Assembly: GCF_000784355.1 (NCBI RefSeq)
Contig: NZ_KN360928.1
Location: 253,820 to 317,819 of the forward strand
Length of the DNA stretch: 64,000 nucleotides
Reading direction: 5' to 3'
Origin: Methanolacinia paynteri
GTDB taxonomy: Archaea > Halobacteriota > Methanomicrobia > Methanomicrobiales > Methanomicrobiaceae
Part shown: positions 1 through 64,000 of the stretch, piece by piece
How the letters are laid out: every line of letters begins with the position of its first letter
Position numbering within the stretch: the stretch's first letter is position 1
Program-made: the position numbers and the translations under genes
The notes under the pieces: model-generated
Databases searched by the model: none
What the model saw: the letters and a program-made list of their open reading frames with translations, nothing else
What the model was told of the DNA's origin: nothing

Positions 1-51
1 GAATACATCGGCTGGGCGGCATACATCCTGGTGCCATCTCTTTCACCATAA
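1..51 (+). CDS. C-terminal tail of a gene entering from the left (partial)
   Basis: The first 16 codons are open in frame 1 and end at TAA (49-51). The visible tail is hydrophobic and aromatic (EYIGWAAYILVPSLSP), as in the end of a membrane segment. The Shine-Dalgarno sequence of the next gene (AAGGAG) directly overlaps this stop, which suggests the two genes are co-transcribed. Too little is present to name a family. Confidence 0.4.
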   Translation, partial: EYIGWAAYILVPSLSP

Positions 52-62
52 GGAGAATTGAT

Positions 63-1580
63 ATGAACAGGTTTTCTTTTGTTGCGCACATTCCCGATAC
101 ACGCCAGTCTTTACAGACAGCATCACAGATTATCTTCGAAAACAACGGCAATATCAACAGAATTCACTACGACAGGCAGATCGATCCGCATACTGCCTTC
201 ATAGAGGTGACCTGCACATGCGAAGACTACCAGGCAATAAGGGAAAAGCTGGTCTCAAGCGGATTCCTGAGAACCTCGATCAGGAGCCTCCCTTTCCTCA
301 AGTTCAAGGTGAAAGTCCCGCATAAAAGCGGCTCCCTGCTTGAATTCCTTAAGATTACCTCCGGGTCCGAAGCCGGAATTACATCGATCGACTTCGACGA
401 TACAGGCAGCATGCCTGACATCGTTTCCGTCAGCCTGATACTGAATGATACCGGGAAAGCCGAGGAACTGATGAACGTCCTGAGAGATACATATCCAATC
501 GAAATCCTGGAATACGATGTTACCGGGGAATCGCTCGACAGGACGATATTCTATGTCAGGTTCGCCCAGCAGATCAGGAAATATCTCGAAGACGACAAGG
601 ACGAGGAGCTCCTCATGGACTTCCTGAAGGATATCAACCATACGGTCCAGGAGCTTACACATCTCGGAAACGATCCCGAGGAGGTCTTCGATAATTATTT
701 GAGATGCGGTGAATACCTGCAGTCTACGACAGGAAACGGATTCTATGCCGATGTCCAGGAGATAAGGCTGTCGGATTCCCTGACGCTTTTCTGCTTCCAG
801 CTTCCAGGCGGAGGAAGCATATTCCTTTTTGAAAACCCCGACGAGATCGTGATGATAGATACCGGCTATGGGATATATGCAAAGGATGCACGGAAGCTGT
901 TCGAGTATTACGGCCTTGATATCGACGGGAAGCTGAAATATATCGTCACGACGCACGGAGATGCCGACCACTGTGGTGCGGGAGGGGCATATGAAGTCAC
1001 TGCGTACATGCACCCTGTGACACTCGAGATCATAAGGAGAGGAAACCGTGCATGGGGATCGAAGAGCGAGAATTCGATCCTCGAACGGGTCTATACAACG
1101 ATGATAGCCCTCTTTTCAAGATGGAACCCCCCGAAGGAGGAGAACATCAGGTTGTTTCCGGGATCTTCCGATGAGTTCAGGTCCATATTTCCAATTATAG
1201 GAAGAATGAATATCGCCGGGGTGGACTTCGAAGTTCTCATAAGCGAAGGCGGACACCAGTCGGGCCAGCTTATCCTCTTCAGCCCGGATAAGGGACTGCT
1301 GTTCACCGCCGACAGCCTGATGAACTTCCACAGCTTTTCAAAAGACAGGAGAACCTACAACTCCATCGCGGACTTCCTTGTTACGTCGGTTAACGTAGAC
1401 AGCGATCTTGCAAGAAACGAGAGAAAGGCGCTTTTGGAGATAGCATCGGAATTCGAGAAGGATACAGGTATGAAATGCCTTGTCTGCGGCGGCCACGGCA
1501 CTATCTCCGTTTTAAATGAGGAAGGAAAGCTCGAAACATACGAGGAGCCCGAGCACTACACGCATAATCTCGTCCAGTGA
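63..1580 (+). CDS. ACT-domain / metallo-beta-lactamase-fold protein
   Basis: A 505-residue protein with two ACT-like regulatory domains (about residues 1-75 and 80-150), a helical linker (150-225) and a metallo-beta-lactamase fold (about 235-480). The metal site is visible as T-H-G-D-A-D-H (His298, Asp300, Asp302, His303), a variant of HxHxDH with Gly299 in place of the usual residue, followed by further candidate ligands in GGHQSG (about 398) and CGGHG (about 478). This implies a cytosolic hydrolase or redox enzyme whose activity could be controlled by a small ligand such as an amino acid; substrate unknown. The ATG is preceded by AAGGAG at 8-nt spacing. Membership of the MBL superfamily is firm; the ACT assignment rests on length and pattern and is less sure. 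Confidence 0.85.
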   Translation: MNRFSFVAHIPDTRQSLQTASQIIFENNGNINRIHYDRQIDPHTAFIEVTCTCEDYQAIREKLVSSGFLRTSIRSLPFLKFKVKVPHKSGSLLEFLKITSGSEAGITSIDFDDTGSMPDIVSVSLILNDTGKAEELMNVLRDTYPIEILEYDVTGESLDRTIFYVRFAQQIRKYLEDDKDEELLMDFLKDINHTVQELTHLGNDPEEVFDNYLRCGEYLQSTTGNGFYADVQEIRLSDSLTLFCFQLPGGGSIFLFENPDEIVMIDTGYGIYAKDARKLFEYYGLDIDGKLKYIVTTHGDADHCGAGGAYEVTAYMHPVTLEIIRRGNRAWGSKSENSILERVYTTMIALFSRWNPPKEENIRLFPGSSDEFRSIFPIIGRMNIAGVDFEVLISEGGHQSGQLILFSPDKGLLFTADSLMNFHSFSKDRRTYNSIADFLVTSVNVDSDLARNERKALLEIASEFEKDTGMKCLVCGGHGTISVLNEEGKLETYEEPEHYTHNLVQ

Positions 1581-1658
1581 TAACATGGTACTCTAAATTG
1601 GTTTTTGGATCTTTGAATGGGTAGAAGATTAGATACCCCCCACAATAGTGTGCGTTTT

Positions 1659-1673
1659 CCGGCCGCAGGCCGG
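1659..1673. other. Short GC-rich hairpin between convergent genes
   Basis: CCGGCC and GGCCGG separated by three bases form a 6-bp stem in the 117-bp gap between the convergent MBL gene and the next minus-strand gene. No T-run follows on either strand within 20 bases, so it is recorded as a structure and not as a proven terminator. Confidence 0.35.
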
Positions 1674-1697
1674 CTATCACAAGGCGCAAATCCCTAA

Positions 1698-2234
1698 TTA
1701 TTCCCCGATATAATCGGATATTTTCGTAAGAACATATGTATACACCCACTCCTGGAGAGACTGCTCGTCGAGAGGAGATGATTTTAGTGCAACTGCATAG
1801 CAAAGAGCCAGTGCGTTGTCGAGGTTGTATTCTTCAGGAACTTTAATCTCATCCTGTGGAAGTACCAGGGCAAGATACTCCTCATCTTCGGGTGCGAAGT
1901 CACATTCAATAATCTCGGCATCCCCGATACTTCCGACACCACCGGCGGCCCGGCCTTCCCAGGTATAACTTGAGCTCATGCTCTTCTGCATCGGTGCAAG
2001 CTTAATCGAGCTGTTCCTGACAATAATAACGGCTTTTGACAATACGGCCGGACTTCCCCCTTTTTTAAGAAGCGATAGGGATTTGTCTGCGTTTTTTACT
2101 GCTTTTGAATAGATGGCATTCTTATAGGCACCAAGCATCGAAGCGATTGCATGCCCGGTCCGCTCATCAACGCCTCTGACCGATTTACTGATCCTTTCGA
2201 CATATTCCTGCAGATATTCCTCGGCTTTAGTCAT
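1698..2234 (-). CDS. Conserved-looking hypothetical cytosolic protein
   Basis: About 178 residues, no signal peptide or membrane segment. The N-terminal half is helical and lysine-rich (TKAEEYLQEYVERISK), the middle has a Gly/Ser-rich turn (WEGRAAGGVGSIGDAEI), and the C-terminal part is acidic and then helical. I do not recognise the family. The start was placed at ATG 2234 because GGGTGA lies 5 nt upstream; an in-frame GTG nine bases earlier overlaps that ribosome site and is less likely. It stands alone, facing the MBL gene and 110 bp downstream of the response regulator's end. Confidence 0.6.
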   Translation of the reverse strand: MTKAEEYLQEYVERISKSVRGVDERTGHAIASMLGAYKNAIYSKAVKNADKSLSLLKKGGSPAVLSKAVIIVRNSSIKLAPMQKSMSSSYTWEGRAAGGVGSIGDAEIIECDFAPEDEEYLALVLPQDEIKVPEEYNLDNALALCYAVALKSSPLDEQSLQEWVYTYVLTKISDYIGE

Positions 2235-2344
2235 TATATTCACCCTTTGAATTATCGTTTGGTTTGAAATTTAATAATTACTTTTCAAAACGTATATTCC
2301 TGCCAGGCGGTTTGCCTTCGGAATAAAATTATGCATGAAGCAGT

Positions 2345-3223
2345 TCAGTAGTTTTTCATTATCTTCTCGATCTCAAGAGCATGTTCCGAAATCTCTTTGG
2401 CAACTCCGTCTTTTCCATTGCATAGAGAAAGAATCGAGGATATATGTCCGGTAATTTTGTTTATGCCGTCCAGGATCTCCCTGCTTCCATTATTATCGAT
2501 AAAACTGATTAATATTGAATAATTTCCGCCGGAACCGATAAACCTGAGAAGATAACTGGCCCCGCTTTCTGCAAACCCGGATCTCAATACTACACTCCTC
2601 CTTCCTTCCGCAATAGAGCGGGAGACCGTTTCAGCCAGTCCGGGGATATAGTCATCAAGGTCTGCTTTGTTCTTCCAGAGCTCCCTCCCCGGTACTCCGA
2701 GGATAGCACAGGCCTTTTCGTTGATAGCCGCGATTGTACACCTCTCCTTATCAGGTTCATAGCCGGCTACACAGATGCCGAAATCGAGACTGTTTAGGAT
2801 CTCCCACTGGGTTCTTTTGCTCTCCTTCAGCTCCCTCTCCGCGATCTCCGCACGATGCTTGTTCAGGACTGTCTCGATTGTCGTATAAAGCTCCTTGGGA
2901 CGTACCGGTTTTGTCAGGTAACCGTAAGGATTTGTTCCTATAGCCCTCCTCATGGTTTCCTCATTTGTGTATGAGGTAAGATATATGACAGGAATATCCG
3001 ATGTTTGTGCAATTTTTACGGCCGCATCTATACCGTCGATCTCACCGTCTAGGTTGATGTCCATTAAAACCAGATCCGGTTTCAGCTCCCCTGCGATCCT
3101 GATGGCATCCTCCGGTGATGTCGACAGCCCGACAACATCATAGCCGAAGGAGGACAGTGTTCTTTCGATGCTCATTGCCACAATTACCTCGTCTTCTACG
3201 ATTAGAACTTTTGAACCTGACAT
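2345..3223 (-). CDS. Response regulator: receiver plus PAS-like domain
   Basis: A 292-residue two-component protein. Residues 1-120 are a receiver domain with the acidic pocket (E10, D11), phospho-acceptor Asp55 in LVLMDINLDG, conserved T/S at about 83 and Lys105 in TKPV. A short helix leads to a PAS-like domain (about 140-250) and a helical tail. There is no DNA-binding output domain, so it probably relays phosphate or acts through protein contacts. It begins 4 bp after the stop of the upstream histidine kinase gene (3228), which makes a cognate kinase-regulator pair very likely. Start ATG 3223. Confidence 0.85.
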   Translation of the reverse strand: MSGSKVLIVEDEVIVAMSIERTLSSFGYDVVGLSTSPEDAIRIAGELKPDLVLMDINLDGEIDGIDAAVKIAQTSDIPVIYLTSYTNEETMRRAIGTNPYGYLTKPVRPKELYTTIETVLNKHRAEIAERELKESKRTQWEILNSLDFGICVAGYEPDKERCTIAAINEKACAILGVPGRELWKNKADLDDYIPGLAETVSRSIAEGRRSVVLRSGFAESGASYLLRFIGSGGNYSILISFIDNNGSREILDGINKITGHISSILSLCNGKDGVAKEISEHALEIEKIMKNY

Positions 3224-3227
3224 ATTC

Positions 3228-4916
3228 CTACTCCTCAGTTCTCCTGAAAGCCGCCCGGGGGATTAAAATCTCGAACCTGGCTCCCTGACCCGGAATTCCT
3301 GTTTCACGTATGCTTATGCCTGTGATGTCAAGGATCTCCCTGACAAGAAACAGGCCGATTCCGGTGTTCCTTCCGAACCCTCTCCCGAATATCTTTTCCT
3401 TTAAATCCTCTTCAATCCCACACCCGTCATCCTCGATTATAAGAGTGCACCTCTTTTTGTTCAGTTCGTACCAGGCGGTTATTCTTTTTGCACCGCCGTG
3501 ACGGGAGGAGTTGTCGAGAATATTGAACAAAACCTTCTCAAACATAGGATCGGCGTAAATTTCAAGGCCCCCGGTATTGTCAGTTATTTCAATATTCATC
3601 AGGTTGGCATCCTTTTCAATTCGGGAAATTAACTCCGATACATTCTGCCATCCCGGGGAGCTGATACCGAGGTTCTGGTAATCTTTTGTAAACGTGATCT
3701 GCTCCTCTATCATCGCGGTTGCCCTGAATATTATCTCAAAAAGATCCCATTCTTCAGAATTCTTTTCCAGATAATCCCCGGCAAGAAGCAGCTCCTCCGA
3801 AAGCCTGATGGCGGTCACCTGGTTAAGTATGTCGTGACGGGTGATCTCGGATAAAAGGTTAAGTTTTTTATTGGCCTTAATTACAGTCTCCCTGTATTCA
3901 TGAAGATTCGTCACATCCACCCTTATGCCAATCAGCTTTACAGGAGAACCCTCGTTATCCCTCTCGACAATCTTCCCGAATGAGTTCATCCATCTCCATT
4001 CCCCTTTTGGATTTTTCATCCGGTATAAAGCAGAATAGATCTTCGTTCTGCCTTCGAAGTGATCTTTTAAGGCATCTCCAATCATGTCCCGGTCATCTGG
4101 ATGAACTGAATCCCAGAAATCCCTGTAGCTGTTAACAGTTCTTTTCTTTTCGAATCCCCCGGATATCTCATCCGGGCTCATTACTACCATTTTTTTGGTT
4201 TTCTCCCACATCTCCCATATTGTAATACCTGCGCTTGTCATTGCAAGTGCAAGATATTCGCGATCCTGCCTGATCTCTTCCTCGATCTTCTTCTCCGGAG
4301 TGATGTCTCTCAGTGTAACGGCAACTGATGAAACATCACCTCCGTTGTCTTTTACAGGATAAATGATAAGCCTGTAGAACCGGCCGTCGAACTCCTCGTC
4401 AAACTGTACCGGCATCTTTGTATTCAGGACATTTTCAAACTGCTCTTTCCTCTTCTCCCGTCTTCCGTCTGTCAACAGGTCATATAACAAGGACCCTGCC
4501 AGTTCATCTTCTCCCTTTTTTAAATATGCAGCGGCCTTGTCATTCATCTTTAGAATCCTCCCTTCCCTGTCTACCAGGATTTTTACATCAAAGGCGGAAT
4601 CGATGATTGCCTTCAGCTGTTTTTCGCTATGCACCAGGGCATTTTCCGCTTCAATCCGGCGGATTACATAGAAAGAAACAATCACCCCCCCCGCTATACA
4701 GCCGAAAAGGAATAAAAGCCGGTTATACAGCGAATATGACGAAATGTTGAAAAAAACCGAATCCATAAACGATCCGGGATAATGAAGCACCAGCGAATTG
4801 AAATATTCCCTGATATAGAGGTACTCAAGACAGGCGCTAAAGATCCAGAACATGGAACCGAAAAGGAGGGAACACGCCATAATTACAACTGCAATCCTCC
4901 GGTTCTCTTTATTCAT
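3228..4916 (-). CDS. Membrane PAS-domain sensor histidine kinase
   Basis: A 562-residue sensor kinase. Two membrane segments (about 8-30 and 60-85) flank a short extracytoplasmic loop; then come PAS (about 100-225), a second PAS/PAC (about 235-345), a dimerisation helix with phospho-acceptor His361 in ITRHDILNQ, the motif FTKDYQNLGISSPGW, and an HATPase_c domain with N box (DNSSRHG), D box (DDGCGIEED) and G box (GIGLFL). All catalytic boxes look intact. The ATG at 4916 overlaps the stop of the small upstream gene (ATGA), implying translational coupling, and the response regulator follows directly. The first PAS sits just after the membrane, so it may read a cytosolic ligand. Confidence 0.88.
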   Translation of the reverse strand: MNKENRRIAVVIMACSLLFGSMFWIFSACLEYLYIREYFNSLVLHYPGSFMDSVFFNISSYSLYNRLLFLFGCIAGGVIVSFYVIRRIEAENALVHSEKQLKAIIDSAFDVKILVDREGRILKMNDKAAAYLKKGEDELAGSLLYDLLTDGRREKRKEQFENVLNTKMPVQFDEEFDGRFYRLIIYPVKDNGGDVSSVAVTLRDITPEKKIEEEIRQDREYLALAMTSAGITIWEMWEKTKKMVVMSPDEISGGFEKKRTVNSYRDFWDSVHPDDRDMIGDALKDHFEGRTKIYSALYRMKNPKGEWRWMNSFGKIVERDNEGSPVKLIGIRVDVTNLHEYRETVIKANKKLNLLSEITRHDILNQVTAIRLSEELLLAGDYLEKNSEEWDLFEIIFRATAMIEEQITFTKDYQNLGISSPGWQNVSELISRIEKDANLMNIEITDNTGGLEIYADPMFEKVLFNILDNSSRHGGAKRITAWYELNKKRCTLIIEDDGCGIEEDLKEKIFGRGFGRNTGIGLFLVREILDITGISIRETGIPGQGARFEILIPRAAFRRTEE

Positions 4917-5155
4917 CAGGCAGCCCCCGCAGTCCTGAAAGATAAACACCCAATCTTTTTCATTAATTTCTTAAGAACTCCCCCCTCATGCCATCCGGCG
5001 GCTCTTTTCGATCCCCATGATGTGAGGGCCGTATTTGGAGACCGGTTTACGATATTGCCGGAATGAATAAAAATAGAAATAGCAGCCACTATCAACAGAA
5101 TCGCCACCAGCACTGCAACGTGGATCCTGTAGTCTTTAGTAGCCCTGTGTGACAT
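4916..5155 (-). CDS. Small single-pass membrane protein coupled to the kinase
   Basis: A 79-residue protein: a short basic N terminus, one strong membrane helix (VAVLVAILLIVAAISIFI, about 14-31), and a basic tail of about 45 residues. The stop codon overlaps the kinase start as ATGA. The start at ATG 5155 is chosen because TGAGGG lies about 11 nt upstream; an upstream in-frame start at 5188 would add 11 residues. No family recognised. Its coupling suggests an accessory or sensory partner of the downstream kinase; this is inference from position only. Confidence 0.55.
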   Translation of the reverse strand: MSHRATKDYRIHVAVLVAILLIVAAISIFIHSGNIVNRSPNTALTSWGSKRAAGWHEGGVLKKLMKKIGCLSFRTAGAA

Positions 5156-5310
5156 GCAAAAGGCCCTCAAAAGTATAAAAATATCCAAACCCGCAAGATT
5201 CTTCTTATACCGATGATAAAATGAAGGGAACTATTTAATATATTCCTTTTGATCGTTTGCATATGAAAGGATTCGAAAATTAAAAGGCAATTCGAAGCAT
5301 TTGGATCAAT

Positions 5311-5715
5311 ATGCAGGAGTCAAAAGAACCTTCGATAGAGATCGCATCTGTCGGGATCGGCGATATCGGGATTGAAAGCACCACACTCAATGTAGCTCTT
5401 TCGATCAACAATCCCATGCCCCTCGGGGGTACCCTGAAATCAGTAAAGTTCGGAGTTTTTTTACTAAAACAGGATACCGAATCCTTTTTGGGAAACGGTG
5501 AAAAAGACAACGTCAGGATCGAAGGAGGGGGAGTCACCCGGGCGGAGATCCCCGTAAAGCTGAAAAACGCTGCAGTTATTTCAGCCGCAGGCGGACTGAT
5601 AGGAGGCGATCTTGATATTGTTATCAGGGGTACCGCCGCAGTCGACCTGAAGATCGCCGCACCGGAGATCCCTTTTGAAAAAAAAGTTAAGATCAACGGT
5701 TTTCTGAAAGGATAA
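5311..5715 (+). CDS. LEA type 2 / WHy-domain protein
   Basis: A 134-residue all-beta protein that fits the late-embryogenesis-abundant type 2 (water stress and hypersensitive response) family: I-E-S-T-T-L-N-V-A-L-S-I-N-N-P near the N terminus, a central segment with K-S-V-K-F-G-V-F, and the closing stretch PFEKKVKINGFLKG. The family is thought to be protective or to contact membranes; function in archaea is not established. No signal peptide. It stands alone on the plus strand between the kinase operon and the AarF gene. Confidence 0.75.
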   Translation: MQESKEPSIEIASVGIGDIGIESTTLNVALSINNPMPLGGTLKSVKFGVFLLKQDTESFLGNGEKDNVRIEGGGVTRAEIPVKLKNAAVISAAGGLIGGDLDIVIRGTAAVDLKIAAPEIPFEKKVKINGFLKG

Positions 5716-5763
5716 AAAAAGATCTTTTAAAATATCCCCTTTCCGTTGCCGGGTATTTTTCCC

Positions 5764-7410
5764 TCACTTCTTCTTATCCCGGTACAGGACTTTTATAAGC
5801 GTTGCAAGGCCCAGGACGAAGGCGATCAGGTAGATTATAACCGTAAGGGCTATGAGATAATCGGAATATTCAAAGTCTGCTGAGAACATCACAATAGATG
5901 CTCCTATAACGAGTGCCGAGGATACGAGTCCCATAAGGATCTTGTCAGACGCTCTCTCTATCGTGCTGCTCAGGTTCTCGACATCCTTTGCAACTATATC
6001 AACCTGAATATTTCCCTTTGCCATCCTGTCGAGTGTCCTGTTGATAATCTTCGGAAGCTTCATTATGCTCTCTGCACTCTCCAAAAGCGTGTGGGAGGTC
6101 TTTTGGAAGCTCGACCTTGAAAGATACCTTGCCTCCAGGATCTCCCTCAGGTAAGGTCTGGCCTCGCCATAGAAGTTGAACTTCGGGTTCAGCTCCGTTC
6201 CAATTGAAAGCACCATTACGATTACCTTCAGCAACGACATCAGGGTTCCCGGGATCTGGATCTTGTATAAGTTCATGATCCTCGGAATCGATTCGAGAGC
6301 AGAACCCGCATCAACGCTTTCAAGCTCGATGCCTTCGACATCGAAGAGGGCATAATAGAGCTGGTCCTTTATATCGTCCTCATTATCCTCGGTAATATTA
6401 ACGCCGAGCTTCTGGAAGGTCTCGACTATCAGGTTGACATCGGTATCTACGATCGCCAGAAGGAGTTTAATAAACAGATCCCGCCTCTCAGGCCTGATTA
6501 TCGCAATAGCCCCCAGGTCAAGGAATGCTAGCTCACCCGAGGGAGTTACCTTCAGGTTTCCGGGGTGCGGATCGAGATGGAAGAATCCGTCCTCGAAGAT
6601 CATCTTAAGGTATGCCGTGAAACCGAGAGAGGCAAAATCAGTCGGGTCATAACCCATAAACCTGATCCCATCCACATCGTCGACCCTTATACCGTCGATG
6701 AATTCCATCATCAGGCATTCGGGGCCGGAATATTTCCAGAAGATCTTAGGAAACTTTATTCTTTCCCTGCCGGCAAAATTACGCCGGAATATATCGGCGT
6801 TTTTTCCTTCGGATACAAAATTCAGCTCCTTTTTGATCATCTTCGAGAAATCGTCGACCATTGCTGAGAGGTTGTAGGCCCTGACTGCAGGATTGACCCG
6901 TTCATACCTCTTGGCCATACTTTCGATTATCAGGGTGTCGGTCTCTATCGTCTCTCTAATATTGGGGCGCTGCACCTTTACAGCGACAATTGTCCCGTCC
7001 TTGAGAATGCCACGATGCACCTGGCCAATCGAAGCCGCGGCAAGAGGCGTCTCATCAAAAAATTCAAATGTCTCGTCAATAGGTCCGCAGTACCTCTCAA
7101 TTGTCGGCCGGAGCTCTTCAAACGGAACCGGACCGACATGGTCGTGAAGCTTCTTGAACTCCCTTACAAGCTCAGGAGGAAGGGATTCGGTTCTCGATGC
7201 AAGCATCTGGCCGAATTTTACAAATGTTGGGCCAAGTTCCTCGAGGGCGAGACGCATTCTCTCGTATACCGACCTTTCATCCGGCTTTGTCTTCTTATCA
7301 AAGAATTTTCGCTTTGTGGCGTCGGGATCGATCTCATCCAAAAATATTCCGAAGCCATATTTGATCCCGACGTCGACAATCTGGCCGTACCTTCTAAGAC
7401 GGGTAACCAT
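5764..7410 (-). CDS. AarF/ABC1/UbiB-family atypical kinase
   Basis: A 548-residue member of the ABC1/UbiB family of protein-kinase-like ATPases associated with membrane lipids. Visible landmarks are the KxGQ motif (FVKFGQMLASR, Lys65), the Ala-rich nucleotide loop (AAASIGQVHRG, about 124-134), the lysine in VAVKVQRP (145), the catalytic HLDPHPGN segment and the LDLGA metal motif. Two C-terminal hydrophobic helices (about 490-545) anchor it in the membrane. Bacterial relatives support ubiquinone synthesis; methanogens lack ubiquinone, so the substrate here is unknown, possibly an isoprenoid lipid. Monocistronic. Confidence 0.9.
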   Translation of the reverse strand: MVTRLRRYGQIVDVGIKYGFGIFLDEIDPDATKRKFFDKKTKPDERSVYERMRLALEELGPTFVKFGQMLASRTESLPPELVREFKKLHDHVGPVPFEELRPTIERYCGPIDETFEFFDETPLAAASIGQVHRGILKDGTIVAVKVQRPNIRETIETDTLIIESMAKRYERVNPAVRAYNLSAMVDDFSKMIKKELNFVSEGKNADIFRRNFAGRERIKFPKIFWKYSGPECLMMEFIDGIRVDDVDGIRFMGYDPTDFASLGFTAYLKMIFEDGFFHLDPHPGNLKVTPSGELAFLDLGAIAIIRPERRDLFIKLLLAIVDTDVNLIVETFQKLGVNITEDNEDDIKDQLYYALFDVEGIELESVDAGSALESIPRIMNLYKIQIPGTLMSLLKVIVMVLSIGTELNPKFNFYGEARPYLREILEARYLSRSSFQKTSHTLLESAESIMKLPKIINRTLDRMAKGNIQVDIVAKDVENLSSTIERASDKILMGLVSSALVIGASIVMFSADFEYSDYLIALTVIIYLIAFVLGLATLIKVLYRDKKK

Positions 7411-7506
7411 GAATGAATTAACGAATTAATAATACAAAAATTATACGTAAATGATATGGTATTTTCAGAAAAAATAAGCTTATTTTTTATTTTTCAGGGA
7501 ATATTT

Positions 7507-8529
7507 TTATCTGCGCCGGAAACTTCTGACGGCCGTACCGATTAAGAGCGCCGAAAATATCGAAACGACGGCAAGAACCGGTGAAACGGGTGATTGTGTC
7601 GCTGTCGCCGCAGTGGTTGTCTCCACCGTCATCTTTGTCCCCGTAGGTCCGGCCGATTCCTGTGAAGTCGGCTTCGCGGTGATTTCCGGTGTTTCGACAG
7701 GTTCGTAAAGGGTGATGTATTTCTGGAGTGCATTTCCTTCAGATACCGCTTCTATCGTAAAGATATATGTTCCCGGCTCCATTCCCGCTGTATCGATATC
7801 TACGCTCCAAAGGTTATACGGCATGCCGTATTCGACAGTACTCTTTCCTGCCATCTCCGTGGTATATGCAGCCCCCCCGGACTGCTTGGATGAAGGTATA
7901 TCCCCGGAAACAGGTGAAAACGTATACACCAGCTGCTCTCCCTGAGCGATGTTTGTCGTTCCTTCAAGTTCGATTATCGATCCAGCCTGCCAGGCTTCAG
8001 TTTCATCTGCCCTTAACCAGGGCTCTTCGAGGAAGAAGGTCGTTACCGTATATGTATCGTCGATATTCTGCGAATCCAGCAGATTCATAAGGGCATAAGC
8101 CGCTGCCGAACCCTGCAGCTTTCCCTGTCCTTCGATTACGAAGCTGCCTCCCGCAGTCGAAACCGCGCTTGTCTGGCCCGATGAAGGCCAGCTTTCCCTG
8201 ACTGTTACATCGAATACACCGTTGTACATCGGGTGCTGTATAATCACAAAGTACTGTCCTGAAGACAGGGAGCCTGTCAACCCGCTGCCTATCTCGTAGG
8301 TATATGAACCGTCGGATTCCGTATTTACATTCTCTGAAGACCAGTAGTTCTGACCGAATATCCAGGCCATAAGGCCCGTCGACTGTGAACCCGGCGCTTC
8401 ACCCCTTATATATACCGGGTCACCGGAGGCGTAGAATTTCATATCGTCGCCCGACGCCGCAAGGGCAAATCCCGGAACCGCCAATAGCAATATTATAATT
8501 CCTGCCGGAAGAATGGCTGAAGCTCTCAT
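7507..8529 (-). CDS. DUF3821-type secreted surface protein
   Basis: A 340-residue exported protein with a signal peptide (ILPAGIIILLLAVPGFALA), a body typical of the Methanomicrobiales DUF3821 family (YASGDPVYIRGEAPG near the start; GQYFVIIQHPMYNGVFDV about 90), a Thr/Pro-rich stalk (about 285-315) and a C-terminal membrane helix followed by RSFRRR. The layout is that of a membrane-anchored envelope protein. Function is unknown. Monocistronic. Confidence 0.8.
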   Translation of the reverse strand: MRASAILPAGIIILLLAVPGFALAASGDDMKFYASGDPVYIRGEAPGSQSTGLMAWIFGQNYWSSENVNTESDGSYTYEIGSGLTGSLSSGQYFVIIQHPMYNGVFDVTVRESWPSSGQTSAVSTAGGSFVIEGQGKLQGSAAAYALMNLLDSQNIDDTYTVTTFFLEEPWLRADETEAWQAGSIIELEGTTNIAQGEQLVYTFSPVSGDIPSSKQSGGAAYTTEMAGKSTVEYGMPYNLWSVDIDTAGMEPGTYIFTIEAVSEGNALQKYITLYEPVETPEITAKPTSQESAGPTGTKMTVETTTAATATQSPVSPVLAVVSIFSALLIGTAVRSFRRR

Positions 8530-8601
8530 ATATTTTCTATCCTATTCTAACTGAGTTCATACCTGATAAAAGATTTATGTGCATTACCTGAAAGCACTAT
8601 T

Positions 8602-10308
8602 TCATGAAATGTTTTGAGACGCGGACGATACTATTGCAGTAATCTCTCCTTCTGGGCTTTTTATTATAGAATTATGCCATAATACGGGTATTTCCCCGCC
8701 ACCGGATGTAATAATGACGCCTTCCTCGCTCTGGGGGGGGCTGATCTCCCCCGCAATAATTCTCGAATACTGTTTTCTCAGGTGATCCCTTCTCCCGGCA
8801 GGAATGACTGTTTCGAACCAGTTTTTTCCGATTATCTGGTCTTCAGTGACCCCAAGCATCCTGCACCCGTAGCGGTTGATGCGGGTCAGGCGGCCCTGCC
8901 TGTCAACTACGGCAATCATGACACCAGCGAGATCAAGGTAGCTCTGTGCCTGGTCCCTCTGTGCAATAATCTCCTCTTCAGCCCTTTTGTCTTCTGTAAT
9001 ATCCTCAAGGAGGGTCAGGATATAATCCAGTCTGTTGTCCATCCCGAAGATCGGAACTTTGCGGGATTTGATTATCCTCTCGTTTTTGCCCGAAATCTTC
9101 AGCCTCAGTTCTGACATTGATACGGGTGCACCCGTGGATGAAACCTCCCTGTCCCCCGAAATGAGGTACTCCACGAACTTGTCGGGAAAGAGCTCCCACC
9201 CCATCTTTCCTGTGGCAGAAGCACTATTTATACCGAAGAACTCCTCGGTCTCCCTGTTGAAGAAGATATAAGTGCCTTTCTTTACCTCTTTTACAAGAAC
9301 CATCGCAGGAATATTCATGACGACCGAATTCAGGAAGGATTTCCATTTGAAGAGCCCGCGGTATGCCTTTTCCCGCTCTGTCACATCTCTTGATACGAGC
9401 CTGTAGCCTGTTCCGATTCCGAACTCATCATACCGCCTGCAGAGGCTTGATTCGAGTATGATTTTGTGGCCGTTGCTGTGCATTACCGAGCAATTGAAAA
9501 TTTCCGGACCGCCGCCATTATTTCGGCATTCACGGATGCATCTGTCGAGGGCCGACTTCCCCTCTTCGTTAAGGATCTCGTAAATTGGTTTATCTATAAG
9601 CTCCGAAGGCTGGAATCCGAGTATTTCCGTAGTCCTGGGGCTTACATATGTGAACCTTGCGTTGTCATCAAGATCCCATATCGCATCGTTGATCTCCTCA
9701 ACAAGCGACCTGTAATTCCTTTCACTCGAGATTAACGCTTCTTCAGCTTTTTTTCTCTTCGTGATATCCTCAAGCGTGAGGGTCACACCGGGAGTGGAAT
9801 CGTTTAAAACAGTCGGAATCAGTCGGATTTTGAAGTACTTCTCCTCGTCCACTTTCATAATCCGTATCTCGTCGGTGCTCTCCTTTCCTTCAAGCGCGGC
9901 CATGATCCTCTCGTTTATCACCGGGTGATCGAAGCCTACAAGAGGCGAGTTCCTGAGCTCTTTTCCGATTATATCCTCTCTTTTTATGTCAAGGAATTCG
10001 CAAAACGAATCGTTTACCTGGGCAACGGCCAGATCCCTGTCTATTACCGCGACCATATCGGAGGAGAAGTTGATCATGGCCGAAATCGGAGCACGCTGGG
10101 ATATAAAGAACACCTTTGCCTTCCCGTATGTCTTCATATCAACCTGGCCCGATATCCGGAGCATGTCGAGGTATCTTGAAACGGTATTCCTGTTTACCGA
10201 TATCTGCGCGGCAATATCGGTAACGGAAAGCCCACGGGGATTCTCCTTTAGAATTTCAATGACTCTTGATAATTCTTCAGCGTAGGAATCCATATCTACC
10301 ATTATCAT
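8602..10308 (-). CDS. Winged-helix/PAS one-component sensor regulator
   Basis: A 568-residue soluble protein. An N-terminal helix-turn-helix (about 10-70; GLSVTDIAAQISVNRNTVSRYLDMLR) is followed by about four PAS/PAC domains (about 75-190, 195-320, 325-440, 450-565), each closed by an I-T-[KE]-x-K/R-A-E-E linker. There is no kinase domain, so it would couple small-molecule or redox sensing directly to DNA binding. The start is uncertain: ATG codons at 10308, 10302 and 10293 are all in frame and none has a clear ribosome site. Confidence 0.82.
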   Translation of the reverse strand: MIMVDMDSYAEELSRVIEILKENPRGLSVTDIAAQISVNRNTVSRYLDMLRISGQVDMKTYGKAKVFFISQRAPISAMINFSSDMVAVIDRDLAVAQVNDSFCEFLDIKREDIIGKELRNSPLVGFDHPVINERIMAALEGKESTDEIRIMKVDEEKYFKIRLIPTVLNDSTPGVTLTLEDITKRKKAEEALISSERNYRSLVEEINDAIWDLDDNARFTYVSPRTTEILGFQPSELIDKPIYEILNEEGKSALDRCIRECRNNGGGPEIFNCSVMHSNGHKIILESSLCRRYDEFGIGTGYRLVSRDVTEREKAYRGLFKWKSFLNSVVMNIPAMVLVKEVKKGTYIFFNRETEEFFGINSASATGKMGWELFPDKFVEYLISGDREVSSTGAPVSMSELRLKISGKNERIIKSRKVPIFGMDNRLDYILTLLEDITEDKRAEEEIIAQRDQAQSYLDLAGVMIAVVDRQGRLTRINRYGCRMLGVTEDQIIGKNWFETVIPAGRRDHLRKQYSRIIAGEISPPQSEEGVIITSGGGEIPVLWHNSIIKSPEGEITAIVSSASQNIS

Positions 10309-10395
10309 TTTTTTGAGCCATTACTTATTGATTTCGACATTGCTAAACACATGGCTTCCTACATTGCAATAGATAATGCAAAGCATTAGAAGATA

Positions 10396-10409
10396 TATTT
10401 ATATAATAC
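10396..10409 (+). promoter_or_regulatory. Candidate TATA box for an intergenic transcript
   Basis: The sequence around 10398-10407 (TTTATATAAT) is a good archaeal TATA box on the plus strand. No long plus-strand gene follows for 1.7 kb, so if it is used the transcript would begin near 10430 and cover the structured element described next. Confidence 0.4.
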
Positions 10410-10429
10410 TTCCAACAACCTATTATATG

Positions 10430-10684
10430 CAATCCAATAGTAATTTTTCCTGTTGGACAACCTCTACAACACACACGCGGGAACCACCAGCATATCAAGC
10501 AACCAGTTCCATAACTCATGAACACAAATCCTCCAAATGCCCAAATTTGCATAAGCAAAATAAATCGCGACCATAGCGATATACCTCTCAAACCAGGTTC
10601 CCGCGATCACCATGAAACACACGTACACCCCGCATGAATAACATCGGGGTTCATTTCACCAACAACCCCCAAACTCCTTTTTTT
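10430..10684 (+). ncRNA. Candidate structured RNA in a 461-bp gene-poor gap
   Basis: The gap 10309-10769 has no convincing gene of usual size. It holds a perfect 10-bp inverted repeat, CGCGGGAACC (10476-10485) with GGTTCCCGCG (10596-10605), enclosing a small hairpin ATCGC/GCGAT (10564-10568, 10576-10580), then ACCCCG/CGGGGT (10627-10632, 10645-10650) and a T7 run (10678-10684) that could terminate plus-strand transcription. The plus strand is strikingly poor in G, so the minus strand could instead be the RNA, using G-U pairs. No known RNA family recognised; strand is unsure. Confidence 0.35.
10464..10613 (-). CDS. Possible 49-residue hydrophobic small protein
   Basis: From ATG 10613 to TAG the minus strand encodes 49 residues, starting MVIAGTWFERYIAMVAIYF and ending VVPACVL, with four Trp and two hydrophobic stretches. 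The ends of the frame contain the two arms of the 10-bp inverted repeat. No clear Shine-Dalgarno sequence is present, and T/G-rich DNA gives hydrophobic, Trp-rich translations by chance. It is an alternative reading of the same element, not an addition to it. Confidence 0.2.
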   Translation of the reverse strand: MVIAGTWFERYIAMVAIYFAYANLGIWRICVHELWNWLLDMLVVPACVL

Positions 10685-10769
10685 AGATTATTAAACTGTC
10701 AATAACTTCAAATTTAGAGTGAAACAATCCTAAATCAGAGTCACAGGATTAAAATCTGAGAAAAAAAGA

Positions 10770-11981
10770 TTATTCAGATCCTTTCCGGAAAACCAGGTAT
10801 ACTGCGGCAAAGACAAATGCCGCAAATGCAGGAACGAGACCGAAGCCCGAAGCCTCTTTGGAGGTGTTATCTACGGCGTATTTAGCTAAAACGCTTGTAT
10901 TTCCGTCATAACTGATGCCTCCAACCAGAAAACCGCCTTCGGACGTTGCCGTAAAACCGTTCAGTGCAACATCATCCAGCCCCTTTTCCCAGATTACGTT
11001 GCCTGAGAGATCGGTTCTGAGGACCTTATATTCATCATCTTCAAGCAGCTCTTCAAATTTTATTCCGGTCAGATAATATCCGTTATCGCCTGCATTTTCG
11101 ATATGGTAGACATAGGAAACGGATGCGTTATAACCGGCACTGCCTGTCACTTCGCCGTCTGCATTCATGAATAAAACTGACGGGACCGCAACTGTTGAAT
11201 TGTCTTCACCAGCCATGGTCTGAAGCCGTACCGCTGCATAACCTCCCGAATAGACGGGGGCGACCGACAGGAGCATTCCCGACGTATTTCCTGAATACTG
11301 CCTTGCCCAGATCTTCTCACCGTCTGCATCGGTCTTCATAAGAAATCCGTTATAATCCGATAACACCAGTATGGGATTGATATATCCTGCGATTATGAAG
11401 CCGCCGTCAGGATCATTCTGTACAGACCTCAGGATATACTGCCCTCCGCTTTCAGGGTCTCCCAGGGTCCTGTTCCAGGCCTCCGTTCCGTCCGAAGCGA
11501 CCTCAGTCAGAAATCCCTGAAAATAAGTTCCGGCCAAAACACCGGAGCCGTCAGGTGTGGCGTCGACCGAAGAGACCTTCCCTACAGGATGGTGGAACTC
11601 CCATTCGAATACGGCATCATCTGTTGCCTTAATAAGATTCTCACCGTCAGCAAAGAGCATAAGACCGCCGGCCGGCGATTCCTTGACCATTTTTATGCTT
11701 CCGTTTTCATCGCTCCCCTGAATATACTTCTTCCACAGCGTGTTGCCTTCAGAATCGAGCTTCATTACAAGTCTTCCTTCAGGACCGGCGCCTGCTGCAT
11801 AGTATCCCCCGTCCGCGGATTCGCATACCGACAATATTTCGATCTCTTCAACCGGATACTCCTTCATCCACTCGAGCTGAGGCCCATATCCACCGGCAGC
11901 GGCCGAGGACGCCTGCACAAAAAGAACAAATGCAAGAACAATTATTCCGCCAAAGAGGATTTTCCCCGAATAATGGTTCAT
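10770..11981 (-). CDS. Secreted beta-propeller-like surface protein with PGF-CTERM-like tail
   Basis: A 403-residue exported protein. A signal peptide (about 1-28, ending QASSAAAGG) is followed by repeated blades of the type D-G-G-[YF]-x-x-A-G with K-x-D-x-x-G-[ND]-x-x-W-[KE] (for example MKLDSEGNTLWKKY), as in WD40/PQQ-like propellers. The C terminus has a GFG motif, a hydrophobic helix and a basic end (SGFGLVPAFAAF ... FRKGSE), resembling the PGF-CTERM sorting signal processed by archaeosortase A. Likely an envelope protein; ligand unknown. Monocistronic. Confidence 0.8.
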   Translation of the reverse strand: MNHYSGKILFGGIIVLAFVLFVQASSAAAGGYGPQLEWMKEYPVEEIEILSVCESADGGYYAAGAGPEGRLVMKLDSEGNTLWKKYIQGSDENGSIKMVKESPAGGLMLFADGENLIKATDDAVFEWEFHHPVGKVSSVDATPDGSGVLAGTYFQGFLTEVASDGTEAWNRTLGDPESGGQYILRSVQNDPDGGFIIAGYINPILVLSDYNGFLMKTDADGEKIWARQYSGNTSGMLLSVAPVYSGGYAAVRLQTMAGEDNSTVAVPSVLFMNADGEVTGSAGYNASVSYVYHIENAGDNGYYLTGIKFEELLEDDEYKVLRTDLSGNVIWEKGLDDVALNGFTATSEGGFLVGGISYDGNTSVLAKYAVDNTSKEASGFGLVPAFAAFVFAAVYLVFRKGSE

Positions 11982-12077
11982 ATACCTACCTATTAAATCC
12001 CTTATCAGATTTAGAACTAATTACTGGATCGGATGCCTGCGCCCTGATCCCCCGGTCTGTGAAGGGACAGTATCGCG

Positions 12078-12089
12078 TAAAATATTATG
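12078..12089 (+). promoter_or_regulatory. TATA-box promoter of gap
   Basis: TAAAATATTATG lies about 30 bp before the ATG at 12115. With usual archaeal spacing the transcript would start within about ten bases of the ATG, so gap is probably leaderless or nearly so, in keeping with its lack of a Shine-Dalgarno sequence. Confidence 0.5.
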
Positions 12090-12114
12090 TAGGAATGCCA
12101 TAGATTAGCGTACT

Positions 12115-13137
12115 ATGATAAAGGTTGCCGTAAACGGATTCGGGACCATCGGCAAGAGGGTCGCGGACGCCGTCTCCGCACAGACCGATATGGAGATCAT
12201 CGGAGTATCCAAGACCAGACCGAGCCATGAGGCAATGATTGCACAAAAACGCGGGTACCCTCTTTATATTGCAGATATCTCAAAGAAGGAAAGTTTCGAG
12301 AAGGCCGGGATGAAGGTGGCGGGAACCGTCGAGGAGATGGTCCGGGCCGCAGATATCATCGTCGATGCAACCCCCGGCGGAGTGGGGGCCGGAAACAAGG
12401 CGATGTATGAGAAATACGGCAAAATGGCGATATGGCAGGGAGGAGAGGAGCATGAGGTCGCAGGATATTCCTTCAACTCGTCGTGCAACTTTGCGGATGC
12501 AAGAGGACGCCAGTTTGCAAGGGTCGTATCGTGCAACACCACCGGACTGTGCCGTATAATCAAACTTGCGGATACCACATTCGGTGTTAAAAAGGTCAGG
12601 GCTACGATGGTGAGGCGCGGAGCAGATCCCGGCGATGCAAAACGCGGGCCTGTGGATGCGATTGTCTTAAACCCCGTAACCATTCCGTCCCATCACGGCC
12701 CCGACGTCCAGACGGTTCTGCCCGATATCGACATCGTGACGACTGCACTCGTCGTTCCGACCACATTCATGCACATGCACATCATACAGATGGATCTTAA
12801 AGAGACGGGAGACCGGGAGAAGTTCCTTAAAATGATTGCCGACCACCCGAGGATCGGCCTTGTAAAGGGATACACGGGAATCAAGAGCACCGCAGAACTG
12901 AAGGAGTATGCATCCGATCTCGGAAGGCCCAGGTCAGACCTCTGGGAATCGTGCGTCTTCGAGGATTCGGTGTCCATAGTAGACGGAAAGGAGCTCTATC
13001 TCTTCCAGGCGATTCACCAGGAGGCCGATGTCGTCGTAGAGAACGTGGACTGCATAAGGGCGATGACAGGCGGGGCCTCAACGGCCGAAGAGTCGGTCGC
13101 GATGACAAACCGTGCCCTCGGTTTTGAGACGATATAA
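12115..13137 (+). CDS. gap: Type II glyceraldehyde-3-phosphate dehydrogenase
   Basis: A 340-residue archaeal (type II) phosphorylating GAPDH, interconverting glyceraldehyde-3-phosphate and 1,3-bisphosphoglycerate; in methanogens mainly gluconeogenic. The Rossmann motif VNGFGTIGKRV is at 6-16, the catalytic Cys140 is in SCNTTGL, and RRGADPGDAKRGP and the tail RAMTGG are characteristic. Length is normal for the family. Monocistronic. Confidence 0.96.
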   Translation: MIKVAVNGFGTIGKRVADAVSAQTDMEIIGVSKTRPSHEAMIAQKRGYPLYIADISKKESFEKAGMKVAGTVEEMVRAADIIVDATPGGVGAGNKAMYEKYGKMAIWQGGEEHEVAGYSFNSSCNFADARGRQFARVVSCNTTGLCRIIKLADTTFGVKKVRATMVRRGADPGDAKRGPVDAIVLNPVTIPSHHGPDVQTVLPDIDIVTTALVVPTTFMHMHIIQMDLKETGDREKFLKMIADHPRIGLVKGYTGIKSTAELKEYASDLGRPRSDLWESCVFEDSVSIVDGKELYLFQAIHQEADVVVENVDCIRAMTGGASTAEESVAMTNRALGFETI

Positions 13138-13149
13138 AAATTAATATAA

Positions 13150-15585
13150 TTATTTTTTCCCAGCTGAAGAAGAGGGATCAGGACTTTTTTTTGGATCTTC
13201 GGTATTATCGCTGGCAGCTTCATCTTCTTCCTGTGGCCTGACACCTTTAAGAAGTTCGATATAGGCATCATTGTTTTTATCCTTTAACGGAAATTCGCAG
13301 AAGAGTTCCATCTGCTGGATGGTTGTTATACTGACTTCATTGAGATATTTATACATTTTTTCAATCTTCTGCCAGTCGTCTGGTGTTCCGGTATTTATCA
13401 GGTCAGCCTGTTTCTGAGACTTTTTAATCTCGCCGAGCAGATAGCTGCTCAATCCATGATGAGTGTGAATCCAGTTGTAGTATGCAATCAGCCACTGTGA
13501 ATAATCGATTCTGTTCTTCTGGATTTTTCCAGGGGCAGTAGTAATTGAGGTTGCAACAAGCGCAGTGCCACCTACTGCACTAAGGGCACCAATAAAGATG
13601 TCTCCCAAACCAAAAAAGGGGAGAAATACCGCCAGAAACAAGAGGAATACGCCCAGTGCAAATTGGACATAAAATAATGTAGATACATGATCCAAACTGG
13701 ATTCCATCTTTTTGCTTAATTTAGACAGATTATTCTGGGTTCCTTCAACTGCATTAGTAATACCCTCAAGCAGTTTCTTCTGGCACTTGAGCTCCTCTAT
13801 CATGAGCTCTTTTCTTGCCTTAGAAGATCCCAAGCCGGTATATGCAGATGCACAGGACTTATCGATTCTAAGTGCTGTATTAAAAGAATTGTCCGCTTCC
13901 TCAAAACGGTCGAGCATCATCAGCGCATTGCCTTTTTGTGCATGTAATTCCGGATTTGATGGATCAATTGAAATTGCGATATTAAATGACTCCAAAGCAT
14001 TCTGATACCTGTTTTCATCGGGACAGTTCTCCCATTCCATAAGAAGAATCCCTTTGCTGTAAAAGGCTTTCCAGTAATTTTTTTCTTGATCTGCTGCCTT
14101 TTCAAAGCATTTAAGAGCCTCAGTATACTTTTTTTGATTAAACAAAGCACGACCTTTGTTATTTAAAGCATTTAACTTCTTTCCCTGGAGAGTCTTTTTA
14201 ATTTCAGGATTTCCTATAAAATAATTATTAATTTCTATAATGTATTTTTCGTCAGAACATTCTTCTTTATCTTTTTCATTCTGTTGCTCTTTATCTGAAT
14301 TTTCCTGAAAACAGTCAATAACCACATTAAAACATTTTAATGCAGCATTATCGCGCCCCTGTCTGCTAAAAGAAACCCCTTTGCTGACCAGTGAGTCCAG
14401 ATAATATCTTACGCCATCCTCTTTTTTTCCAGAACTCTCTTTTATATTTTTTTCAGTAACCTGAAGAGCTTTATCAAAGCATTTTATTGCTTCAGCATCA
14501 TCTCCAAGACGGCTGAATGAAACTCCCATCCTGACTAATCCTTTCGGATCGTCATTCATTATTTCAAGAGCTCTTTTAATGTCATATATGGCATCGGCAT
14601 ATTTCAACAGCTCAATTAAAACATTCCCTTTCTCAATATAGATTTGATATTTTTGTTTTTCTTTTTCTTTTTCGTTTTGATTGACCTTTTCTATAGCTTC
14701 CAAAGCCCTATTTAAGGCCTGAAGAGAGAGCCCGTAATATTTAAGCTGTTTTGCTGAATTTCCTTTGTTTATATATGCCCATACATTATAAGGATCGATC
14801 CTGATGACCTCATCAAAACATTCTATTGATTCTTCGTAACGCTTTAATTTCCTTAAGGAGATTCCCTTGCTAATATATGCTTTCTTATTAGCTTCCTGAT
14901 TACAAGGATCAAAACTGAGGACTTTATCAAAGCATTTTATTGCAGCATCGTCATCATTATTTTTACTCAAATAAATGCCTTTTTTATAATATGCTTCTTT
15001 ATTATCAGAATCAAGACGAATAATTTCATCAAAACATTTTATAGCTTCTTTAAATTTTCCAAGTTTAGCTAAGGAGATGCCTTTACTATAATATGCATCC
15101 ATATTATCACGATCAAGACCTATAACATCATCAAAACATTCTATAGCTTCTTTATATTTTCCAAGTTTAGCTAAGGAGATGCCTTTACTATAATATGCAT
15201 CCATATTATCACGATCAAGACCTATAACCTCATCAAAACATTCTATAGCTTCAGCCTCGCGATTTAGAACGCTTAAAGTGATTCCCTTCTTCCTTAGTAC
15301 ATCATTAAATTTAGGATTATCTTTTGAAATATGCTCTAAATATAAATTGAAATAAACTAATTCTTCCTCATAGTTTTTCAATTTATAGCAAAGATAACAA
15401 ATATCATCCAGGGCCTGAATATTACCTTTATCCAGTTCAAGAATTTTCTCTAATGTTTTCTTTGCTTCAGAATAGTTTTTAGCCAAATATTGATCTTTTT
15501 CCTCTTCGAAGAGTTCATCTATTAGATTTTGATCAGATTCAGTTTTAAGAGATCCTTCAGGATTTTTTTCAGACATTCCATTCAC
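13150..15585 (-). CDS. Large TPR-repeat membrane protein
   Basis: An 811-residue protein made of about twelve or more tetratricopeptide repeats (about 30-600; typical units K-G-I-S-L-A-K-L-G-K-Y-K-E-A-I-E-C-F-D), a coiled region (about 600-645), two membrane helices (about 650-700) and a charged cytosolic C terminus. The TPR array is probably a protein-docking platform facing the cytosol. Codon use is clearly AT-richer than in neighbours, which suggests transfer or rapid evolution. Two adjacent repeats are nearly identical at DNA level. GTG 15585 is taken as start (GGGAT upstream; TATA box near 15615); ATG 15576 is the alternative. Confidence 0.8.
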   Translation of the reverse strand: MNGMSEKNPEGSLKTESDQNLIDELFEEEKDQYLAKNYSEAKKTLEKILELDKGNIQALDDICYLCYKLKNYEEELVYFNLYLEHISKDNPKFNDVLRKKGITLSVLNREAEAIECFDEVIGLDRDNMDAYYSKGISLAKLGKYKEAIECFDDVIGLDRDNMDAYYSKGISLAKLGKFKEAIKCFDEIIRLDSDNKEAYYKKGIYLSKNNDDDAAIKCFDKVLSFDPCNQEANKKAYISKGISLRKLKRYEESIECFDEVIRIDPYNVWAYINKGNSAKQLKYYGLSLQALNRALEAIEKVNQNEKEKEKQKYQIYIEKGNVLIELLKYADAIYDIKRALEIMNDDPKGLVRMGVSFSRLGDDAEAIKCFDKALQVTEKNIKESSGKKEDGVRYYLDSLVSKGVSFSRQGRDNAALKCFNVVIDCFQENSDKEQQNEKDKEECSDEKYIIEINNYFIGNPEIKKTLQGKKLNALNNKGRALFNQKKYTEALKCFEKAADQEKNYWKAFYSKGILLMEWENCPDENRYQNALESFNIAISIDPSNPELHAQKGNALMMLDRFEEADNSFNTALRIDKSCASAYTGLGSSKARKELMIEELKCQKKLLEGITNAVEGTQNNLSKLSKKMESSLDHVSTLFYVQFALGVFLLFLAVFLPFFGLGDIFIGALSAVGGTALVATSITTAPGKIQKNRIDYSQWLIAYYNWIHTHHGLSSYLLGEIKKSQKQADLINTGTPDDWQKIEKMYKYLNEVSITTIQQMELFCEFPLKDKNNDAYIELLKGVRPQEEDEAASDNTEDPKKSPDPSSSAGKK
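15055..15258 (-). repeat. 102-bp tandem duplication inside the TPR gene
   Basis: Two consecutive 102-bp units (34 codons, exactly one TPR) are almost identical: GCCTTTACTATAATATGC recurs at 15079 and 15181, and identity runs on both sides with only isolated mismatches (for example ATAACATCATC versus ATAACCTCATC). Such near identity within an otherwise divergent repeat array indicates a recent unit duplication. Confidence 0.9.
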
Positions 15586-15609
15586 ATCAAGATCCCATAA
15601 TAACTAAAG

Positions 15610-15622
15610 TAATATATATAAC
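15610..15622 (-). promoter_or_regulatory. TATA-box promoter of the TPR gene
   Basis: On the minus strand AGTTATATATATTAC lies about 25-30 bases before the proposed GTG start (15585), giving a transcript start very close to the start codon. Confidence 0.45.
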
Positions 15623-15671
15623 TTACTCAATTTGGCTGATTGCTAAATAACAAGAGAAGATCCATAATATC

Positions 15672-15678
15672 AAAAAAA
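15672..15678 (-). terminator. T-run terminator after the modA-like gene
   Basis: Seven consecutive T on the minus strand, 12 bases after the stop of the substrate-binding gene, preceded by AT-rich sequence; the usual form of an archaeal terminator. Confidence 0.5.
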
Positions 15679-15689
15679 TTGAATTTGGT

Positions 15690-16514
15690 TTAGGCCTTCA
15701 CATCGGCAGACTTGTCAGCCGGATAGGTGCTAAATCCATAGTCCTCAAAGACTGAAAGACCCTTCTCGGATGAAACGTATTCGACGAACTCTTCGGCCTC
15801 GTCAGGACTCGCCGAGAATGTCATAACGCCGATCGGGACAATCTTCACGATGTTCTGATTGTTCGGTATGTATATGATCTCAAGGTCGTCCGAATCACCA
15901 AGATCCTCCCATATTATCGAGCCGTCGACAGTTCCGAGAGATGTCTGCAGCACGATCTCGTTCACTGTTGCCGCACGTGTCACCACATTCGGGTAGATCG
16001 TTTGATTCAGGCCGTTTTTCTCAATTATCTTGTTGGATAACTTTCCAATTGCGCATGCAGACGCATCACCGAGCTCGACTTTAACTCCCTCGTTTCCGAG
16101 ATCTGCAAGGCAGGTGATTCCCGCAGGGTTGCCTTTCGGCACTGCAATAACCGGGACATGATACACTACGAGTTTCTCGGTATCGTTGACAATGAACCCC
16201 TTGCTCATCGCGGTGTTGAAATCTGCCGTCGATCCGGGCATGTATACGTCACCTTTTTCGGTAAGCTCCATCTGCGAGAGAAGAGTTCCCGATCCGCCAA
16301 AGTTATAGTTGACTACAATACCTGTCTCTGTAGTGAACCGTGATGCGATCTCTTCCATCGGTTCGCTCATTCCTGCTCCGCAGTAGACCAGAATCTCACT
16401 GGTATTTCCGGCCTGACCGGATGCACTGCCGTTATCCCCCTGGCCTGTACATCCTGAAAAGACAGCAAACAAAACCAGAAGGATGAAAGAAATGATAAAA
16501 ATCTGTTTCTTCAT
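15690..16514 (-). CDS. modA: ModA-like substrate-binding lipoprotein
   Basis: A 274-residue extracytoplasmic binding protein of the molybdate/tungstate ModA type. The N terminus is a lipoprotein signal with Cys22 after A-V-F-S-G, followed by a Gly/Ser/Asn linker. The mature part opens with E-I-L-V-Y-C-G-A-G-M-S-E-P and contains the oxyanion-site-like F-G-G-S-G-T-L and K-V-E-L-G-D-A-S-A. Tungstate or molybdate is needed for formylmethanofuran dehydrogenase, so uptake of either is plausible. No permease or ATPase gene is adjacent, which is unusual. The gene symbol reflects family only. Confidence 0.75.
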   Translation of the reverse strand: MKKQIFIISFILLVLFAVFSGCTGQGDNGSASGQAGNTSEILVYCGAGMSEPMEEIASRFTTETGIVVNYNFGGSGTLLSQMELTEKGDVYMPGSTADFNTAMSKGFIVNDTEKLVVYHVPVIAVPKGNPAGITCLADLGNEGVKVELGDASACAIGKLSNKIIEKNGLNQTIYPNVVTRAATVNEIVLQTSLGTVDGSIIWEDLGDSDDLEIIYIPNNQNIVKIVPIGVMTFSASPDEAEEFVEYVSSEKGLSVFEDYGFSTYPADKSADVKA

Positions 16515-16643
16515 GCTAACAATATTAAAAAGATTGATAAATAGTATTTACCATTTTGCCCTGCAGGTTAACGTCATTAGATTAATATAATTCATGGCAC
16601 AGGGAAACAGGTGATCGCCGTTTATCCGGACGCAATCCAGATA

Positions 16644-16654
16644 AGTTTATATTG
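16644..16654 (+). promoter_or_regulatory. TATA box that sets the kinase start
   Basis: AGTTTATATTG lies about 40 bp before ATG 16689 and inside the in-frame GTG-initiated extension starting at 16611. A transcript from here would begin near 16675-16680 and could not encode that extension, so it supports the downstream ATG. Confidence 0.55.
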
Positions 16655-16688
16655 CATTTTATCGTTATCACCCATAGAGACCGCTAAA

Positions 16689-19600
16689 ATGTCCAAAAAA
16701 GAACCGGAAGAGAGAGCAGAAATCCAGGCTGACAAATACGGCAGTTGCGATGAATGGATAAAAGCCATTATCGGTGCATCTCCGATCCCGCAGTTTATCA
16801 TAGACAGGGATCACAGGATTCTCTTCTGGAACGAAGCACTGGAGAAATACAGCGGAATAAAATCAAAGAACGTCCTGGGGACAAATCAGCACTGGAAGGC
16901 ATTTTACCGGAAGAAAAAACCCTGCCTCTCTGATCTGCTTCTTGACGGAAAGGAAGATTTGATTCCTGAACTCTACAGGGGCAGATACAATAAATCGGAA
17001 TTTATCGACGGTGCATATGAAGCGATCGACTTTTTCCCCCATATGGGGGAATCGGGGATCTGGCTGGATTTCACCGCAAGTACAATCCGGGACAGCAGGG
17101 GCGTTATCATCGGTGCGATCGAGACGCTGAAAGATGTAACCGAACAGAAAATACTTGAAGAGGAGCAGAACAGAATCCGTCTCTGGCAGGAGGGGGTTAA
17201 CAGGGTCCTCGAATCGGTTCTTGCTCCTGAGCCGTTAGAGAGTAAATTAAAGATCATAACCGACGGGGTTACAGAGATCTTCGGGGTGGATCTCTGCCGG
17301 ATCTGGCTCATTGAAGACGGAGATCTCTGTGAAAGCAATTGTATTCATGCCAAAGCCACCAAAGGGCCGGACAGATGCGATTCCCACGACAGATGCCTGC
17401 ACCTGAAAGCGAGCTCGGGCCATTATGCATATCTCGAAGAGGAATTATACCGGCGTGTCCCGCTGGGTGCCTACACTGTGGGGCGGATCGCCAATGGAGA
17501 GAACGACTCTTTTCTCACAAACGATGCTGCACACGAACCGCTGGTGCAGGATCATAAAACCGTGAAGGAAACCGGTCTTTCCTCTTTTGCGGAATATCGC
17601 ATGAAACCGCCCGGAAACGAAATTTTAGGGGTATTTGCAGTTTTTTCAAGATCACTCATTTCGCCTGAAATGGACAGAATCCTCCAGGGTTTGAGCCGTT
17701 CCCTGGCACTTATCATCCAGAAAGAGATCGCCGAAAAGAAGGTGATAAAATCAAGGGATTATTACCTTAAGCTCTTCGACGAATTCCCAAATCCAATCTG
17801 GCGTTCGGACAACAGCGGTAAATGCGACTATTTCAACAAAGAATGGCTCCGTTTCACCGGCCGGACTGTCGACCAGGAGATGGGGGGCGGATGGACGGAA
17901 GGCGTGCACCCGGAGGATTTTGACCTGTGCCTTGAGATCTATACCAGGGCTTTCAGTAAACAGCAGCCGTTTGAGATGGAGTACAGGCTCAGGTACAATG
18001 ACGGTACCTACCACTGGCTGCTTGACAGCGGCAAGCCGTTCTATGACTTTGATGGTCGGTTTGCCGGGTATATCGGAGCCTGTTACGACATCAACGATCG
18101 GAAACTGGCGGAAGAGGCCCTTAAGACGAGCGAGGAGAAATATAAAGCCTTCTTCGACACTTCTGTCGACTGTGTATTCATCACTACAATCGAAGGCAGA
18201 TGGGTAGATTTCAATAACGCCGCCATGAGGTTGTTCGGCTACGATGACCATGAAGAACTGATGGATATAAAAATCAGCGATCTCTATGCAGATCCTGGAG
18301 ATCGGAAAAAACACATCCGATATATCAGCGAAAAAGGCTATTCGCACGAATATCCAGTCGATCTTCGCAAAAAAGACGGAACCGTCATCAACACGCTTAT
18401 AACTACAATTGCACGGAAAGACGACAAAGGCAGGATAAGCGGTTTCCAGGGCACTATCAGGGATGTTACAGAGAAGAAACGGGCAGAAGAAGCGATTCAG
18501 GTCGCTGTAAAATTAAACCAGATGATAGATTCGATGTCCGTCGATGAAAGCATGAGATATACTCTCGATGAAGCGGAACGGCTGACGGAAAGCAGGATCG
18601 GATTCTTCCATTTCGTTAACCCGGACGAGAAGACAATTCACCTGGTCGCCTGGTCGACAAAAACAAGCAACAAATGCTATATCCCAAAAGAACCGGAAAG
18701 GGAGTATCCTATAACAAAAGCTGGCGTATGGGTGGATTGTCTCCGGCAAAGAAAAGCAATAATACACAACGATTACGCAGGCCTGTCCCATAAAAAAGGT
18801 CTGCCAAAGGGTCATGTCGGGGTGACGAGGGAGATTGTAGCTCCGATATTTGACAAAGGCAGGATTGTCGCGATCATTGGAGTAGGCAACAAATCAACGG
18901 ATTATAATGAGAATGATCTCAATATTCTGACCCTTCTTGCAAAAAATGCCTGGACCCTGGTCAGGCGCAAACAGGCTGAGGAAGAGCTCCGCGAGAGTCA
19001 CAAGCTCTATCGCGAACTCGTGGAGAATATCGATGATGTAATATTCTCCCTTGATCTTCAGGGAAATTTTATGTATATCAGTCCTGTTGTCGAGAGCCTG
19101 TACGGCTACTCGCAGGAAGATATGACGGGCCGGCATTTCACCAATTATATCCATCCCGATGATCAGTCCGCATGTATAGAGGCCTTTAAGAAGAGGCTTA
19201 AGGGTGAATATGGACGAAACGAGTTCAGGATCGTTGCCAAAAACGGGAAAATACATTATGTAATGGTCTCCCAGCGTCCCATCCTCGATGATGACGATAA
19301 GCTTAGCGGTTTCAATTACATCATGACGAATATCACCAGGCGCAAACAGGCGGAAGAGGAGGAACAGCTGACCAGGGAGCGTTTTGAAACTCTGTTGAAG
19401 GTTTCCGAGATGCATGACGCCAGCGAAGCGGAGTTGTCGGAGTACGTTATGCAGGCAGCCTCCCGGATGACAGACAGTTCGCTCGCCTTCATCGGTACGA
19501 TGAAGCCCGACGAATCCGTGATGGATATCATGGCATGGTCTGAATCGACCATGAAGGAGTGCAAAGTCGCTGCCTCACCGATTCATTACCCGATAGACAG

Positions 19601-21386
19601 TGCCGGTATCTGGGCGGATGCAGTGAGGAAACGCGTACCGAAGATTGCCAATAATTATTCGAAGCCCCTTTCAGGCAAGAAGGGGCTGCCGAAAGGGCAT
19701 GTGAAGATCACGAGGTTCCTCTCCGTCCCGGTCGTCGACGACGGGAGGGTTGTGATGGTTGCAGCGGTTGCAAACAAACCGCAGGATTATGACAAGGCCG
19801 ATGTCACCCGACTGACACTTCTTATGCAGGGTGTCTGGGTGAATCTCCAGAGACGGAGAGCGGAAGAGGCATTACGCGAAAGCGAATACAGGTTCAGGGA
19901 GCTCTTTAATTCCATGAGTAGCGGTGTTGCTGTATACCGTGCTATAGACGACGGAGCAGATTTCGAATTTATAGATTTCAACCATGGTGCGGAGATTATT
20001 GAGAAGATCAAAAAGAAGAAAGTGATAGGAAGGCGTGTCAGCGAGGTTTTCCCTGGTGTTACGGAATTCGGACTGATGGATGTATTCAGGAGGGTCTGGC
20101 AAAACGGCAAATCCGAGCATCACCCCGTATCGCTGTACACTGACGAGCGTATCAGTAGCTGGCGCGAGAACTACGTCTACCGTTTACCATCGATGGAGAT
20201 TGTTGCAATATATGAAGATGTAACCGGGAGAAAGCAGGCGGAAGAGGCGCTACGTGAGAACGAAAACAGGTACCGGACTTTGTTTGAGGAATCCCCTATT
20301 TCCTTATGGGAAGAGGACTTTTCAAAGGTTAAAGACTGGATAGATACCAAAAAAAGTGAGGGTGTCACGGATTTCGGTTCATATCTCGGGGAGCATCAGG
20401 ATGAATGCCGCAGATGCGCCAGGATGGTAAGGGTGATCCAGATCAATCATGCAACTACGGCGCTGTTCGGTGCAGACTCCTCAGAAGAATTCTCCAGGGG
20501 TGTGGACATGCCGTTTTCAGCCGAGTCGCTGGATTCTTTCTGTGATGAGATCGTTGCACTCTCCAAAGGCGAAACCGAGTTTGAAAAAGAGGTTATTCTC
20601 CGGACATTCCAGGGAGAGGACAAGATCGTCATCATGAAAGTAATTGTAGTCCCCGGTTACGAACAGTCACTTTCAAGGATCTTCGTCTCGGTGATAGACA
20701 TCACTCAGAGAAAGAACGTCGAGGAGTCACTAAGGGAGGCGAATAAGAAACTGAATATGCTCTCCTCCATTACAAGGCACGATATCCTCAACATGATCAT
20801 GGTAATACGGGGTTACCTTGAACTATCGGACGATCTGGATGACAAAACTGTAATGCAGGGATATCTCGAAAAGGAGAAAGAAGCTGTCAATACGATTCAA
20901 AGGCAGATCGAGTTTACCAGGTATTACCAGGATATCGGAGTAAAGGAGCCCGACTGGCAGGATACCGAAGCAGTGGCCGATTCGGTTGCAGGGACACTGG
21001 ATCTAAATGGGATCAAATTTGAAAATTCCCTTAAAGGGCTTGAAATATTCTGCGATCCCCTGATAGAGAAGGTCTTCTATAACCTGATCGAAAACTCCCT
21101 CCGCCATGGCGAACACGTGACATCGATCGGTTTTTCCTATTCGGAGGAAGACGACGGACTCGTGATCTCTTACCGTGACAACGGTACCGGGATAAGCGAA
21201 GAGGACAAGGAAAAACTCTTCAAAAAAGGATTCGGAAAACATACCGGCCTCGGGCTTTTCCTCTCAAAGGAGATCCTCTCGATAACCGGAATCACCATTG
21301 CTGAAGACGGTGTGCCCGGGAAGGGTGTCGACTTCAGGATCACCGTCCCGAAAGGCAGCTACAGGTATAACGGGAATAGTTGCTGA
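16689..21386 (+). CDS. Giant multi-PAS/GAF sensor histidine kinase
   Basis: About 1565 residues, soluble. In order: PAS (about 20-150), GAF-like domain with Cys/His cluster (about 165-345), PAS (350-470), PAS (475-595), GAF_2-type domain (600-760), PAS (765-890), second GAF_2 (895-1055), PAS (1060-1190), PAS (1195-1345), dimerisation helix with His1364 in SITRHDILN, the motif FTRYYQDIGVKEPDW, and HATPase_c with N box (ENSLRHG), D box (DNGTGISEED) and G box (GLGLFL). The two GAF_2 domains share K-K-G-L-P-K-G-H-V and are probably an internal duplication. ATG 16689 is chosen on the TATA box. No receiver gene is adjacent. Confidence 0.9.
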   Translation: MSKKEPEERAEIQADKYGSCDEWIKAIIGASPIPQFIIDRDHRILFWNEALEKYSGIKSKNVLGTNQHWKAFYRKKKPCLSDLLLDGKEDLIPELYRGRYNKSEFIDGAYEAIDFFPHMGESGIWLDFTASTIRDSRGVIIGAIETLKDVTEQKILEEEQNRIRLWQEGVNRVLESVLAPEPLESKLKIITDGVTEIFGVDLCRIWLIEDGDLCESNCIHAKATKGPDRCDSHDRCLHLKASSGHYAYLEEELYRRVPLGAYTVGRIANGENDSFLTNDAAHEPLVQDHKTVKETGLSSFAEYRMKPPGNEILGVFAVFSRSLISPEMDRILQGLSRSLALIIQKEIAEKKVIKSRDYYLKLFDEFPNPIWRSDNSGKCDYFNKEWLRFTGRTVDQEMGGGWTEGVHPEDFDLCLEIYTRAFSKQQPFEMEYRLRYNDGTYHWLLDSGKPFYDFDGRFAGYIGACYDINDRKLAEEALKTSEEKYKAFFDTSVDCVFITTIEGRWVDFNNAAMRLFGYDDHEELMDIKISDLYADPGDRKKHIRYISEKGYSHEYPVDLRKKDGTVINTLITTIARKDDKGRISGFQGTIRDVTEKKRAEEAIQVAVKLNQMIDSMSVDESMRYTLDEAERLTESRIGFFHFVNPDEKTIHLVAWSTKTSNKCYIPKEPEREYPITKAGVWVDCLRQRKAIIHNDYAGLSHKKGLPKGHVGVTREIVAPIFDKGRIVAIIGVGNKSTDYNENDLNILTLLAKNAWTLVRRKQAEEELRESHKLYRELVENIDDVIFSLDLQGNFMYISPVVESLYGYSQEDMTGRHFTNYIHPDDQSACIEAFKKRLKGEYGRNEFRIVAKNGKIHYVMVSQRPILDDDDKLSGFNYIMTNITRRKQAEEEEQLTRERFETLLKVSEMHDASEAELSEYVMQAASRMTDSSLAFIGTMKPDESVMDIMAWSESTMKECKVAASPIHYPIDSAGIWADAVRKRVPKIANNYSKPLSGKKGLPKGHVKITRFLSVPVVDDGRVVMVAAVANKPQDYDKADVTRLTLLMQGVWVNLQRRRAEEALRESEYRFRELFNSMSSGVAVYRAIDDGADFEFIDFNHGAEIIEKIKKKKVIGRRVSEVFPGVTEFGLMDVFRRVWQNGKSEHHPVSLYTDERISSWRENYVYRLPSMEIVAIYEDVTGRKQAEEALRENENRYRTLFEESPISLWEEDFSKVKDWIDTKKSEGVTDFGSYLGEHQDECRRCARMVRVIQINHATTALFGADSSEEFSRGVDMPFSAESLDSFCDEIVALSKGETEFEKEVILRTFQGEDKIVIMKVIVVPGYEQSLSRIFVSVIDITQRKNVEESLREANKKLNMLSSITRHDILNMIMVIRGYLELSDDLDDKTVMQGYLEKEKEAVNTIQRQIEFTRYYQDIGVKEPDWQDTEAVADSVAGTLDLNGIKFENSLKGLEIFCDPLIEKVFYNLIENSLRHGEHVTSIGFSYSEEDDGLVISYRDNGTGISEEDKEKLFKKGFGKHTGLGLFLSKEILSITGITIAEDGVPGKGVDFRITVPKGSYRYNGNSC

Positions 21387-21393
21387 AACAGTT

Positions 21394-22140
21394 TCATACT
21401 CCTTTTGCAAGGTTCCTCTTCTGTATCGCCTTCGCACCGCCGATGAACAGTAGTATTACCGCCAGCATCACTAGCACGTCCATCCAAACCGGGTACACCC
21501 CGTCGCCGTTCAGGGAAGAGTGGAAGAGATCCACGATGTAGGTCAGCGGGGAAAATGACGTCAGTACATAGCTCCAACCCCCAAGCTGGCTTAATGGAAT
21601 GAAGATCCCGGAGATGAATATTATCGGGAGGCGGACAAGACTCGACAGCATCATTATATTGGAGGGATTGTTCGTCGCCGGGGACGACAGCAGGGTTCCG
21701 AGGGCTGCGAATGCTATCGATCCGAGTATAATTGCAAGCAGCAGAATACCTGCATTTGCGATATTTAGAGGGAGGATCAGTGCCGAGATGCAGAATACCA
21801 CTATCGTAATTGCTGTCCCGAATACGGCTCCGGCAAGCACGTCACCGATTATTATGCTTTCAAGGATCACCGGAAGGGAGACAAGGCGCTCGTATGTCTT
21901 CTCCCTCTTCTCCCACGGGGTTATAAGCGGACCGACCGATGATGCGGTGAAGAAGAGCATCATGCCGAGAAAGCCGGGATAGAACAAAACGAGATCCAGG
22001 TCTCTCCCGATGAAGAAGGTGAAGAACATGATCAGTGGGAAGAGCAGGCCGAAGATCATCACAGGCCCCTTGAAGTAATATATGCGCATGTTCTTCTCCA
22101 TTACGGCCAGAATGCTACCTGCAAAGGTCTTCCAGTCCAT
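21394..22140 (-). CDS. ABC-2 type transporter permease
   Basis: A 248-residue membrane protein with six hydrophobic helices and the ABC-2 layout (DWKTFAGSILAVMEKNMRIYYF at the N terminus; a helix pair around 45-75; P-L-S-Q-L-G-G-W-S-Y near 190). ATG 22140 follows the ATPase stop by 2 nt, with GGAGG about 9 nt upstream inside the ATPase gene; a longer reading into the ATPase gene is rejected on this basis. Together the two genes form an exporter; lipids, antibiotics or polysaccharide are possible substrates. Confidence 0.88.
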   Translation of the reverse strand: MDWKTFAGSILAVMEKNMRIYYFKGPVMIFGLLFPLIMFFTFFIGRDLDLVLFYPGFLGMMLFFTASSVGPLITPWEKREKTYERLVSLPVILESIIIGDVLAGAVFGTAITIVVFCISALILPLNIANAGILLLAIILGSIAFAALGTLLSSPATNNPSNIMMLSSLVRLPIIFISGIFIPLSQLGGWSYVLTSFSPLTYIVDLFHSSLNGDGVYPVWMDVLVMLAVILLFIGGAKAIQKRNLAKGV

Positions 22141-22142
22141 AA

Positions 22143-23060
22143 TCAGGCTTCCTCCGTAAGTTTCACAAATGCCTCTTCGAGTGTCGGATTCGATGTTGCA
22201 ATCGAGATAATGGAGAGATTTTCGTGCTCTGCCATCGATGCGACATGTTTTACGGCGAGATCGGGATCGTCCGAGTATATCCGCCACTTGTCCCCCCACT
22301 GCTCGGCACGGGTGATACCCGGGGCTGCAAAGTACGATTCCGCGACCGGCTTGTTGAAGGAGACCTCCACGTATCTTGACGTATCGAAGGTCTTTTTGAG
22401 CTTCTCCGGGCTGCCCGTCGCAACAATCCTCCCCTTGTTTATTATGCCGATGTCGCTGCAGAGCATGTTCGCCTCCTCGATATTGTGGGTTGTAAGGAGG
22501 ATGGTGCTGCCTTCAGAATTCATCCGGCGGATGGTGTCGATGACGAGCCTCCTGCTGTATACGTCCAGGCCTGTCGTCGGCTCGTCGAGAATAAGAAGAG
22601 GCGGTGAATGGACGATTGCACAGGCGATGCTTATTCTCTGCCGCATTCCCTTCGAAAACATACGCACGAGATCGTTTCGCCTTTCGGTTAATCCCAGCCA
22701 TTCAAGGATCTCTCCGGCACGCTTCTCACGGAGCTCCCTGTCCATCCCGTAGAACTTTCCGGTGATGAGTATGTTCTCCTCCGCGGTGAGATCACTGTAT
22801 ACGGTACCGTTCTCGGGAATCACACCCATCTTAAGCTTTGCAGCAAGGGGATCGCTGTGAACGTCGTTTCCGAATATCCTTGCAGAGCCGGAATCCGGGA
22901 TCAGGACTCCGGTCATCATCCGGATTGTCGTGGTCTTTCCCGCCCCGTTAGGGCCAAGGAACCCGAATATTCCTCCTTCAGGGATCGACAGGCTGACCCC
23001 GTCAACGGCGGTTACAGACCCGAAAGATTTCCTGAGATCTTCAGCTTCGACTGCATTCAT
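22143..23060 (-). CDS. ABC transporter ATP-binding protein (ABC-2 partner)
   Basis: A 305-residue ATPase with Walker A (GPNGAGKTTT, about 35-44), signature (FSKGMRQRIS, about 135), Walker B with catalytic Glu (LLILDEPTTGLD) and H-loop (TTHNIEE). The C-terminal 80 residues (from about 225) form the extra domain typical of exporters of the CcmA/NatA/DrrA kind. Pairs with the permease directly downstream. Confidence 0.92.
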   Translation of the reverse strand: MNAVEAEDLRKSFGSVTAVDGVSLSIPEGGIFGFLGPNGAGKTTTIRMMTGVLIPDSGSARIFGNDVHSDPLAAKLKMGVIPENGTVYSDLTAEENILITGKFYGMDRELREKRAGEILEWLGLTERRNDLVRMFSKGMRQRISIACAIVHSPPLLILDEPTTGLDVYSRRLVIDTIRRMNSEGSTILLTTHNIEEANMLCSDIGIINKGRIVATGSPEKLKKTFDTSRYVEVSFNKPVAESYFAAPGITRAEQWGDKWRIYSDDPDLAVKHVASMAEHENLSIISIATSNPTLEEAFVKLTEEA

Positions 23061-23188
23061 GAGTGTTCTCCCGGAATAATGATTCTTTTGGATGTTTATT
23101 GAGATTTACGATTCTTAATCATCTGCTTCATGGCCGGGGAAAGATACATGAATATGGAGTGACAATTTCCCTCATAGGTGAATTGCCC

Positions 23189-24334
23189 ATGCGCCTGATA
23201 ATTGCCGGACTTAGTATTGTAGTGGTCTTAGCACTGATATTTTTCGCCCTTTTAATCATTGAAGGGCCTGTTCCGGTCCTCGGAAACAATTCCGGGACTG
23301 CAGGATTTATCTCCCTTCCTACGGGATTTAAAGCAGAAGTTTTTGCAGATAATGTTCCGGGTGCACGCTCCCTTGCCACCGGGGATCAGGGAACGATATT
23401 TGTCGGCACCCGGAATGAGGGAACGGTTTACGCACTTAAGGATACCAACGGCGACGGCTGCTCCGATGAGCAGTGGACTATTGCTGAAGGGCTCTTTATG
23501 CCGAACGGGGTTGCATTCAAAAACGGATCGCTCTACGTGGCTGAAGTCGACAAGATAATCCGGTACGACGGTATCGAGGAAAGTCTCGACAAACCGCCGG
23601 AGCCTGTGACGGTATTCTCCGATCTCCCGTCCAATACGAGTCACGGCTGGAAATTCATCAGGCTCGGCCCGGACGGGATGCTGTATATACCGGTCGGAAT
23701 GCCCTGCAATATCTGCGATCCTCCGGAGAGTATTTACGGGACTATTTCCCGCATCAATCCAGACGGGACCGGTTTTGAGATCTACGCCACAGGAATCAGG
23801 AACACGGTCGGATTCGACTGGGACCCCGAAACGGGCGATCTCTGGTTCACCGACAACGGAAGGGACTGGCTTGGGGATGATCTTCCCCCGGACGAGCTGA
23901 ACCGTGCACCGGAGTCGGGCATGGATTTCGGGTTCCCCTATTATTACGGCGACAATATTGAGAATCCAGAGTATGCAGGAGGGGACAATCCGGCCGGCAC
24001 CATACCTCCGGTTGTTGAGCTTCCCGCCCATGTCGCTCCCCTGGGCATGCGGTTCTACACGGGATCGATGTTTCCGGAGGAGTACAACAATACGATATTC
24101 ATAGCCGAACACGGCTCATGGAACAGGGAGACGCCGATCGGATACCAGGTCGTAACTGTCAGGCCGGGGGATGAAACACCCGAGGCGGTCGTGTTCGCCA
24201 CCGGGTTCCTGGACTCCTCGGGAGAGGTAAACGGAAGGCCGGTTGACGTCGAAGTCCTCCCCGACGGCTCGATGCTTGTCTCGGACGATTATGCAGGAAA
24301 GATCTACAGGATTTCTTATGAAGAAGCGGGATGA
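23189..24334 (+). CDS. Membrane-anchored sorbosone/glucose dehydrogenase-like beta-propeller
   Basis: A 381-residue protein with an N-terminal membrane anchor (LIIAGLSIVVVLALIFFALLI, about 3-23) and an extracellular six-bladed propeller of the PQQ-dependent sugar dehydrogenase (GSDH/L-sorbosone dehydrogenase) type: LPTGFKAEVFADNVPGAR, GLFMPNGVAF, IPVGMPCNICDP, ATGIRNTVGFDWDP, W-F-T-D-N-G-R-D, and AEHGSWNRETPIGY. Methanogens are not known to make PQQ, so enzymatic activity is uncertain. Start ATG 23189 has GGTGA at 7-nt spacing; upstream in-frame GTG 23063 lacks a ribosome site. Confidence 0.82.
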   Translation: MRLIIAGLSIVVVLALIFFALLIIEGPVPVLGNNSGTAGFISLPTGFKAEVFADNVPGARSLATGDQGTIFVGTRNEGTVYALKDTNGDGCSDEQWTIAEGLFMPNGVAFKNGSLYVAEVDKIIRYDGIEESLDKPPEPVTVFSDLPSNTSHGWKFIRLGPDGMLYIPVGMPCNICDPPESIYGTISRINPDGTGFEIYATGIRNTVGFDWDPETGDLWFTDNGRDWLGDDLPPDELNRAPESGMDFGFPYYYGDNIENPEYAGGDNPAGTIPPVVELPAHVAPLGMRFYTGSMFPEEYNNTIFIAEHGSWNRETPIGYQVVTVRPGDETPEAVVFATGFLDSSGEVNGRPVDVEVLPDGSMLVSDDYAGKIYRISYEEAG

Positions 24335-24374
24335 AGGTCGTAGATTTGCAGAGTTTGGCAGCAAAATAGCTATA

Positions 24375-24381
24375 TTTTTTT
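24375..24381 (+). terminator. T-run terminator
   Basis: Seven T, 40 bases downstream of the sugar dehydrogenase-like gene, after ATAGCTATA; consistent with termination of that transcript. Confidence 0.5.
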
Positions 24382-24553
24382 CTTTCTGCCTGTTGCCCTA
24401 ATATTTAGGTTGCCTGATTCTGGATTCTTTGAAGTGAGATTTAGGGTAAGATTTGTGATGAGCCTATGCAATGGGGCCGTTATATATCAATTTGGCCTAC
24501 GAACCATTCGAGAGTGACTTTCTCCACATCAGATCCAATGAATCTATAGTGGC

Positions 24554-25837
24554 TCACTGATTCTTCAGACCTTGGAATATGAAGTAATACTCTTTTCCGG
24601 ACATCTGCTTATGGAGGTATCCTGATCTTTCAAGATGGAAGAGATCTTTTCTCGCCGTTCCATATGCGATGTGATATGTCTCCATTATCTCCTTGATTGT
24701 TACTGGTTTGTCCGGGTCTTTTATAAGCGACTTAATTATATCGGCTTGACGAAGATTCAGACCATCGCTTTCCTGGAGAATTTTTAACGCCTGTTTGTTT
24801 TCTTTTTGTTTTTTCTCGATATATTTCTGGATATTGTCAACTGCAGTCTTCACTGCCGAAAGATTGTACCTGATAAAATATGTTAGATCGTTTTCGTCAC
24901 TTTCGGTATATTGGTAGGCCATCTTGTACTGACCTGTCGTATCCTTTATCGCCCTTGATACAGCCATATATTCGAATAGCCAGTAGTCTTTCCTGAGCAT
25001 GTACCAGTAAAAGATGCTTCTTGCACACCGACCGTTACCATCATTGAATGGGTGAATATAACCCATGAGATAATGGAGAATGATCCCCTTTATCACAGGG
25101 TGGATGAACTGTCCCTCATCGTTGTTTGCAAATTCACAGAATTTTCCAATAAGTTCTTCTACTTTTTTAAAATCGGGAGGGGTATGCAGGACGTTTCCGC
25201 TCTGGTCAAATACCCTTATCTCGTTATTGTCCCTGAAGCGGCCTTCGTCTTCCGGGTTATCGAGAGTATTTCGGGTAATGCTTGCATGAATATGCAATAT
25301 CAAATCAGGCGTCAATTCCCGGTTCTTTATCGTAGTGATCTCCTTCATAGTGAGATAGTTATTCAGAATCATCCGCTCATCCTTATTGACGGGCTTTCTC
25401 TTCTCACGGAGCATCTGTTTTGCTATCTTTCTCGTGACTGCAGCTCCCTCGATCTGGCTTGATGCGATTGCTTCCTCCATCAGGGAATTGATGATGAATT
25501 TGTCCCTGTCACGAGACATAGAGTCAAGCCCGGACGAGATGCTTCCCGCAGCAGATTTGTCGAGATAATGGAGTTTTTCGAGGAAATCATCAAGAAGATT
25601 GTATTTCAGTCTGAGTTCATCGAAAAAGAGATACTTCATCTCCCTGTTCCTGAAGATCTTCATCAGTATCCAGACATAGAGTGGATCTACGGGGAGTTCT
25701 CGGTACTTTAGTTCCTCCCAGTGGAGATATTTATTATTGTACCTGAAGACCGCATCCATGATTTCATAATTTTCAGCATATTCCCATGCCTTTTTGGCAT
25801 CATCTTCGGAATACTCAGGGATCCGTGGGAGCTTCAT
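24554..25837 (-). CDS. Fic-domain AMP-transferase-like protein with winged-helix tail
   Basis: A 427-residue Fic protein. The catalytic motif HPFNDGNGRCAR is complete at 262-273, so AMP transfer to a target hydroxyl is expected. An inhibitory-helix motif, S-x3-E-G (Ser126, Glu130, Gly131), lies N-terminal, as in class II Fic proteins that restrain themselves. The last 70 residues form a winged-helix (LNLRQADIIKSLIKDP ... YGTARKDLFHLERSGYL), suggesting autoregulation or DNA contact. Gene is AT-richer than the chromosome. A 29-bp palindromic site lies 39 bp upstream of its ATG. Target is unknown. Confidence 0.9.
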   Translation of the reverse strand: MKLPRIPEYSEDDAKKAWEYAENYEIMDAVFRYNNKYLHWEELKYRELPVDPLYVWILMKIFRNREMKYLFFDELRLKYNLLDDFLEKLHYLDKSAAGSISSGLDSMSRDRDKFIINSLMEEAIASSQIEGAAVTRKIAKQMLREKRKPVNKDERMILNNYLTMKEITTIKNRELTPDLILHIHASITRNTLDNPEDEGRFRDNNEIRVFDQSGNVLHTPPDFKKVEELIGKFCEFANNDEGQFIHPVIKGIILHYLMGYIHPFNDGNGRCARSIFYWYMLRKDYWLFEYMAVSRAIKDTTGQYKMAYQYTESDENDLTYFIRYNLSAVKTAVDNIQKYIEKKQKENKQALKILQESDGLNLRQADIIKSLIKDPDKPVTIKEIMETYHIAYGTARKDLFHLERSGYLHKQMSGKEYYFIFQGLKNQ

Positions 25838-25875
25838 GACTAATTTTCTATATCTGCCTGATCCTTATTATCATT

Positions 25876-25904
25876 ATCTATCATTTTGTTACATTTTGAT
25901 AGAT
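25876..25904. promoter_or_regulatory. 29-bp palindromic site, copy 1 (upstream of fic)
   Basis: The outer arms are ATCTATCA and TGATAGAT around a core TTTTGTTACATTT. It is identical to copy 2 (27214-27242) at 27 of 29 positions and sits in the fic promoter region, so it is a candidate operator. Confidence 0.55.
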
Positions 25905-25951
25905 TTTGTAAACGAGATTCAGGCGGTGAGGAAAATGTAGGGTTCTATATT

Positions 25952-26944
25952 TTATTGAGTTAAATCATCTAATGAACTCTTAATTGAATTAGCTAATTTT
26001 TCAATAATTGGAATTAAGCTTTTAATATCCTCTAAAGTAACTGTAATTTTATGTCCTATCATCGATGGGGGAACACCTGTTTTTTTGACATAATCTTTAT
26101 CGATAATACCCATTTTATGAGCTAAAAGGTGGCGTTTTTGGAAGCAGATCTCTGCATTATTCCATTCATCATCAGATAGATTCTGGGTTATATCAATACC
26201 AAAATAATCGTTTATATTGTCTCTTACAGAATTCAAATTTTGAAAATGTATTCTCCAGACTTTTTCAGGAGACGAGGATTTTTCTGCATTAATTTTACAA
26301 ATTTCACGACCAAATCCATCAAATGCTGAAATACAATCTTCTAAAGCATTCTCTACTAATTTTTCTTTTAAAGAGTCCTCTACTGAGTTTGCTAATTCAA
26401 CCATTTTTTCTGCAATTTCAAGATTTTTCTGGAGGATTTGTATAGAATTATGTTGACCACAATCAGGACAGAAAGCAAAAAGCCCATAGACACTGTATTT
26501 TAATGTACATTCCGGGCATTCTATAAAAGTTTCAAGCTCTCTTTCTCTGTAATGGTGTATTGGATAAGGCTTTCCAGGTTCAACCTTTAAACTTAAACCA
26601 ATACCAAAAGATTCTTTTGATTTATTGTCAAATTCAAGAGATTTGAGATCTTTCACTAATGCGTCTGTAAATTCTCTGATAACTTTTGAAGTTGCAAATT
26701 CTATTTGATCCTTTGTAAAGAATTCACTTTGATCACCACTATAGCCGCAATAAGGACAATAACATTTTGCAGTCCCCTTTAAACCTGTTCCAAGAACAAT
26801 TTTGAAATATCCTTCACATTCAGGATTTGGGCATTCCCTCCCAATGTATCCTTTTTCATCAGGATGCAGTTCTATTTCAAAGGAATTTCCAAGTCTTTCA
26901 ATATGAGTCATAATCATCTTGATGTATTTTTCTTTATTGCTCAT
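25952..26944 (-). CDS. Zinc-ribbon protein with HEPN-like C-terminal domain
   Basis: A 330-residue soluble protein. The N-terminal part has paired cysteines of two zinc ribbons (C-P-N-P-E-C with C-Y-C-P-Y-C, about 38-62; C-P-E-C with C-P-D-C, about 138-157). The C-terminal 140 residues are all-helical and carry KRHLLAH, an R-x4-H motif of HEPN ribonuclease domains, set between helices as in that fold. Related HEPN domains act in defence and toxin-antitoxin systems; activity here is inference. Very AT-rich, suggesting transfer. It follows fic on the same strand after 110 bp of AT-rich DNA; note fic lies downstream of it. Confidence 0.6.
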   Translation of the reverse strand: MSNKEKYIKMIMTHIERLGNSFEIELHPDEKGYIGRECPNPECEGYFKIVLGTGLKGTAKCYCPYCGYSGDQSEFFTKDQIEFATSKVIREFTDALVKDLKSLEFDNKSKESFGIGLSLKVEPGKPYPIHHYRERELETFIECPECTLKYSVYGLFAFCPDCGQHNSIQILQKNLEIAEKMVELANSVEDSLKEKLVENALEDCISAFDGFGREICKINAEKSSSPEKVWRIHFQNLNSVRDNINDYFGIDITQNLSDDEWNNAEICFQKRHLLAHKMGIIDKDYVKKTGVPPSMIGHKITVTLEDIKSLIPIIEKLANSIKSSLDDLTQ

Positions 26945-27316
26945 ACGATGCCAAATAATAAATAAATTCGTTCAATTATCTCTTGAATTAAAAATATCTT
27001 CTCCTCTATAAAGGAGAACATTCATTCATGCAGTGAAACTTTGATCTCCACGGATTTCTGCAAGGGTTTGTGACTTGCGTATGTTATTTTCAAAAACCTT
27101 GTTGATAGGTCATACTGTAAATTCAATGTTCTTGTTTATATAGCAAGGAGAGGCAAAATAGACTCAGATTTAAAGAAATTATCCATATTAATGGCCAAAA
27201 AGAATCTATCAATATCTATCAATTTATTACATTTTGATAGATAATGTGAAAATAAAAACCCGATCAAGTTTCTGCATCAAATACTAATTTAGTAAAAAAT
27301 AGTATTTCATTAGTAT
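26945..27316. other. 372-bp AT-rich gap with palindromic site
   Basis: No gene is supported in this gap. It holds a possible minus-strand TATA box (complement of 27133-27142, CTATATAAAC) upstream of the HEPN-like gene, and the second 29-bp palindrome with an extra half-site. The rest is low-complexity AT-rich DNA. Confidence 0.6.
27204..27242. promoter_or_regulatory. 29-bp palindromic site, copy 2, with extra half-site
   Basis: Copy 2 at 27214-27242 has the same ATCTATCA and TGATAGAT arms as copy 1; ATCTATCAAT is repeated once more just before it (27204-27213). It lies 270 bp upstream of the HEPN-like gene and just downstream of the hemerythrin gene. Confidence 0.55.
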
Positions 27317-27724
27317 TTACAAAAGGCCGTGGTCTTTGAAGCATCCGGTGTAATTCTTGTCCGTTCCCTTGATATGGCCTGCGACCCATCCGCTCAAAAA
27401 CTTCATGACGTCGATCGAAAGGCCGAGTTTTCCCGAAGAAAAAGCGTTTTGGAAGTCCGCAACTTTTCCCACGAATGCGTCATGCTCTTCCCTGTGCTTT
27501 TCGAAGTCAGGGTAACCGAATTTCTCCATGTACTTCTCCTCGGTCTTGAAGTGGTACTGGGTGTAGTCTGCAAGCTCGCCGAGTGTTTTCTCCAGGGTAT
27601 CCTTTCCCTGCCCGGACCTCATTCCGTCGTGGAGTGCGTTTATCTGCGATACGAGTTTCTTGTGCTGTTCGTCGATCTCCTTAATTCCGACAGAGAGATT
27701 CTCTGACCATTCCATATATGCCAT
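27317..27724 (-). CDS. Bacteriohemerythrin-like O2-binding protein
   Basis: A 135-residue four-helix protein with all di-iron ligands of hemerythrin: His21, His58, Glu62, His77, His81, His117 and Asp122 (EQHKKL, HFKTEE, H-R-E-E-H, GHIKGTD). It would bind O2 reversibly in the cytosol, for sensing, delivery or protection in a strict anaerobe. Monocistronic; the ATG at 27724 opens MAYMEWSENLSVGI, the common start of the family. Confidence 0.94.
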   Translation of the reverse strand: MAYMEWSENLSVGIKEIDEQHKKLVSQINALHDGMRSGQGKDTLEKTLGELADYTQYHFKTEEKYMEKFGYPDFEKHREEHDAFVGKVADFQNAFSSGKLGLSIDVMKFLSGWVAGHIKGTDKNYTGCFKDHGLL

Positions 27725-27875
27725 AGCATATTGTTCGTATAAGTACTAATTAAGTTTTATCAAGGTGCCTCAAAACCGATCGAACAATCGTGAATCTCAG
27801 GGAAAAAAAGGAAAAGATCCGCCTACCGGCGGACGAGCGGAACTATAGTCGCCCTTGCATTATCGCCGGCACAAT

Positions 27876-27885
27876 GTATAAAATC
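27876..27885 (+). promoter_or_regulatory. TATA-box promoter, leaderless gene
   Basis: GTATAAAATC lies about 28 bp before the GTG at 27908, placing the transcript start almost at the start codon; no Shine-Dalgarno sequence is present. This supports GTG 27908 as the start. Confidence 0.5.
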
Positions 27886-27907
27886 GATACAGGCTGATTT
27901 TATTCAC

Positions 27908-28387
27908 GTGACAAAAGAGCAGAAGATCGCATCCCTCTTCGCGATGGACGACGAGACCTGGGAAAAGCATGCGAACCCGTGGAGCGTATGGACCAGGAAC
28001 ACGGTCCTGCCCGTACTCGTCATCGCGTTCTGGAGCAGGGTCTGGCTCGGGTGGTTGGCGATAGTCCCGGTCGCAGTCGCGATCTTATGGATGTGGATAA
28101 ACCCGAGGCTCTTCAAAAAGCCGAAATCAACAGACGACTGGGCTTCAAAATCCGTCCTCGGGGAGATGATCTGGCTCAACAGGAAGGCCGTACTTGTACC
28201 CGAACGCCACCGCCGGGCGCCAAATATTCTTTCGGCCGTATCGGGCACAGGGTTTCTGTTCGTGATATACGGCGTCTATTTTCTTGAGATCTGGCCGGTT
28301 CTCTTCGGTTCGGCCCTCGTATACCTCGGAAAACTCTGGTTCCTCGACAGGATGGTCTGGCTGTACGAGGATACAAAAGAGGATTAA
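27908..28387 (+). CDS. DUF6653-type membrane protein
   Basis: A 159-residue protein with three to four hydrophobic helices (about 33-62 as a pair, 107-125, 128-145). The segment WEKHANPWSVWTRNTVLPVLVI followed by FWSRVWLGW is the hallmark of the DUF6653 family of small archaeal membrane proteins. Function unknown. Its 3' end overlaps the convergent ABC ATPase gene by 4 bp. Confidence 0.75.
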   Translation: MTKEQKIASLFAMDDETWEKHANPWSVWTRNTVLPVLVIAFWSRVWLGWLAIVPVAVAILWMWINPRLFKKPKSTDDWASKSVLGEMIWLNRKAVLVPERHRRAPNILSAVSGTGFLFVIYGVYFLEIWPVLFGSALVYLGKLWFLDRMVWLYEDTKED

Positions 28388-29202
28388 AAACCGCTGGCGT
28401 AGTACCAGTCGCCTTCCTTCCTGATATTCACCGGGACATCGAAGAGGCCGCCGATTATATCGTCCTTCAGGATCTCTTCCTTTGGGCCGTCTGAAAAGAA
28501 TCTCCCGTCCTTCATCAGGACAACCCTCGATATCTCCGGGATTATATCATGGAGGTTGTGGGTCACCATGATGATGTTCGTTCCCGAGGCCGCGATCTTT
28601 CGTATCGCCGACCTGAAATGGTGGAGGGCATGGAGATCGAGGCCGGTAGTCGGCTCGTCGAGTATAAGCGCCTTCGGGTCGTGGACCAGTGCACGCCCGA
28701 TCAAAAAACGTCTCGCCTCGCCTGTCGACATCCTCGTCATCTGGCGGTCGGCAAGGTGCTCTATCTCTAAGAATTCAAGGATCTCGCAGGCCTTCTCCCT
28801 CATCTCCGGTGTTACCTCGTGCATGAACAGCCCGATGCTCGAGAAGAAGCCCGAAAGGATCACGTCCCGCCCGGTCGTCTCCCTGTTGTACCTGGACTGG
28901 AGCTCTGGCGAGACGATCCCGAGCATGGTCCTGAGCGTTCCCACGTGCCAGATCTCGTTACCCATGATCATGAACCTGAGGCCGTCGCAGAGGACAGGAT
29001 AGTTCTCGCGGGTTATCGCCCGGATCAGCGTCGACTTTCCCGAGCCGTTCGGACCGAGAATCGCGATATTTTCCCCTGATTCCACTCTCAGGGAAAGAGA
29101 ATGGAGGATTTCGTTTCCCTCCCTGATTATGGAGACATTTGCAAAGTCGAGAAGCGGAGGTGCAACGGTCTGCGTATCCATCGCATTATTATTGCCCTTC
29201 AT
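28384..29202 (-). CDS. Stand-alone ABC ATPase (ModF/PhrA-like group)
   Basis: A 272-residue ATPase: Walker A GPNGSGKSTL, signature MSTGEARRFLIGRALV, Walker B ALILDEPTTGLD, and H-loop MVTHNLHD. It has the two-residue spacing and sequence style of soluble ABC proteins such as one half of ModF; no permease is adjacent. It is divergent from the ADP-ribosylglycohydrolase gene, with about 70 bp between starts. ATG 29202 is preferred over 29181; neither has a strong ribosome site. Role unknown. Confidence 0.82.
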   Translation of the reverse strand: MKGNNNAMDTQTVAPPLLDFANVSIIREGNEILHSLSLRVESGENIAILGPNGSGKSTLIRAITRENYPVLCDGLRFMIMGNEIWHVGTLRTMLGIVSPELQSRYNRETTGRDVILSGFFSSIGLFMHEVTPEMREKACEILEFLEIEHLADRQMTRMSTGEARRFLIGRALVHDPKALILDEPTTGLDLHALHHFRSAIRKIAASGTNIIMVTHNLHDIIPEISRVVLMKDGRFFSDGPKEEILKDDIIGGLFDVPVNIRKEGDWYYASGF

Positions 29203-29270
29203 GCAGATACCGGTTGCTGATGCCAACCGGGCCAATACCATTTTGTCCGGCTCCGCCGATACTATCGTAT

Positions 29271-30206
29271 ATGGAGCTCTCAAAGGCGGAGCGGATGATG
29301 CTCGGAATCGCCATCGGGGACGCACTCGGCAGGGAGTACGAGAATATACCCCGGAAGGAGATCACGATAGAAAAAGTCCCGGAGGGGTATGCAAAAGGAA
29401 CCGGAGTCTATACCGACGATACCCAGATGTCGATCGCAGTTGCGGAGACCATGATCTCCGGACCCTTTGAAGCCGAAACTCTCGCCCTGAAATTCACCGA
29501 GGCATACGGACGTGACAGAAGGGAAGGTTACTCACGTGAAACACTCTCGATGCTCGAAAACTCCCGCACAGGGGAAGAGTTCATCGCCTCGATGACAGGA
29601 GAGGAGAAGGCCGCGAGAAGATCGGATGGGGCTGCAATGCGGGCGGTTCCGATCGGCCTCTTCCCCGGTACTGAAGATGTCATCAGAAACGCGATAATAA
29701 ACTCGGAGATCTCCCATACCCACCCGCACGCAGTCTCGGCTTCAGTCGCAATCGCACTTGCATCGCACTACTTCTACTACGACAAGGGCCCAAGGAAGAA
29801 TGTTATTGAATATATTATGTTACATATGGAACATAAATGGCCCAACATTTGCAGTTACCTGAAGACCGTCAACGAACTGGAAGGGTTCGATCCCGAAACT
29901 ATACTCGGTGAATATGCAGATTATGGCCCGCCCTACACCGATGCAAAGCCTGTTCTCGGTGCGGTCCTCTTCATCATTAAAAAGCACTCGGACGATCCGC
30001 TCAGGACGATACGGGAGACGCTCTCGCTCGGCGGAGATGCCGATACCACCCTCAGCATGGTGCTCGGGATAATAATGACTGATCACCCGGCAGGCGTACT
30101 GCCTGAAAAACTCGTCAGGGATCTTGAAAACGGAAAATTCGGTAGGGATTACCTGCTTAAACTTGGAAAAGAGCTTGACCGGAGATTTCCGGCCGGTTTA
30201 AATTAA
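29271..30206 (+). CDS. ADP-ribosylglycohydrolase (DraG-like)
   Basis: A 311-residue all-helical enzyme that removes ADP-ribose from proteins or small molecules. Binuclear-metal motifs are present: GIAIGDALG (12-20), YTDDTQM (47-53; Thr48, Asp49, Asp50) and SLGGDADTT near residue 250. In nitrogen-fixing organisms DraG reactivates nitrogenase reductase; no nif gene is in this window, so the substrate is open. The ATG at 29271 appears leaderless. A longer in-frame reading from 29139 would overlap the divergent ABC gene and is rejected. Confidence 0.9.
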   Translation: MELSKAERMMLGIAIGDALGREYENIPRKEITIEKVPEGYAKGTGVYTDDTQMSIAVAETMISGPFEAETLALKFTEAYGRDRREGYSRETLSMLENSRTGEEFIASMTGEEKAARRSDGAAMRAVPIGLFPGTEDVIRNAIINSEISHTHPHAVSASVAIALASHYFYYDKGPRKNVIEYIMLHMEHKWPNICSYLKTVNELEGFDPETILGEYADYGPPYTDAKPVLGAVLFIIKKHSDDPLRTIRETLSLGGDADTTLSMVLGIIMTDHPAGVLPEKLVRDLENGKFGRDYLLKLGKELDRRFPAGLN

Positions 30207-30547
30207 TCTTCCGCGATCCTCTGCATCTCGTCCTTAATTTTTTGGACGCCCCCGCTTCCTTCCGTATACGAGGATAGGATAAGCTCGAACAGCCCTTCGG
30301 TCTTCTCTACGTACTTAAGCTGCCTCCTCATCTCTACATAATCGTCGTCGAGTACACCCTTCATCGAGAGATAACCCTCCGAGTAGAAGAAATATGCCGG
30401 CACCTTCAGGTTCTCCCTGATAGTCATATCCCCGAAATTCCCGAGATAATCCAGGAATTCCCTTGTTACGGGTTCGTCAAGCAGCAGTTCGTCCTTTGTC
30501 GAGCCGTCCGAACAGACGACGTGTTTTCTTGATAATTTAATCTTCAT
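30203..30547 (-). CDS. Small conserved-looking hypothetical protein
   Basis: A 114-residue soluble protein with charged, mixed alpha/beta composition (KIKLSRKHVVCSDGSTKDEL; DDDYVEMRRQLKYVEKTEG). Family not recognised. The start ATG 30547 overlaps the last 11 bases of the upstream aminotransferase gene, with GGAG about 11 nt upstream, so it is probably translated together with it and may be a partner. Its 3' end overlaps the convergent DraG-like gene by 4 bp. Confidence 0.6.
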   Translation of the reverse strand: MKIKLSRKHVVCSDGSTKDELLLDEPVTREFLDYLGNFGDMTIRENLKVPAYFFYSEGYLSMKGVLDDDYVEMRRQLKYVEKTEGLFELILSSYTEGSGGVQKIKDEMQRIAED

Positions 30548-31682
30548 ATTGTGCAATCTCCAAAATGGCCTTAACAGTTTTTTCACACTCTTCCACAGTA
30601 TTCATGCAGGAAAGGCTCAGGCGGACAGCCCCCCTGCCCCCGTCGATCGAATTATGGACCAGCGGCGAGCAATGCAGCCCCGACCTCGATACGATCGAGT
30701 AGACGTTCGAGAGCATGAACCCGGTATCCTCGCAGTCGATCCCCTCGACATTGAATAAGACGATCGGGAGGGCAGGATCTTTATTGTATACCTTCACTCT
30801 GTCGCACCCGGATATGCCGCCGATGATCATATCCGTCATCTCCAGCGACCTTCTCCGGATTTCACCGGGACCGCTCCGGTTTATGAAATCCAGACCCGCG
30901 TAGAGGGAGGCGATCCCGGGATAATTGTGAGTACCAGCCTCGAATTTCTCCGGCGGAATATCGCCCATATAGACATTCGATGAGTCTGCACCCGTTCCTC
31001 CCTGCCGGACAGGTGCCAGTTTTTCAGGCGAACGGATCACGAGGCCGCCGATCCCCGCGATACCGAAGAGATATTTATGGCCGGTGAACGCCAGGGCGTC
31101 CGCGTGGATCTTCTCAAAATCCACAGGCACAAGACCGGCCGTCTGGGCGGCATCGATGACGAAGAAGATATCCTCAGCCGAGAGTATCCTCCCGATGCTT
31201 TCAAGATCCTGCACGGTTCCGAGGACGTTGCTCCCATGATTAAATACGGCCATTCCGGTATCCGGCCGGACGGATTCGGCAACCATTTCAGGATCGATGA
31301 CCCCGTCCTTCGAAGGTATTATCGAGAGGTCGATCATTCCAGCCCTTCTCAGGGTGAACAGCGGACGAAGAACCGAGTTGTGCTCGAGATCGGACGTAAT
31401 GACATGCATCCTCCCTCCGGCTTCGAGAATCCGCCCGTGGATCGCCATGTTCAGTGAATCGGTGGCGTTCTGGGTGAATATAACATTCTCAGGCCTTCCC
31501 GAAGAGAAGAAGTCCGCAACCCGCTTCCTTGTTTCATAAGGATAATCAGTCTGCTCCTTCATCGTCGTCCTGCCGGGCTCATACACCGGCATGGATATGC
31601 AGTCCATGACAGCATCCTTTACGCAGTCCGGCTTCGGCCACGTGGTCGCGGCATTGTTGAGATATATCATTTCATCGTCCAC
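30537..31682 (-). CDS. Class V aminotransferase, cysteine desulfurase family
   Basis: A PLP enzyme of about 381 residues. The N terminus (MIYLNNAATTWPKPD) is that of the cysteine desulfurase subfamily with A-T-x-W-P-K-P; the PLP lysine lies in AFTGHKYLFG; V-D-A-A-Q-T-A-G precedes it and SGLHCSP near the C terminus carries the candidate catalytic cysteine. It would mobilise sulfur from cysteine, or act as a selenocysteine lyase. GTG 31682 is taken as start because GGTGA lies 6 nt upstream; ATG 31670 is a close alternative. Co-transcribed with the small gene at 30203-30547. Confidence 0.88.
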   Translation of the reverse strand: MDDEMIYLNNAATTWPKPDCVKDAVMDCISMPVYEPGRTTMKEQTDYPYETRKRVADFFSSGRPENVIFTQNATDSLNMAIHGRILEAGGRMHVITSDLEHNSVLRPLFTLRRAGMIDLSIIPSKDGVIDPEMVAESVRPDTGMAVFNHGSNVLGTVQDLESIGRILSAEDIFFVIDAAQTAGLVPVDFEKIHADALAFTGHKYLFGIAGIGGLVIRSPEKLAPVRQGGTGADSSNVYMGDIPPEKFEAGTHNYPGIASLYAGLDFINRSGPGEIRRRSLEMTDMIIGGISGCDRVKVYNKDPALPIVLFNVEGIDCEDTGFMLSNVYSIVSRSGLHCSPLVHNSIDGGRGAVRLSLSCMNTVEECEKTVKAILEIAQYED

Positions 31683-31795
31683 GGGATTCACCTGAAAAGT
31701 TCCGGCGTCTCTGTTAATATATTTGAGTGTCAAATCTTTTTATTAGATTCTTGTAGTTTGTAAATCATATTTTTATCAGACAGGAGCCGGAAAAT

Positions 31796-32644
31796 ATGGA
31801 AAATACCGATATAGACTGGAATTTGGAATGGAAACTCCGCATGGAGAGAAACGAGGCGCAAAAAGGTTCGGGGTGCTCCTCGTACTGGGACACACGCGAG
31901 AGCGCACTGAAGTTCTACGAGTCTTCGTTTGAGGACGGCGGAGAGAGGGTAAACTGGATCGTCGGCAATATCCCGTACACCCCCGATTCAAGGATACTCG
32001 ACGTCGGAGCAGGCCCCGGAACGATTGCAATTCCCCTCGCGGGAAGGGCTGCCACTGTTACCGCAGTCGAACCATCTCCGGCAATGGCCGGCGTCCTGAG
32101 GGAAAAGATCGCAGAGAACGGAATTCAAAACATCACGGTGGTTGAAAAGCCTTGGGAGGATGTAGACCCAGGATCCGATCTTAATCCCCCTTACGACATT
32201 GTCTTCGCCTCTTTCTCACTCGGGATGCACGACCTCTGGGAGGCCGTAGACAAGATGAACTCGGTCTGCCGGGGCAGGGTGCTCGTCTTTCACTTTGCAG
32301 GCGGGAACTCATGGGAGCCGATGATGCGTGAGCTATGGCCGGTCATGCACGGTGAGGAGTTTCACCCCGGGCCTAAGGCGGACATCATATTCAATCTCCT
32401 GTACAGCAAAGGGATCTATCCCGATATCGTCTCGGCACCGCACAGCTACAGGCTGGATTATAAATCAATCGACGATGCTGTCAACGAATTCGGAAAACGT
32501 CTCAATGCCGAAACCGAAGAGCACTACGATATCCTGAGAAAATATTTCAGCGAAAAGCTGGAGCAGGACCCGCAGACCGGGGAGTATTTCATGAATATGA
32601 GATCCCGCAAGATGTGCATCAGCTGGGACTCTCCGGGAAAATAA
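31796..32644 (+). CDS. Class I SAM-dependent methyltransferase
   Basis: A 282-residue methyltransferase: motif I ILDVGAGPGTIAIPLA, the acidic ribose-binding V-E-P-S-P-A-M, and a post-I region DIVFASFSLGMHDLWEA. N-terminal 60 residues include a conserved-looking S-S-Y-W-D-x-R-E-S-A. The substrate is unknown. It is convergent with the radical SAM fusion gene and separated by 20 bp; similarity of context suggests one functional cluster, but this is inference. Confidence 0.85.
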   Translation: MENTDIDWNLEWKLRMERNEAQKGSGCSSYWDTRESALKFYESSFEDGGERVNWIVGNIPYTPDSRILDVGAGPGTIAIPLAGRAATVTAVEPSPAMAGVLREKIAENGIQNITVVEKPWEDVDPGSDLNPPYDIVFASFSLGMHDLWEAVDKMNSVCRGRVLVFHFAGGNSWEPMMRELWPVMHGEEFHPGPKADIIFNLLYSKGIYPDIVSAPHSYRLDYKSIDDAVNEFGKRLNAETEEHYDILRKYFSEKLEQDPQTGEYFMNMRSRKMCISWDSPGK

Positions 32645-32664
32645 AATTTTTTCCTGATCTTTTT

Positions 32665-34413
32665 TCAGGGCAGGTATTTCATAAAAGAGCGGTTGGTTAT
32701 ATCGTAATCCGAATCCCTGTAGAACATCATATAGTACTCTTTCCTCTCCCTCTCGAGATCGAACGAAAAGATATCGGGATGCAGGATATTTGCAAGATGC
32801 ATAAGCCCCAGGATCCATCTCGGGCTGCCGAAGTCCCACCCCGGAACCATATTGAATACACGCCCGTTACTGACTGCACCTGCATCCAGCCCCTCGCGTA
32901 TGCAGAAGTCCATGTAGTCGCTTGCCGGAGAGGAGAACAGCCCTGAAATGATGATATAATCAGGATTGAGACACTCGAACTCCTCCTTCGAAAGCGTTAC
33001 ACCAGGCTTTCCCTTCCTGGTGATCCTCCTGTTGAGGCTCCTTCCACCGGCGCACTCGACGAGACTGTTCTCAAACCTCGTCGAGATAAGCCCGAACAGG
33101 GGAGTGCCCATCGAATAGTATACATTAGGCCTCTTTGAAACAGGTAAATTCCCGGCCTTTTCAGTCACTTTCCGGCTCTTCGCCTCGAGATAACAGACAA
33201 GATCCTCTCCTTCGTCGATCTTTCCGGTTCTCCTGGAGAGATCCCTGATCATCTCGTAGTAGGTCTCAAAGGAAGCCAGTTTTTCATGGACATAGGCGAG
33301 ATAGTTCTCTTTTATAAGGTCCTTCCAGAGCCAGTCGAGCTTTATGCCGTCCCTGACACCGAGGCACTCGAGGATAGCAAGCACCATCTCGAACCCCCTC
33401 GTCGGCCGGTATCCACCCATCATTCCCTCCTCGTGGAAGACTCCCTCCCTGAACTCTCCCTTCAGGGGGAGGACATACCCGCATGCACACTTTCCACCCG
33501 GGCTGAACCATTTGGTCTTTGAACCCATTGGACCGTAGAACTCCCTCTCCGCGATCAGCGATCCGCATTTAGGGCAGTATGTATTCAGCATAGGAGTTCC
33601 CGGCGAATTGAAAAGATACACGTGGTCAAGCATATCCTTCAGCTCATTGCAGAGCAGTTCCGAACTGCTGACCGAAGGCTCGAGATCTATCGCTGCATCA
33701 CCGAACGGGACGAACCTCATGATCTGCAGCGGTATATCAGACGAAATCCCGGAGATCCCCTCTGCCGTCCCGAACACTTCGTTCTCCATCCCCTTAAGAT
33801 GCATCACGGATGCCTCGACATGCACGCCTGCATCATTGAACAGCTTCAGATTCCTGAAAACAGGTTCGGATGACATTACCCCGCAGTCGCGGTACCTTGC
33901 ATCAGATGCACCCTTGAACCCGATATTGATAAAATCAATTGTATTGGAGAGGAAATGCGCCGCACTCTTTGTAAAATAGCAGTTTGAAGAAATTCCGGTA
34001 AAAAGGCCCTCCTTTGCCGCTTCCTCCGCAACACCCATAACAGTATAATAGGATACGAGCGGTTCGTTGAGGCAGAAGGCGATTCCCTCGCAGCCTTCGT
34101 CGATCGCCTTGGAGACCACCTTTTCCGGGGGCACTCTCTTCAATGCCCCGGAGACGGATCTCGGGTTCGAGGTGAATATCCCCGATATGCAGCCCCTGCA
34201 CGAGAAGTTGCAGCCGACGGAGGAGACCTGCAGGACTTTTGCCCCGGGAATATAGTGCAGAATCGGAACAGTCTCCATCGAAACCGGCATCATCGCCATA
34301 TACGAGTTCCCGTGGATCTCGGCTATTCCCTTCCCGAGACATGTATACATCCCGCACCGGCCCACACCACCTTCCGGTATATCACAGCCGATCTCGCATA
34401 CGGGGCATTTCAT
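32665..34413 (-). CDS. Radical SAM enzyme fused to a binding-protein (BtuF/FecB-like) domain
   Basis: A 582-residue cytosolic protein. Residues 1-30 hold five Cys (3, 6, 10, 20, 25), a possible extra metal site. The radical SAM cluster motif is C-x3-C-x2-C (Cys68, Cys72, Cys75 in GCNFSCRGC), in the style of PflA/AmmeMemoRadiSam activases. Near 275-315 a C-P-K-C ... C-A-C-G pair suggests a zinc ribbon. From about 425 the sequence looks like a periplasmic-binding-protein fold (MGTPLFGL, E-E-F-E-C-L-N-P-D-Y-I-I-I-S-G, W-I-L-G-L-M-H-L-A), yet no signal peptide exists. The start overlaps the methyltransferase stop upstream (ATGA). Substrate unknown; corrinoid, siderophore or metal handling is possible. 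Confidence 0.82.
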   Translation of the reverse strand: MKCPVCEIGCDIPEGGVGRCGMYTCLGKGIAEIHGNSYMAMMPVSMETVPILHYIPGAKVLQVSSVGCNFSCRGCISGIFTSNPRSVSGALKRVPPEKVVSKAIDEGCEGIAFCLNEPLVSYYTVMGVAEEAAKEGLFTGISSNCYFTKSAAHFLSNTIDFINIGFKGASDARYRDCGVMSSEPVFRNLKLFNDAGVHVEASVMHLKGMENEVFGTAEGISGISSDIPLQIMRFVPFGDAAIDLEPSVSSSELLCNELKDMLDHVYLFNSPGTPMLNTYCPKCGSLIAEREFYGPMGSKTKWFSPGGKCACGYVLPLKGEFREGVFHEEGMMGGYRPTRGFEMVLAILECLGVRDGIKLDWLWKDLIKENYLAYVHEKLASFETYYEMIRDLSRRTGKIDEGEDLVCYLEAKSRKVTEKAGNLPVSKRPNVYYSMGTPLFGLISTRFENSLVECAGGRSLNRRITRKGKPGVTLSKEEFECLNPDYIIISGLFSSPASDYMDFCIREGLDAGAVSNGRVFNMVPGWDFGSPRWILGLMHLANILHPDIFSFDLERERKEYYMMFYRDSDYDITNRSFMKYLP

Positions 34414-35066
34414 GATACCTCTACCTTCTTTTCAATAATTATCCAGAGCCCTGTTTCGTCATCGATGCACCGGACGCTGCAGTCTTTCAGCTTCGAAGCA
34501 TTGTCCAGGAACGTCTGCTTCATATCGGGAGACATATTCCTCCTGTACTTCTTCTCCCAATCCGGATCTCTGCGGATCATCTCCTCTACGATGCTGTCTC
34601 TCAGCTCCGCATTGCCGAAACCGCCCCCAATATAGGATCTTCCCCCCGGTTTCAGGATCCTTCCAATCTCGGAGAACGCCCTTTCATAATCCTCCCAGAA
34701 GAATGCCGAGCCCCTGCTGACGACAAGGTCGGCAATTCCTGATTCAAGTGGGATCTTCTCTACAGGACCATTCACAACGGTTATTCTCTCTGAAAGCCCC
34801 GCATTTTTAATATTTTTCTCCGCGATCTCGTTCGATGCGGGCGAGTGATCCAGTGCATAGATCCTGAAACCGGGATATGCTGCCATGGCGATAGCCAGGG
34901 AAGCCGGACCGCTTCCGAGGTCGACACAGACTCCTTCACTGATACCTGTCTCTTCCACCGCATTCCCGGCAATTACCGGATATATCGGCTTAAAGAGCGT
35001 CTTTGCAATTCTGTCCATCCCCCCGGCGGCGTTCTTCTCATCAGCTTCCCTAATAATTTCAACCAC
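34410..35066 (-). CDS. Class I SAM-dependent methyltransferase
   Basis: About 218 residues. Motif I is VCVDLGSGPASLAIA, the acidic loop is A-L-D-H-S-P-A-S, and LVVSRGSAFFWEDYERAF and I-L-K-P-G-G-R-S-Y-I-G-G-G follow, a pattern common in methanogen methyltransferases linked to radical SAM or metal-uptake genes. The stop overlaps the next gene's ATG by 4 bp, so it is translationally coupled to the radical SAM fusion. The start is uncertain: GTG 35066 (used here) or ATG 35018; an upstream start at 35123 lies upstream of the TATA box and is unlikely. Confidence 0.8.
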   Translation of the reverse strand: MVEIIREADEKNAAGGMDRIAKTLFKPIYPVIAGNAVEETGISEGVCVDLGSGPASLAIAMAAYPGFRIYALDHSPASNEIAEKNIKNAGLSERITVVNGPVEKIPLESGIADLVVSRGSAFFWEDYERAFSEIGRILKPGGRSYIGGGFGNAELRDSIVEEMIRRDPDWEKKYRRNMSPDMKQTFLDNASKLKDCSVRCIDDETGLWIIIEKKVEVS

Positions 35067-35080
35067 GACCAGATACCGAG

Positions 35081-35090
35081 CATATAAAAT
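35081..35090 (-). promoter_or_regulatory. TATA box of the methyltransferase/radical SAM operon
   Basis: On the minus strand ATTTTATATG is the only good TATA box before the operon. It predicts a transcript start near 35057-35062, which rules out the start at 35123. Confidence 0.45.
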
Positions 35091-35186
35091 ATAGTTTACA
35101 TAATGACTTTGTTGAAGATGCATAATTAACTAAACGGTTGGATTCGATGACACCCCGGATATTTTTAATCCAAAAACCCGGCAAGG

Positions 35187-35194
35187 CATATATT
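35187..35194 (+). promoter_or_regulatory. TATA-box promoter, leaderless gene
   Basis: CATATATT lies 25-30 bp before the ATG at 35217, placing transcription start at or next to the start codon. Confidence 0.5.
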
Positions 35195-35216
35195 GGAAAA
35201 TATCCATTATCCTCTT

Positions 35217-35753
35217 ATGAAAAAGATCATCATCAGTCTGCTGTGCCTCTTTCTTCTTGTGAGCGGGGCATCTGCCTACCTGATCAATTTTGAGGCGCCT
35301 TCGACAATCGAATCCGGCACAACACTGTACGTCTCCGGAACAAGCACGCTTCCAGAAGGATTTTCAACTGTTATGGAGTTCTACAAAAAAGCCCCCGTAG
35401 GCAACAACAAGGTTGCAACAGTTCCTTTTACAATCCAGGAGGGAGGAAACTGGTATCTTGAGATTGATACTTCAGGATGGACTGACGGGGACTACACCAT
35501 GAGCATTCCGGCAAACTCCCAGTACTCCTATGGAGGTTCTTCAGTCACACTTAAATCATTCACTGTAACAGGAAATCCGGCCACAAAGATCGCCACAGCC
35601 ACACCCACTGAAACAACGGCTGAAGAAACCACTCAAACCCGGCAGACCGAATCGACACCAGTGCAGACGCAATCACCGCTCCCGGCATGGATCTGTATTG
35701 CGGGGGTGCTCGTATCATTGCTCATCCTGAGGAAGAAAGGTCTGACTTTTTAA
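35217..35753 (+). CDS. Small secreted surface protein with membrane anchor
   Basis: A 178-residue exported protein: signal peptide (KKIIISLLCLFLLVSGASA, 2-20), a compact beta domain (about 22-118; YLINFEAPSTIESGTTLYVSG), a Thr/Glu-rich stalk (about 125-155) and a C-terminal membrane helix with basic tail (WICIAGVLVSLLILRKKG). The plan mirrors that of the DUF3821 protein at 7.5 kb. Function unknown. ATG 35217 is supported by the TATA box; upstream 35193 falls in the promoter. Confidence 0.75.
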   Translation: MKKIIISLLCLFLLVSGASAYLINFEAPSTIESGTTLYVSGTSTLPEGFSTVMEFYKKAPVGNNKVATVPFTIQEGGNWYLEIDTSGWTDGDYTMSIPANSQYSYGGSSVTLKSFTVTGNPATKIATATPTETTAEETTQTRQTESTPVQTQSPLPAWICIAGVLVSLLILRKKGLTF

Positions 35754-35895
35754 TTAATAATTACAAATTTTGGCTATTCATACAAACAGAGGATTTTTTG
35801 CGATTATACAGGTTAACGAATATTAATTTTTTATAGTGGCGTATTAATTAATTTCATTTGGCCACCAATTTCGAATATAACATGTCATAAGGCGT

Positions 35896-35907
35896 AATTA
35901 TATAAAC
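35896..35907 (+). promoter_or_regulatory. TATA-box promoter
   Basis: AATTATATAAAC precedes the membrane protein gene by about 65 bp, giving a leader of roughly 40 nt that includes the Shine-Dalgarno GGAGG at 35957-35961. Confidence 0.45.
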
Positions 35908-35969
35908 TGTAAGGATATATTGGACTTCAGAGCCATCGTTACCCCGGTGGAAAAATGGAGGCCAGAAAG

Positions 35970-36320
35970 ATGGATGTATACAATAATACTCCGGTTTACA
36001 GGAAATCAGGAGATGCCAGTCATTACCTCTGGTACGGTATATTCATCCTGTGGGGCCTCTTCATGATGGACGTGATCACGACAGAAGTGATCCTTTCGTT
36101 CGGGGGATACGAGATGAACTCACTGATGAAAATGGTTGTCAGTTCGGTGCCGTTGCATGCCGCCCTCAAGATGGCCGTCCTTTCGCTTATTGCAGTGGTT
36201 GCATATGTCTCCAACAGGATAACAAAAAGATCCGGAACTGTCGCAGTCACAGTAATTATAATCTGGTACACCTTTGTAATCGTCCATAACGTAACCCAGA
36301 TGCTCCTGATAATTCCTTAA
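35970..36320 (+). CDS. DUF5658-like small membrane protein
   Basis: A 116-residue protein with three to four hydrophobic helices (about 20-45, 60-82, 90-113). D-V-I-T-T-E-V-I-L-x-F-G-G-Y-E-M-N-S-L-M-K in the loop after helix 1 is the family pattern of DUF5658. Function unknown. GGAGG at 35957-35961 is 8 nt before ATG 35970 and fixes the start; the upstream ATG 35955 overlaps the ribosome site. Confidence 0.65.
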   Translation: MDVYNNTPVYRKSGDASHYLWYGIFILWGLFMMDVITTEVILSFGGYEMNSLMKMVVSSVPLHAALKMAVLSLIAVVAYVSNRITKRSGTVAVTVIIIWYTFVIVHNVTQMLLIIP

Positions 36321-36345
36321 ACTCCGGCCGGCCGGCAAAAAATTC

Positions 36346-36356
36346 TTTTTTATATC
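36346..36356 (+). promoter_or_regulatory. TATA box of phr, fused with an upstream T-run
   Basis: TTTTTTATATCC combines a T6 run that may end the DUF5658 transcript with a TATA box about 75 bp before phr. A strong GGAGG (36404-36408) lies 16 nt from the phr ATG, longer than usual. Confidence 0.4.
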
Positions 36357-36424
36357 CACGTTATCCCCGCTGCCGGGAACTGTCAGCAAACATTTTTCAT
36401 ACAGGAGGTCAACCCGGTATCATA

Positions 36425-37852
36425 ATGCCGGAAAAAACCTTCAGCCTGTCTGCACATATTTTCACGAGAGACCTGAGAATCGACGATAATCCCGCTCTTT
36501 TATCCGCACTTGCCGATTCAGAAAGAGTCATAACATTTTTTGCAGTTGAAAAAAAACTTGCCTGCGAAAATCCGGCAGGATGTGAGAACAGGCTTGCATT
36601 TTTATCCGAATCCCTCTCCGATCTATCGGGTACGATTGCAGAAAAAAGAGGAGAGCTCCGGTTTTACAATGACGGTGCTTTGAAACTGGCAGAAAGGTTA
36701 TGCAAAAACGGTGTTGAAGCGGTATATATGACACGGGACTACACACCGTATGCAATAAAAAGAGAGAAATATTTGGAGAGGATATCCAAAGATGCCGGCT
36801 GCAGTTTTTTTTCCGTGCCGGGAACCCTCCTGAACGAACCCGAAGACGTAAGGAAGAGCGACGGTGAACCGTATAAGGTATTTACGCCGTTCTACAGGAA
36901 TGCCTCCCTCATTCCGGTACACGAGCCTGAAACCTGCACATTTCAGAACTTTTCGCGGGAGGAGCTCTTTGACGGAGCATCCCCCGGCAATCCCTTTGGA
37001 AAATCCGGAACGAGTGAAGCCGAAAACAAGACCTTTTCAGGGGGGAGATCGGAAGCGCTGAGGCTCCTCGGGGAGACAGGAAGACTGAAAAATTATGAAA
37101 ATGAGAGGGATTTCCCGGCCAAGGCGTGCACCTCCATGCTCTCCGCACACCTGAGATTCGGAACGGTATCGGTGAGGGAGGTCTGCCGCAGGATATCCGA
37201 TACCCTGGGGCCCGGGCACGGGCTTATCAGGCAGTTATACTGGAGGGATTTCTTCACTCACATCGCTTATCATTACCCCTATGTATTCAAAGGGCCGTTT
37301 CAAAAGAGGTTCGAATCGCTGCACTGGACCGGCAGCAAAGAGCTCTTTGATAAGTGGTGCAAAGGTATGACCGGGTTCCCGATTATTGATGCCGGAATGA
37401 GAGAGCTGAATGATACAGGATACATGCACAACCGCGTACGGATGGCTGCCGCCTCATTCCTTGTGAAAGACTTGCACATCGACTGGAGATCCGGTGAGAG
37501 GTACTTTGCGTCTAAGCTTACCGACTATGACCCTTCCGTAAACAACGGCAACTGGCAGTGGTCGGCCTCAACAGGATGCGACGCACAGCCCTATTTCAGG
37601 ATCTTCAACCCGTGGCTGCAGCAGAAGAAGTTCGATCCCGACTGCGTCTACATAAGGAGATGGGTACCTGAACTTTCTGATCTTGAGCCAAAAGAGATAC
37701 ATAACCTTGACAAAACAGGATCCGTTCCGCCCGGCGGCTACCCGAATCCCATAGTGGATCATAAAAACGAGGCCCGGGCTGCGAAGATCATTTATTCAGG
37801 GGCGGCCGGAAAAACCACGGACTCAGCAGAACCTGCAATAAAGCATCGTTGA
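36425..37852 (+). CDS. phr: Class I deoxyribodipyrimidine photolyase
   Basis: A 475-residue FAD photolyase that repairs cyclobutane pyrimidine dimers using light. The N-terminal antenna domain begins HIFTRDLRIDDNPAL; the FAD domain has the class I signature N-N-G-N-W-Q-W-S-A-S-T-G (about 378-390) with T-G-C-D-A-Q-P-Y-F-R-I-F-N-P, and the Trp residues expected for electron transfer (W in QLYWRDF, TGFPIIDAGMREL segment). Length and motifs look complete. The last 30 bp overlap a possible tiny gene on the other strand. Confidence 0.95.
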   Translation: MPEKTFSLSAHIFTRDLRIDDNPALLSALADSERVITFFAVEKKLACENPAGCENRLAFLSESLSDLSGTIAEKRGELRFYNDGALKLAERLCKNGVEAVYMTRDYTPYAIKREKYLERISKDAGCSFFSVPGTLLNEPEDVRKSDGEPYKVFTPFYRNASLIPVHEPETCTFQNFSREELFDGASPGNPFGKSGTSEAENKTFSGGRSEALRLLGETGRLKNYENERDFPAKACTSMLSAHLRFGTVSVREVCRRISDTLGPGHGLIRQLYWRDFFTHIAYHYPYVFKGPFQKRFESLHWTGSKELFDKWCKGMTGFPIIDAGMRELNDTGYMHNRVRMAAASFLVKDLHIDWRSGERYFASKLTDYDPSVNNGNWQWSASTGCDAQPYFRIFNPWLQQKKFDPDCVYIRRWVPELSDLEPKEIHNLDKTGSVPPGGYPNPIVDHKNEARAAKIIYSGAAGKTTDSAEPAIKHR

Positions 37853-37912
37853 CGCAACGACTACGGATATGGCGACGAAGAACAGGACACTTCCCAGGGC
37901 TTCATCGGACAT
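37823..37912 (-). CDS. Possible 29-residue single-pass membrane protein
   Basis: From ATG 37912 to TGA the minus strand encodes a 29-residue protein: a short polar start (MSDEALG), one membrane helix (SVLFFVAISVVVASTMLY) and an ending CRFC. A TATA box (TTTTATAG, complement of 37933-37940) sits about 25 bp upstream, giving a leaderless transcript. An in-frame ATG at 37924 would add four residues. It overlaps the 3' end of phr by 30 bp. The clean signal-anchor layout favours a real gene, but its size makes this tentative. Confidence 0.4.
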   Translation of the reverse strand: MSDEALGSVLFFVAISVVVASTMLYCRFC

Positions 37913-37990
37913 TCCCCCATCCATTGATTAATCTATAAAAATTTTTTAATAATTAATCTTTCCCTTTTCATACCCAGGCAGAATTCCTAT

Positions 37991-40357
37991 CTACCCTGCG
38001 AAAGAACCGTCTCCCGTTCTGAACATCCCGGGAGGTACAATTATTTCGATCCGTATTCCCTTTCCGGGGTCTCCTGTCTCTTTTATGGAGATATTCGTAA
38101 CGGACAGGACCTCTTCTATCAGGAAGAGATCGATTCCGGTATCGGGATCGCCACCCCTTGAAAATATCTTCCCCTCCGACTCTTTCGGAATGCCCCTGCC
38201 GTCGGTTTCAAAGATTATTTTAAGCATCTCTCCTTCAGTCTCCGGCTTCAGAGAAAGCCTGGTGGCTTCCTTATTGTAGGAGAGGAGTTTCGAAACCATC
38301 TCTGCAAGGGCCTTTTCAAGAAGATTGTCTGTAAATATCGATATTCCCGATACATCGAAGTCCTTTTCGAGATGCGCAGTGTTTGTATGCGAAATAGCGA
38401 AGATAAACGTCTTCTCAAAGTCGTGCCACTCGGGGGGCGATATCCCCAGACCCTGGTAATTCTTGGCAAACTGAAGAATCCTGGCGATTTTATCAAGATT
38501 AAACGCCTGTTTCCCGAGAAATTCCTTCTGTCTTTCATTCTCTGAAAGATCTGTTGCGAGCTGGAGATAACCCTGTTCGCAGAAGAGATAGTTTTGTATC
38601 TCCGAGAGGGTCACATTATTCAGAATATTGAGCTTCTTTGCAGCCAGTGCAAGGGCCTCGTCCTTTTGCCGGGCTTCTGTAATATCCCTTTCCACAGACT
38701 GGAATTCGATAAAATTTCCATTTTCATCGGAAATTGCCCGGGTCGACCACGCCTGCCACCTCACTCTTCCGTCCGGAAGAATGACCCTGTGCTCCACATA
38801 TTCAATGGGATTTTCAGGTGTCAGTTTCTTGATATGCTCTTTGAGCCATTCCATGTCCTGTGGAAGTATAAAAGAGGATATTTTTTTACCCGCAACACTC
38901 TCTTTTTCAAGGCCGAAGTAACTGCAGAACGCATCATTTGCAAATTTTATCGTAAAATCATTATTGAACCTGCATATGAGCTCGGTCTGGTCCTCAACGA
39001 CATTCCTGTATCTCCTCTCGCTCGCTTCGAGTCTTTTTAATGCGGTAATTCTTTCGCTTATATCCCTTGCAACGGCAAGGACGACCTTTCTTTCACCGAG
39101 GACGAAGAAATGGAGAGATATTTCAACAGGAAACACAGAACCGTCCTTTCTCAGGTATTCTGTCTCAAAGATCGCATCTCCGTCTTTTTTGATTATTTCG
39201 GAGGCTGTATCGAGATCAGCCTTCCCTTTTTCAGAGTGGATTTCAGGAGGAGACAATGACATCAGCTCATCCTCCGAATACCCGAGCATCTCCCATGCGG
39301 CCCTGTTTACGGAGATTATCGCCCCCTTTTCATATGGCGATTCTGCGGATATGAGAAACACAGCATCGTTTATATTGTCAAATATCTTCCTGAATCTTTG
39401 TTCGCTTTCGAAAAGTTTTGCAGTGATCTCTTTTCCGGAGTCAACCTCCCTTAAGAGTTCTGATGTCTTATCCCTGACTCTTAATTTAAGGATATGGTTC
39501 CACCCGGCCAGGAGGAGCATACAGAGAAGAATTGCCCCTATAAAGATAAACAGCGGCGTGAGATCTCTCTCCTGCATTTCGGAAATACCATACCACTTAG
39601 TATCTATCGATTTGTACTCGTCTTCAGAAATACTGTCGAATCCGCTGTCGATAACATCAATCAGGGCGGAATTTTCCTTAAGAACAGCCCTGTGCACCTT
39701 ACTGGAATATAACGGTTCCGTACGCCTGAACTGGTCCTGCAGCCCTGATTTATAGAGATAATAGTCAGCCTGGGGGGAGTCCATAACGAATACAACCACA
39801 TCTCCCTCCTTTGCGGCAAGAATAATGTCCTCATAACTGTCATATTCGGCAAAGTCCGTGACACCTTTCTCCACCAGATAATCATATGAAGCGTCGCCGG
39901 ACATGACCGCGACAACAAAACCCTTCAGCGACTCAGGTCCGCTGATCCCAGAAATTCGGCTGTTAAAGTAAATCGCCGATTCTACTTCCGCATAAGGTTT
40001 TGAGAACTCATACTTTTCAGCTCTCTCAGGTGTATACATAGGAGTTTCAAGCACATCATACTCCCCGGCTTCAAATGCCGCCTGCGCATCCGCCCAGGAC
40101 ATCCCGGTTATATCAGCTTCTATACCGGTCTTTTCCTCCCAGATTTTCCACTGGTCGATGCTTATACCCTGCAGATCTCTATTGCTGTCCCTGAATGAAA
40201 AGGGGGGATAATTGTCACCCGTAACTATCGTAATGGCATCGCCGGAGTAAGCCATATCGGCTGCCGATACCTGCGCCGTTATGATCAGAAACAAAAAAAA
40301 TACAGTTGCCAGGAAACTTCCTGTAATCCTGCTATTACTCCCACCTGCATCCGCCAT
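37991..40357 (-). CDS. Substrate-binding/PAS sensor with degenerate kinase module (pseudokinase)
   Basis: A 788-residue membrane sensor. Signal peptide (about 15-33), an extracellular SBP_bac_3 amino-acid-binding-like domain (about 40-260; NYPPFSF, FSKPYAEV), membrane helix (265-285), two PAS domains (about 315-435 and 440-565), then a kinase-like module. In this family the phospho-acceptor box is T-R-H-D-I, but here it is T-L-S-E-I with Ser585 in place of His. The N box has lost Asn (EMVSKLLSYNKE) and the G box reads GIDLFL. The conserved FAKNYQGLGISPPEW is kept. It may work as a scaffold or partner of another kinase. Confidence 0.85.
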   Translation of the reverse strand: MADAGGSNSRITGSFLATVFFLFLIITAQVSAADMAYSGDAITIVTGDNYPPFSFRDSNRDLQGISIDQWKIWEEKTGIEADITGMSWADAQAAFEAGEYDVLETPMYTPERAEKYEFSKPYAEVESAIYFNSRISGISGPESLKGFVVAVMSGDASYDYLVEKGVTDFAEYDSYEDIILAAKEGDVVVFVMDSPQADYYLYKSGLQDQFRRTEPLYSSKVHRAVLKENSALIDVIDSGFDSISEDEYKSIDTKWYGISEMQERDLTPLFIFIGAILLCMLLLAGWNHILKLRVRDKTSELLREVDSGKEITAKLFESEQRFRKIFDNINDAVFLISAESPYEKGAIISVNRAAWEMLGYSEDELMSLSPPEIHSEKGKADLDTASEIIKKDGDAIFETEYLRKDGSVFPVEISLHFFVLGERKVVLAVARDISERITALKRLEASERRYRNVVEDQTELICRFNNDFTIKFANDAFCSYFGLEKESVAGKKISSFILPQDMEWLKEHIKKLTPENPIEYVEHRVILPDGRVRWQAWSTRAISDENGNFIEFQSVERDITEARQKDEALALAAKKLNILNNVTLSEIQNYLFCEQGYLQLATDLSENERQKEFLGKQAFNLDKIARILQFAKNYQGLGISPPEWHDFEKTFIFAISHTNTAHLEKDFDVSGISIFTDNLLEKALAEMVSKLLSYNKEATRLSLKPETEGEMLKIIFETDGRGIPKESEGKIFSRGGDPDTGIDLFLIEEVLSVTNISIKETGDPGKGIRIEIIVPPGMFRTGDGSFAG

Positions 40358-40497
40358 ACAGAAACCTCACCTCTCGGGCAGTCACGGCCTCCCCGGCTTC
40401 AATTAACATCACAATGCAAAATACCCGGCTGCCCTTGATGAAAAAAAGTTAAAATGAAAGGAATATAAAGGTATCATTTGTTCCATATTTCCTCTTT

Positions 40498-41685
40498 TCA
40501 GCCCTTCAAAAATTTGATTACATCGGCAAGCCCGGCCCTTTTGCCGGTAAGCAGCATTCCCATCCTGAATATCCTGGCTGAGAGCTTTGCCGCGACATAT
40601 ATGGAGATCAAAAGTATTGCAAGGCTTGCGGCGATCTCAGGATAAGATACGTCCCCTGTCGAAAGCCTGAAAATCGTGATGAAGGGTGCCGTATAGGGGA
40701 AGTATGTAAGTACAGTAAGGACGGGCGAATCGGGAGCGCTCACTATGAACTCGGAGAACGCCACGGGGATAATGGCAAACATCGTAAATATCATCGAGGA
40801 CTGCTGGGCTTCGGCCGTGGTTGTCGAGATCGCCGCAGTGCATGCAATGGATATGGAATAGAGGAAATAGCCGAGTACGAAATAAACAACCACCGGGACG
40901 ATTATCCATGAAATGCCGATCCCTGAGATCAGTCCCGAGAAGGGGGAGAGAAGAAGAACGGAGGCCACCATCGCAATCCATACGCCCATCTGCAGGATAC
41001 CGACCGCACCGTACCCGAATATCTTTCCCCTGAGCAGCTGATCTGCGGATACCGAGGAAAGGAGCATCTCCCCGCTCCTGTTCTCCTTCTCCTCCCCGAT
41101 ACCCTGCATAAGATAGCCGGATGAGGTTATAATTGAAAATACGAGCATAAAGGCAAGAACCATCGGAATTATAAATGCTCCGGGAGGTTCATTCTCCGCC
41201 AAATTGCCTTCGTCGTCGAGTTCTACAGTCTCTGTCTTTTCCACAGGATCGATTATCCTCTCGGATGTGGAATACGGAAGACCGGCATTATTCACGATGC
41301 TGCTGCGGATAAACACCCCTATATCGCCGTAGTCAATGCCTGCAACAGGGCTCTTTGTTGTATAAACGGTCACCACCCCGGTATCCGGGTAGTCCGCCCG
41401 GAGAACAAAAAAGTCCGTGATCTCCCCTTTTCCTACTGCCGCTTCGGCGGAAGACTCGTCAGGGTATGATATATAGCCGTCACCCGCCGTGAGAATTCCG
41501 GCATAATCGACAAAACCCGTATCCTGCTGTTCCGTGTCCCCTATAAGCCCGGGCATCTGGGAGAATGCGATCCCGAATATCAGCATTAAAAGAATAGGAA
41601 GCCCGAATGTTCCGAATAAAAAGCCCTTTCTCCGTACGGTCTTTGAAAATTCATGGCGTGCTATTACTGCCGTTTTACTGCCCAT
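40498..41685 (-). CDS. ABC-2 type permease (NatB-like)
   Basis: A 395-residue membrane protein: one N-terminal helix (about 22-42), a large extracytoplasmic domain (about 45-165) and five more helices. The start GSKTAVIARHEFSKTVRRKGFL is common in NatB/YhaP-like exporters linked to Na+ or stress. ATG 41685 lies inside the ATPase gene's last codons (11-bp overlap), with GAGGTTG about 8 nt upstream; translation is coupled to the ATPase gene. Confidence 0.87.
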   Translation of the reverse strand: MGSKTAVIARHEFSKTVRRKGFLFGTFGLPILLMLIFGIAFSQMPGLIGDTEQQDTGFVDYAGILTAGDGYISYPDESSAEAAVGKGEITDFFVLRADYPDTGVVTVYTTKSPVAGIDYGDIGVFIRSSIVNNAGLPYSTSERIIDPVEKTETVELDDEGNLAENEPPGAFIIPMVLAFMLVFSIITSSGYLMQGIGEEKENRSGEMLLSSVSADQLLRGKIFGYGAVGILQMGVWIAMVASVLLLSPFSGLISGIGISWIIVPVVVYFVLGYFLYSISIACTAAISTTTAEAQQSSMIFTMFAIIPVAFSEFIVSAPDSPVLTVLTYFPYTAPFITIFRLSTGDVSYPEIAASLAILLISIYVAAKLSARIFRMGMLLTGKRAGLADVIKFLKG

Positions 41686-42601
41686 CTTCAGCAACCTCGA
41701 TAAATATGTCGTTGAGCGACCTTGCTCCGACTTCAAACTTCTTTATCCTGACGCTGTCGACAAGTTCTTTCAGGATATCCTGGGTATCGGCGCCTGATTT
41801 TATCACGAGCTCCGCATGGCTCTTATAATCGTTTACGGAGACAACCCTCCCGCTGTCGAGTTCAGGCAGCACCCCCTCGTAGCCGAGGCTGACGGAGTAA
41901 CCGAAGCTTTCCCTGATCTCGTTTATTCCTCCGTAAAGAACGATTTTACCCCTGTTCAGCATGAGGAGGCGATCGCACATCCTCTCTACCTCGTCCATCT
42001 GGTGCGTGCTCATGATAATGGTCATCCCCTCCCTGTTCAGTTCGAGCAGGGTGTCCTTTATCAGTTTCTTGTTCACCGGATCAAGGCCGTAGAACGGTTC
42101 GTCAAGAATAAGGATCTCCGGGGTGTGTATGACCGCGATTATAAACTGCAGCCTCCTCGACATTCCTTTGCTGAGTTCACCGACCTTCTTGTTCCTGTAA
42201 TCCGACAGGTTCATCCTGGAAAGCCATGTTTCAGCTGCAGGATCAGGATCGGCCATTCCCTTCAGGGAGGCAAAGAACCGGATGCACTCCCATAATTTTA
42301 GTTTTTTGTCAATTCCTCCCTCTTCTGGAAGATAGCCGATCCTGTTCTTGGTCTCCTCGGAAAACGGAGCGCCCAGAACAGAGACCCTTCCTGAATCCGG
42401 CCTGAAGATATCCAGGATGATCCTAATCATCGTTGTTTTTCCGGCACCGTTGGGGCCTAAAAGCGCGAAAATCTCACCTTTCCTCACTTCAAAACCGATA
42501 TCAACGAGTACAGGCTTTTTATCGAATGATTTGAAAAGCCCCGACAGTTCAAGGACAGGAATTTCGCCGCCCGTCTTCCCCACACTCTTTACATCATCCA
42601 T
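41675..42601 (-). CDS. ABC transporter ATP-binding protein (NatA-like)
   Basis: A 308-residue ATPase with Walker A GPNGAGKTTM, signature LSKGMSRRLQF, Walker B ILILDEPFYGLDP and H-loop MSTHQMDE, plus a C-terminal accessory domain of about 85 residues. It pairs with the overlapping permease as an exporter. The F-Y-G after the Walker B proline is the usual form in NatA-type proteins. Confidence 0.92.
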   Translation of the reverse strand: MDDVKSVGKTGGEIPVLELSGLFKSFDKKPVLVDIGFEVRKGEIFALLGPNGAGKTTMIRIILDIFRPDSGRVSVLGAPFSEETKNRIGYLPEEGGIDKKLKLWECIRFFASLKGMADPDPAAETWLSRMNLSDYRNKKVGELSKGMSRRLQFIIAVIHTPEILILDEPFYGLDPVNKKLIKDTLLELNREGMTIIMSTHQMDEVERMCDRLLMLNRGKIVLYGGINEIRESFGYSVSLGYEGVLPELDSGRVVSVNDYKSHAELVIKSGADTQDILKELVDSVRIKKFEVGARSLNDIFIEVAEDGQ

Positions 42602-42809
42602 AATGCTGACGATTAGTATTTGATCCGGGGCATGATAACTGCACTGCAGGTTTTAATTCCGTTTTTTTACGAAGTTCAGCCCCGGACAACAGAAAAATTC
42701 GAACGAAGAATCAACGAAAGCAATTTACTGCCAACCCGGTTATCAACGGTTGACCAGCCGATTCAATTCTTAAAGATTAAGTCACCCTCGTTCAATCTAC
42801 TATTATAAG

Positions 42810-45629
42810 ATGATATCCGCCCTTTACGTCGATGACGAAGAACTCCTGCTTGTTGTTGCAAAAGAGTATCTTGAAAAAGGCGGAGAATTCCGGATTGATA
42901 CTGCAAAATCCGTGAATGAAGCACTGCTGATGATTGAAGGGAACAGCTACGACGCCATCATCTCCGATTACCAGATGCCGGGAAAAGACGGCATAGAGTT
43001 TCTCTCCGAAATAAGGGATGCCGGAAATACCATACCCTTCATATTATTCACCGGAAAGGGACGCGAAGATGTCGTCATACAGGCAATAAACAACGGTGCG
43101 GACTTTTACATCCAGAAAGGCGGCGATCCCAGGGCACAGTTTGCAGAACTGGTTTACAAACTTAAGATTGCGGTCGACAGGAAGTTCAAGAACGATGAGA
43201 TCGTCCGCAAAAACAGGGAACTAAGAGATATCAACAGCAAACTCGAACTCGCCGAAAAGGAGCTGAAGGACAATCTCGAGGATGCCCGCAGGAATAAAGC
43301 GGAACTTGCAGAGAGTCTTAACAGGCTGCAGCAGATTATCACATTTCTTCCCGACCCGACATTCGCCATAGATAACGAAGGAAGGATCATCGCATGGAAC
43401 AGTGCTATGGAGAAGCTTTCCGGTGCAAAGGCCGAAGATGTCATGGGCAGGGGGGACTACGAACACTCTTACAGGCTTTTGGGGCGAAGACATCCGATCC
43501 TGATAGATCTCGTAATAAATCCGGACCTGGAGATAAAATACAACCATTCGCCTGTGTCCTCCTACGGGAACAGAATTGTATCCGAAGGTTTTTTCCCTGT
43601 TTTCGGGGTGGAGAAAGACGTTTCGAAATGGTTCACCTCATCGCCCCTCTACGATATAAACGGGAGTCTCGCCGGTGCAATAGAATCGATCAGGGATATT
43701 ACCCACATAAAGAAAACCAGCAGGCTGCTTGAAATACAGCGGGATCTCGGTTTTTCTCTTGCCGGCAATTCAACATTAACCGGTTCAATAAAGGCTGTTT
43801 TAGACTCCCTAAGCGAACTTGACGGTATAAATGCCTGCGGAATATATCTTGCAGATACGGATTCGGGGATGTTGAAACTCGAAGCATCAACAGGAATATC
43901 CGAAGAATTCAGGGAAAGGGTTTCAGTCATGGTGCTGAAAAATCCGGGCAGCTTTTTTGATACGGGCTCCGCATGCACAAGGACAGGGGACGTATTTATC
44001 CCAGAATTTGATGAAAAACGGATCGGTGACGAGGGGATAAAATGCTTCCATGCAGTAAGAATCGTATATAAGAATGAAATCCTTGGGTTTTTGGTCTGCG
44101 CCTCAAAGAAAATAGATGAGATCCCGCCTGATATTAAAACCTCGATTGAAAACCTTGCTGCACAGGCTTCAGGTGCAATTTTCAGAAGCCGTGTTAACGA
44201 AGAGAAAAAAAGGATGAGGGAGAACCTCGAGAGTTTCTTCAACGAGATCAACGATTATCTCTTTATAACGGATACCTCCGGCATCATTCTCATGACGAAC
44301 TCATCGCTCCGGAAATATACGGGTTACGGGGAGAAAGATCTTCATGGGCAGCATATCTCCATGATCCACCCTCCCGAATTCAGGGATGAGACCGGGATCA
44401 TCCTCAACGGGATTACGGAAGGAAACCTCGGATCGCATTTCATTCCCGTCATGACAAAGGAAGGAGAGATTATCCCTGCTGAGACAAGGGTAACATCGGG
44501 TACAATAGGCGGAAATAGAGTAATATTAGGAGTTTCAAGAAATATTTCAGCGCTAAAAGAGGCTCATGACAGGACTCTTGAGAGCGAAAGGCGAATGAGA
44601 GCGGTTTTTGACCAGTCCTTCCAGCTTGCAGGCATTCTCGACAGAAAAGGAAGGCTCTTAAATGTCAACAGGACCGCTATGAAGTATGTCGAAGGAGAAC
44701 CTGAGGACTTTATCGGCAGATACATATGGGAAACCGACTGGTGGACAGAACGGCCGGACCTGCAGGACAAGATCAAAGATGCGGTGAGTATGGCCTCCGG
44801 GGGGGTAACGGTAAAATCCGAAACCGAAATCATAGACAGGGACGGATTTATGAAACTTCTCGACTTTTCCATAAGACCTGTAAGGGATGAAAACGGAGAG
44901 ATCATCTACCTGGTCCCGGAGGCGGCCGATATTACCAGGAGGAAGAAGGCTGAAGATGCCCTGATTCAGGCCAACCACAAACTCCTGCTGTTGAACAGTA
45001 TTACAAGACACGACATACTCAACAGGGTTACCCCGGTTCTCGGATTCCTCGAGATTGTAAAGGACAATGCATCAGATCCCGATCAGTCCGACATCCTTGA
45101 GAAACTGAAGTCCCAGGTTAAGGACATTGAAAATCTCATCAAATTTACAGGTTTGTACGATGAACTCGGGGCATCGGAGCCTTCGTGGCAGAATCCTGCC
45201 AGGATACTGAATTCACTGAATGTACCGAAAGAAATTGCAGTAAAGAACTCTCTGCCGGAGATTGAGGTCTATGCAGACACCATGCTTGAAAAAGTCTTCT
45301 CAAATCTTCTCGGCAACTCTCAAATGCACGGAAAGAGGGTATCGGAGATCTCCGTTTCGTGCAGAAGAACGGACAAAGGCACATCCATACTCTGGAAGGA
45401 TAACGGGTGCGGAATTCCGGAATGCAACAAAGAAAAGATATTCCTCCGTGGTTTTGGTGATAATTCCGGCCTTGGTCTCTTCCTCTCAAAAGAGATACTA
45501 TCCATTACAAACATCAGAATACGGGAATGCGGAAAAGAAGGGGAAGGTGCCGTTTTTGAAATAATCATACCGCCTGACGGCTGCAGATCCGTTAATAATC
45601 CGGAGGAAGAAAATATCGAATATCTTTAG
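42810..45629 (+). CDS. Hybrid REC-PAS-GAF-PAS-PAS histidine kinase
   Basis: A 939-residue soluble protein. Order: receiver (1-120; D8, D9, phospho-acceptor Asp53, Lys102 region F-Y-I-Q-K-G-G), coiled coil (about 120-170), PAS (170-300), GAF (310-460), PAS (470-590), PAS (595-715), dimerisation helix with His734 in SITRHDILNRV, the motif FTGLYDELGASEPSW, and HATPase_c with N box (GNSQMHG), D box (DNGCGIPECN) and G box (GLGLFL). The N-terminal receiver suggests it is itself controlled by another kinase. ATG 42810 directly follows a TATA-like ACTATTATAAG, hinting at a short leader. Confidence 0.9.
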   Translation: MISALYVDDEELLLVVAKEYLEKGGEFRIDTAKSVNEALLMIEGNSYDAIISDYQMPGKDGIEFLSEIRDAGNTIPFILFTGKGREDVVIQAINNGADFYIQKGGDPRAQFAELVYKLKIAVDRKFKNDEIVRKNRELRDINSKLELAEKELKDNLEDARRNKAELAESLNRLQQIITFLPDPTFAIDNEGRIIAWNSAMEKLSGAKAEDVMGRGDYEHSYRLLGRRHPILIDLVINPDLEIKYNHSPVSSYGNRIVSEGFFPVFGVEKDVSKWFTSSPLYDINGSLAGAIESIRDITHIKKTSRLLEIQRDLGFSLAGNSTLTGSIKAVLDSLSELDGINACGIYLADTDSGMLKLEASTGISEEFRERVSVMVLKNPGSFFDTGSACTRTGDVFIPEFDEKRIGDEGIKCFHAVRIVYKNEILGFLVCASKKIDEIPPDIKTSIENLAAQASGAIFRSRVNEEKKRMRENLESFFNEINDYLFITDTSGIILMTNSSLRKYTGYGEKDLHGQHISMIHPPEFRDETGIILNGITEGNLGSHFIPVMTKEGEIIPAETRVTSGTIGGNRVILGVSRNISALKEAHDRTLESERRMRAVFDQSFQLAGILDRKGRLLNVNRTAMKYVEGEPEDFIGRYIWETDWWTERPDLQDKIKDAVSMASGGVTVKSETEIIDRDGFMKLLDFSIRPVRDENGEIIYLVPEAADITRRKKAEDALIQANHKLLLLNSITRHDILNRVTPVLGFLEIVKDNASDPDQSDILEKLKSQVKDIENLIKFTGLYDELGASEPSWQNPARILNSLNVPKEIAVKNSLPEIEVYADTMLEKVFSNLLGNSQMHGKRVSEISVSCRRTDKGTSILWKDNGCGIPECNKEKIFLRGFGDNSGLGLFLSKEILSITNIRIRECGKEGEGAVFEIIIPPDGCRSVNNPEEENIEYL

Positions 45630-45632
45630 ATT

Positions 45633-45992
45633 TTAGTCCTCAATTCCTTCGATGTATTTCCAGGCTTCGTCAATTGCGGATATATCGAAGTACTTTTCAC
45701 CAAAGAGAAGCCCGTCAGCCTTTACCAGTATCTCTTCGGCCTTCGTCTCTCCGACTATCGCCATCCTGTCGAAGTGCTTCAGATTTTTTAACAGCCAGGA
45801 AATGTCCTCGTAAAATGCCCGGACCGTCTCATACCTGCCGGTTTTGATTACAAAAAGCCAGCTGATTTTCCCGTATCTTTCTATAAGTTCGTCGAGCTGC
45901 GGGGTTATCTCACTGATATCGTTCTCACTAATCTCGCCTGAAGCTTCAATCCCGATAAAATTTCCATGGCTTCTTTCAAGAATTTTCAGCAT
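45633..45992 (-). CDS. SpoIIAA-like/STAS-fold protein
   Basis: A 119-residue soluble protein of the SpoIIAA-like (STAS superfamily) type: opening LERSHGNFIGIEASGEIS, middle YETVRAFYEDISWLLKNLKHFDRMAIVG and end FFG-like LLFGEKYFDISAIDEAWKYI. Members bind nonpolar ligands or act as signalling switches. It is convergent with the hybrid kinase (3 bp between stops), so co-regulation is not implied. Confidence 0.8.
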   Translation of the reverse strand: MLKILERSHGNFIGIEASGEISENDISEITPQLDELIERYGKISWLFVIKTGRYETVRAFYEDISWLLKNLKHFDRMAIVGETKAEEILVKADGLLFGEKYFDISAIDEAWKYIEGIED

Positions 45993-46190
45993 AAAGGTCC
46001 CTCCGGAGAAAGATTATAGAGACGTATGATATAAAACCGTTTTGAGATGTTCAAAGATTGATTGCAGGATGCAATAATTGAAGCATAATACCGCATGATA
46101 TTCAGTTTTTCTCTGTTTTATGCCCTTTATCTGTTTCCGGGTTGGGATCATGAATACGGCAGAATGATTAATTGAAAACTACAATGAATC

Positions 46191-47432
46191 ATTACGCAGA
46201 TCCCGATAATTGTCCTTGCAGCCGTACTTGTCCTTATCGCCGTGAGGAATGTGCTGCCGGTGCGGCTGAAAATATGGCAGATCATGGCCGGAGGAGCGCT
46301 GGCAGTGCTTTTTACAGGCGGGATCTCCCCGGTGGCAGCTTTAGCGTCGATTAACCCCGACGTGATGATCTTTTTATTCGGCACTTTCGTGGTCGGAGAA
46401 TCCCTTTCCGAAAGCGGCGTGCTCGTCAGGGCCTCGGATAAAATATTCAGGAACACGGAAAACCCTTCTGCGATCGTCCTCCTCCTGGTATTCTGTGCCG
46501 GAATCCTCTCGGCGCTGATGATGAACGATACCGTTGCGATCATCGGAACGCCGTTCATCCTCTCGCTGGCGTTCAGGACACGGCTTTCGCCCGAGATGCT
46601 CCTTATGGCCCTTGCTTTTTCGGTCACCACCGGGAGTGTAATGAGCCCGGTCGGAAATCCACAGAACCTGCTTATTGCGATGGAATCGGGGATCGATAAC
46701 CCTTTCATGGTCTTCGCCGCATATTTGGCGCTGCCTACGGTGATCTCACTCTTCCTGGCTTTTGCAGCAATAAGGATCTTCTTCAGGGACGAATTCGGTA
46801 AATCCTGCTCTTTTAAGGTTGACGAATGCTCCATTGACAAACCACAGGAAAGAATCGCCCTGCTCGGGTTCTTAACCCTTACAGGGCTTATCATGATCCG
46901 TATCGCCGCCGGCTTCCTTGGCTCCGGATCGCTCTTTCCTCTGACTACAATCGCACTTGCGGCTGCAATCCCGGTGATCGTTCTTTCGAAGAAGAGGGTG
47001 GAAATTCTGAAGAAGATCGACTGGCAGACCCTCGTCTTCTTTGCGGCTATGTTCGTCCTGATGCAGAGCGTATGGGACACCGGGATACCTGCAGACCTTG
47101 CTGAAGGTGCACCGGGGATCTTCTCGTCGGTGCCGCTCGTAATGTCGCTCGGGATTCTGGCATCCCAGCTGATATCGAACGTTCCGTTCACCGCCCTCTT
47201 CCTCCCGATGATTACGGCTACAGGGGCCCCGGAGAACGTCATGATGGCCCTTGCCGCCGGGAGCACGCTTGCCGGAAACCTGCTCATCTTCGGGGCGGCG
47301 AGCAATATAATAATCATACAAAACGCCGAGAAGACAGGACATACGATCGGTTTTCTGAAGTTCGCCGCCGTCGGTGTCCCCCTGACGATCGTGCAGACGG
47401 CGGTTTATCTCGTTTTTCTCGGGGGATTTTAA
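46191..47432 (+). CDS. SLC13/ArsB-like anion transporter (start uncertain)
   Basis: A membrane transporter of the DASS/ArsB (CitMHS-like) group, about 396 residues from GTG 46242 or 413 from 46191. About eleven hydrophobic helices; S-A-L-M-M-N-D-T-V-A-I and T-G-S-V-M-S-P-V-G-N-P-Q-N are the paired substrate/Na+ motifs, repeated as S-N-V-P-F-T-A-L in the second half. The reading frame from 46191 (ITQIPIIVLAAVLVLIAV) forms the expected first helix, but has no AUG/GUG/UUG; it directly follows a TGA. See findings. Substrate may be a dicarboxylate, sulfate or arsenite. Confidence 0.8.
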   Translation: MTQIPIIVLAAVLVLIAVRNVLPVRLKIWQIMAGGALAVLFTGGISPVAALASINPDVMIFLFGTFVVGESLSESGVLVRASDKIFRNTENPSAIVLLLVFCAGILSALMMNDTVAIIGTPFILSLAFRTRLSPEMLLMALAFSVTTGSVMSPVGNPQNLLIAMESGIDNPFMVFAAYLALPTVISLFLAFAAIRIFFRDEFGKSCSFKVDECSIDKPQERIALLGFLTLTGLIMIRIAAGFLGSGSLFPLTTIALAAAIPVIVLSKKRVEILKKIDWQTLVFFAAMFVLMQSVWDTGIPADLAEGAPGIFSSVPLVMSLGILASQLISNVPFTALFLPMITATGAPENVMMALAAGSTLAGNLLIFGAASNIIIIQNAEKTGHTIGFLKFAAVGVPLTIVQTAVYLVFLGGF

Positions 47433-47500
47433 GACCGGATATCGACGGTCTCCCACCCACACCACTACAATTATCCTCATGGCAAGCCAAATTATAACGA

Positions 47501-48451
47501 ATGGACTCATTCGAGCTTGCAATAAGAAATACAGTAGAGGTCGTAACCGAAGACGAACTCCGGGCAGTGATGGCACAGCCCGAAAGAAGTGTCTATGCCG
47601 GATACGAGCCCTCGGGCGAGATCCACCTCGGCCATCTCGTCACAATAAACAAACTAATGGACCTGAGGGATGCCGGGTTCAAGGTCGTCGTTCTCCTCGC
47701 AAATCTCCATGCATTTTTGAACCAGAAGGGGACGATGGACGAGGTCAGGGAGCTTTCCGACTACAACCGCCGGTGCTTCGAGGCAGTCGGTCTCAAGGGA
47801 AAGGGGGTCGAATTCGTCCTCGGGACCGACGTTCAGCTCACGCCCGAATACGAGCTTAACGTCCTCAGGCTTTCGCAGGCGATAACGCTCAATCGTGCGA
47901 AGAGGAGCATGGACGAGGTCGGAAGGAACATGGACGCACCCCGCGTCTCCCAGATGGTATACCCGATCATGCAGATGGTCGATATCCACACGCTCGGAGT
48001 CGATATGGCGCTCGGCGGAATCGACCAGAGAAAGATCCACATGCTCGCAAGGGAGTATCTCCCCACGATCGGCGCAAAGGCTCCGCTCTGCATGCACACA
48101 CCTATCCTGAACGGTCTTAACGGGAAGAAGATGTCGTCGTCCGAAGGAAACTACATCTCTGTCGCCGACTCCGAGGATGAGATCAGGAAGAAGATGAAGA
48201 AGGCGTTCTGCCCGCCGGAGATCGAGGAGAACCCCGTGCTCCAGACTCTCAAATACCATGTCTTCCCGAGGATGGGCACAGTCACCCTGACGAGACCGGA
48301 GAAGTTCGGAGGCGACCGTGAGTTCGCATCGTACGAGGAGTGCGAAGCCGCATATGCCGCAGGAGAGATCCACCCCGCCGACCTCAAGGGCATGACGACA
48401 GAAGGTCTCATCGAGGTCCTCGCCCCCGCAAGGGAATACATGAACGAATGA
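47501..48451 (+). CDS. tyrS: Tyrosyl-tRNA synthetase, archaeal type
   Basis: A 316-residue class I synthetase charging tRNA-Tyr. HIGH-type motif G-E-I-H-L-G-H-L (about 40-47), specificity residues in V-Y-A-G-Y-E-P-S-G, and KMSSS motif G-K-K-M-S-S-S-E-G (about 207-215). The short length without the bacterial S4 domain fits the archaeal/eukaryal form. Monocistronic or read with the flavoprotein gene 50 bp downstream. Confidence 0.96.
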   Translation: MDSFELAIRNTVEVVTEDELRAVMAQPERSVYAGYEPSGEIHLGHLVTINKLMDLRDAGFKVVVLLANLHAFLNQKGTMDEVRELSDYNRRCFEAVGLKGKGVEFVLGTDVQLTPEYELNVLRLSQAITLNRAKRSMDEVGRNMDAPRVSQMVYPIMQMVDIHTLGVDMALGGIDQRKIHMLAREYLPTIGAKAPLCMHTPILNGLNGKKMSSSEGNYISVADSEDEIRKKMKKAFCPPEIEENPVLQTLKYHVFPRMGTVTLTRPEKFGGDREFASYEECEAAYAAGEIHPADLKGMTTEGLIEVLAPAREYMNE

Positions 48452-48500
48452 ATATAATCCTGTAAAACAATCCCTTTTTTAATAAACCGAGGCATTACGA

Positions 48501-49169
48501 ATGAAGATCCTTGCAATAAACGGAAGCCCGAAGACAATCGGCAGTACGACGAGAAAGCTTGCAAAGATGGTGCTCGACGGAGCGGAAGAGGCCGGCGCCG
48601 AAACAGAGATAATCGACATCTGCGACTTCCAGGTAACACCTTGCACGGCCTGCGACGGGTGCACCCTCTCGGGAGAGTGCGTCTACAACGATGATGTCCC
48701 GTCCGTAATCGAAAGGATGAAGGAGGCCGACGGAATCATATTAGCATCCCCCGTCTATATCGACAACGTATCCGGGCAGATGAAGGTCTTCTTCGACCGC
48801 CTTGCCGATGCGATACACTACCAGGTCCTTGACGGAAAGTTCGGGTGTTCGGTCGTGACAACCCATACGTCCGGCGGGGAAGAGGTAGTTTCGTACCTGA
48901 ACCACGTCCTCAACTACCTCGGCGTAATCTCGGTCGGCGGGATCAGCGTCGCAACCGGTGGAGATGCGGGGGAGCTCTACAATAAAGAGGACGAAGCCGC
49001 TTCTCTCGGGAAAAAGCTGGCCGAAGCGATAGCATCAGGATACTCCGATCCCGCACAGGAGGCCGAAATCTCCGAAAACCGCGAGTTCTTCAGGGATATC
49101 GTTATCGAAAACGGCGATTTCCGTACCGAAGATTACGAACGGTGGGTCAAAAAAGGCTGGATAGAATAA
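48501..49169 (+). CDS. Iron-sulfur flavoprotein / NADPH-dependent FMN reductase family
   Basis: A 222-residue flavodoxin-fold protein: FMN-binding AINGSPKTIGSTTR (5-18), Cys cluster C-T-A-C-D-G-C-x5-C (about 48-59) like the compact 4Fe-4S motif of Isf, and SPVYIDNVSGQMKVFFDR. Isf of Methanosarcina helps with O2 and peroxide reduction; a similar electron-transfer role is plausible. Lies 50 bp after tyrS on the same strand. Confidence 0.88.
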   Translation: MKILAINGSPKTIGSTTRKLAKMVLDGAEEAGAETEIIDICDFQVTPCTACDGCTLSGECVYNDDVPSVIERMKEADGIILASPVYIDNVSGQMKVFFDRLADAIHYQVLDGKFGCSVVTTHTSGGEEVVSYLNHVLNYLGVISVGGISVATGGDAGELYNKEDEAASLGKKLAEAIASGYSDPAQEAEISENREFFRDIVIENGDFRTEDYERWVKKGWIE

Positions 49170-49267
49170 ATATAATATCATTTTTGCCGTCCGGGAACCG
49201 GAGGGAAGAGAAAAATCTCTTCCGCGATCTAATCCGGCTTTAACTTACCTTAAAAATAAATTTCTAA

Positions 49268-49504
49268 TCAGGCTTTGAGTTTCCTGATGGTATTGGCGAT
49301 GAACTGGGCCTCTGCCGGAGATATGAACTGCACTGCATTCTTCTCCACGTGAGAGGCAAAATTCTCGATATTTCCCGGAGAAATCTCCGTGAATTTCGTC
49401 CCGGTCTTTCTCGCCATATCGTCCGCAAAGTCGCCGGCAGCCGGGCCGAGCTTCCTTGCAAGCGTGTTTATTATCATCTTCTGGTACCTGTTGTAGTCCG
49501 GCAT
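49268..49504 (-). CDS. Small hypothetical soluble protein
   Basis: A 78-residue helical protein (MPDYNRYQKMIINTLARKLG ... IANTIRKLKA), with no membrane segment and no family that I recognise. Its ATG follows the HAMP protein stop by 19 bp, with GGGGAG and GAG upstream, so the two are an operon; it may be a partner or output for that protein, which lacks one. Confidence 0.6.
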   Translation of the reverse strand: MPDYNRYQKMIINTLARKLGPAAGDFADDMARKTGTKFTEISPGNIENFASHVEKNAVQFISPAEAQFIANTIRKLKA

Positions 49505-49523
49505 CTCTCAGCTCACTCCCCGG

Positions 49524-50489
49524 TTATTCCTCGTCACGGTCCGAATCACGGTTCGCTTTCGACATGTAGTACTTCATGCTCACGATCATCCTCTGGAAGG
49601 ACTCCGCAAGATCCCCGATCTCGTCCTCGTTTGCGATTTCGATCTCCGTATCCTCCATATCGCCCATGCTCACCCTGTCCGCCACGTCACGAAGCCTGTG
49701 AAGCGGTTTTGTAATCGAGGCGGCAAAGACAAACGAGATTGCTGTAACAATCAGGATCGTCAGGATCGTGATTATCAGGACCGTATTCTGGGTCGACATC
49801 TCCGAAGTCTTCACCGAGATCTTACCCTCGGCTTCGTCCAGCTTCTCCTGGATCTTCTCTTCGGTCTGCTTCGAAGGCTCGGAGAACTCATCCGTGTAGA
49901 CGGTAGCTCCGATTCTCAAAAAGACGTTGTCTGCCGTCGGAGCCTGTGCAACAACGAAATACCCGTATTTGTCCCTAACATTGCCGTTTTCGTCGGTCCA
50001 TGTATAATACCCGGAGGTATCGATATATCCCCAGCCGCTCTGCAGGAGCTTGTAGTATTCAGGGTTCGTATCCTTTTTATCGTGAAGATCGATCCCCTCG
50101 TCGGCGGTGTTCCTGTGGAACAGGATTACAAGGGTATCCGCATCCATGCCTGTAGTAAACCCGGTCTCTCCCACATCCTGAACTACAATCGACCTGAATT
50201 CCGTGTCGTTCCGCAGGTCGGCGATCGTCATGTCCGGGTGCTCTTTAATATATATCTCGACCTGTTTCGCAACGTCCTCCGCCTTAACCTTCATCAGTTC
50301 GGCACCAAGAGCCGTCAGTGCATCCGTGCTCTCTTCAATAGAGATCTCACCGATGCTCCTGGCTTCTCCGGCAATCTCTTTGCTCAGGTTGTTCGAGTCC
50401 TGGAGGGATATCATCCCGAGAACCCCAAGCGGCACTACCGAAAGAACAAGCATCACCGCGAGGAGTTTATACTTTATTGAAATTTTCAT
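49524..50489 (-). CDS. Cache-HAMP membrane sensor without output domain
   Basis: A 321-residue sensor. Two membrane helices (about 9-27 and 238-262) flank an extracellular Cache-type domain (about 30-235; KDTNPEYYKLLQSGWGYIDT), and a HAMP domain follows (about 262-315; TKPLHRLRDVADRVSMGD). It ends in a charged tail. No kinase, methyl-accepting or cyclase domain is attached, so it must signal through a partner, perhaps the 78-residue protein. Cache domains bind small organic ligands. Confidence 0.82.
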   Translation of the reverse strand: MKISIKYKLLAVMLVLSVVPLGVLGMISLQDSNNLSKEIAGEARSIGEISIEESTDALTALGAELMKVKAEDVAKQVEIYIKEHPDMTIADLRNDTEFRSIVVQDVGETGFTTGMDADTLVILFHRNTADEGIDLHDKKDTNPEYYKLLQSGWGYIDTSGYYTWTDENGNVRDKYGYFVVAQAPTADNVFLRIGATVYTDEFSEPSKQTEEKIQEKLDEAEGKISVKTSEMSTQNTVLIITILTILIVTAISFVFAASITKPLHRLRDVADRVSMGDMEDTEIEIANEDEIGDLAESFQRMIVSMKYYMSKANRDSDRDEE

Positions 50490-50761
50490 TAAACCACCAG
50501 TTCCGAATCTGCCACGAATTGATCGAAAAACCCCTTAATCACAAAACAGGCACGAATCAGTACTGAAAAATAATTTCCAGATTTAAAAAATATACTTTGC
50601 CAATGTAGAATATATTTTCTATGTTAACACCAGTAAAAAATAATTGAGAAACTTATTTTATTCAGTCGGGTTTTCTAAAATGATGAAGCTTGTACGAGAC
50701 TTATCTTCATGGAATTATATATGATGATAGAGTCAATTCGTAAACAGGAACATCAGGACCG

Positions 50762-51559
50762 GTGAAGAATCTGGACAGGGATAAATTACTCGAGAAATTC
50801 GACCGCGAGGTCGAAAAGCTCGGCATCAGGCTGAAGGAGGCAGACGAGTTCAAGGTTATGGAGAACGTCTTCGACGACGTGACCCTTCTTGCGCTATACA
50901 AGCTCGTCAACAAGAAACATATCTCTCTTATCGGAGGCTCGATCTCGACCGGAAAGGAGGCAAACGTATTCTACGGCGAGGACTGGGAGGGGAAGCCAGT
51001 CGCGATCAAGATCTACAGGATACAGTCGGCAAGCTTCAAGACTATGAGCGAATACATCGCCGGAGATCCACGTTTTTCATCAGTTCGAAAATCAAGGAAG
51101 GAGATCATCTTCACCTGGACGAAGAAGGAGTACTCGAATCTCATGAGGGCGTACGAAGCCGGAATCAGGTGCCCGAAACCGCTCTATTTCGACAGGAACA
51201 TCCTCATCATGGAGCTCATGGGCGAAGGTGAGACCCCATACCCGCAGCTGAGAGCCGTCGATCACGATGAGATCGACATGCAGGCAGTCTACGACGAGGT
51301 AATGGAATCGATCGACACGCTCTTCAACAAGGCGAATCTAGTCCATGCCGACCTCTCTGAGTTCAATATCCTCTTCGACGGGGAGCACCCGGTTATAATC
51401 GATATGGGGCAGGCAGTCACCCCCGATCACCCGAAGGCTATTAAATTCCTTGTCCGCGACATCCGCAATATAAACCGGTTCTTTAAGAGATTCTGTAATA
51501 TAAAAGACGAAGAGGAATTCTTCAAAAAGGTCGTCGGCGAGCACAGGATGACGCCCTGA
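50762..51559 (+). CDS. rio1: RIO1 serine protein kinase (ribosome biogenesis)
   Basis: A 265-residue RIO1 kinase, needed for small-subunit maturation. STGKEANVF (61-69) is the phosphate loop, followed by the lysine in VAIKIYRI (~83), catalytic HADLSEFN (~200) and metal IDMGQ (~218). GTG 50762 is the start, with AGGA four bases upstream. In many archaea rio1 adjoins the KH-domain gene; here 11.4 kb separates them. Confidence 0.95.
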   Translation: MKNLDRDKLLEKFDREVEKLGIRLKEADEFKVMENVFDDVTLLALYKLVNKKHISLIGGSISTGKEANVFYGEDWEGKPVAIKIYRIQSASFKTMSEYIAGDPRFSSVRKSRKEIIFTWTKKEYSNLMRAYEAGIRCPKPLYFDRNILIMELMGEGETPYPQLRAVDHDEIDMQAVYDEVMESIDTLFNKANLVHADLSEFNILFDGEHPVIIDMGQAVTPDHPKAIKFLVRDIRNINRFFKRFCNIKDEEEFFKKVVGEHRMTP

Positions 51560-51586
51560 GCCTGCACCCGCCTGTACCGGAACGGG

Positions 51587-53353
51587 TCAGTCCCCGGCCC
51601 GCCTCCACGATCCCGGCGGAATGCCGATTTCGAATACCGCCCCTTCCCCTTCGATCCCGCATTCCCTGATCGTGATATCGGTAATCCCGAAAATTTCAGA
51701 GACAAGGAAGAGGCCGTAACCGTGAATTCTGCCGTAACCCGGTTTGAATATCAGTACTTTTTTATCCGTAGGGACACCGGAACCATTGTCTGCTATACGG
51801 ATGACGAAATCGTTATCCGACTGCTCCCCGGAGATTTCCAGCCGGGTCATTCCTTCGGCATGGATGTAGGCATTAGAGATTATATTGCAGAACGCCTTTC
51901 CAAGCATAGGGTCCCCTAAAATCTGGATAGGAGGGAGATTTACAAAGACTTCAACCCCGGCCGGATAGTCCCTCACCGAGAAGCATTCAGAGATCAGCGG
52001 GGCAAGGCTCTGCCATGCAGGCGGTGAAACGCCCATCTCCTGGTAGTCGCGTGTAAACTCTATCTGCCTCTTTATCTGGTCCACCGCTTTAATTGCAGGG
52101 GAGAGCTGATCTTTTAATTCAAGATAGTCCTCCATTGCGACCTCGAGATGATAATTGGCGATCATTATCTGGTTGAGTATGTCGTGCCTCGTGATGCTCG
52201 ACAGAAGAACGAGTTTTTTAATAGCCTTAGAAAGAGCCTCTTCCGCCTTCTTCCTGAGTTCAATCTCATCGTCCCTTTCTTTCAGGGCCACCTCGAGAGC
52301 GGAATAATTCCTTGCGTTCCTGATCGCAAGGCCGCATAACGGAAGAAAGAGACGGATGGTGCTCAGGTAGCCCTCGCAGTCTGACGGGGTGTCCAGTCCT
52401 TCAACCGAAAGAACTCCGACGATCTCACCCCATACGGATACGGGAAGGACAAACCCGTTCCTTGAGATCTTTTCCGATATCTCCGGCAGCTCTGCCCCGC
52501 GGAGTATATCCAGTCCCGACTCAGTTCCAACCCCCGGCTTAAGCTTCGATACCGATGTAACGATGCCTTCCGCAACTGCAACGTAGACTACCTGTTCAGG
52601 TGAGAACATCGTCGAAATCAACTCTATGGTAGCTTCAATTACGTTTTCTTCGTCTTTCAGCCCGACGAGAAGTCCGAGCATATCCATAGCCACAAGGGAA
52701 TCGGAATACTTCCTGTCAAGTTCGTTCTTTTCGGCTTCGGATCTCTCTACCGTCTTTTCCATCGTCCTGTAGGCGGATTCGTACAGCCTGGATGCAAGAT
52801 AGTTTTCAAAGAAATCGAGGCCCGTCCTGGAGATCTTTACCGGAAGACCGGTTATCTTTTCAACCTTATGAACGAACTCAGGATCAACCGCACCCGAGCC
52901 TGTGTCCGGGACGACTATACTGGTTATTTTCCCGTCTTTCATGCAGTAATCCCTGGCAGAAGAGAGATATTCCTCATTATCCAAAGATCCGGACGGAAGT
53001 ACAGGGCAGCTGTCTCCTTCACCTGAACCGGAAAAAAGACCGGAGGGAGCCAGAAGACTCATACCCTGTTTTGTCTCAATCAGCCTTCCGTCGAGATCGT
53101 TCCCGGGAAAAGAATTCTCCTGGCATGAACATGTAAGAATGCAGAAAGAACCGTACTTTTCAAAGAGTCTTCCAGTCGAATTCCTGAAGACCGGACCACT
53201 GCAACATCCGGTGCCGCATTGCTGTGGAAAAACCTCTACGGGGAATGGAGAAAAGATCTCTTTCAGTAAAGCAGGTTCCACGGATTCATAGAGCCTTTCA
53301 CAGATAAATATGCCCGTAGGCCGGATAATGCCCCCTTCATCAGTCTGCCTCAT
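51587..53353 (-). CDS. Cys-rich sensor/GAF histidine kinase
   Basis: A 588-residue soluble kinase. The first 190 residues form a Cys-rich domain I do not recognise (Q-Q-C-G-T-G-C-C-S-G, LTCSCQENSF; eight or more Cys), then coiled coil (about 190-215), GAF (220-350), coiled linker, dimerisation helix with His390 in SITRHDILNQI, the motif FTRDYQEMGVSPPAW, and HATPase_c with N box (ISNAYIHA), D box (DNGSGVP) and G box (GYGLFL). The Cys domain could sense metal, redox state or a cofactor. It is convergent with rio1 (27 bp). Confidence 0.87.
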   Translation of the reverse strand: MRQTDEGGIIRPTGIFICERLYESVEPALLKEIFSPFPVEVFPQQCGTGCCSGPVFRNSTGRLFEKYGSFCILTCSCQENSFPGNDLDGRLIETKQGMSLLAPSGLFSGSGEGDSCPVLPSGSLDNEEYLSSARDYCMKDGKITSIVVPDTGSGAVDPEFVHKVEKITGLPVKISRTGLDFFENYLASRLYESAYRTMEKTVERSEAEKNELDRKYSDSLVAMDMLGLLVGLKDEENVIEATIELISTMFSPEQVVYVAVAEGIVTSVSKLKPGVGTESGLDILRGAELPEISEKISRNGFVLPVSVWGEIVGVLSVEGLDTPSDCEGYLSTIRLFLPLCGLAIRNARNYSALEVALKERDDEIELRKKAEEALSKAIKKLVLLSSITRHDILNQIMIANYHLEVAMEDYLELKDQLSPAIKAVDQIKRQIEFTRDYQEMGVSPPAWQSLAPLISECFSVRDYPAGVEVFVNLPPIQILGDPMLGKAFCNIISNAYIHAEGMTRLEISGEQSDNDFVIRIADNGSGVPTDKKVLIFKPGYGRIHGYGLFLVSEIFGITDITIRECGIEGEGAVFEIGIPPGSWRRAGD

Positions 53354-53543
53354 CCGGTTTCACTAGTTATATGATATTTTTAATTATTATCGACAATAAG
53401 ATTTACTGCCGTGAAATCCTACTCTGATAAAAGAATGGATTTTTCAGGATTTCTGACCTTCACCCGGAAGTTTCGTTTGATTCGATTCCGGGAATTATAA
53501 CCGGTCCGGGTCCCATGTAACGCCCGGTTGTGTTCACAGCACT

Positions 53544-53802
53544 TCAGAGGAAATCCTGGAGGTTGTTCTCAGAACTGCGGCGAAGGTTCTCGTAGACAAA
53601 TATCAGGTCTTCCTTGTCCGTAGCCGCCATCACGTCATCGCGTCATCGAGACTCTTTATCTGCATCTCCTCAACGGTTATGGAATTGTTCAGGGCGTCCT
53701 GCGCCGTTGCAGAGCCGGAAGACGCCCGCAGGTTATTATGAGAGCGATTGTGAAAAAAAGCGGGATGATGAACTTTATTCTATTGATATTCACAGCTTTC
53801 AT
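53544..53802 (-). pseudogene. Decayed tandem copy of the DUF2202 lipoprotein gene
   Basis: A minus-strand remnant directly downstream of the intact DUF2202 gene. It keeps the ribosome site GAGG and an ATG (53802) with a lipoprotein signal (IPLFFTIALIITCG). A deletion then joins, out of frame, to the C-terminal homologous segment (SGSATAQDALNNSITVEEMQ, compared with SGSVSEIDALTNSAYIEELD in the intact gene). A second break is an 8-bp tandem duplication, CGTCATCG twice (53633-53648); removing one copy restores LDDVMAATDKEDLIFVYENL. The frame then ends at TGA 53546-53544. Confidence 0.8.
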
Positions 53803-53891
53803 TTTACCTCTCATCCTGATCATTAATTTTAGTGAACATATTGGTTGCGGCACTATTTCCACTGAAAATATACAGAAAAACAGAAGGGATT

Positions 53892-54629
53892 TTATGAGCC
53901 GGTAATCCTGTCAAACTCCTCCTGCGGCAGAAGAACGGGGCCCGGTTCAAGTGCCGGCTGGAGAACACCAAGGTTCCTGATAAATGCACGAAGGTGGTTT
54001 TCAGATCCGTTTCTCAGGTTGCTGTACACAAGTACAAGATCCTGTTTGTCAGTCCCCGCGATCGCTTTGTCAAGATCCGTGATATCCAGCTCTTCGATAT
54101 AGGCCGAATTAGTCAGGGCGTCGATCTCTGAAACCGAGCCTGAATTTACAAGATCGTTATATGCCGCCTGCAGGCTGGAGTTCGTAAAAACACCCCTTTC
54201 ACCGGTCACAGGATCTTCCAAGCCGTATCTTTCTGTTAACAGCGCCATTGAATCCATATGTGTCTGTTCGGAGTTGGCGATGTTTGAAAAGACCTGAGAC
54301 CCCCACTTGTCGTAATAGTACAGGTAGGCATCCCTTGCAAGCTTCTCTTCCTCGGCCATATAGAGAATCCACTCCTTCTCTTCGGCTGTCAGGCTGGTGA
54401 GAGGATAGGATGCAAGCTCCTGCGCGAGATATCCCGTATTCACCTGCCCGTAACCGCTTACGTTCTGTCCACCCTGACCCCCCTGGCCATACCCGTAGCC
54501 TCCGTAGCCCGCTGTCCCGGCGTTATCCGAATTCCCTGTCCCGTACTGCATACAGCCGCATGATCCGATAAGCGCTACTAGGACGAATACCATGAACGCC
54601 ATTTTTGCATTTTTAAATCCCTTAGACAT
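53892..54629 (-). CDS. DUF2202-type exported ferritin-like protein
   Basis: About 245 residues. N-terminal signal (AFMVFVLVALIGSCGC, possible lipoprotein), Gly/Tyr/Gln-rich spacer (about 28-65), and a helical DUF2202 domain (about 70-230) with E-E-K-L-A-R-D-A-Y and ANSEQTHMD, the pattern of a four-helix carboxylate-bridged fold (Glu and His candidates for di-iron). ATG 54629 is chosen: an in-frame ATG at 54722 falls in the promoter region. Role may be iron or oxidant handling. Divergent from the AbrB-like gene. Confidence 0.82.
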   Translation of the reverse strand: MSKGFKNAKMAFMVFVLVALIGSCGCMQYGTGNSDNAGTAGYGGYGYGQGGQGGQNVSGYGQVNTGYLAQELASYPLTSLTAEEKEWILYMAEEEKLARDAYLYYYDKWGSQVFSNIANSEQTHMDSMALLTERYGLEDPVTGERGVFTNSSLQAAYNDLVNSGSVSEIDALTNSAYIEELDITDLDKAIAGTDKQDLVLVYSNLRNGSENHLRAFIRNLGVLQPALEPGPVLLPQEEFDRITGS

Positions 54630-54745
54630 CTCGATCAATCCGATAGAGACGGCAGAGACTATATTATTTTTGCAGTCACCTGGATCATATTTCAGAATAT
54701 TCAGAAATATCGGAATATTCATATTATCTCAATGCATAGATCATC

Positions 54746-55036
54746 ATGATAGAGATGACAGGATATTCTGATTCATGCGAATGCTGCAATGAAAATGAAC
54801 GATGCTGCATAGAGGCCGTGGTTTCGGTCGATTCAAGAGGACAGATTGTCCTCCCGAAAGAGATTAGAGACCGTGCAGGGATTGAAACCGGCGACCGTCT
54901 TGTCCTTATCGGATGGGAGAAGGACGGCGAAGTCTGCTGCCTCTCGCTAGTAAAGACAGATAAGATCACCGGAATGGTTGCCGATTACCTGGAACCCATG
55001 ATGAAGAATGTCACCGGAAGAAAAAATGAGGACTAA
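54746..55036 (+). CDS. AbrB/SpoVT-type regulator, HgcAB-associated-like
   Basis: A 96-residue protein: Cys-rich N terminus (CECCNENERCC, about 11-21), then a swapped-hairpin AbrB domain (EAVVSVDSRGQIVLPKEIRD ... G-I-E-T-G-D-R-L-V), then an acidic tail. This Cys-plus-AbrB arrangement is the one called HgcAB-associated protein, but no hgcA or hgcB is in the window. It sits 6 bp before arsM, so probably regulates or assists it, perhaps sensing As or Hg through the Cys. A TATA box (TATTCATATTAT) about 28 bp upstream suggests a leaderless transcript. Confidence 0.78.
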   Translation: MIEMTGYSDSCECCNENERCCIEAVVSVDSRGQIVLPKEIRDRAGIETGDRLVLIGWEKDGEVCCLSLVKTDKITGMVADYLEPMMKNVTGRKNED

Positions 55037-55042
55037 GACAAT

Positions 55043-55870
55043 ATGACCGAAAAAGAAATAAAAAACCTGGTTCGCGAGAACTATGGAAAAGTTGCCCGGC
55101 AGGAGAAGAACAGCTGCGGGTGCAGCCCGTGCTGCTGCGGGGCGACGCAGTCGGCCGAAGAGTTGAGCATGAAAGCAGGCTACTCGGGAGACGAAATCTC
55201 CGAAGTCCCGGATGGTGCTAATCTCGGCCTCGGGTGCGGAAACCCGGTCGCGATCGCATCCCTGAAAGAGGGTGAGACGATCCTCGACCTCGGCTCCGGG
55301 CCGGGATTCGACTGCTTCCTTGCCGCAAACAGGGTCGGGAAGGGCGGCCGTGTTATCGGGGTCGATATGACACCGGACATGCTGAAGCGTGCCCGAGAAA
55401 ACGCTGAGAAGGGCGGATATACGAATTTAGAGTTCAGGCAGGGCGAGATCGAAGATCTCCCGCTCGAAGACTGCTCTGTCGACGTGATAATATCCAACTG
55501 CGTAATCAACCTGTCGCCAGACAAACAGGCGGTATTCAACGAGGCGTTCAGGGTACTTTCTCCCGGGGGAAGAATCAACGTATCCGATATCGTCGTCACA
55601 GAGAGGCTTCCTGATTTCATCAGGGAATCCGGGACCGGATATACCGGGTGCATTGCAGGGGCCCTCCTGAAAGATGAGTACCTAGGGTGCATTGAAAAAG
55701 CGGGTTTCAGGGATATTGAGATCGTATCCGAAGCTGTCTTTCCTCTTGATCAGTTCACGAGCGATCCTGTCGTACAGGATATTCTCAAAGATGAAGGTAT
55801 TACAAAAGAACGGCTCGCAGAGATAGAAAAGACAGTTCTGTCGGTTAAGGTTCGGGCCTATAAAAAATAA
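55043..55870 (+). CDS. arsM: Arsenite S-adenosylmethionine methyltransferase
   Basis: A 275-residue ArsM that methylates trivalent arsenic. The N-terminal Cys cluster (SCGCSPCCCG, 24-33), Cys65 in LGLGCGNP, Cys153 in SNCVINL and Cys203 in GCIAG match the arsenic-binding cysteines of the family; motif I is ILDLGSGPGFDC. Follows the AbrB-like gene by 6 bp, with the two forming an operon. It gives arsenic detoxification by volatilisation. Confidence 0.93.
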   Translation: MTEKEIKNLVRENYGKVARQEKNSCGCSPCCCGATQSAEELSMKAGYSGDEISEVPDGANLGLGCGNPVAIASLKEGETILDLGSGPGFDCFLAANRVGKGGRVIGVDMTPDMLKRARENAEKGGYTNLEFRQGEIEDLPLEDCSVDVIISNCVINLSPDKQAVFNEAFRVLSPGGRINVSDIVVTERLPDFIRESGTGYTGCIAGALLKDEYLGCIEKAGFRDIEIVSEAVFPLDQFTSDPVVQDILKDEGITKERLAEIEKTVLSVKVRAYKK

Positions 55871-55985
55871 CAGGACCTTTTTTGGAAATAATAAAATTTA
55901 TCTTCTGAAATCAAATTTCCGTCTTTTGTTGAGATCAAGGGGATATCTATTTATTTGCGGATGATAATTTCATTTTCTGGTGTTT

Positions 55986-57431
55986 ATGAGCGGATTATCA
56001 GGCAGATCCGGAATTCACATTGCAGGATCATCTGCAATTGTTATTATTATTCTTCTGGCATTTCAGGTGGCTACCGTTGCCGCGGGTGAAGCGGGGGATA
56101 TCCAAATATCGCCCGACGGGCTCGGATACAGGTTCGAGCAGGACGGCTGGACTTATCTTCATACCGAAGGGTCTCCGTACGAAAGAGGTTTCCAGCACGG
56201 CTACCTCATGGCGCCCGAGATCGAAGAGATCATGAGCAGTCTCCGTTACCTGACATATTATAATACGGGAATGGAGTTCGACTTCTTCGCAGAAAGTGCA
56301 GTTGAGATGTATCTCCCCACTATCGATGAGGAGTATATCCTGGAGATGCAGGGGATAGCTGACGGGGCGAACGCAGCGGGCACGAACGTTACGTTCCAGG
56401 ACATACTCGGCTGGAACTCCTACAAGGAGACGGTCGGATACTGGTGGCCGATTGTTAAATCGGGCGTTTATGCCGGGATGGAGGACGAGATGGACGGGTG
56501 CAGTGCATTCATCGCAACCGGGTCGGCCACCGAAGACGGGGACATCGTAATCGCACATACCACATGGACCCCGTATGAGCGTGCGAGATTCTTCCATGTA
56601 ATCTCCGACTTAAACCCTGATACCGGAAACTCCATCCTGATGCAGACCGCACCCGGGCTCATAGACAGTTCCACTGATTTCCTCGTAACCGGCGCCGGAC
56701 TGATGATAACGGAGACTACGATCAGCGGCTTCAACAAATACGAGACAAATAAAACACCCTCTTTCATGAGGCTCAGGAAGGCCGCCCAGTACGCGGACGA
56801 TCTCGATTCGTTCGTAACGATTATGAACACGAACAGGAGCGGCGGGTTTGCAAACAGCTGGCTGGTCGGCGACGCGAAGACCGGCGAGATAATGAGATTC
56901 GAACAGGGCCTCAAATTCTTCAACGTCTCGAAGACGACGGACGGGTACTTTGTAGGGGCGAATTTTGTCGAAGACTCAAGGATCAGAAATTTCGAATGCT
57001 CCGGGCTCGACCCGTCAGAGATCAGGGGCAGCGTAGGTTCGAGAATGGTCCGCTTTCCGGAGCTGATGGAGGAGTATGCAGGGGAGATCAATACTGAGAA
57101 TGCAAAGACGATACTCTCGGATCATTACGACTTCTGGCAGGAGGAAGAAATACCGTCATCAAGAACGATCGAGGGCCACTATGAACTCGACCCCATCCCG
57201 GCATACAACCGCGAACCCTACAAGCCTTCAGGCTCCTACGACGGAAAAACGGCCAACAGCAGCATGGCGATGAATATGTCGTTTATCGCCCGGTGGGGTG
57301 CACCTTCGGGAATTGCCTTCGATGCGGATACCTACCTCGAAGAACACTCGCAGTTCGGCTACCTTGAAGGGTACCTGGACTCCTTCCCGGTTTATTCGTG
57401 GGATGTCTTTGAGGCCGGGGAGAAAATTTAA
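55986..57431 (+). CDS. Exported C45-family Ntn-hydrolase (phospholipase B-like)
   Basis: A 481-residue exported protein. Signal segment (about 12-34), then the C45/phospholipase-B-like fold: GSPYERGFQHGYL near the start, catalytic Cys in M-D-G-C-S-A-F (about residue 172), which would become the N-terminal nucleophile after self-cleavage, and H-T-T-W-T-P-Y. Likely hydrolyses an amide or ester bond in an extracellular lipid or acylated compound. ATG 55986 is preferred (GGTG upstream); an in-frame GTG six bases earlier is possible. Confidence 0.83.
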   Translation: MSGLSGRSGIHIAGSSAIVIIILLAFQVATVAAGEAGDIQISPDGLGYRFEQDGWTYLHTEGSPYERGFQHGYLMAPEIEEIMSSLRYLTYYNTGMEFDFFAESAVEMYLPTIDEEYILEMQGIADGANAAGTNVTFQDILGWNSYKETVGYWWPIVKSGVYAGMEDEMDGCSAFIATGSATEDGDIVIAHTTWTPYERARFFHVISDLNPDTGNSILMQTAPGLIDSSTDFLVTGAGLMITETTISGFNKYETNKTPSFMRLRKAAQYADDLDSFVTIMNTNRSGGFANSWLVGDAKTGEIMRFEQGLKFFNVSKTTDGYFVGANFVEDSRIRNFECSGLDPSEIRGSVGSRMVRFPELMEEYAGEINTENAKTILSDHYDFWQEEEIPSSRTIEGHYELDPIPAYNREPYKPSGSYDGKTANSSMAMNMSFIARWGAPSGIAFDADTYLEEHSQFGYLEGYLDSFPVYSWDVFEAGEKI

Positions 57432-57497
57432 ACCTTTTTGAAAAAAATTTCCAAGCCCGATCAAAAAAAATAATAATGTAAAGCAGGATTATTAAAC

Positions 57498-58286
57498 ATG
57501 AAACAAAATTCTGGAATTTTGGTATTCAGTGCTTTTTTGGTGATTCTGGCGGCAGCATTCGTGCTTTCGGCAGGATGCACCGGAACATCCGATGAAGGTG
57601 CACAGGAAACAGTGGTTCAGACAACGGAGCAGACGGTCGTCCCGACCGAAACTGCAACCGCAGAAGCAACACCTGAAGAAGCAAGTGAACTCTCCGGAAC
57701 AGGCAGCGGACAGGTCAGCACGGACCTTGACGCAGGAGTCCACCTTCTCGTATTCAGGCAGAGCACTCCCGAATCAGGCCACATAGAGATTTCAACTGAA
57801 AAAGACTTCATCTCACTGCCCTTCGGCTTCAACGAATCCGTAACTGGCATGGCAATGGAGGGCGGCATGTACGTCTGGAGCCAGGAGTTCATGATCGACG
57901 ACAATGCAACTACTGAATTCAATGTAACTGCTCCTTCAGACTGCTCATGGGAGATCGAGGTATCCTTCCCGCAGGCGATAAACGGAATCGTGCCCCAGAC
58001 ATTTACAGGAGCAGGCAACCAGGCAACTCCGTTCTTCCAGATCAACGCAGGAACGTACAATGTCTCGATTACAACCGGAAACAACACGTATGTCGCTGTT
58101 CACCTGATCGACTTCTTCGGAAACCCGCTCATGGAAGATGAGATCGAGTACCCGCTCGCTTACCACGAGGGTACATATGACGGCTCGGTAATTGTCGGAG
58201 TCTCAAACGACAACAACTATCTCTTCAATGTGGTCTGCGACGGGGAATGGACAGTCACAATCGAAGAGGCAGCGTCTGAACTTTAG
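57498..58286 (+). CDS. Secreted lipoprotein of unknown function
   Basis: A 262-residue protein with lipoprotein signal (lipobox L-S-A-G-C, Cys27), a Thr/Glu/Gln-rich spacer (about 30-70), and a beta-rich domain with V-H-L-L-V-F-R-Q-S and Y-N-V-S-I-T-T-G-N. No family recognised. Monocistronic; downstream of the Ntn-hydrolase by 66 bp on the same strand. Confidence 0.72.
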   Translation: MKQNSGILVFSAFLVILAAAFVLSAGCTGTSDEGAQETVVQTTEQTVVPTETATAEATPEEASELSGTGSGQVSTDLDAGVHLLVFRQSTPESGHIEISTEKDFISLPFGFNESVTGMAMEGGMYVWSQEFMIDDNATTEFNVTAPSDCSWEIEVSFPQAINGIVPQTFTGAGNQATPFFQINAGTYNVSITTGNNTYVAVHLIDFFGNPLMEDEIEYPLAYHEGTYDGSVIVGVSNDNNYLFNVVCDGEWTVTIEEAASEL

Positions 58287-58442
58287 GTACTAAATAAAAC
58301 CCTTTTTTTGGTAAAGATCAACTTTCTCCGGCTTTGTCTTAAGTTACTTCATTATACCGGAGTGATCCCCTAATAAAACATAACCGGGTATTTCGAACTT
58401 ATCAATCCGGCGAAAAAAATGCAGGACTAAAAAGGAAAATTA

Positions 58443-59891
58443 TCAGAATCCTGCAACCGGCTCCCCGTCGGTGCTGTAGTCTGTCCGGATATCCTTCACT
58501 GCAAACATAAGCACAAGACCGAGAATCTCCACGACCATAAGGAAGAAGAATGCCACATCAAAGGCCCCGGCCATATCCTGCAGCGGAAGCGTATGTGCGG
58601 ACACCTCCGCCATCTTCGGCCCGACGGCGGCGGTTACGACAAGCATGACAAGGGCGACACCGAGCGAAGACCCGAGGTTCGTCATCATCTTGATCAGTCC
58701 CGATGTCGAACCGCGTGACTCGGGCGGGGATATTCCCATTACCGCACTGTTGAGGGGAGCATAGGCAAAACCCGTTCCTGCCCCGAGGAGGAAGAGGTAG
58801 ATCTCTGCGTGGCCGACGTTCGAATTGGCGCCCAGTGTCGATATCAGAAGCAGGGCAACTGCCGCGACAGCGATTCCGAGAATAATGGGCTTCTTCGTCC
58901 CGATGACATCCGAGATTCTTCCTGCAATCGGAGAAGTAAGGATCATCCCGATCGGGAGTGCAAGAAGGATCATTCCGGCATTGTCGGTCGGTATTCCCTT
59001 GACAAGTTCGAGATAGAAAGGCATCAGCAGCATTACACCGGCCATACAGAGCTGGACGATCATTATGTCTATGTTCTGGATTGAGAATGCCCGACTGGAA
59101 AAGAGCCTGAAATCGATCAGGGGCTCCGGTGCACGGCGCTCCCTGATATAGAACAATGCCCAGAAGATGATGGAAACTACGAGAGCCCCTGTTGCCGCTG
59201 TAGCCGTTGCCCCCTGTAGAGCGGTCAGGCCGAATACCAGTGTCCCGAGTGCTATGAAGACCAGGGCGGCTCCGGGAGCATCGAGCCGTGCACCGGGTGA
59301 AGCAGGGTCGAGACGTGGGAGGACATGCAGACCCAGGAGTATCGCAATTATTCCGACAGGCACGTTTACGTAGAATATGTACTGCCACGAGAGGACTGTA
59401 GTCAGGAATCCGCCGACAACAGGGCCGAGAGCAGCCCCGAGCATCGTGAACATGGCGACCAGACCCAGTGCCTGCCCGCGGAGAGAAGAAGCGAGATACG
59501 AAGTGACCATGACCGACCCGAGTGCAGCGATGACCGCACCGCCGATCGCCTGGAGCATTCTTGAGAAAATAAGGATATCGATCGCAGGCGCAAGGCCGCA
59601 AAGAGCCGATCCGCAGGTGAATATTACGAAACCGCCGATAAAGATCTTCCTGTATCCCCTGATGTCCCCGAGCCTGGAGGCGGCAAGCAGCAGGCTGACA
59701 AGTACGATCAGGTATGCGTTTAAGACCCACGACACGGTCACGGTCGACACATCGAAGGCCTTGGAGATAGTCGGGAGGGCGATATTCACTATCGTTGCAT
59801 CAAGACCCGACATAAATGATCCCAGCGAAATAACGAGGACGATAAGGAGCTCTTTCGGCGACATCTTCTGCCGGGCAGGAGATTCAGACAT
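58443..59891 (-). CDS. MFS multidrug exporter, DHA2 (14-helix) type
   Basis: A 482-residue membrane protein with 14 hydrophobic helices. Motif D1-like L-D-A-T-I-V-N-I-A-L-P-T-I in helix 1, S-R-L-G-D-I-R-G-Y-R-K loop motif A, and G-P-V-V-G-G-F-L motif C mark the EmrB/QacA family of H+-driven drug exporters. Monocistronic. The long reading in another frame inside the gene is a shadow. Confidence 0.92.
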   Translation of the reverse strand: MSESPARQKMSPKELLIVLVISLGSFMSGLDATIVNIALPTISKAFDVSTVTVSWVLNAYLIVLVSLLLAASRLGDIRGYRKIFIGGFVIFTCGSALCGLAPAIDILIFSRMLQAIGGAVIAALGSVMVTSYLASSLRGQALGLVAMFTMLGAALGPVVGGFLTTVLSWQYIFYVNVPVGIIAILLGLHVLPRLDPASPGARLDAPGAALVFIALGTLVFGLTALQGATATAATGALVVSIIFWALFYIRERRAPEPLIDFRLFSSRAFSIQNIDIMIVQLCMAGVMLLMPFYLELVKGIPTDNAGMILLALPIGMILTSPIAGRISDVIGTKKPIILGIAVAAVALLLISTLGANSNVGHAEIYLFLLGAGTGFAYAPLNSAVMGISPPESRGSTSGLIKMMTNLGSSLGVALVMLVVTAAVGPKMAEVSAHTLPLQDMAGAFDVAFFFLMVVEILGLVLMFAVKDIRTDYSTDGEPVAGF

Positions 59892-60022
59892 AATAAATCT
59901 TTAAATGTCGTTCAGGTATTTTAATCATTCATAAATACAGGACGAATAGAAGAGAAAGCAACCCGGGGCCGGTAATAACGGGTTTTAAGACCGGGGCGAT
60001 ATTCATCGCACCCGAATCCCTT

Positions 60023-61765
60023 TCAACCCTGATCCGCTGAACCGGGGCGGCGTTTCCAGACTCCTTTCGGTATATGTATCTCAAAAGAGGCTCCTTCACC
60101 AAAAACACCGTTTTCAGATATTTCGATTCCCGTAACCGACAGGAGTTCCCGGGAGAAGGCAAGGCCGAACCCTGTGTTCCTGCCGTAGCCATACGAGAAT
60201 ATCTTCTCTTTTTCTTCGTCAGAAATCCCGATGCCGTCGTCTTTTATTCTTAATATCAGGCTCCCGTCTTCCTGCTCTTCGGTAGAGATGACAATCTCTG
60301 TTATCTTTTTCCCATGTCTTATGGCGTTCTCGATCAGGCTGTAAAAAACCTTTTCAACAAGTGGATCTGCATAGATAAGGACCGGATCGATCTTCAGCCG
60401 GATTTGAACATCACCCCGGACCAGACTCTCTGCGGCACCGGAGATCTGCTCCCCGAGATCCTTCCACATCGGCTTTTCCAATCCGATATCATGATAACTC
60501 CGTGAAAATTCGATCTGTTTCATGACACGGTCAGTGATCTCGATCGATTTTCCGAGATACAGCTTCTCCTCCGGATCTTTCAGTTTATCATCAAGAAGGA
60601 AGAGATAACCGGACAGTGCAGTAATGAGGTTGCTGATATCATGCCGGGTAAGCTGCGAGAGCAGAGACAATTTGTCGTTTGCAACCCGGAGAGCATTTTC
60701 CGATGCCTTCCGCTCAGTTATATCCCTGACAATAAGCACGGCTCCTGAAGGATTCCCGTCCCTGTCCCGGACAACCGATCCTGAAACACTTATGTATCTT
60801 GTCGTTTTACCGGGGAGGCCGATTTCAAAATCGGATATTTCGCCCTTCTTTGTAATCAGATCCTTTATTGCTCCGTAATTCCCGGGAGAAACCAGCGATT
60901 CCGCAGATATGCCTGCAGGAGAGCTTTTCAGCGAAGGGAATATATTTTCCGCAGATTCATTGGCAGCAACGATATTACCTCCTGAATCGACAAGGATCAG
61001 GCCGTCAGGCATTGTCTTCATAATTTCAGGAACCGCCGTCTCGGGGCTCAGCACGAACAGCCCGTAATGCCTCATCGCGTATACTATCAGGATTGAAAGG
61101 AAGACAAAGCCGATAAAGACGAGATTCGGAATATAGATCCGAAATATCGGCAGCACGATTCCCGAGAGCATTCCAAAAAATATGGTGATGATAATGCCTG
61201 CAAACAAAAGACTGTTCTGCGTGTGTTTTATCCCCGGTTCAGTATACCTCCATGAGATAAATCCTACAAGAAAAGCCCACAGCATTATGAAAGCAGTATA
61301 TGATATTCCCACCAGGCAGAAGGGATTTTCATGCACAGGAAGATAGTAATAACCAATTTCAGGGCTGAATGCTGCGGTATAAAGGCAGCCTGTAAAAAGG
61401 CCGATGACAGAGATCAAAAGAGCGGTGAGATAGATGCATACTATAATTATTGTATTTCGCTTCTTATTGATACCCTGCAATTCTCCGGTAAATTCCAGGA
61501 TGAAATGCGAACCTATTGCTATGGTTAAAGGCCAGAAAGAACTGAATCTAAGCCAGAATTCAACTCCTTCAAGACTTGACGCCTGCCATATGAAAAACTC
61601 GCCCGTAGCCCAGTAAGTCGCCAGTACCATCACTGCCAGAAAGAGACGGTGCACATTAGACGAGGGTTTCAGGGCATAAACAAAAAATCCGATACCGCAG
61701 GTAATGAATGCTGAAATAAGGCAGAATCCGGCATTGAACAAAATGTCTGGAATTATCGGGGGCAT
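60023..61765 (-). CDS. 7TM-type sensor histidine kinase
   Basis: A 580-residue kinase: seven N-terminal helices (about 8-235) of the histidine-kinase 7TM type, PAS (about 245-360), dimerisation helix with His375 in LTRHDISNLI, the motif FSRSYHDIGLEKPMW, and HATPase_c with N box (ENAIRHG), D box (DDGIGISDEE) and G box (GFGLAF). ATG 61765 is preferred (AAGGT 8 nt upstream); ATG 61771 is too close to that site. No receiver adjacent. Confidence 0.88.
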   Translation of the reverse strand: MPPIIPDILFNAGFCLISAFITCGIGFFVYALKPSSNVHRLFLAVMVLATYWATGEFFIWQASSLEGVEFWLRFSSFWPLTIAIGSHFILEFTGELQGINKKRNTIIIVCIYLTALLISVIGLFTGCLYTAAFSPEIGYYYLPVHENPFCLVGISYTAFIMLWAFLVGFISWRYTEPGIKHTQNSLLFAGIIITIFFGMLSGIVLPIFRIYIPNLVFIGFVFLSILIVYAMRHYGLFVLSPETAVPEIMKTMPDGLILVDSGGNIVAANESAENIFPSLKSSPAGISAESLVSPGNYGAIKDLITKKGEISDFEIGLPGKTTRYISVSGSVVRDRDGNPSGAVLIVRDITERKASENALRVANDKLSLLSQLTRHDISNLITALSGYLFLLDDKLKDPEEKLYLGKSIEITDRVMKQIEFSRSYHDIGLEKPMWKDLGEQISGAAESLVRGDVQIRLKIDPVLIYADPLVEKVFYSLIENAIRHGKKITEIVISTEEQEDGSLILRIKDDGIGISDEEKEKIFSYGYGRNTGFGLAFSRELLSVTGIEISENGVFGEGASFEIHIPKGVWKRRPGSADQG

Positions 61766-62007
61766 GAACATTACCTTGTATGCTTCTTCCCGGGGCCGCC
61801 CGGGAGGTCGCCTTATTTTATTATTCCGTTTATCAGACTTAACAGATACCTGAATGCTTCCGGTATCCTGTTCTTGATTTTATAGTTCCTTAAGCCTGTA
61901 ATATTTAAATTGTTTTAATGAGGTAATGCTTCAGGTATTTCGCCTGCATCAGCTGTTATCGCTGAAAAAACCGCTTTCCATATGTTTTTGCATCTGTTTC
62001 GAATCTG

Positions 62008-62202
62008 CTAATCGTCAAAAACGAAAAGCTCCTCGATCGTCGTATCCAGTGTCTTTGCAACGTCATGGGCAAGTTTGAGGGAGGGATTGTACTTGCCCTT
62101 CTCAAGAAAGACAATCGTCTCTCTCCTTACGCCGACAGCCTCTGCAAGCTGCGCCTGGGTCATATCTTTCTTCGCCCGGAACTCCCGGATTCTTGTCTCC
62201 AT
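62008..62202 (-). CDS. Small XRE/HTH transcription regulator
   Basis: A 64-residue HTH protein ([20 protein letters not shown] ... [26 protein letters not shown]), essentially one DNA-binding domain. This form is typically found with DUF2178 membrane proteins, as here; the DUF2178 gene is 23 bp upstream in the same operon. It is the likely protein that binds the three 18-bp operators at 62821-62877. Confidence 0.9.
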
Positions 62203-62225
62203 CCGTTATTCCCCCGGTCTCCGGC

Positions 62226-62792
62226 TCAATATACGTCACCCTTCCCCGAGAAGTACCACTGGAATACAACAGTGCTGAGGGGCATGAGCATTATCAGGAT
62301 CCCGAGAGCCGCACTGGCATCGATCTTTACGATATCAAGATATGAAAGCCAGAACATCACGATGACCGCAAGAAATGTCAGATACCATGAATACGATATC
62401 GCCCATGTTCCGATTTTCAGCGAACGTTCGTCCCTTATGTCCGAATCCGCAGATTTCCTCAAAGATGCAAAGCAGATTATGAACAGTATTATTCCACCGG
62501 TGATAAGGCCGGACCCGGTTGGTTCACCAGTGACGGAGTACGAAAATGCACTTAAAACAAATCCGGCGACGATCATTATCCCGCCGACAACAGCACCTGC
62601 ATAGTTGTACTCCTTCTTTTTCCCTGTTTTTACAGCGGTAACAGCTATAAGAAGCAGCACTATCATCCCGCCCCATACGACCGCATCCGCCGACAGCCCG
62701 CCTGTACTCAGGTATATCACAACAAGTGCGATTATTACCGCCACAATCCCGAAAATGTTTGTAAGGACAATTTTTCTCTTTCGATCTTCCAT
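62226..62792 (-). CDS. DUF2178 membrane protein
   Basis: A 188-residue protein with six hydrophobic helices in two groups separated by a charged loop containing D-I-R-D-E-R-S-L-K-I, the DUF2178 signature. The family partners with small HTH regulators, suggesting a sensing or signal-transfer role; ligand unknown. Translation starts at ATG 62792 after AGGCGA. The operon promoter and operators lie just upstream. Confidence 0.85.
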   Translation of the reverse strand: MEDRKRKIVLTNIFGIVAVIIALVVIYLSTGGLSADAVVWGGMIVLLLIAVTAVKTGKKKEYNYAGAVVGGIMIVAGFVLSAFSYSVTGEPTGSGLITGGIILFIICFASLRKSADSDIRDERSLKIGTWAISYSWYLTFLAVIVMFWLSYLDIVKIDASAALGILIMLMPLSTVVFQWYFSGKGDVY

Positions 62793-62820
62793 TTGCTTCG
62801 CCTTTCAGTCTTCAGTGTAT

Positions 62821-62877
62821 TGTTAGAAATTAGCAACACTTTGTTAGATCTATATAACATGTTAGAAGTATATAACA
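62821..62877. promoter_or_regulatory. Three tandem 18-bp palindromic operators with TATA boxes
   Basis: Copy A TGTTAGAAATTAGCAACA (62821-62838), copy B TGTTAGATCTATATAACA (62842-62859) and copy C TGTTAGAAGTATATAACA (62860-62877) are near-identical, each with TGTTA/TAACA (A: CAACA) arms; B and C abut. On the minus strand B and C contain TATA-like TTATATA, so bound repressor would block the promoter of the DUF2178/HTH operon. Confidence 0.7.
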
Positions 62878-63001
62878 GTTTTCAGATGACTCCTGAACAG
62901 TGCATTATAGTACCCGGGAAAATGTGATCTCTCTCCGCCATCTTATATTATATGACGAATGAAAGACAATTATAGAGCAGCAAAACAGCGGTAATCTGAA
63001 T

Positions 63002-63544
63002 ATGGCAACACAGGAGATAAAAGTCACCCAGGCGAGAATCGCCGTAATAATCGGAAAAGGCGGGGCTACAAAACGGAAGATCGAGAAAGAGACACAGACT
63101 GAAATATCTGTCGACAGCGAGGATGGCCTTGTCACGATAGAGGGGGAGGACGCCCCGCTGGTCCTCAAGGCCGCGGATATAATAACGGCAATCAACAGGG
63201 GTTTTTCGCCGAAAAGATCTTTCTGCCTCCTTGAGGACGAGGATATGATGCTGGACATCATCGACCTTACGGCCGCCTGCAAAAACCCGAAGCAGATGGA
63301 GAGGGTCAGAGGGAGAATCATAGGAAAGGCAGGAAAGGCCCGCGAACAGATCGAGGATATGACCGGTGCAGAAATATCGGTGCTCGGCAAGACAGTTGCG
63401 ATCATAGGCGGAATCGAACAGGTGAAGACGGCAAGGCATGCAATCGAGATGCTGATAGACGGTATGCCACATGAAAGTGTCTTTACCTACCTCGATAAGA
63501 AAAAGAAGGAAGCAAAAGCAAACATCTTCGATTATTATTACTGA
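63002..63544 (+). CDS. KH-domain RNA-binding protein (Dim2/Pno1-like)
   Basis: A 180-residue protein with two KH domains: V-I-I-G-K-G-G-A-T (15-23) and R-I-I-G-K-A-G-K-A-R (about 103-112). It is the archaeal Dim2/Pno1 counterpart that works with RIO1 and Nob1 in 16S rRNA maturation. Both GxxG loops are intact. A TATA-like TCTTATATTATATG lies about 50 bp upstream. Confidence 0.9.
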   Translation: MATQEIKVTQARIAVIIGKGGATKRKIEKETQTEISVDSEDGLVTIEGEDAPLVLKAADIITAINRGFSPKRSFCLLEDEDMMLDIIDLTAACKNPKQMERVRGRIIGKAGKAREQIEDMTGAEISVLGKTVAIIGGIEQVKTARHAIEMLIDGMPHESVFTYLDKKKKEAKANIFDYYY

Positions 63545-63571
63545 TATGCGGAATCAAAATCATGGCACTAT

Positions 63572-63645
63572 TTCCAGTGGAAAAAATTCCCTTTTCCCTT
63601 TGTAAATTTGATATAATAAACCTGAAAGACACTTTTCCACTGGAA
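63572..63645. promoter_or_regulatory. Palindrome pair flanking the hel308 promoter
   Basis: TTCCAGTGGAAAA (63572-63584) and TTTTCCACTGGAA (63633-63645) are perfect inverted copies, and each holds an 11-bp near-perfect palindrome TTCCA-S-TGGAA. Between them is a TATA box (GATATAATAAAC, about 63610-63621). This suggests two operators around one promoter. Confidence 0.55.
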
Positions 63646-63674
63646 GAGAAGGGGTCCGTCGGAGGGGCGGCCCA

Positions 63675-64000
63675 ATGAAACTGGAAGAGCTGGGCCTCCC
63701 TGAAAAACTTGTCTCCTCCTGCCTGAAGAGAGGCATCTCCGAGCTGTACCCTCCCCAGGCGGACTGTGTCGAAAAAGGGCTTTTGGAGGGGAAGAATCTC
63801 CTGATATCCATACCGACGGCGAGCGGAAAGACGCTTGTTGCAGAGATGGCGATGCACCGCCATGTCGCAAATCGCGGGAAGTGCCTCTACGTCGTTCCGC
63901 TGAAGGCTTTGGCATCCGAAAAATTCGAGGAATTTTCGGGAAAGGGGCCGAGGACAGGCATTGCAACGGGCGACTACGACAAAAAGGACGAATACCTCGG
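63675..64000 (+). CDS. hel308: Hel308/Hjm DNA repair helicase (5' part, runs off the window)
   Basis: The first 108 residues of a Ski2-like helicase. [20 protein letters not shown] and Y-P-P-Q-A-D form the Q-motif region, motif I is PTASGKT (residues 48-54), and P-L-K-A-L-A-S-E-K is motif Ia. This is the archaeal Hel308 family, acting on stalled forks. GGAGG lies 9 nt before ATG 63675. The gene continues past the window end. Confidence 0.9.

Follow-up and report, generated by a model that had tools for sequence, protein, structure and literature searches.

The fic gene in a stretch of the Methanolacinia paynteri genome appears to encode an autorepressor, and duplicated operators of this repressor would flank a slot in which effector genes are exchanged, a reading that is held with moderate confidence. 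The stretch, hereafter the window, comprises 64,000 nt (GCF_000784355.1, NZ_KN360928.1, positions 253,820-317,819) of a 2.79-Mb genome designated as G000; a set of 232 genomes of the same class was used for comparison, and the genus was represented by three genomes, G000, its closest relative G111, and G112. The sequences themselves show the operators, the association of operator type with Fic clade and recognition helix, the differing genes in the slot, and the folds as predicted models; binding, repression, control of the HEPN gene, RNase activity, and a defence role are inferred. In the proposed mechanism, the C-terminal winged helix of Fic, which is probably dimeric, would bind ATCTATCA-N13-TGATAGAT next to the fic start codon, and Fic bound at its own promoter would keep transcription low. 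Duplication of the operator would have given this locus two copies, and these enclose a foreign AT-rich effector gene that encodes a HEPN-type predicted RNase here and a membrane-anchored CHAT/caspase-fold protease in G111; site 2, the upstream copy beside a sister-type operator, would most likely place the effector under the same repressor. If effector and fic share one repressor, relief of repression would raise Fic and effector together.

The fic gene (nt 24554–25837, minus strand) encoded a 427-aa protein with a C-terminal winged helix. The predicted protein matched the Fic domain PF02661 (E = 1.4e-17), possessed the catalytic motif HPFNDGNGR starting at residue 262, which fits HPFx[D/E]GNGR, and the inhibitory motif SSQIEG starting at residue 126, and contained a C-terminal HTH_DeoR domain (residues 363–414), so that the full catalytic and inhibitory motifs and the winged-helix tail named in the original prediction were all found; the recognition-helix motif was HIAYGTARKDL. 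According to PMC9755527, the inhibitory helix motif (S/T)xxxE(G/N) is located N-terminal to the Fic motif in class II, and since SSQIEG precedes the Fic motif here, the protein was assigned to class II. By its motifs and PF02661 it belongs to the AMPylase family, and AMP transfer is predicted. The best PADLOC model was SoFic (8.3e-47); the protein failed the NCBIfam SoFic equivalog NF046030 (68.2 bits versus a cut-off of 550).

Two 29-bp palindromes, designated as type I operators, were observed at the locus: site 1 (ATCTATCATTTTGTTACATTTTGATAGAT, nt 25876–25904), ending 38 bp before the fic ATG, and site 2 (ATCTATCAATTTATTACATTTTGATAGAT, nt 27214–27242), matching exactly the fic-proximal operator of G112. 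Each had perfect 8-bp arms and 22 of 29 self-complementary positions, and their near-identity, noticed beforehand, was confirmed at 27 of 29 positions; no other pair of 29-mers from the two intergenic regions matched better, and the maximum in 25 Markov shuffles was 22. Exact copies of the arm pattern in the whole genome were sites 1 and 2 only, with no random spread of the motif; allowing two mismatches added two places, which look like chance because the reversed-pattern control yielded one per strand. Within the window, three matches with up to three mismatches (the two exact sites plus an overlap of site 2) were obtained versus 0.59 expected, a number reached in 2 of 100 shuffles. Of the positions predicted for the palindromes, the one upstream of fic held for site 1, whereas site 2 was not immediately upstream of the HEPN-like gene, the distance from its end to the ATG being about 270 bp. 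A TATA-like TATATAA (nt 27136–27142, minus strand), a candidate promoter of the HEPN gene by motif match only, is placed between them, with site 2 about 70 bp upstream of the box, and three-frame translation of the minus strand from site 2 to the HEPN gene revealed no evident small gene. Around site 1, a longer stretch (nt 25859–25912) was kept in G111, with an outer half-site TTATCATT towards fic and TTTGTAAA on the opposite side; an extra half-site ATCTATCA (nt 27204–27211, plus strand) was located 10 bp from site 2, with 8 of its 10 bases kept in G111. A further palindrome, overlooked in the original prediction, was observed at nt 27279–27307 (AAATACTAATTTAGTAAAAAATAGTATTT); it is of the TACTAA-N11-TTAGTA kind with one mismatch, the operator type (type II) of the sister Fic clade, and is the sole type II site in the window genome at one mismatch or fewer. 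G111 and G112 likewise have such a site next to a type I operator. No clade II Fic that would explain the type II site was found in the window genome or in G111, which counts against the proposed mechanism.

The operator type followed the Fic clade. An exact-match search, which favours intact sites, detected exact type I sites at 37 places in 32 of the 232 class genomes and none with the reversed pattern; 15 of the 37 lay 38–58 bp upstream of an intact fic. Most members of the clade of the window Fic (clade I) have an exact type I site at this distance before fic, every other clade I locus apart from L110 having its operator at the position equivalent to site 1, and the sister clade uses the type II palindrome. 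With a scoring matrix over the fetched loci, true sites scored 35–46 bits and the background at most 21. Among 58 Fic loci, comprising every full-length match with at least 50.9% identity (17 loci) and a selection of 41 with lower identity, the helix AY[GA]TAR occurred with a type I operator in 16 of 16 and VY[QE]TAR with a type II operator in 35 of 35 (one in each group carrying both types); neither operator was present in six of the seven loci with other helices, the exception being L136, which has a type II match despite another helix. L110 and L154, inside their clades, lacked both operator and helix motif. When the tree was computed from sequences lacking the winged helix, operator labels required 7 changes versus 20.7 when shuffled, none of 200 shuffles being as low. 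The agreement between helix and operator reflects in part common descent, and independent changes were few. That Fic itself binds the palindrome, as had been suggested, is supported in that operator type tracks both Fic clade and recognition-helix residues; Fic very probably recognises the 29-base palindrome before its own gene, and we strongly infer that the palindrome is the operator of Fic. A perfect operator is no proof of present function, because 11 of the 37 exact sites were without a detectable fic piece within 700 bp.

Two other accounts of the operators were rejected. As to a viral origin, a scan of 2.9 million viral contigs with ATCTATCANNNTGT...TGATAGAT yielded five contigs (about two distinct sequences), in which neither Fic nor any other query gene gave a match; these occurrences were taken as chance, and in L174, where ORFs were listed, the site overlaps a coding frame. 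An assignment of the operators to the hemerythrin gene or to its terminator was likewise dismissed, because the same operator pair in G112 has a different gene upstream.

The effector-type gene (nt 25952–26944, minus strand) encoded a 330-aa protein with two zinc ribbons and a C-terminal HEPN-like domain. The zinc-ribbon cysteines (C38/C43/C63/C66 and C143/C146/C159/C162), as well as R271 and H276 of the R-x4-H motif R271-HLLA-H276, were invariant in 10 aligned homologues (alignment A1, which left out the broken, incomplete or frameshifted L006, L015, and L016), bearing out the architecture ascribed to the neighbour of fic. Foldseek with the model gave no match at E 0.001; in a structural comparison of the C-terminal domain, HEPN proteins filled almost all of the first 18 rows (best Z 7.2, rmsd 4.0, 128 aligned); YutE, HI0074, and Csm6 contain HEPN domains. 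Searches of Pfam, NCBIfam, and PDB sequences with the protein gave no matches and a PHROGs search two weak matches only; PADLOC PDC-M14A (PDLC04447) matched residues 21–165, the zinc-ribbon part (E = 1.7e-16). From the HEPN type, the protein is predicted to be an RNase.

The closest bacterial homologues of this protein were often located within type I restriction operons: 8 of 12 homologue genome loci had an Hsd match (L005, L006, L007, L008, L010, L012, L013, and L014), a different methylase gene adjoined that of L009, and L011, L015, and L016 had no Hsd match. This context and the PDC-M14A match favour the defence type proposed for the gene, which may have a defence role at the locus. Residence in R-M operons was rejected as a general rule, since the latter three loci gave no Hsd match and three plasmid homologues (inspected of 16 found, 24–36% identity) were not in annotated R-M operons. 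No Hsd match was found in the window, and an HSDR_N piece was located on another contig, C1. The gene had a GC content of 31.8%, compared with 42.1% for fic and 48.0% for the window, and was full-length in no class genome other than that of the window (1 of 232), in line with the transferred origin claimed for it; this rarity also weighs against the proposed mechanism. The Fic-HEPN pair co-occurred in no other of the 232 class genomes, an outcome that the original prediction had named as refuting, and a CHAT-fold protease gene lies between the same operators in G111, so that a conserved two-gene module was discarded; a different type of Fic (24% in the match) was found in an R-M operon with a HEPN homologue at 1 of 12 loci (L005).

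The exchanged segment extends over nt 25913–27203 and corresponds to nt 8038–9110 of L091 in G111, both with 32% GC. G111 had the same synteny and both operators, with a gene for a membrane CHAT/caspase-fold protease between them, and G112 had the operators and fic without insert. Site 1 was kept in G111 at 28 of 29 positions, site 2 at 26 of 29, and the type II stretch at 43 of 44; the spacer separating site 2 from the type II site was 36 nt in the window genome versus 25 nt in G111, with 18 matches over 38 aligned columns. The slot genes of G000 and G111 have the same orientation, with starts 230–270 bp from site 2. The G111 protein, whose model had a pLDDT of only 68, resembled SAVED-CHAT PDB 8tl0 (Foldseek E 7.5e-4; Z 9.8, rmsd 3.4, 151 aligned), and caspases ranked next (Z 7–8). 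FGHG and C207 (QFHC region) were invariant in 8 aligned homologues (alignment A2, 8 of 10 fetched CHAT homologues, with L122 and L123 excluded because the full ORF was not recovered), and Pfam and PADLOC searches gave no match; a CHAT/caspase fold with His and Cys is predicted from the model. With three genomes available for the genus, the evidence for exchange consists of two occupied slots and one insert-free locus. No fic was found in G111, and its retention of both operators is a further point against the proposed mechanism. In the sister clade, fic immediately preceded hsdR within type I R-M operons at 4 of the 58 loci, hsdR fragments lay downstream of fic at 4 further loci, and G194 has the operators of this clade behind a CHAT-like gene and a HEPN_LA2681 gene. 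The HEPN gene seems recently acquired and the relative has a protease instead, suggesting one switch with interchangeable defence weapons.

Control of the HEPN gene by site 2 is plausible; alternatively, site 2 may be a displaced fic promoter. In the latter case, which we regard as a serious contender although the less probable one, site 2 and the type II site would represent an old fic promoter, of the form that G112 still has, downstream of which a mobile gene landed, fic having kept or regained site 1, so that Fic controls itself only and the HEPN gene uses its own promoter. This agrees with the identity of site 2 to the fic-proximal operator of G112, where the type II site is on the same side and about equally far away, with the TATA-like box within the 270 bp separating site 2 from the HEPN ATG, and with the solo operators without fic that are common in other genomes. 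It is less readily reconciled with the retention of site 2 and the extra half-site in both G000 and G111 while the adjoining spacer diverged, or with the occupation of both slots by genes alike in orientation and distance of their starts. For control by site 2, simple occlusion of the HEPN promoter is not obvious, because of the distances to the ATG and to the TATA-like box.

The exchanged segment has one border no more than about 10 bp from site 1 and the other at the extra half-site next to site 2; these borders, together with the foreign-looking composition of both inserts (32% GC), would also fit palindromes that serve as sites of recombination or insertion (att-like, or by short homology) for cargo exchange, with regulation secondary. 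This is unlikely: the distance to fic starts is fixed across many genomes, the half-site changes by clade together with the recognition helix, a recombinase gene was not seen beside the sites within the window, and sharp borders may arise because operators alone are conserved in diverged intergenic DNA. Slightly more doubtful still is a separately encoded regulator that would control both fic and the HEPN gene by binding the palindrome, for which the persistence of operators where no clade I Fic was found (G111, G047, and G071) and a divergent wHTH-nucleotidyltransferase gene beside fic at a tested locus, L112, of one genus (g19) could speak; this gene is not beside fic in the window genome or G112, and operator type was found to follow the Fic winged helix only. 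The nucleotidyltransferase MntA modifies the Tyr of an R-x4-H-x-Y motif. That Fic and the HEPN protein are a toxin-antitoxin pair, with the RNase silenced through AMPylation by Fic in the way MntA silences HepT, is very improbable, since Met, not Tyr, is at position +2 after H276 and the pair is not conserved, G111 having another gene and no detected fic, even though AMPylation-silenced HEPN toxins are known (PMC7641770) and a solved AMPylated HEPN toxin tops the structural listing.

Autorepression by Fic has a bacterial precedent. According to PMC9755527, the Fic protein CccR of Yersinia pseudotuberculosis, which has a C-terminal HTH, acts on an inverted repeat to repress its own promoter and requires a dimer; it shares with the window Fic class II membership, the C-terminal HTH, and an inverted repeat in the fic promoter (here site 1). 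Its half-site ATGATAATCT resembles ATGATAATAA, which flanks site 1 on the fic side, in 8 of 10 letters, a lead only. CccR is, however, a bacterial secreted effector with a 46-bp operator and a 26-bp spacer, whereas the window Fic is archaeal and has a 29-bp palindrome with longer conserved flanks, a duplicated operator, and an exchangeable gene between the copies. The helix-operator co-variation supports direct binding and repression of its own promoter by the window Fic. SoFic is akin through the PADLOC model and PDB 3eqx, deposited as a Fic-domain transcriptional regulator, but the window Fic is below the NCBIfam cut-off and has clade-specific operators in archaeal genomes. RptR, according to PMC12255303, is a small dedicated repressor that keeps a type I R-M/DarTG2 island, in which a toxin system is embedded, low through a palindromic site; here, the repressor would be the Fic enzyme and the operators lie outside an R-M operon. 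Like PrrC/RloC, which according to PMC3710099 are often accompanied by RhuM-like or Fic/Doc-like toxin genes, the window protein has a HEPN domain and homologues in R-M operons, but it lacks an ABC ATPase, has two N-terminal zinc ribbons, and is outside any R-M operon. The predicted fold of the G111 gene is that of defence CHAT/caspase-fold proteases (PDB 8tl0 SAVED-CHAT, 7zoq), although N-terminal hydrophobic helices replace SAVED or TPR. Among the papers listed by searches of open-access literature, none on operators of archaeal Fic proteins, on control of restriction genes by Fic, or on such gene exchange was seen.

A wider and more tentative proposal is that Fic represses, and possibly senses for, a small immune regulon with an interchangeable weapon: HEPN RNase, CHAT protease, or HsdR would be swapped beside or between operator copies, each Fic clade having its own operator code, and an infection that releases Fic from DNA would at once arm the effector and increase the AMPylase. 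According to PMC9755527, class II accounts for about 80% of Fic proteins and its function is almost wholly obscure. The clade-specific operator code gives archaeal class II Fic proteins a testable repressor role and ties them physically to defence effectors, namely HEPN, CHAT protease, and type I HsdR. If site 2 works, the locus would be a compact case of an enzyme that is also a repressor and is coupled to an exchangeable weapon, and new archaeal effectors could be sought with the operators as tags.

In the window (G000:C29:253820-317819, from a genome of 2.79 Mb in 46 contigs), the order along the minus-strand transcription is hemerythrin (nt 27317–27724, minus strand), the type II palindrome (27279–27307), site 2 of the type I palindrome (27214–27242, plus an additional half-site at 27204), the zinc-ribbon/HEPN gene (25952–26944, minus strand), site 1 of the type I palindrome (25876–25904), and fic (24554–25837, minus strand). 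The type I motif is not scattered genome-wide, since exact arms were absent from the rest of the 2.79-Mb genome; the type II kind occurred just once in the whole genome with up to 1 mismatch allowed. An outer half-site beside site 1 (25859–25875) reads ATGATAAT in the fic direction and resembles the half-site ATGATAATCT reported for CccR. Elsewhere in the window, 102-bp tandem repeats were observed in an AT-rich stretch (14001–16000, 33–36% GC).

Exact type I sites were present at 37 places in 32 of the 232 genomes of the class (G handles; fetched loci bear L handles), and two mismatches with TGT fixed extended the sites to 47 of the 232; the reversed pattern, used as a control, had no match in the 232 genomes in either form. 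Fifteen of the 37 exact sites lay 38–58 bp ahead of the start of an intact fic, one preceded a fic truncated by the contig end (G058), one a fic interrupted by an internal stop codon (G210), and three residual C-terminal pieces of fic (G050, G052, and G095). Two others were close to other or tiny fic pieces (G084 and G187), two were second sites 119 bp from the fic-proximal one (G053 and G058), two were window site 2 and site 1 of G111, both belonging to the present locus, and 11 had no fic piece within 700 bp. Based on this tally relative to fic, the type I element is assigned as the promoter-operator of fic, apparent relics marking the places from which fic has disappeared. Type I sites without an intact fic were seen in L049, L052, L058, L059, L061–L063, and L075. 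Among these, solo operators in the genus g19 and one in a different family (G122) have, in several copies, tens of bases in common both upstream and downstream, and may represent either fic-promoter relics or a dispersed element. In G120, 3.7 kb separates a pair of type I operators (L092, 5001–5029 and 8665–8693) that lack a clade I fic; the interval encodes an unknown protein of 332 aa, one of 316 aa, and a member of the PD-(D/E)XK transposase family.

Clade I Fic, that of the window, was found at 17 loci (51–100% identity) with the type I operator, and the sister clade II (42–47% identity) had TACTAA-N11-TTAGTA (type II), often in tandem 55–79 bp apart. Over 58 Fic loci, operator type tracked a stretch which, from winged-helix anatomy, we take to be the recognition helix: AY[GA]TAR accompanied type I in 16/16 (type I alone in 15, both types in one), VY[QE]TAR accompanied type II in 35/35 (type II alone in 34, both types in one), and 6 of 7 loci with other helices had neither operator, L136 being the exception. 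On a Fic tree from which the winged helix was left out (first 335 residues), operator labels required 7 changes versus 20.7 when shuffled, a comparison that addresses only clustering, much of which is explained by common descent. L110 (IANATAR, within clade I) and L154 (ARESAR, within clade II) were missing both operator and helix motif. Owing to these joint losses and the autorepression by the Fic-HTH protein CccR described in PMC9755527, binding of the palindrome by Fic itself, raised in the original prediction, is the best reading and gains support from the helix correspondence. In a third Fic clade (helix SLPTAR; L037 and L038), a different, ATGTCAGGTAGACCTGACAT-like palindrome lies some 20 bp ahead of the first Met codon in the fic frame and may constitute a third operator code. 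In L112 (g19), a wHTH-nucleotidyltransferase gene (HVO_A0114 + NTP_transf_2; 7360–8079) is divergent to fic and is followed by a DUF2115 gene.

The 330-aa HEPN protein possesses two four-cysteine ribbons and R271-x4-H276, kept in 10 aligned homologues. Its predicted C-terminal domain (pLDDT mostly >80) aligned best in structure with HEPN proteins (Z 5–7.2); since Foldseek alone gave no significant match for the model, a HEPN fold is considered likely, short of proven, and RNase activity may be expected from the family. The nearest homologues found were bacterial (45–56% identity), many of them within type I restriction operons; the homologues of L005 and L012 sit between hsdS and hsdR, and the L005 operon also holds a Fic of another kind. 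Transfer, earlier suggested by AT-richness, is borne out by the GC content of the gene (31.8% versus 48.0% for the window), its bacterial relatives, and its presence at full length in the window genome only, among the 232, with a short partial match (38%) in G107. The gene is thus placed, by sequence, as a transferred one of apparent defence type.

The complete genome G111, from the same genus, is 89–94% identical to the window in the flanking DNA. Its neighbouring genes and their order match those of the window, and both type I operators are there, with one mismatch in an arm of the second. Between them, a gene for a 272-aa protein takes the place of the HEPN gene; a Fic search of G111 found no fic, the loss lying near an 8-bp repeat, TCTGCCTG, copies of which are at 24385 and 25853 in the window. 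The 272-aa protein has two predicted N-terminal helices, hydrophobic by eye, and a modelled domain whose leading match is SAVED-CHAT (Foldseek E 7.5e-4; Z 9.8), followed by caspases; its homologues have FGHG and a Cys in common. The exchanged interval (window 25913–27203 versus L091 8038–9110 in G111) ends at the operators or within about 10 bp of them, and both inserts have 32% GC. The more distant genus member G112 has type II and type I operators and then fic directly. Site 1, site 2, and the type II stretch agree between G000 and G111 at 28/29, 26/29, and 43/44 positions, while the spacer from site 2 to the type II site differs in length and matches in only 18 of 38 columns. The simplest reading would be that the two-operator slot predates the G000/G111 split and that site 2 was constrained after the slot arose.

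In the sister clade, fic directly precedes hsdR in L126, L131, L132, and L155, and hsdR fragments lie downstream of fic in L124, L136, and L144; with the clade I locus L108, where a fragment is 1.7 kb downstream, fic accompanies hsdR or a fragment in 8 of 58 Fic loci. In G191, hsdR is preceded by a type I operator that has no fic. In G194 (L124, 5361–8461), CHAT-like membrane-protein, TPR-HEPN_LA2681, and UPF0175-type genes, the CHAT-like one 37% identical to the G111 gene, lie upstream of operators and a clade II fic in what looks like a defence operon. These loci show that operator and Fic recurrently adjoin restriction, HEPN, or CHAT genes, many loci having no such gene. Published work describes HEPN genes that accompany R-M systems, as well as the occurrence of PrrC/RloC together with Fic/Doc-like toxins in R-M operons (PMC3710099), and a dedicated repressor, RptR, that holds down a type I R-M island (PMC12255303). 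Among the open-access papers searched, none was listed that dealt with an operator code of archaeal Fic proteins, with control of hsdR by Fic, or with operator-flanked exchange of effectors.

Autorepression of fic through site 1 is very probable. Control of the HEPN gene by site 2, which could instead be an old fic promoter left in place, has against it the number of relic operators and the roughly 270 bp, containing a TATA-like box, that separate site 2 from the HEPN ATG. Conservation and the slot structure favour control of the gene by site 2, and the constraint on site 2 is the main argument that it would serve the slot gene rather than record an old fic promoter; such control stands at about even chances. 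That Fic might act as a sensor in this arrangement is speculation.

Follow-up and report, generated by a model that had tools for sequence, protein, structure and literature searches.

Formylmethanofuran dehydrogenase, formate dehydrogenase and nitrogenase make anaerobes dependent on Mo, W or V, metals for which the uptake routes known to us in these organisms handle simple oxyanions. Import-coupled processing in the cytosol is represented by heme opening (ChuW/HutW) and corrinoid remodelling (CbiZ), both of which have tetrapyrrole substrates and resemble the system described here by analogy, with no sequence relation claimed. We know of no radical SAM enzyme, methyltransferase or DUF364 protein that forms part of MolBC-A. 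MolBC-A is a BtuCD-type importer that carries molybdate, and shares with the present system the class III importer architecture and a FecB-like binding protein (SBP) linked to Mo (PMC4031551). Independent work has connected proteins of the DUF364/DUF4213 family (PF04016), such as Dhaf4260, with Mo/W/V transport and with a chelator of pterin or siderophore type (PMC2954201). They too are found in neighbourhoods of ABC importer and Mo/W/V transport genes and recur beside the fusion protein (FUS) that is the subject of this study, but these heavy-metal chelation proteins have a different fold and are a different enzyme, and radical SAM proteins are absent from the main text of the Dhaf4260 paper.

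FUS is a protein of 582 aa, delimited by its ORF, profile matches and fold, and is encoded on the reverse strand at 32665..34413 of the window, by which we mean the whole 64,000-nucleotide stretch of DNA analysed. Residues 1-316 form a radical SAM part like that of the AmmeMemoRadiSam family (TIGR04337, amrS), which is followed by a helical linker (residues ~336-378) and then by the half SBP considered below. As the initial annotation had stated, the radical SAM motif (residues 68-75; 34189..34212, reverse strand; from sequence and alignment) is an intact CX3CX2C, reading C68-N-F-S-C72-R-G-C75, and a match over the cut-off to Pfam Radical_SAM (PF04055, E=1.9e-11) places FUS in that superfamily. 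Alignment with TIGR04337 runs nearly end to end over residues 1-316 (E=1.6e-25) and takes in the four N-terminal cysteines and those of the ribbon. Unlike AmmeMemoRadiSam, FUS reaches only 89.7 bits against a cut-off of 220, carries the half SBP and has as neighbours a methyltransferase (MT1) and an ABC importer. The extra N-terminal cysteines (C3/C6/C10/C20) and the zinc-ribbon-like pairs (C280-x2-C283 ... C309-x-C311; 33481..33576, reverse strand) to which the initial annotation drew attention are indeed present, being at least 94% conserved among 68 fusion homologues, but the ribbon also occurs in AmmeMemoRadiSam-type proteins and none of these cysteines varies in a set of 15 radical SAM proteins that lack the C-lobe (13 of AmmeMemoRadiSam type and two stand-alone Methanofollis proteins). 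They are therefore a trait of the family rather than of the fusion, and were rejected as a sign of special function. In Foldseek searches of the PDB the N-terminal fold was closest to the PFL-activating enzyme (8fo0, TMt 0.72), with NifB also matched. No hydrophobic leader was found in FUS, the highest hydropathy of any 15-residue stretch in the N-terminus being 0.67 compared with a median of 2.77 in neighbouring SBPs, which agrees with the earlier claim that a signal peptide is lacking.

The C-terminal part, residues ~380-582 (32668..33276, reverse strand), was recognised as half of a class III SBP (TroA/FecB/BtuF-type) by fold, PF01497 and alignment, and contains the clade A signatures (see below) GKPG (468-471) and WDFGSPRW (526-533). 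The match to Pfam Peripla_BP_2 covers residues 382-520, is sub-threshold (E=0.0015) and involves the second half of the profile, while phmmer matched this part to 4hn9 with an E of 3.7e-08. An AlphaFold2 model of FUS was built from 4 sequences (pLDDT 74.6, pTM 0.74). Foldseek matched the C-terminal 190-200 residues to the class III SBPs 4ovk, YiuA, 4hn9, 4pag and the molybdate-binding HI1472/MolA (3psa), and also to RhuT, BhuT, IsdE and a Shigella heme-binding protein; about half of each target was covered, with a TMt of ~0.5 over ~200 residues. Five fusion proteins found at E 0.001 in the window's own genome, G536 and G118 matched PF01497 only from profile position 92-93, whereas most ordinary SBPs of the same three genomes matched from much nearer the profile start. 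Since the profile match begins in mid-profile and the structural match covers half of the target, the backbone helix and C-lobe are present and the N-lobe is absent, and the C-terminus as modelled is half of a class III SBP. Unlike complete members of that class it shows neither a two-lobe architecture nor an export signal, and is fused to an enzyme. The BtuF/FecB-like domain first proposed thus has the right type of fold, and the suggested comparison with TroA/BtuF-type structures did return class III SBPs, but with only half of the binding protein present the term overstates the case and the boundary placed at residue 425 is too far downstream. When a profile of the FUS C-lobe was searched, SBPs from FUS loci were among the best matches, with SBPs from elsewhere close behind. 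Both halves of a tandem double FecB-type SBP of 760 aa found near FUS at one locus (L068:5286-7568) match this profile.

MT1, a class I SAM methyltransferase of 237 aa, lies upstream of FUS (34410..35123, reverse strand). The ATG of FUS overlaps the stop of MT1 by 4 bp, an identical overlap is found in many genera, and MT1 is directly upstream at most clade A loci (see below); its nearest solved relative, 3dlc, is labelled a putative methyltransferase. A second SAM methyltransferase, MT2 (31796..32644, forward strand), belongs to a large multi-copy family and is convergent with FUS, its end at 32644 being 20 bp from the FUS stop. The overlap and the 20 bp spacing are as first described, when both methyltransferases were taken to be partners of FUS. 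This holds for MT1, which is within 9 kb of FUS at 57 of 77 loci. MT2 is probably not specific to FUS: 199 of the 231 genomes in the class contain relatives of it, mostly without the fusion, and it was rejected as a dedicated partner. Two further genes on the reverse strand are possibly associated, one encoding an aminotransferase V or cysteine desulfurase-like protein (30537..31733; TIGR01977 just under the cut-off) and the other a small protein (30203..30586) whose family has no Pfam match and is found at FUS and MT2 loci. Iterative HMM searching gave 14 members of this small family, of ~95-140 aa, and besides the window they recur at L046, L047, L049, L053, L055, L061, L077, L079 and L081.

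Studies of the wider neighbourhood showed that in Methanosarcinales the operon order is SBP-MT1-FUS-FecCD-ATPase, and that in Methanomicrobiales and Firmicutes it is FecCD-ATPase-(SBP)-MT1-FUS, or ModABC adjoins FUS. Within 9 kb of FUS a FecB-type SBP was found at 50/77 loci, FecCD at 42/77 and DUF364/4213 at 19/77, whereas MT1, SBP, FecCD and DUF364/4213 were each absent from all 18 of the AmmeMemoRadiSam loci of the same order that served as controls. Two Methanofollis loci (L195 and L196) were taken out of the control set after inspection because they hold a lobe-less form of the same module. There a radical SAM protein without the C-lobe (L195:9378-10382, L196:9385-10392) adjoins a double SBP of 736-764 aa, FecCD, an ATPase and ModABC/TrmO genes. 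As these two loci have the same importer and ModABC genes, the module can evidently do without the lobe. At 17 of the 77 loci, the window among them, neither a recognised importer nor a Mo/W gene was found near FUS; one of these (L171) has an importer of another kind, the Ssu type. A FecB-FecCD-ATPase set is present in the window's genome outside the window, at ~241-244 kb of C29 (L118, L176), ~45 kb from FUS on the same contig, and its SBP is of a sequence type found at other FUS operons; this set is likely to be the importer partner.

FUS is linked in the genome to Mo/W/V genes beyond chance. Mo/W genes (ModABC, MoeA, FmdE/Fwd, FdhD) lie within 9 kb at 22/77 FUS loci compared with 1/18 controls (p=0.063), and linkage to ModA taken alone is weak by Fisher test against the AmmeMemoRadiSam controls (15/77 versus 0/18, p=0.066), all such p-values overstating the evidence because of the relatedness of the loci. 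For ModA the stronger test is that of proximity across whole genomes: in 12 of 50 genomes a ModA homologue lies no more than 10 kb from FUS, where 0.95 would be expected. The same association is seen in bacteria, where one locus (L163) has the order FecCD-ATPase-SBP-DUF364-MT1-FUS-TrmO together with MoeA-like genes, two ModABC-type sets and two further PBP_like_2 SBPs. In Clostridium thailandense (L039:2000-7630) genes for a NifX-like Fe-Mo-Co binding protein, an Mrp/MinD ATPase and NifU/MOSC lie upstream of FUS-MT1-ModABC. A second copy of FUS is head-to-head with nitrogenase genes in three Methanosarcina genomes, the sets being AnfHDGK or VnfHDGK, with VnfD/VnfG/VnfK above the NCBIfam cut-offs at L093 and L103 and AnfD/AnfG/AnfK at L091. 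Among the Methanosarcina genomes tested, a family search detected AnfG/VnfG in all four that have a second FUS copy (G484, G500, G534 and G536) and in none of the five with a single one, and in G534 the second copy is ~4 kb from an AnfG/VnfG gene by coordinates. We take G536 to be M. acetivorans, the organism names given for genome handles being tentative. A scan of six FUS loci against Rfam found no riboswitch (e.g. Moco) or other regulatory RNA. Within the window a ModA-type SBP (15690-16514, reverse strand), 16 kb from FUS, adjoins a histidine kinase of 1591 aa with PAS/GAF domains.

As FUS genes travel with importers and with Mo/W/V genes, FUS probably processes an import that serves the supply of scarce metals. 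The observations at the base of this reading are the two fold halves, the pairing of FUS with MT1 and an importer in operons, and the Mo/W/V linkage. We tentatively favour, at a little under even confidence, FUS and MT1 as cytosolic enzymes of a FecB-FecCD-ATPase uptake module for a ligand linked to Mo, W or V. A surface SBP would capture this ligand, which may be an oxyanion chelate, a metallophore or a compound of the metal-pterin type, and FecCD with the ATPase would bring it into the cell. The half lobe of FUS would then hold it against the radical SAM barrel, which would stand in for the absent N-lobe, and the ligand may be modified or opened by radical chemistry together with methylation by MT1, so that the metal becomes usable. 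We infer what class the ligand belongs to, that the lobe faces the barrel and that the reaction releases or converts the ligand. The cytosolic pathway with a substrate-holding lobe envisaged in the initial annotation is supported to this extent, and of the substrates it named a chelate or metal fits the Mo/W/V neighbourhoods. If the reading is correct, a conserved importer module has its own radical SAM enzyme and methyltransferase, and the metals enter the cell in a form requiring chemical conversion before they can be used; Methanosarcina, in which one FUS copy adjoins vanadium or iron-only nitrogenase genes, offers a genetically tractable setting. Such proteins may even, though we consider it unlikely, form a new class of enzyme, with the radical SAM barrel substituting for one SBP lobe and an imported Mo/W/V metallophore or metal-pterin clamped between the remaining lobe and this barrel and broken open. 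The clamp could then be regarded, by an analogy just as doubtful, as the radical SAM counterpart of siderophore hydrolysis in strict anaerobes.

Somewhat improbable, in our estimation, is an arrangement in which FUS and MT1 synthesise a metal chelator or pterin-like cofactor for Mo/W/V and the importer retrieves the loaded compound. It has been proposed that DUF364 enzymes in similar neighbourhoods produce chelators of flavin, pterin or siderophore type (PMC2954201), and DUF364 and several methyltransferase families cluster with FUS, but neither a scaffold-building gene nor an exporter was recognised among the recurrent neighbours, and a lobe derived from an SBP would be better suited to a ligand that is already loaded than to a precursor in biosynthesis. 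The ligand of an importer-coupled process might instead be a tetrapyrrole (corrinoid, heme or F430-like), handled as in BtuFCD/CbiZ or ChuW-type systems. The class III SBP fold suits binders of heme and B12, as the matches to RhuT, BhuT, IsdE and the Shigella protein illustrate, and MT2 and MT1 are weakly similar to models of CpaM and CbiT, although the latter likeness is generic methyltransferase similarity. The recurrent neighbours that were annotated included no recognised gene for corrinoid, heme or F430, and it is Mo/W/V genes that recur, in archaea and bacteria. Tetrapyrroles are given a low probability, and the corrinoid named in the initial annotation gained no support, no corrinoid salvage gene having been recognised among annotated neighbours.

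Equally doubtful is a role for FUS as activator or modifier of a protein, through glycyl-radical-type activation or peptide modification, with the C-lobe as a docking module; that the target belongs to the Mo/W/V enzymes or is the SBP itself is likewise given little weight. The resemblance of the N-terminal fold to the PFL-activating enzyme speaks for such a role, as does the nearest named family, AmmeMemoRadiSam, for which we know of no substrate. Against it, the recurrent neighbours included no recognised glycyl radical enzyme, and at the position where SBPs contact their ligand the C-lobe retains a loop that is invariant. That the gene is an ordinary radical SAM gene to which the decayed remnant of an SBP is attached, amid incidental neighbours, as the half domain and its sub-threshold Pfam match might suggest, is very improbable and is already contradicted by conservation: archaea and Clostridia share the boundary of the half domain, with 40-50% identity over the full length, the most conserved block of the fusion homologues sits in the lobe, and the neighbours are sharply unlike those of control loci.

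Judged by sequence, the fusion occurs widely in Methanomicrobiales and Methanosarcinales and in some Clostridia. Full-length homologues were found in many Methanomicrobiales, in Methanosarcinaceae and in other families of the phylum, and among bacteria in Clostridium thailandense, Pelotomaculum and Syntrophomonadaceae. Bacterial occurrence is patchy, as the single genome in 227 from the order of C. thailandense indicates; there were 10 in 113 from the order of Pelotomaculum and 5 in 250 from the sample of the phylum of Syntrophomonadaceae. The homologues keep the C-terminal domain and MT1 is a recurrent neighbour, and on both of these the first reading depended. Searching plasmids by tblastn gave only partial AmmeMemoRadiSam or SBP matches and no full fusion. 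A narrow search of the open-access literature found no description of the fusion, which is weak evidence of absence, and nothing on FUS was noted in papers on methanogen proteomics and diazotrophy (PMC9431491, PMC9765008). In a tree of 68 proteins clade A, whose lobe contains GKPG and WDFG[SN]PR, is set apart from the clade B paralogues. The latter are without GKPG/WDFGSPR and may therefore act on something else. The FUS of the window belongs to clade A, and one clade B paralogue is present in its own genome (G000:C35:72425-74089). In close relatives of the window's genome (G112:C42:52314-53854 and L041) FUS is fragmented or contains stops, through gene decay or assembly errors. Repeat arrays at two loci (L077:12800-19110, L064:1033-2031) were read as repetitive ORFs and are probably CRISPR arrays.
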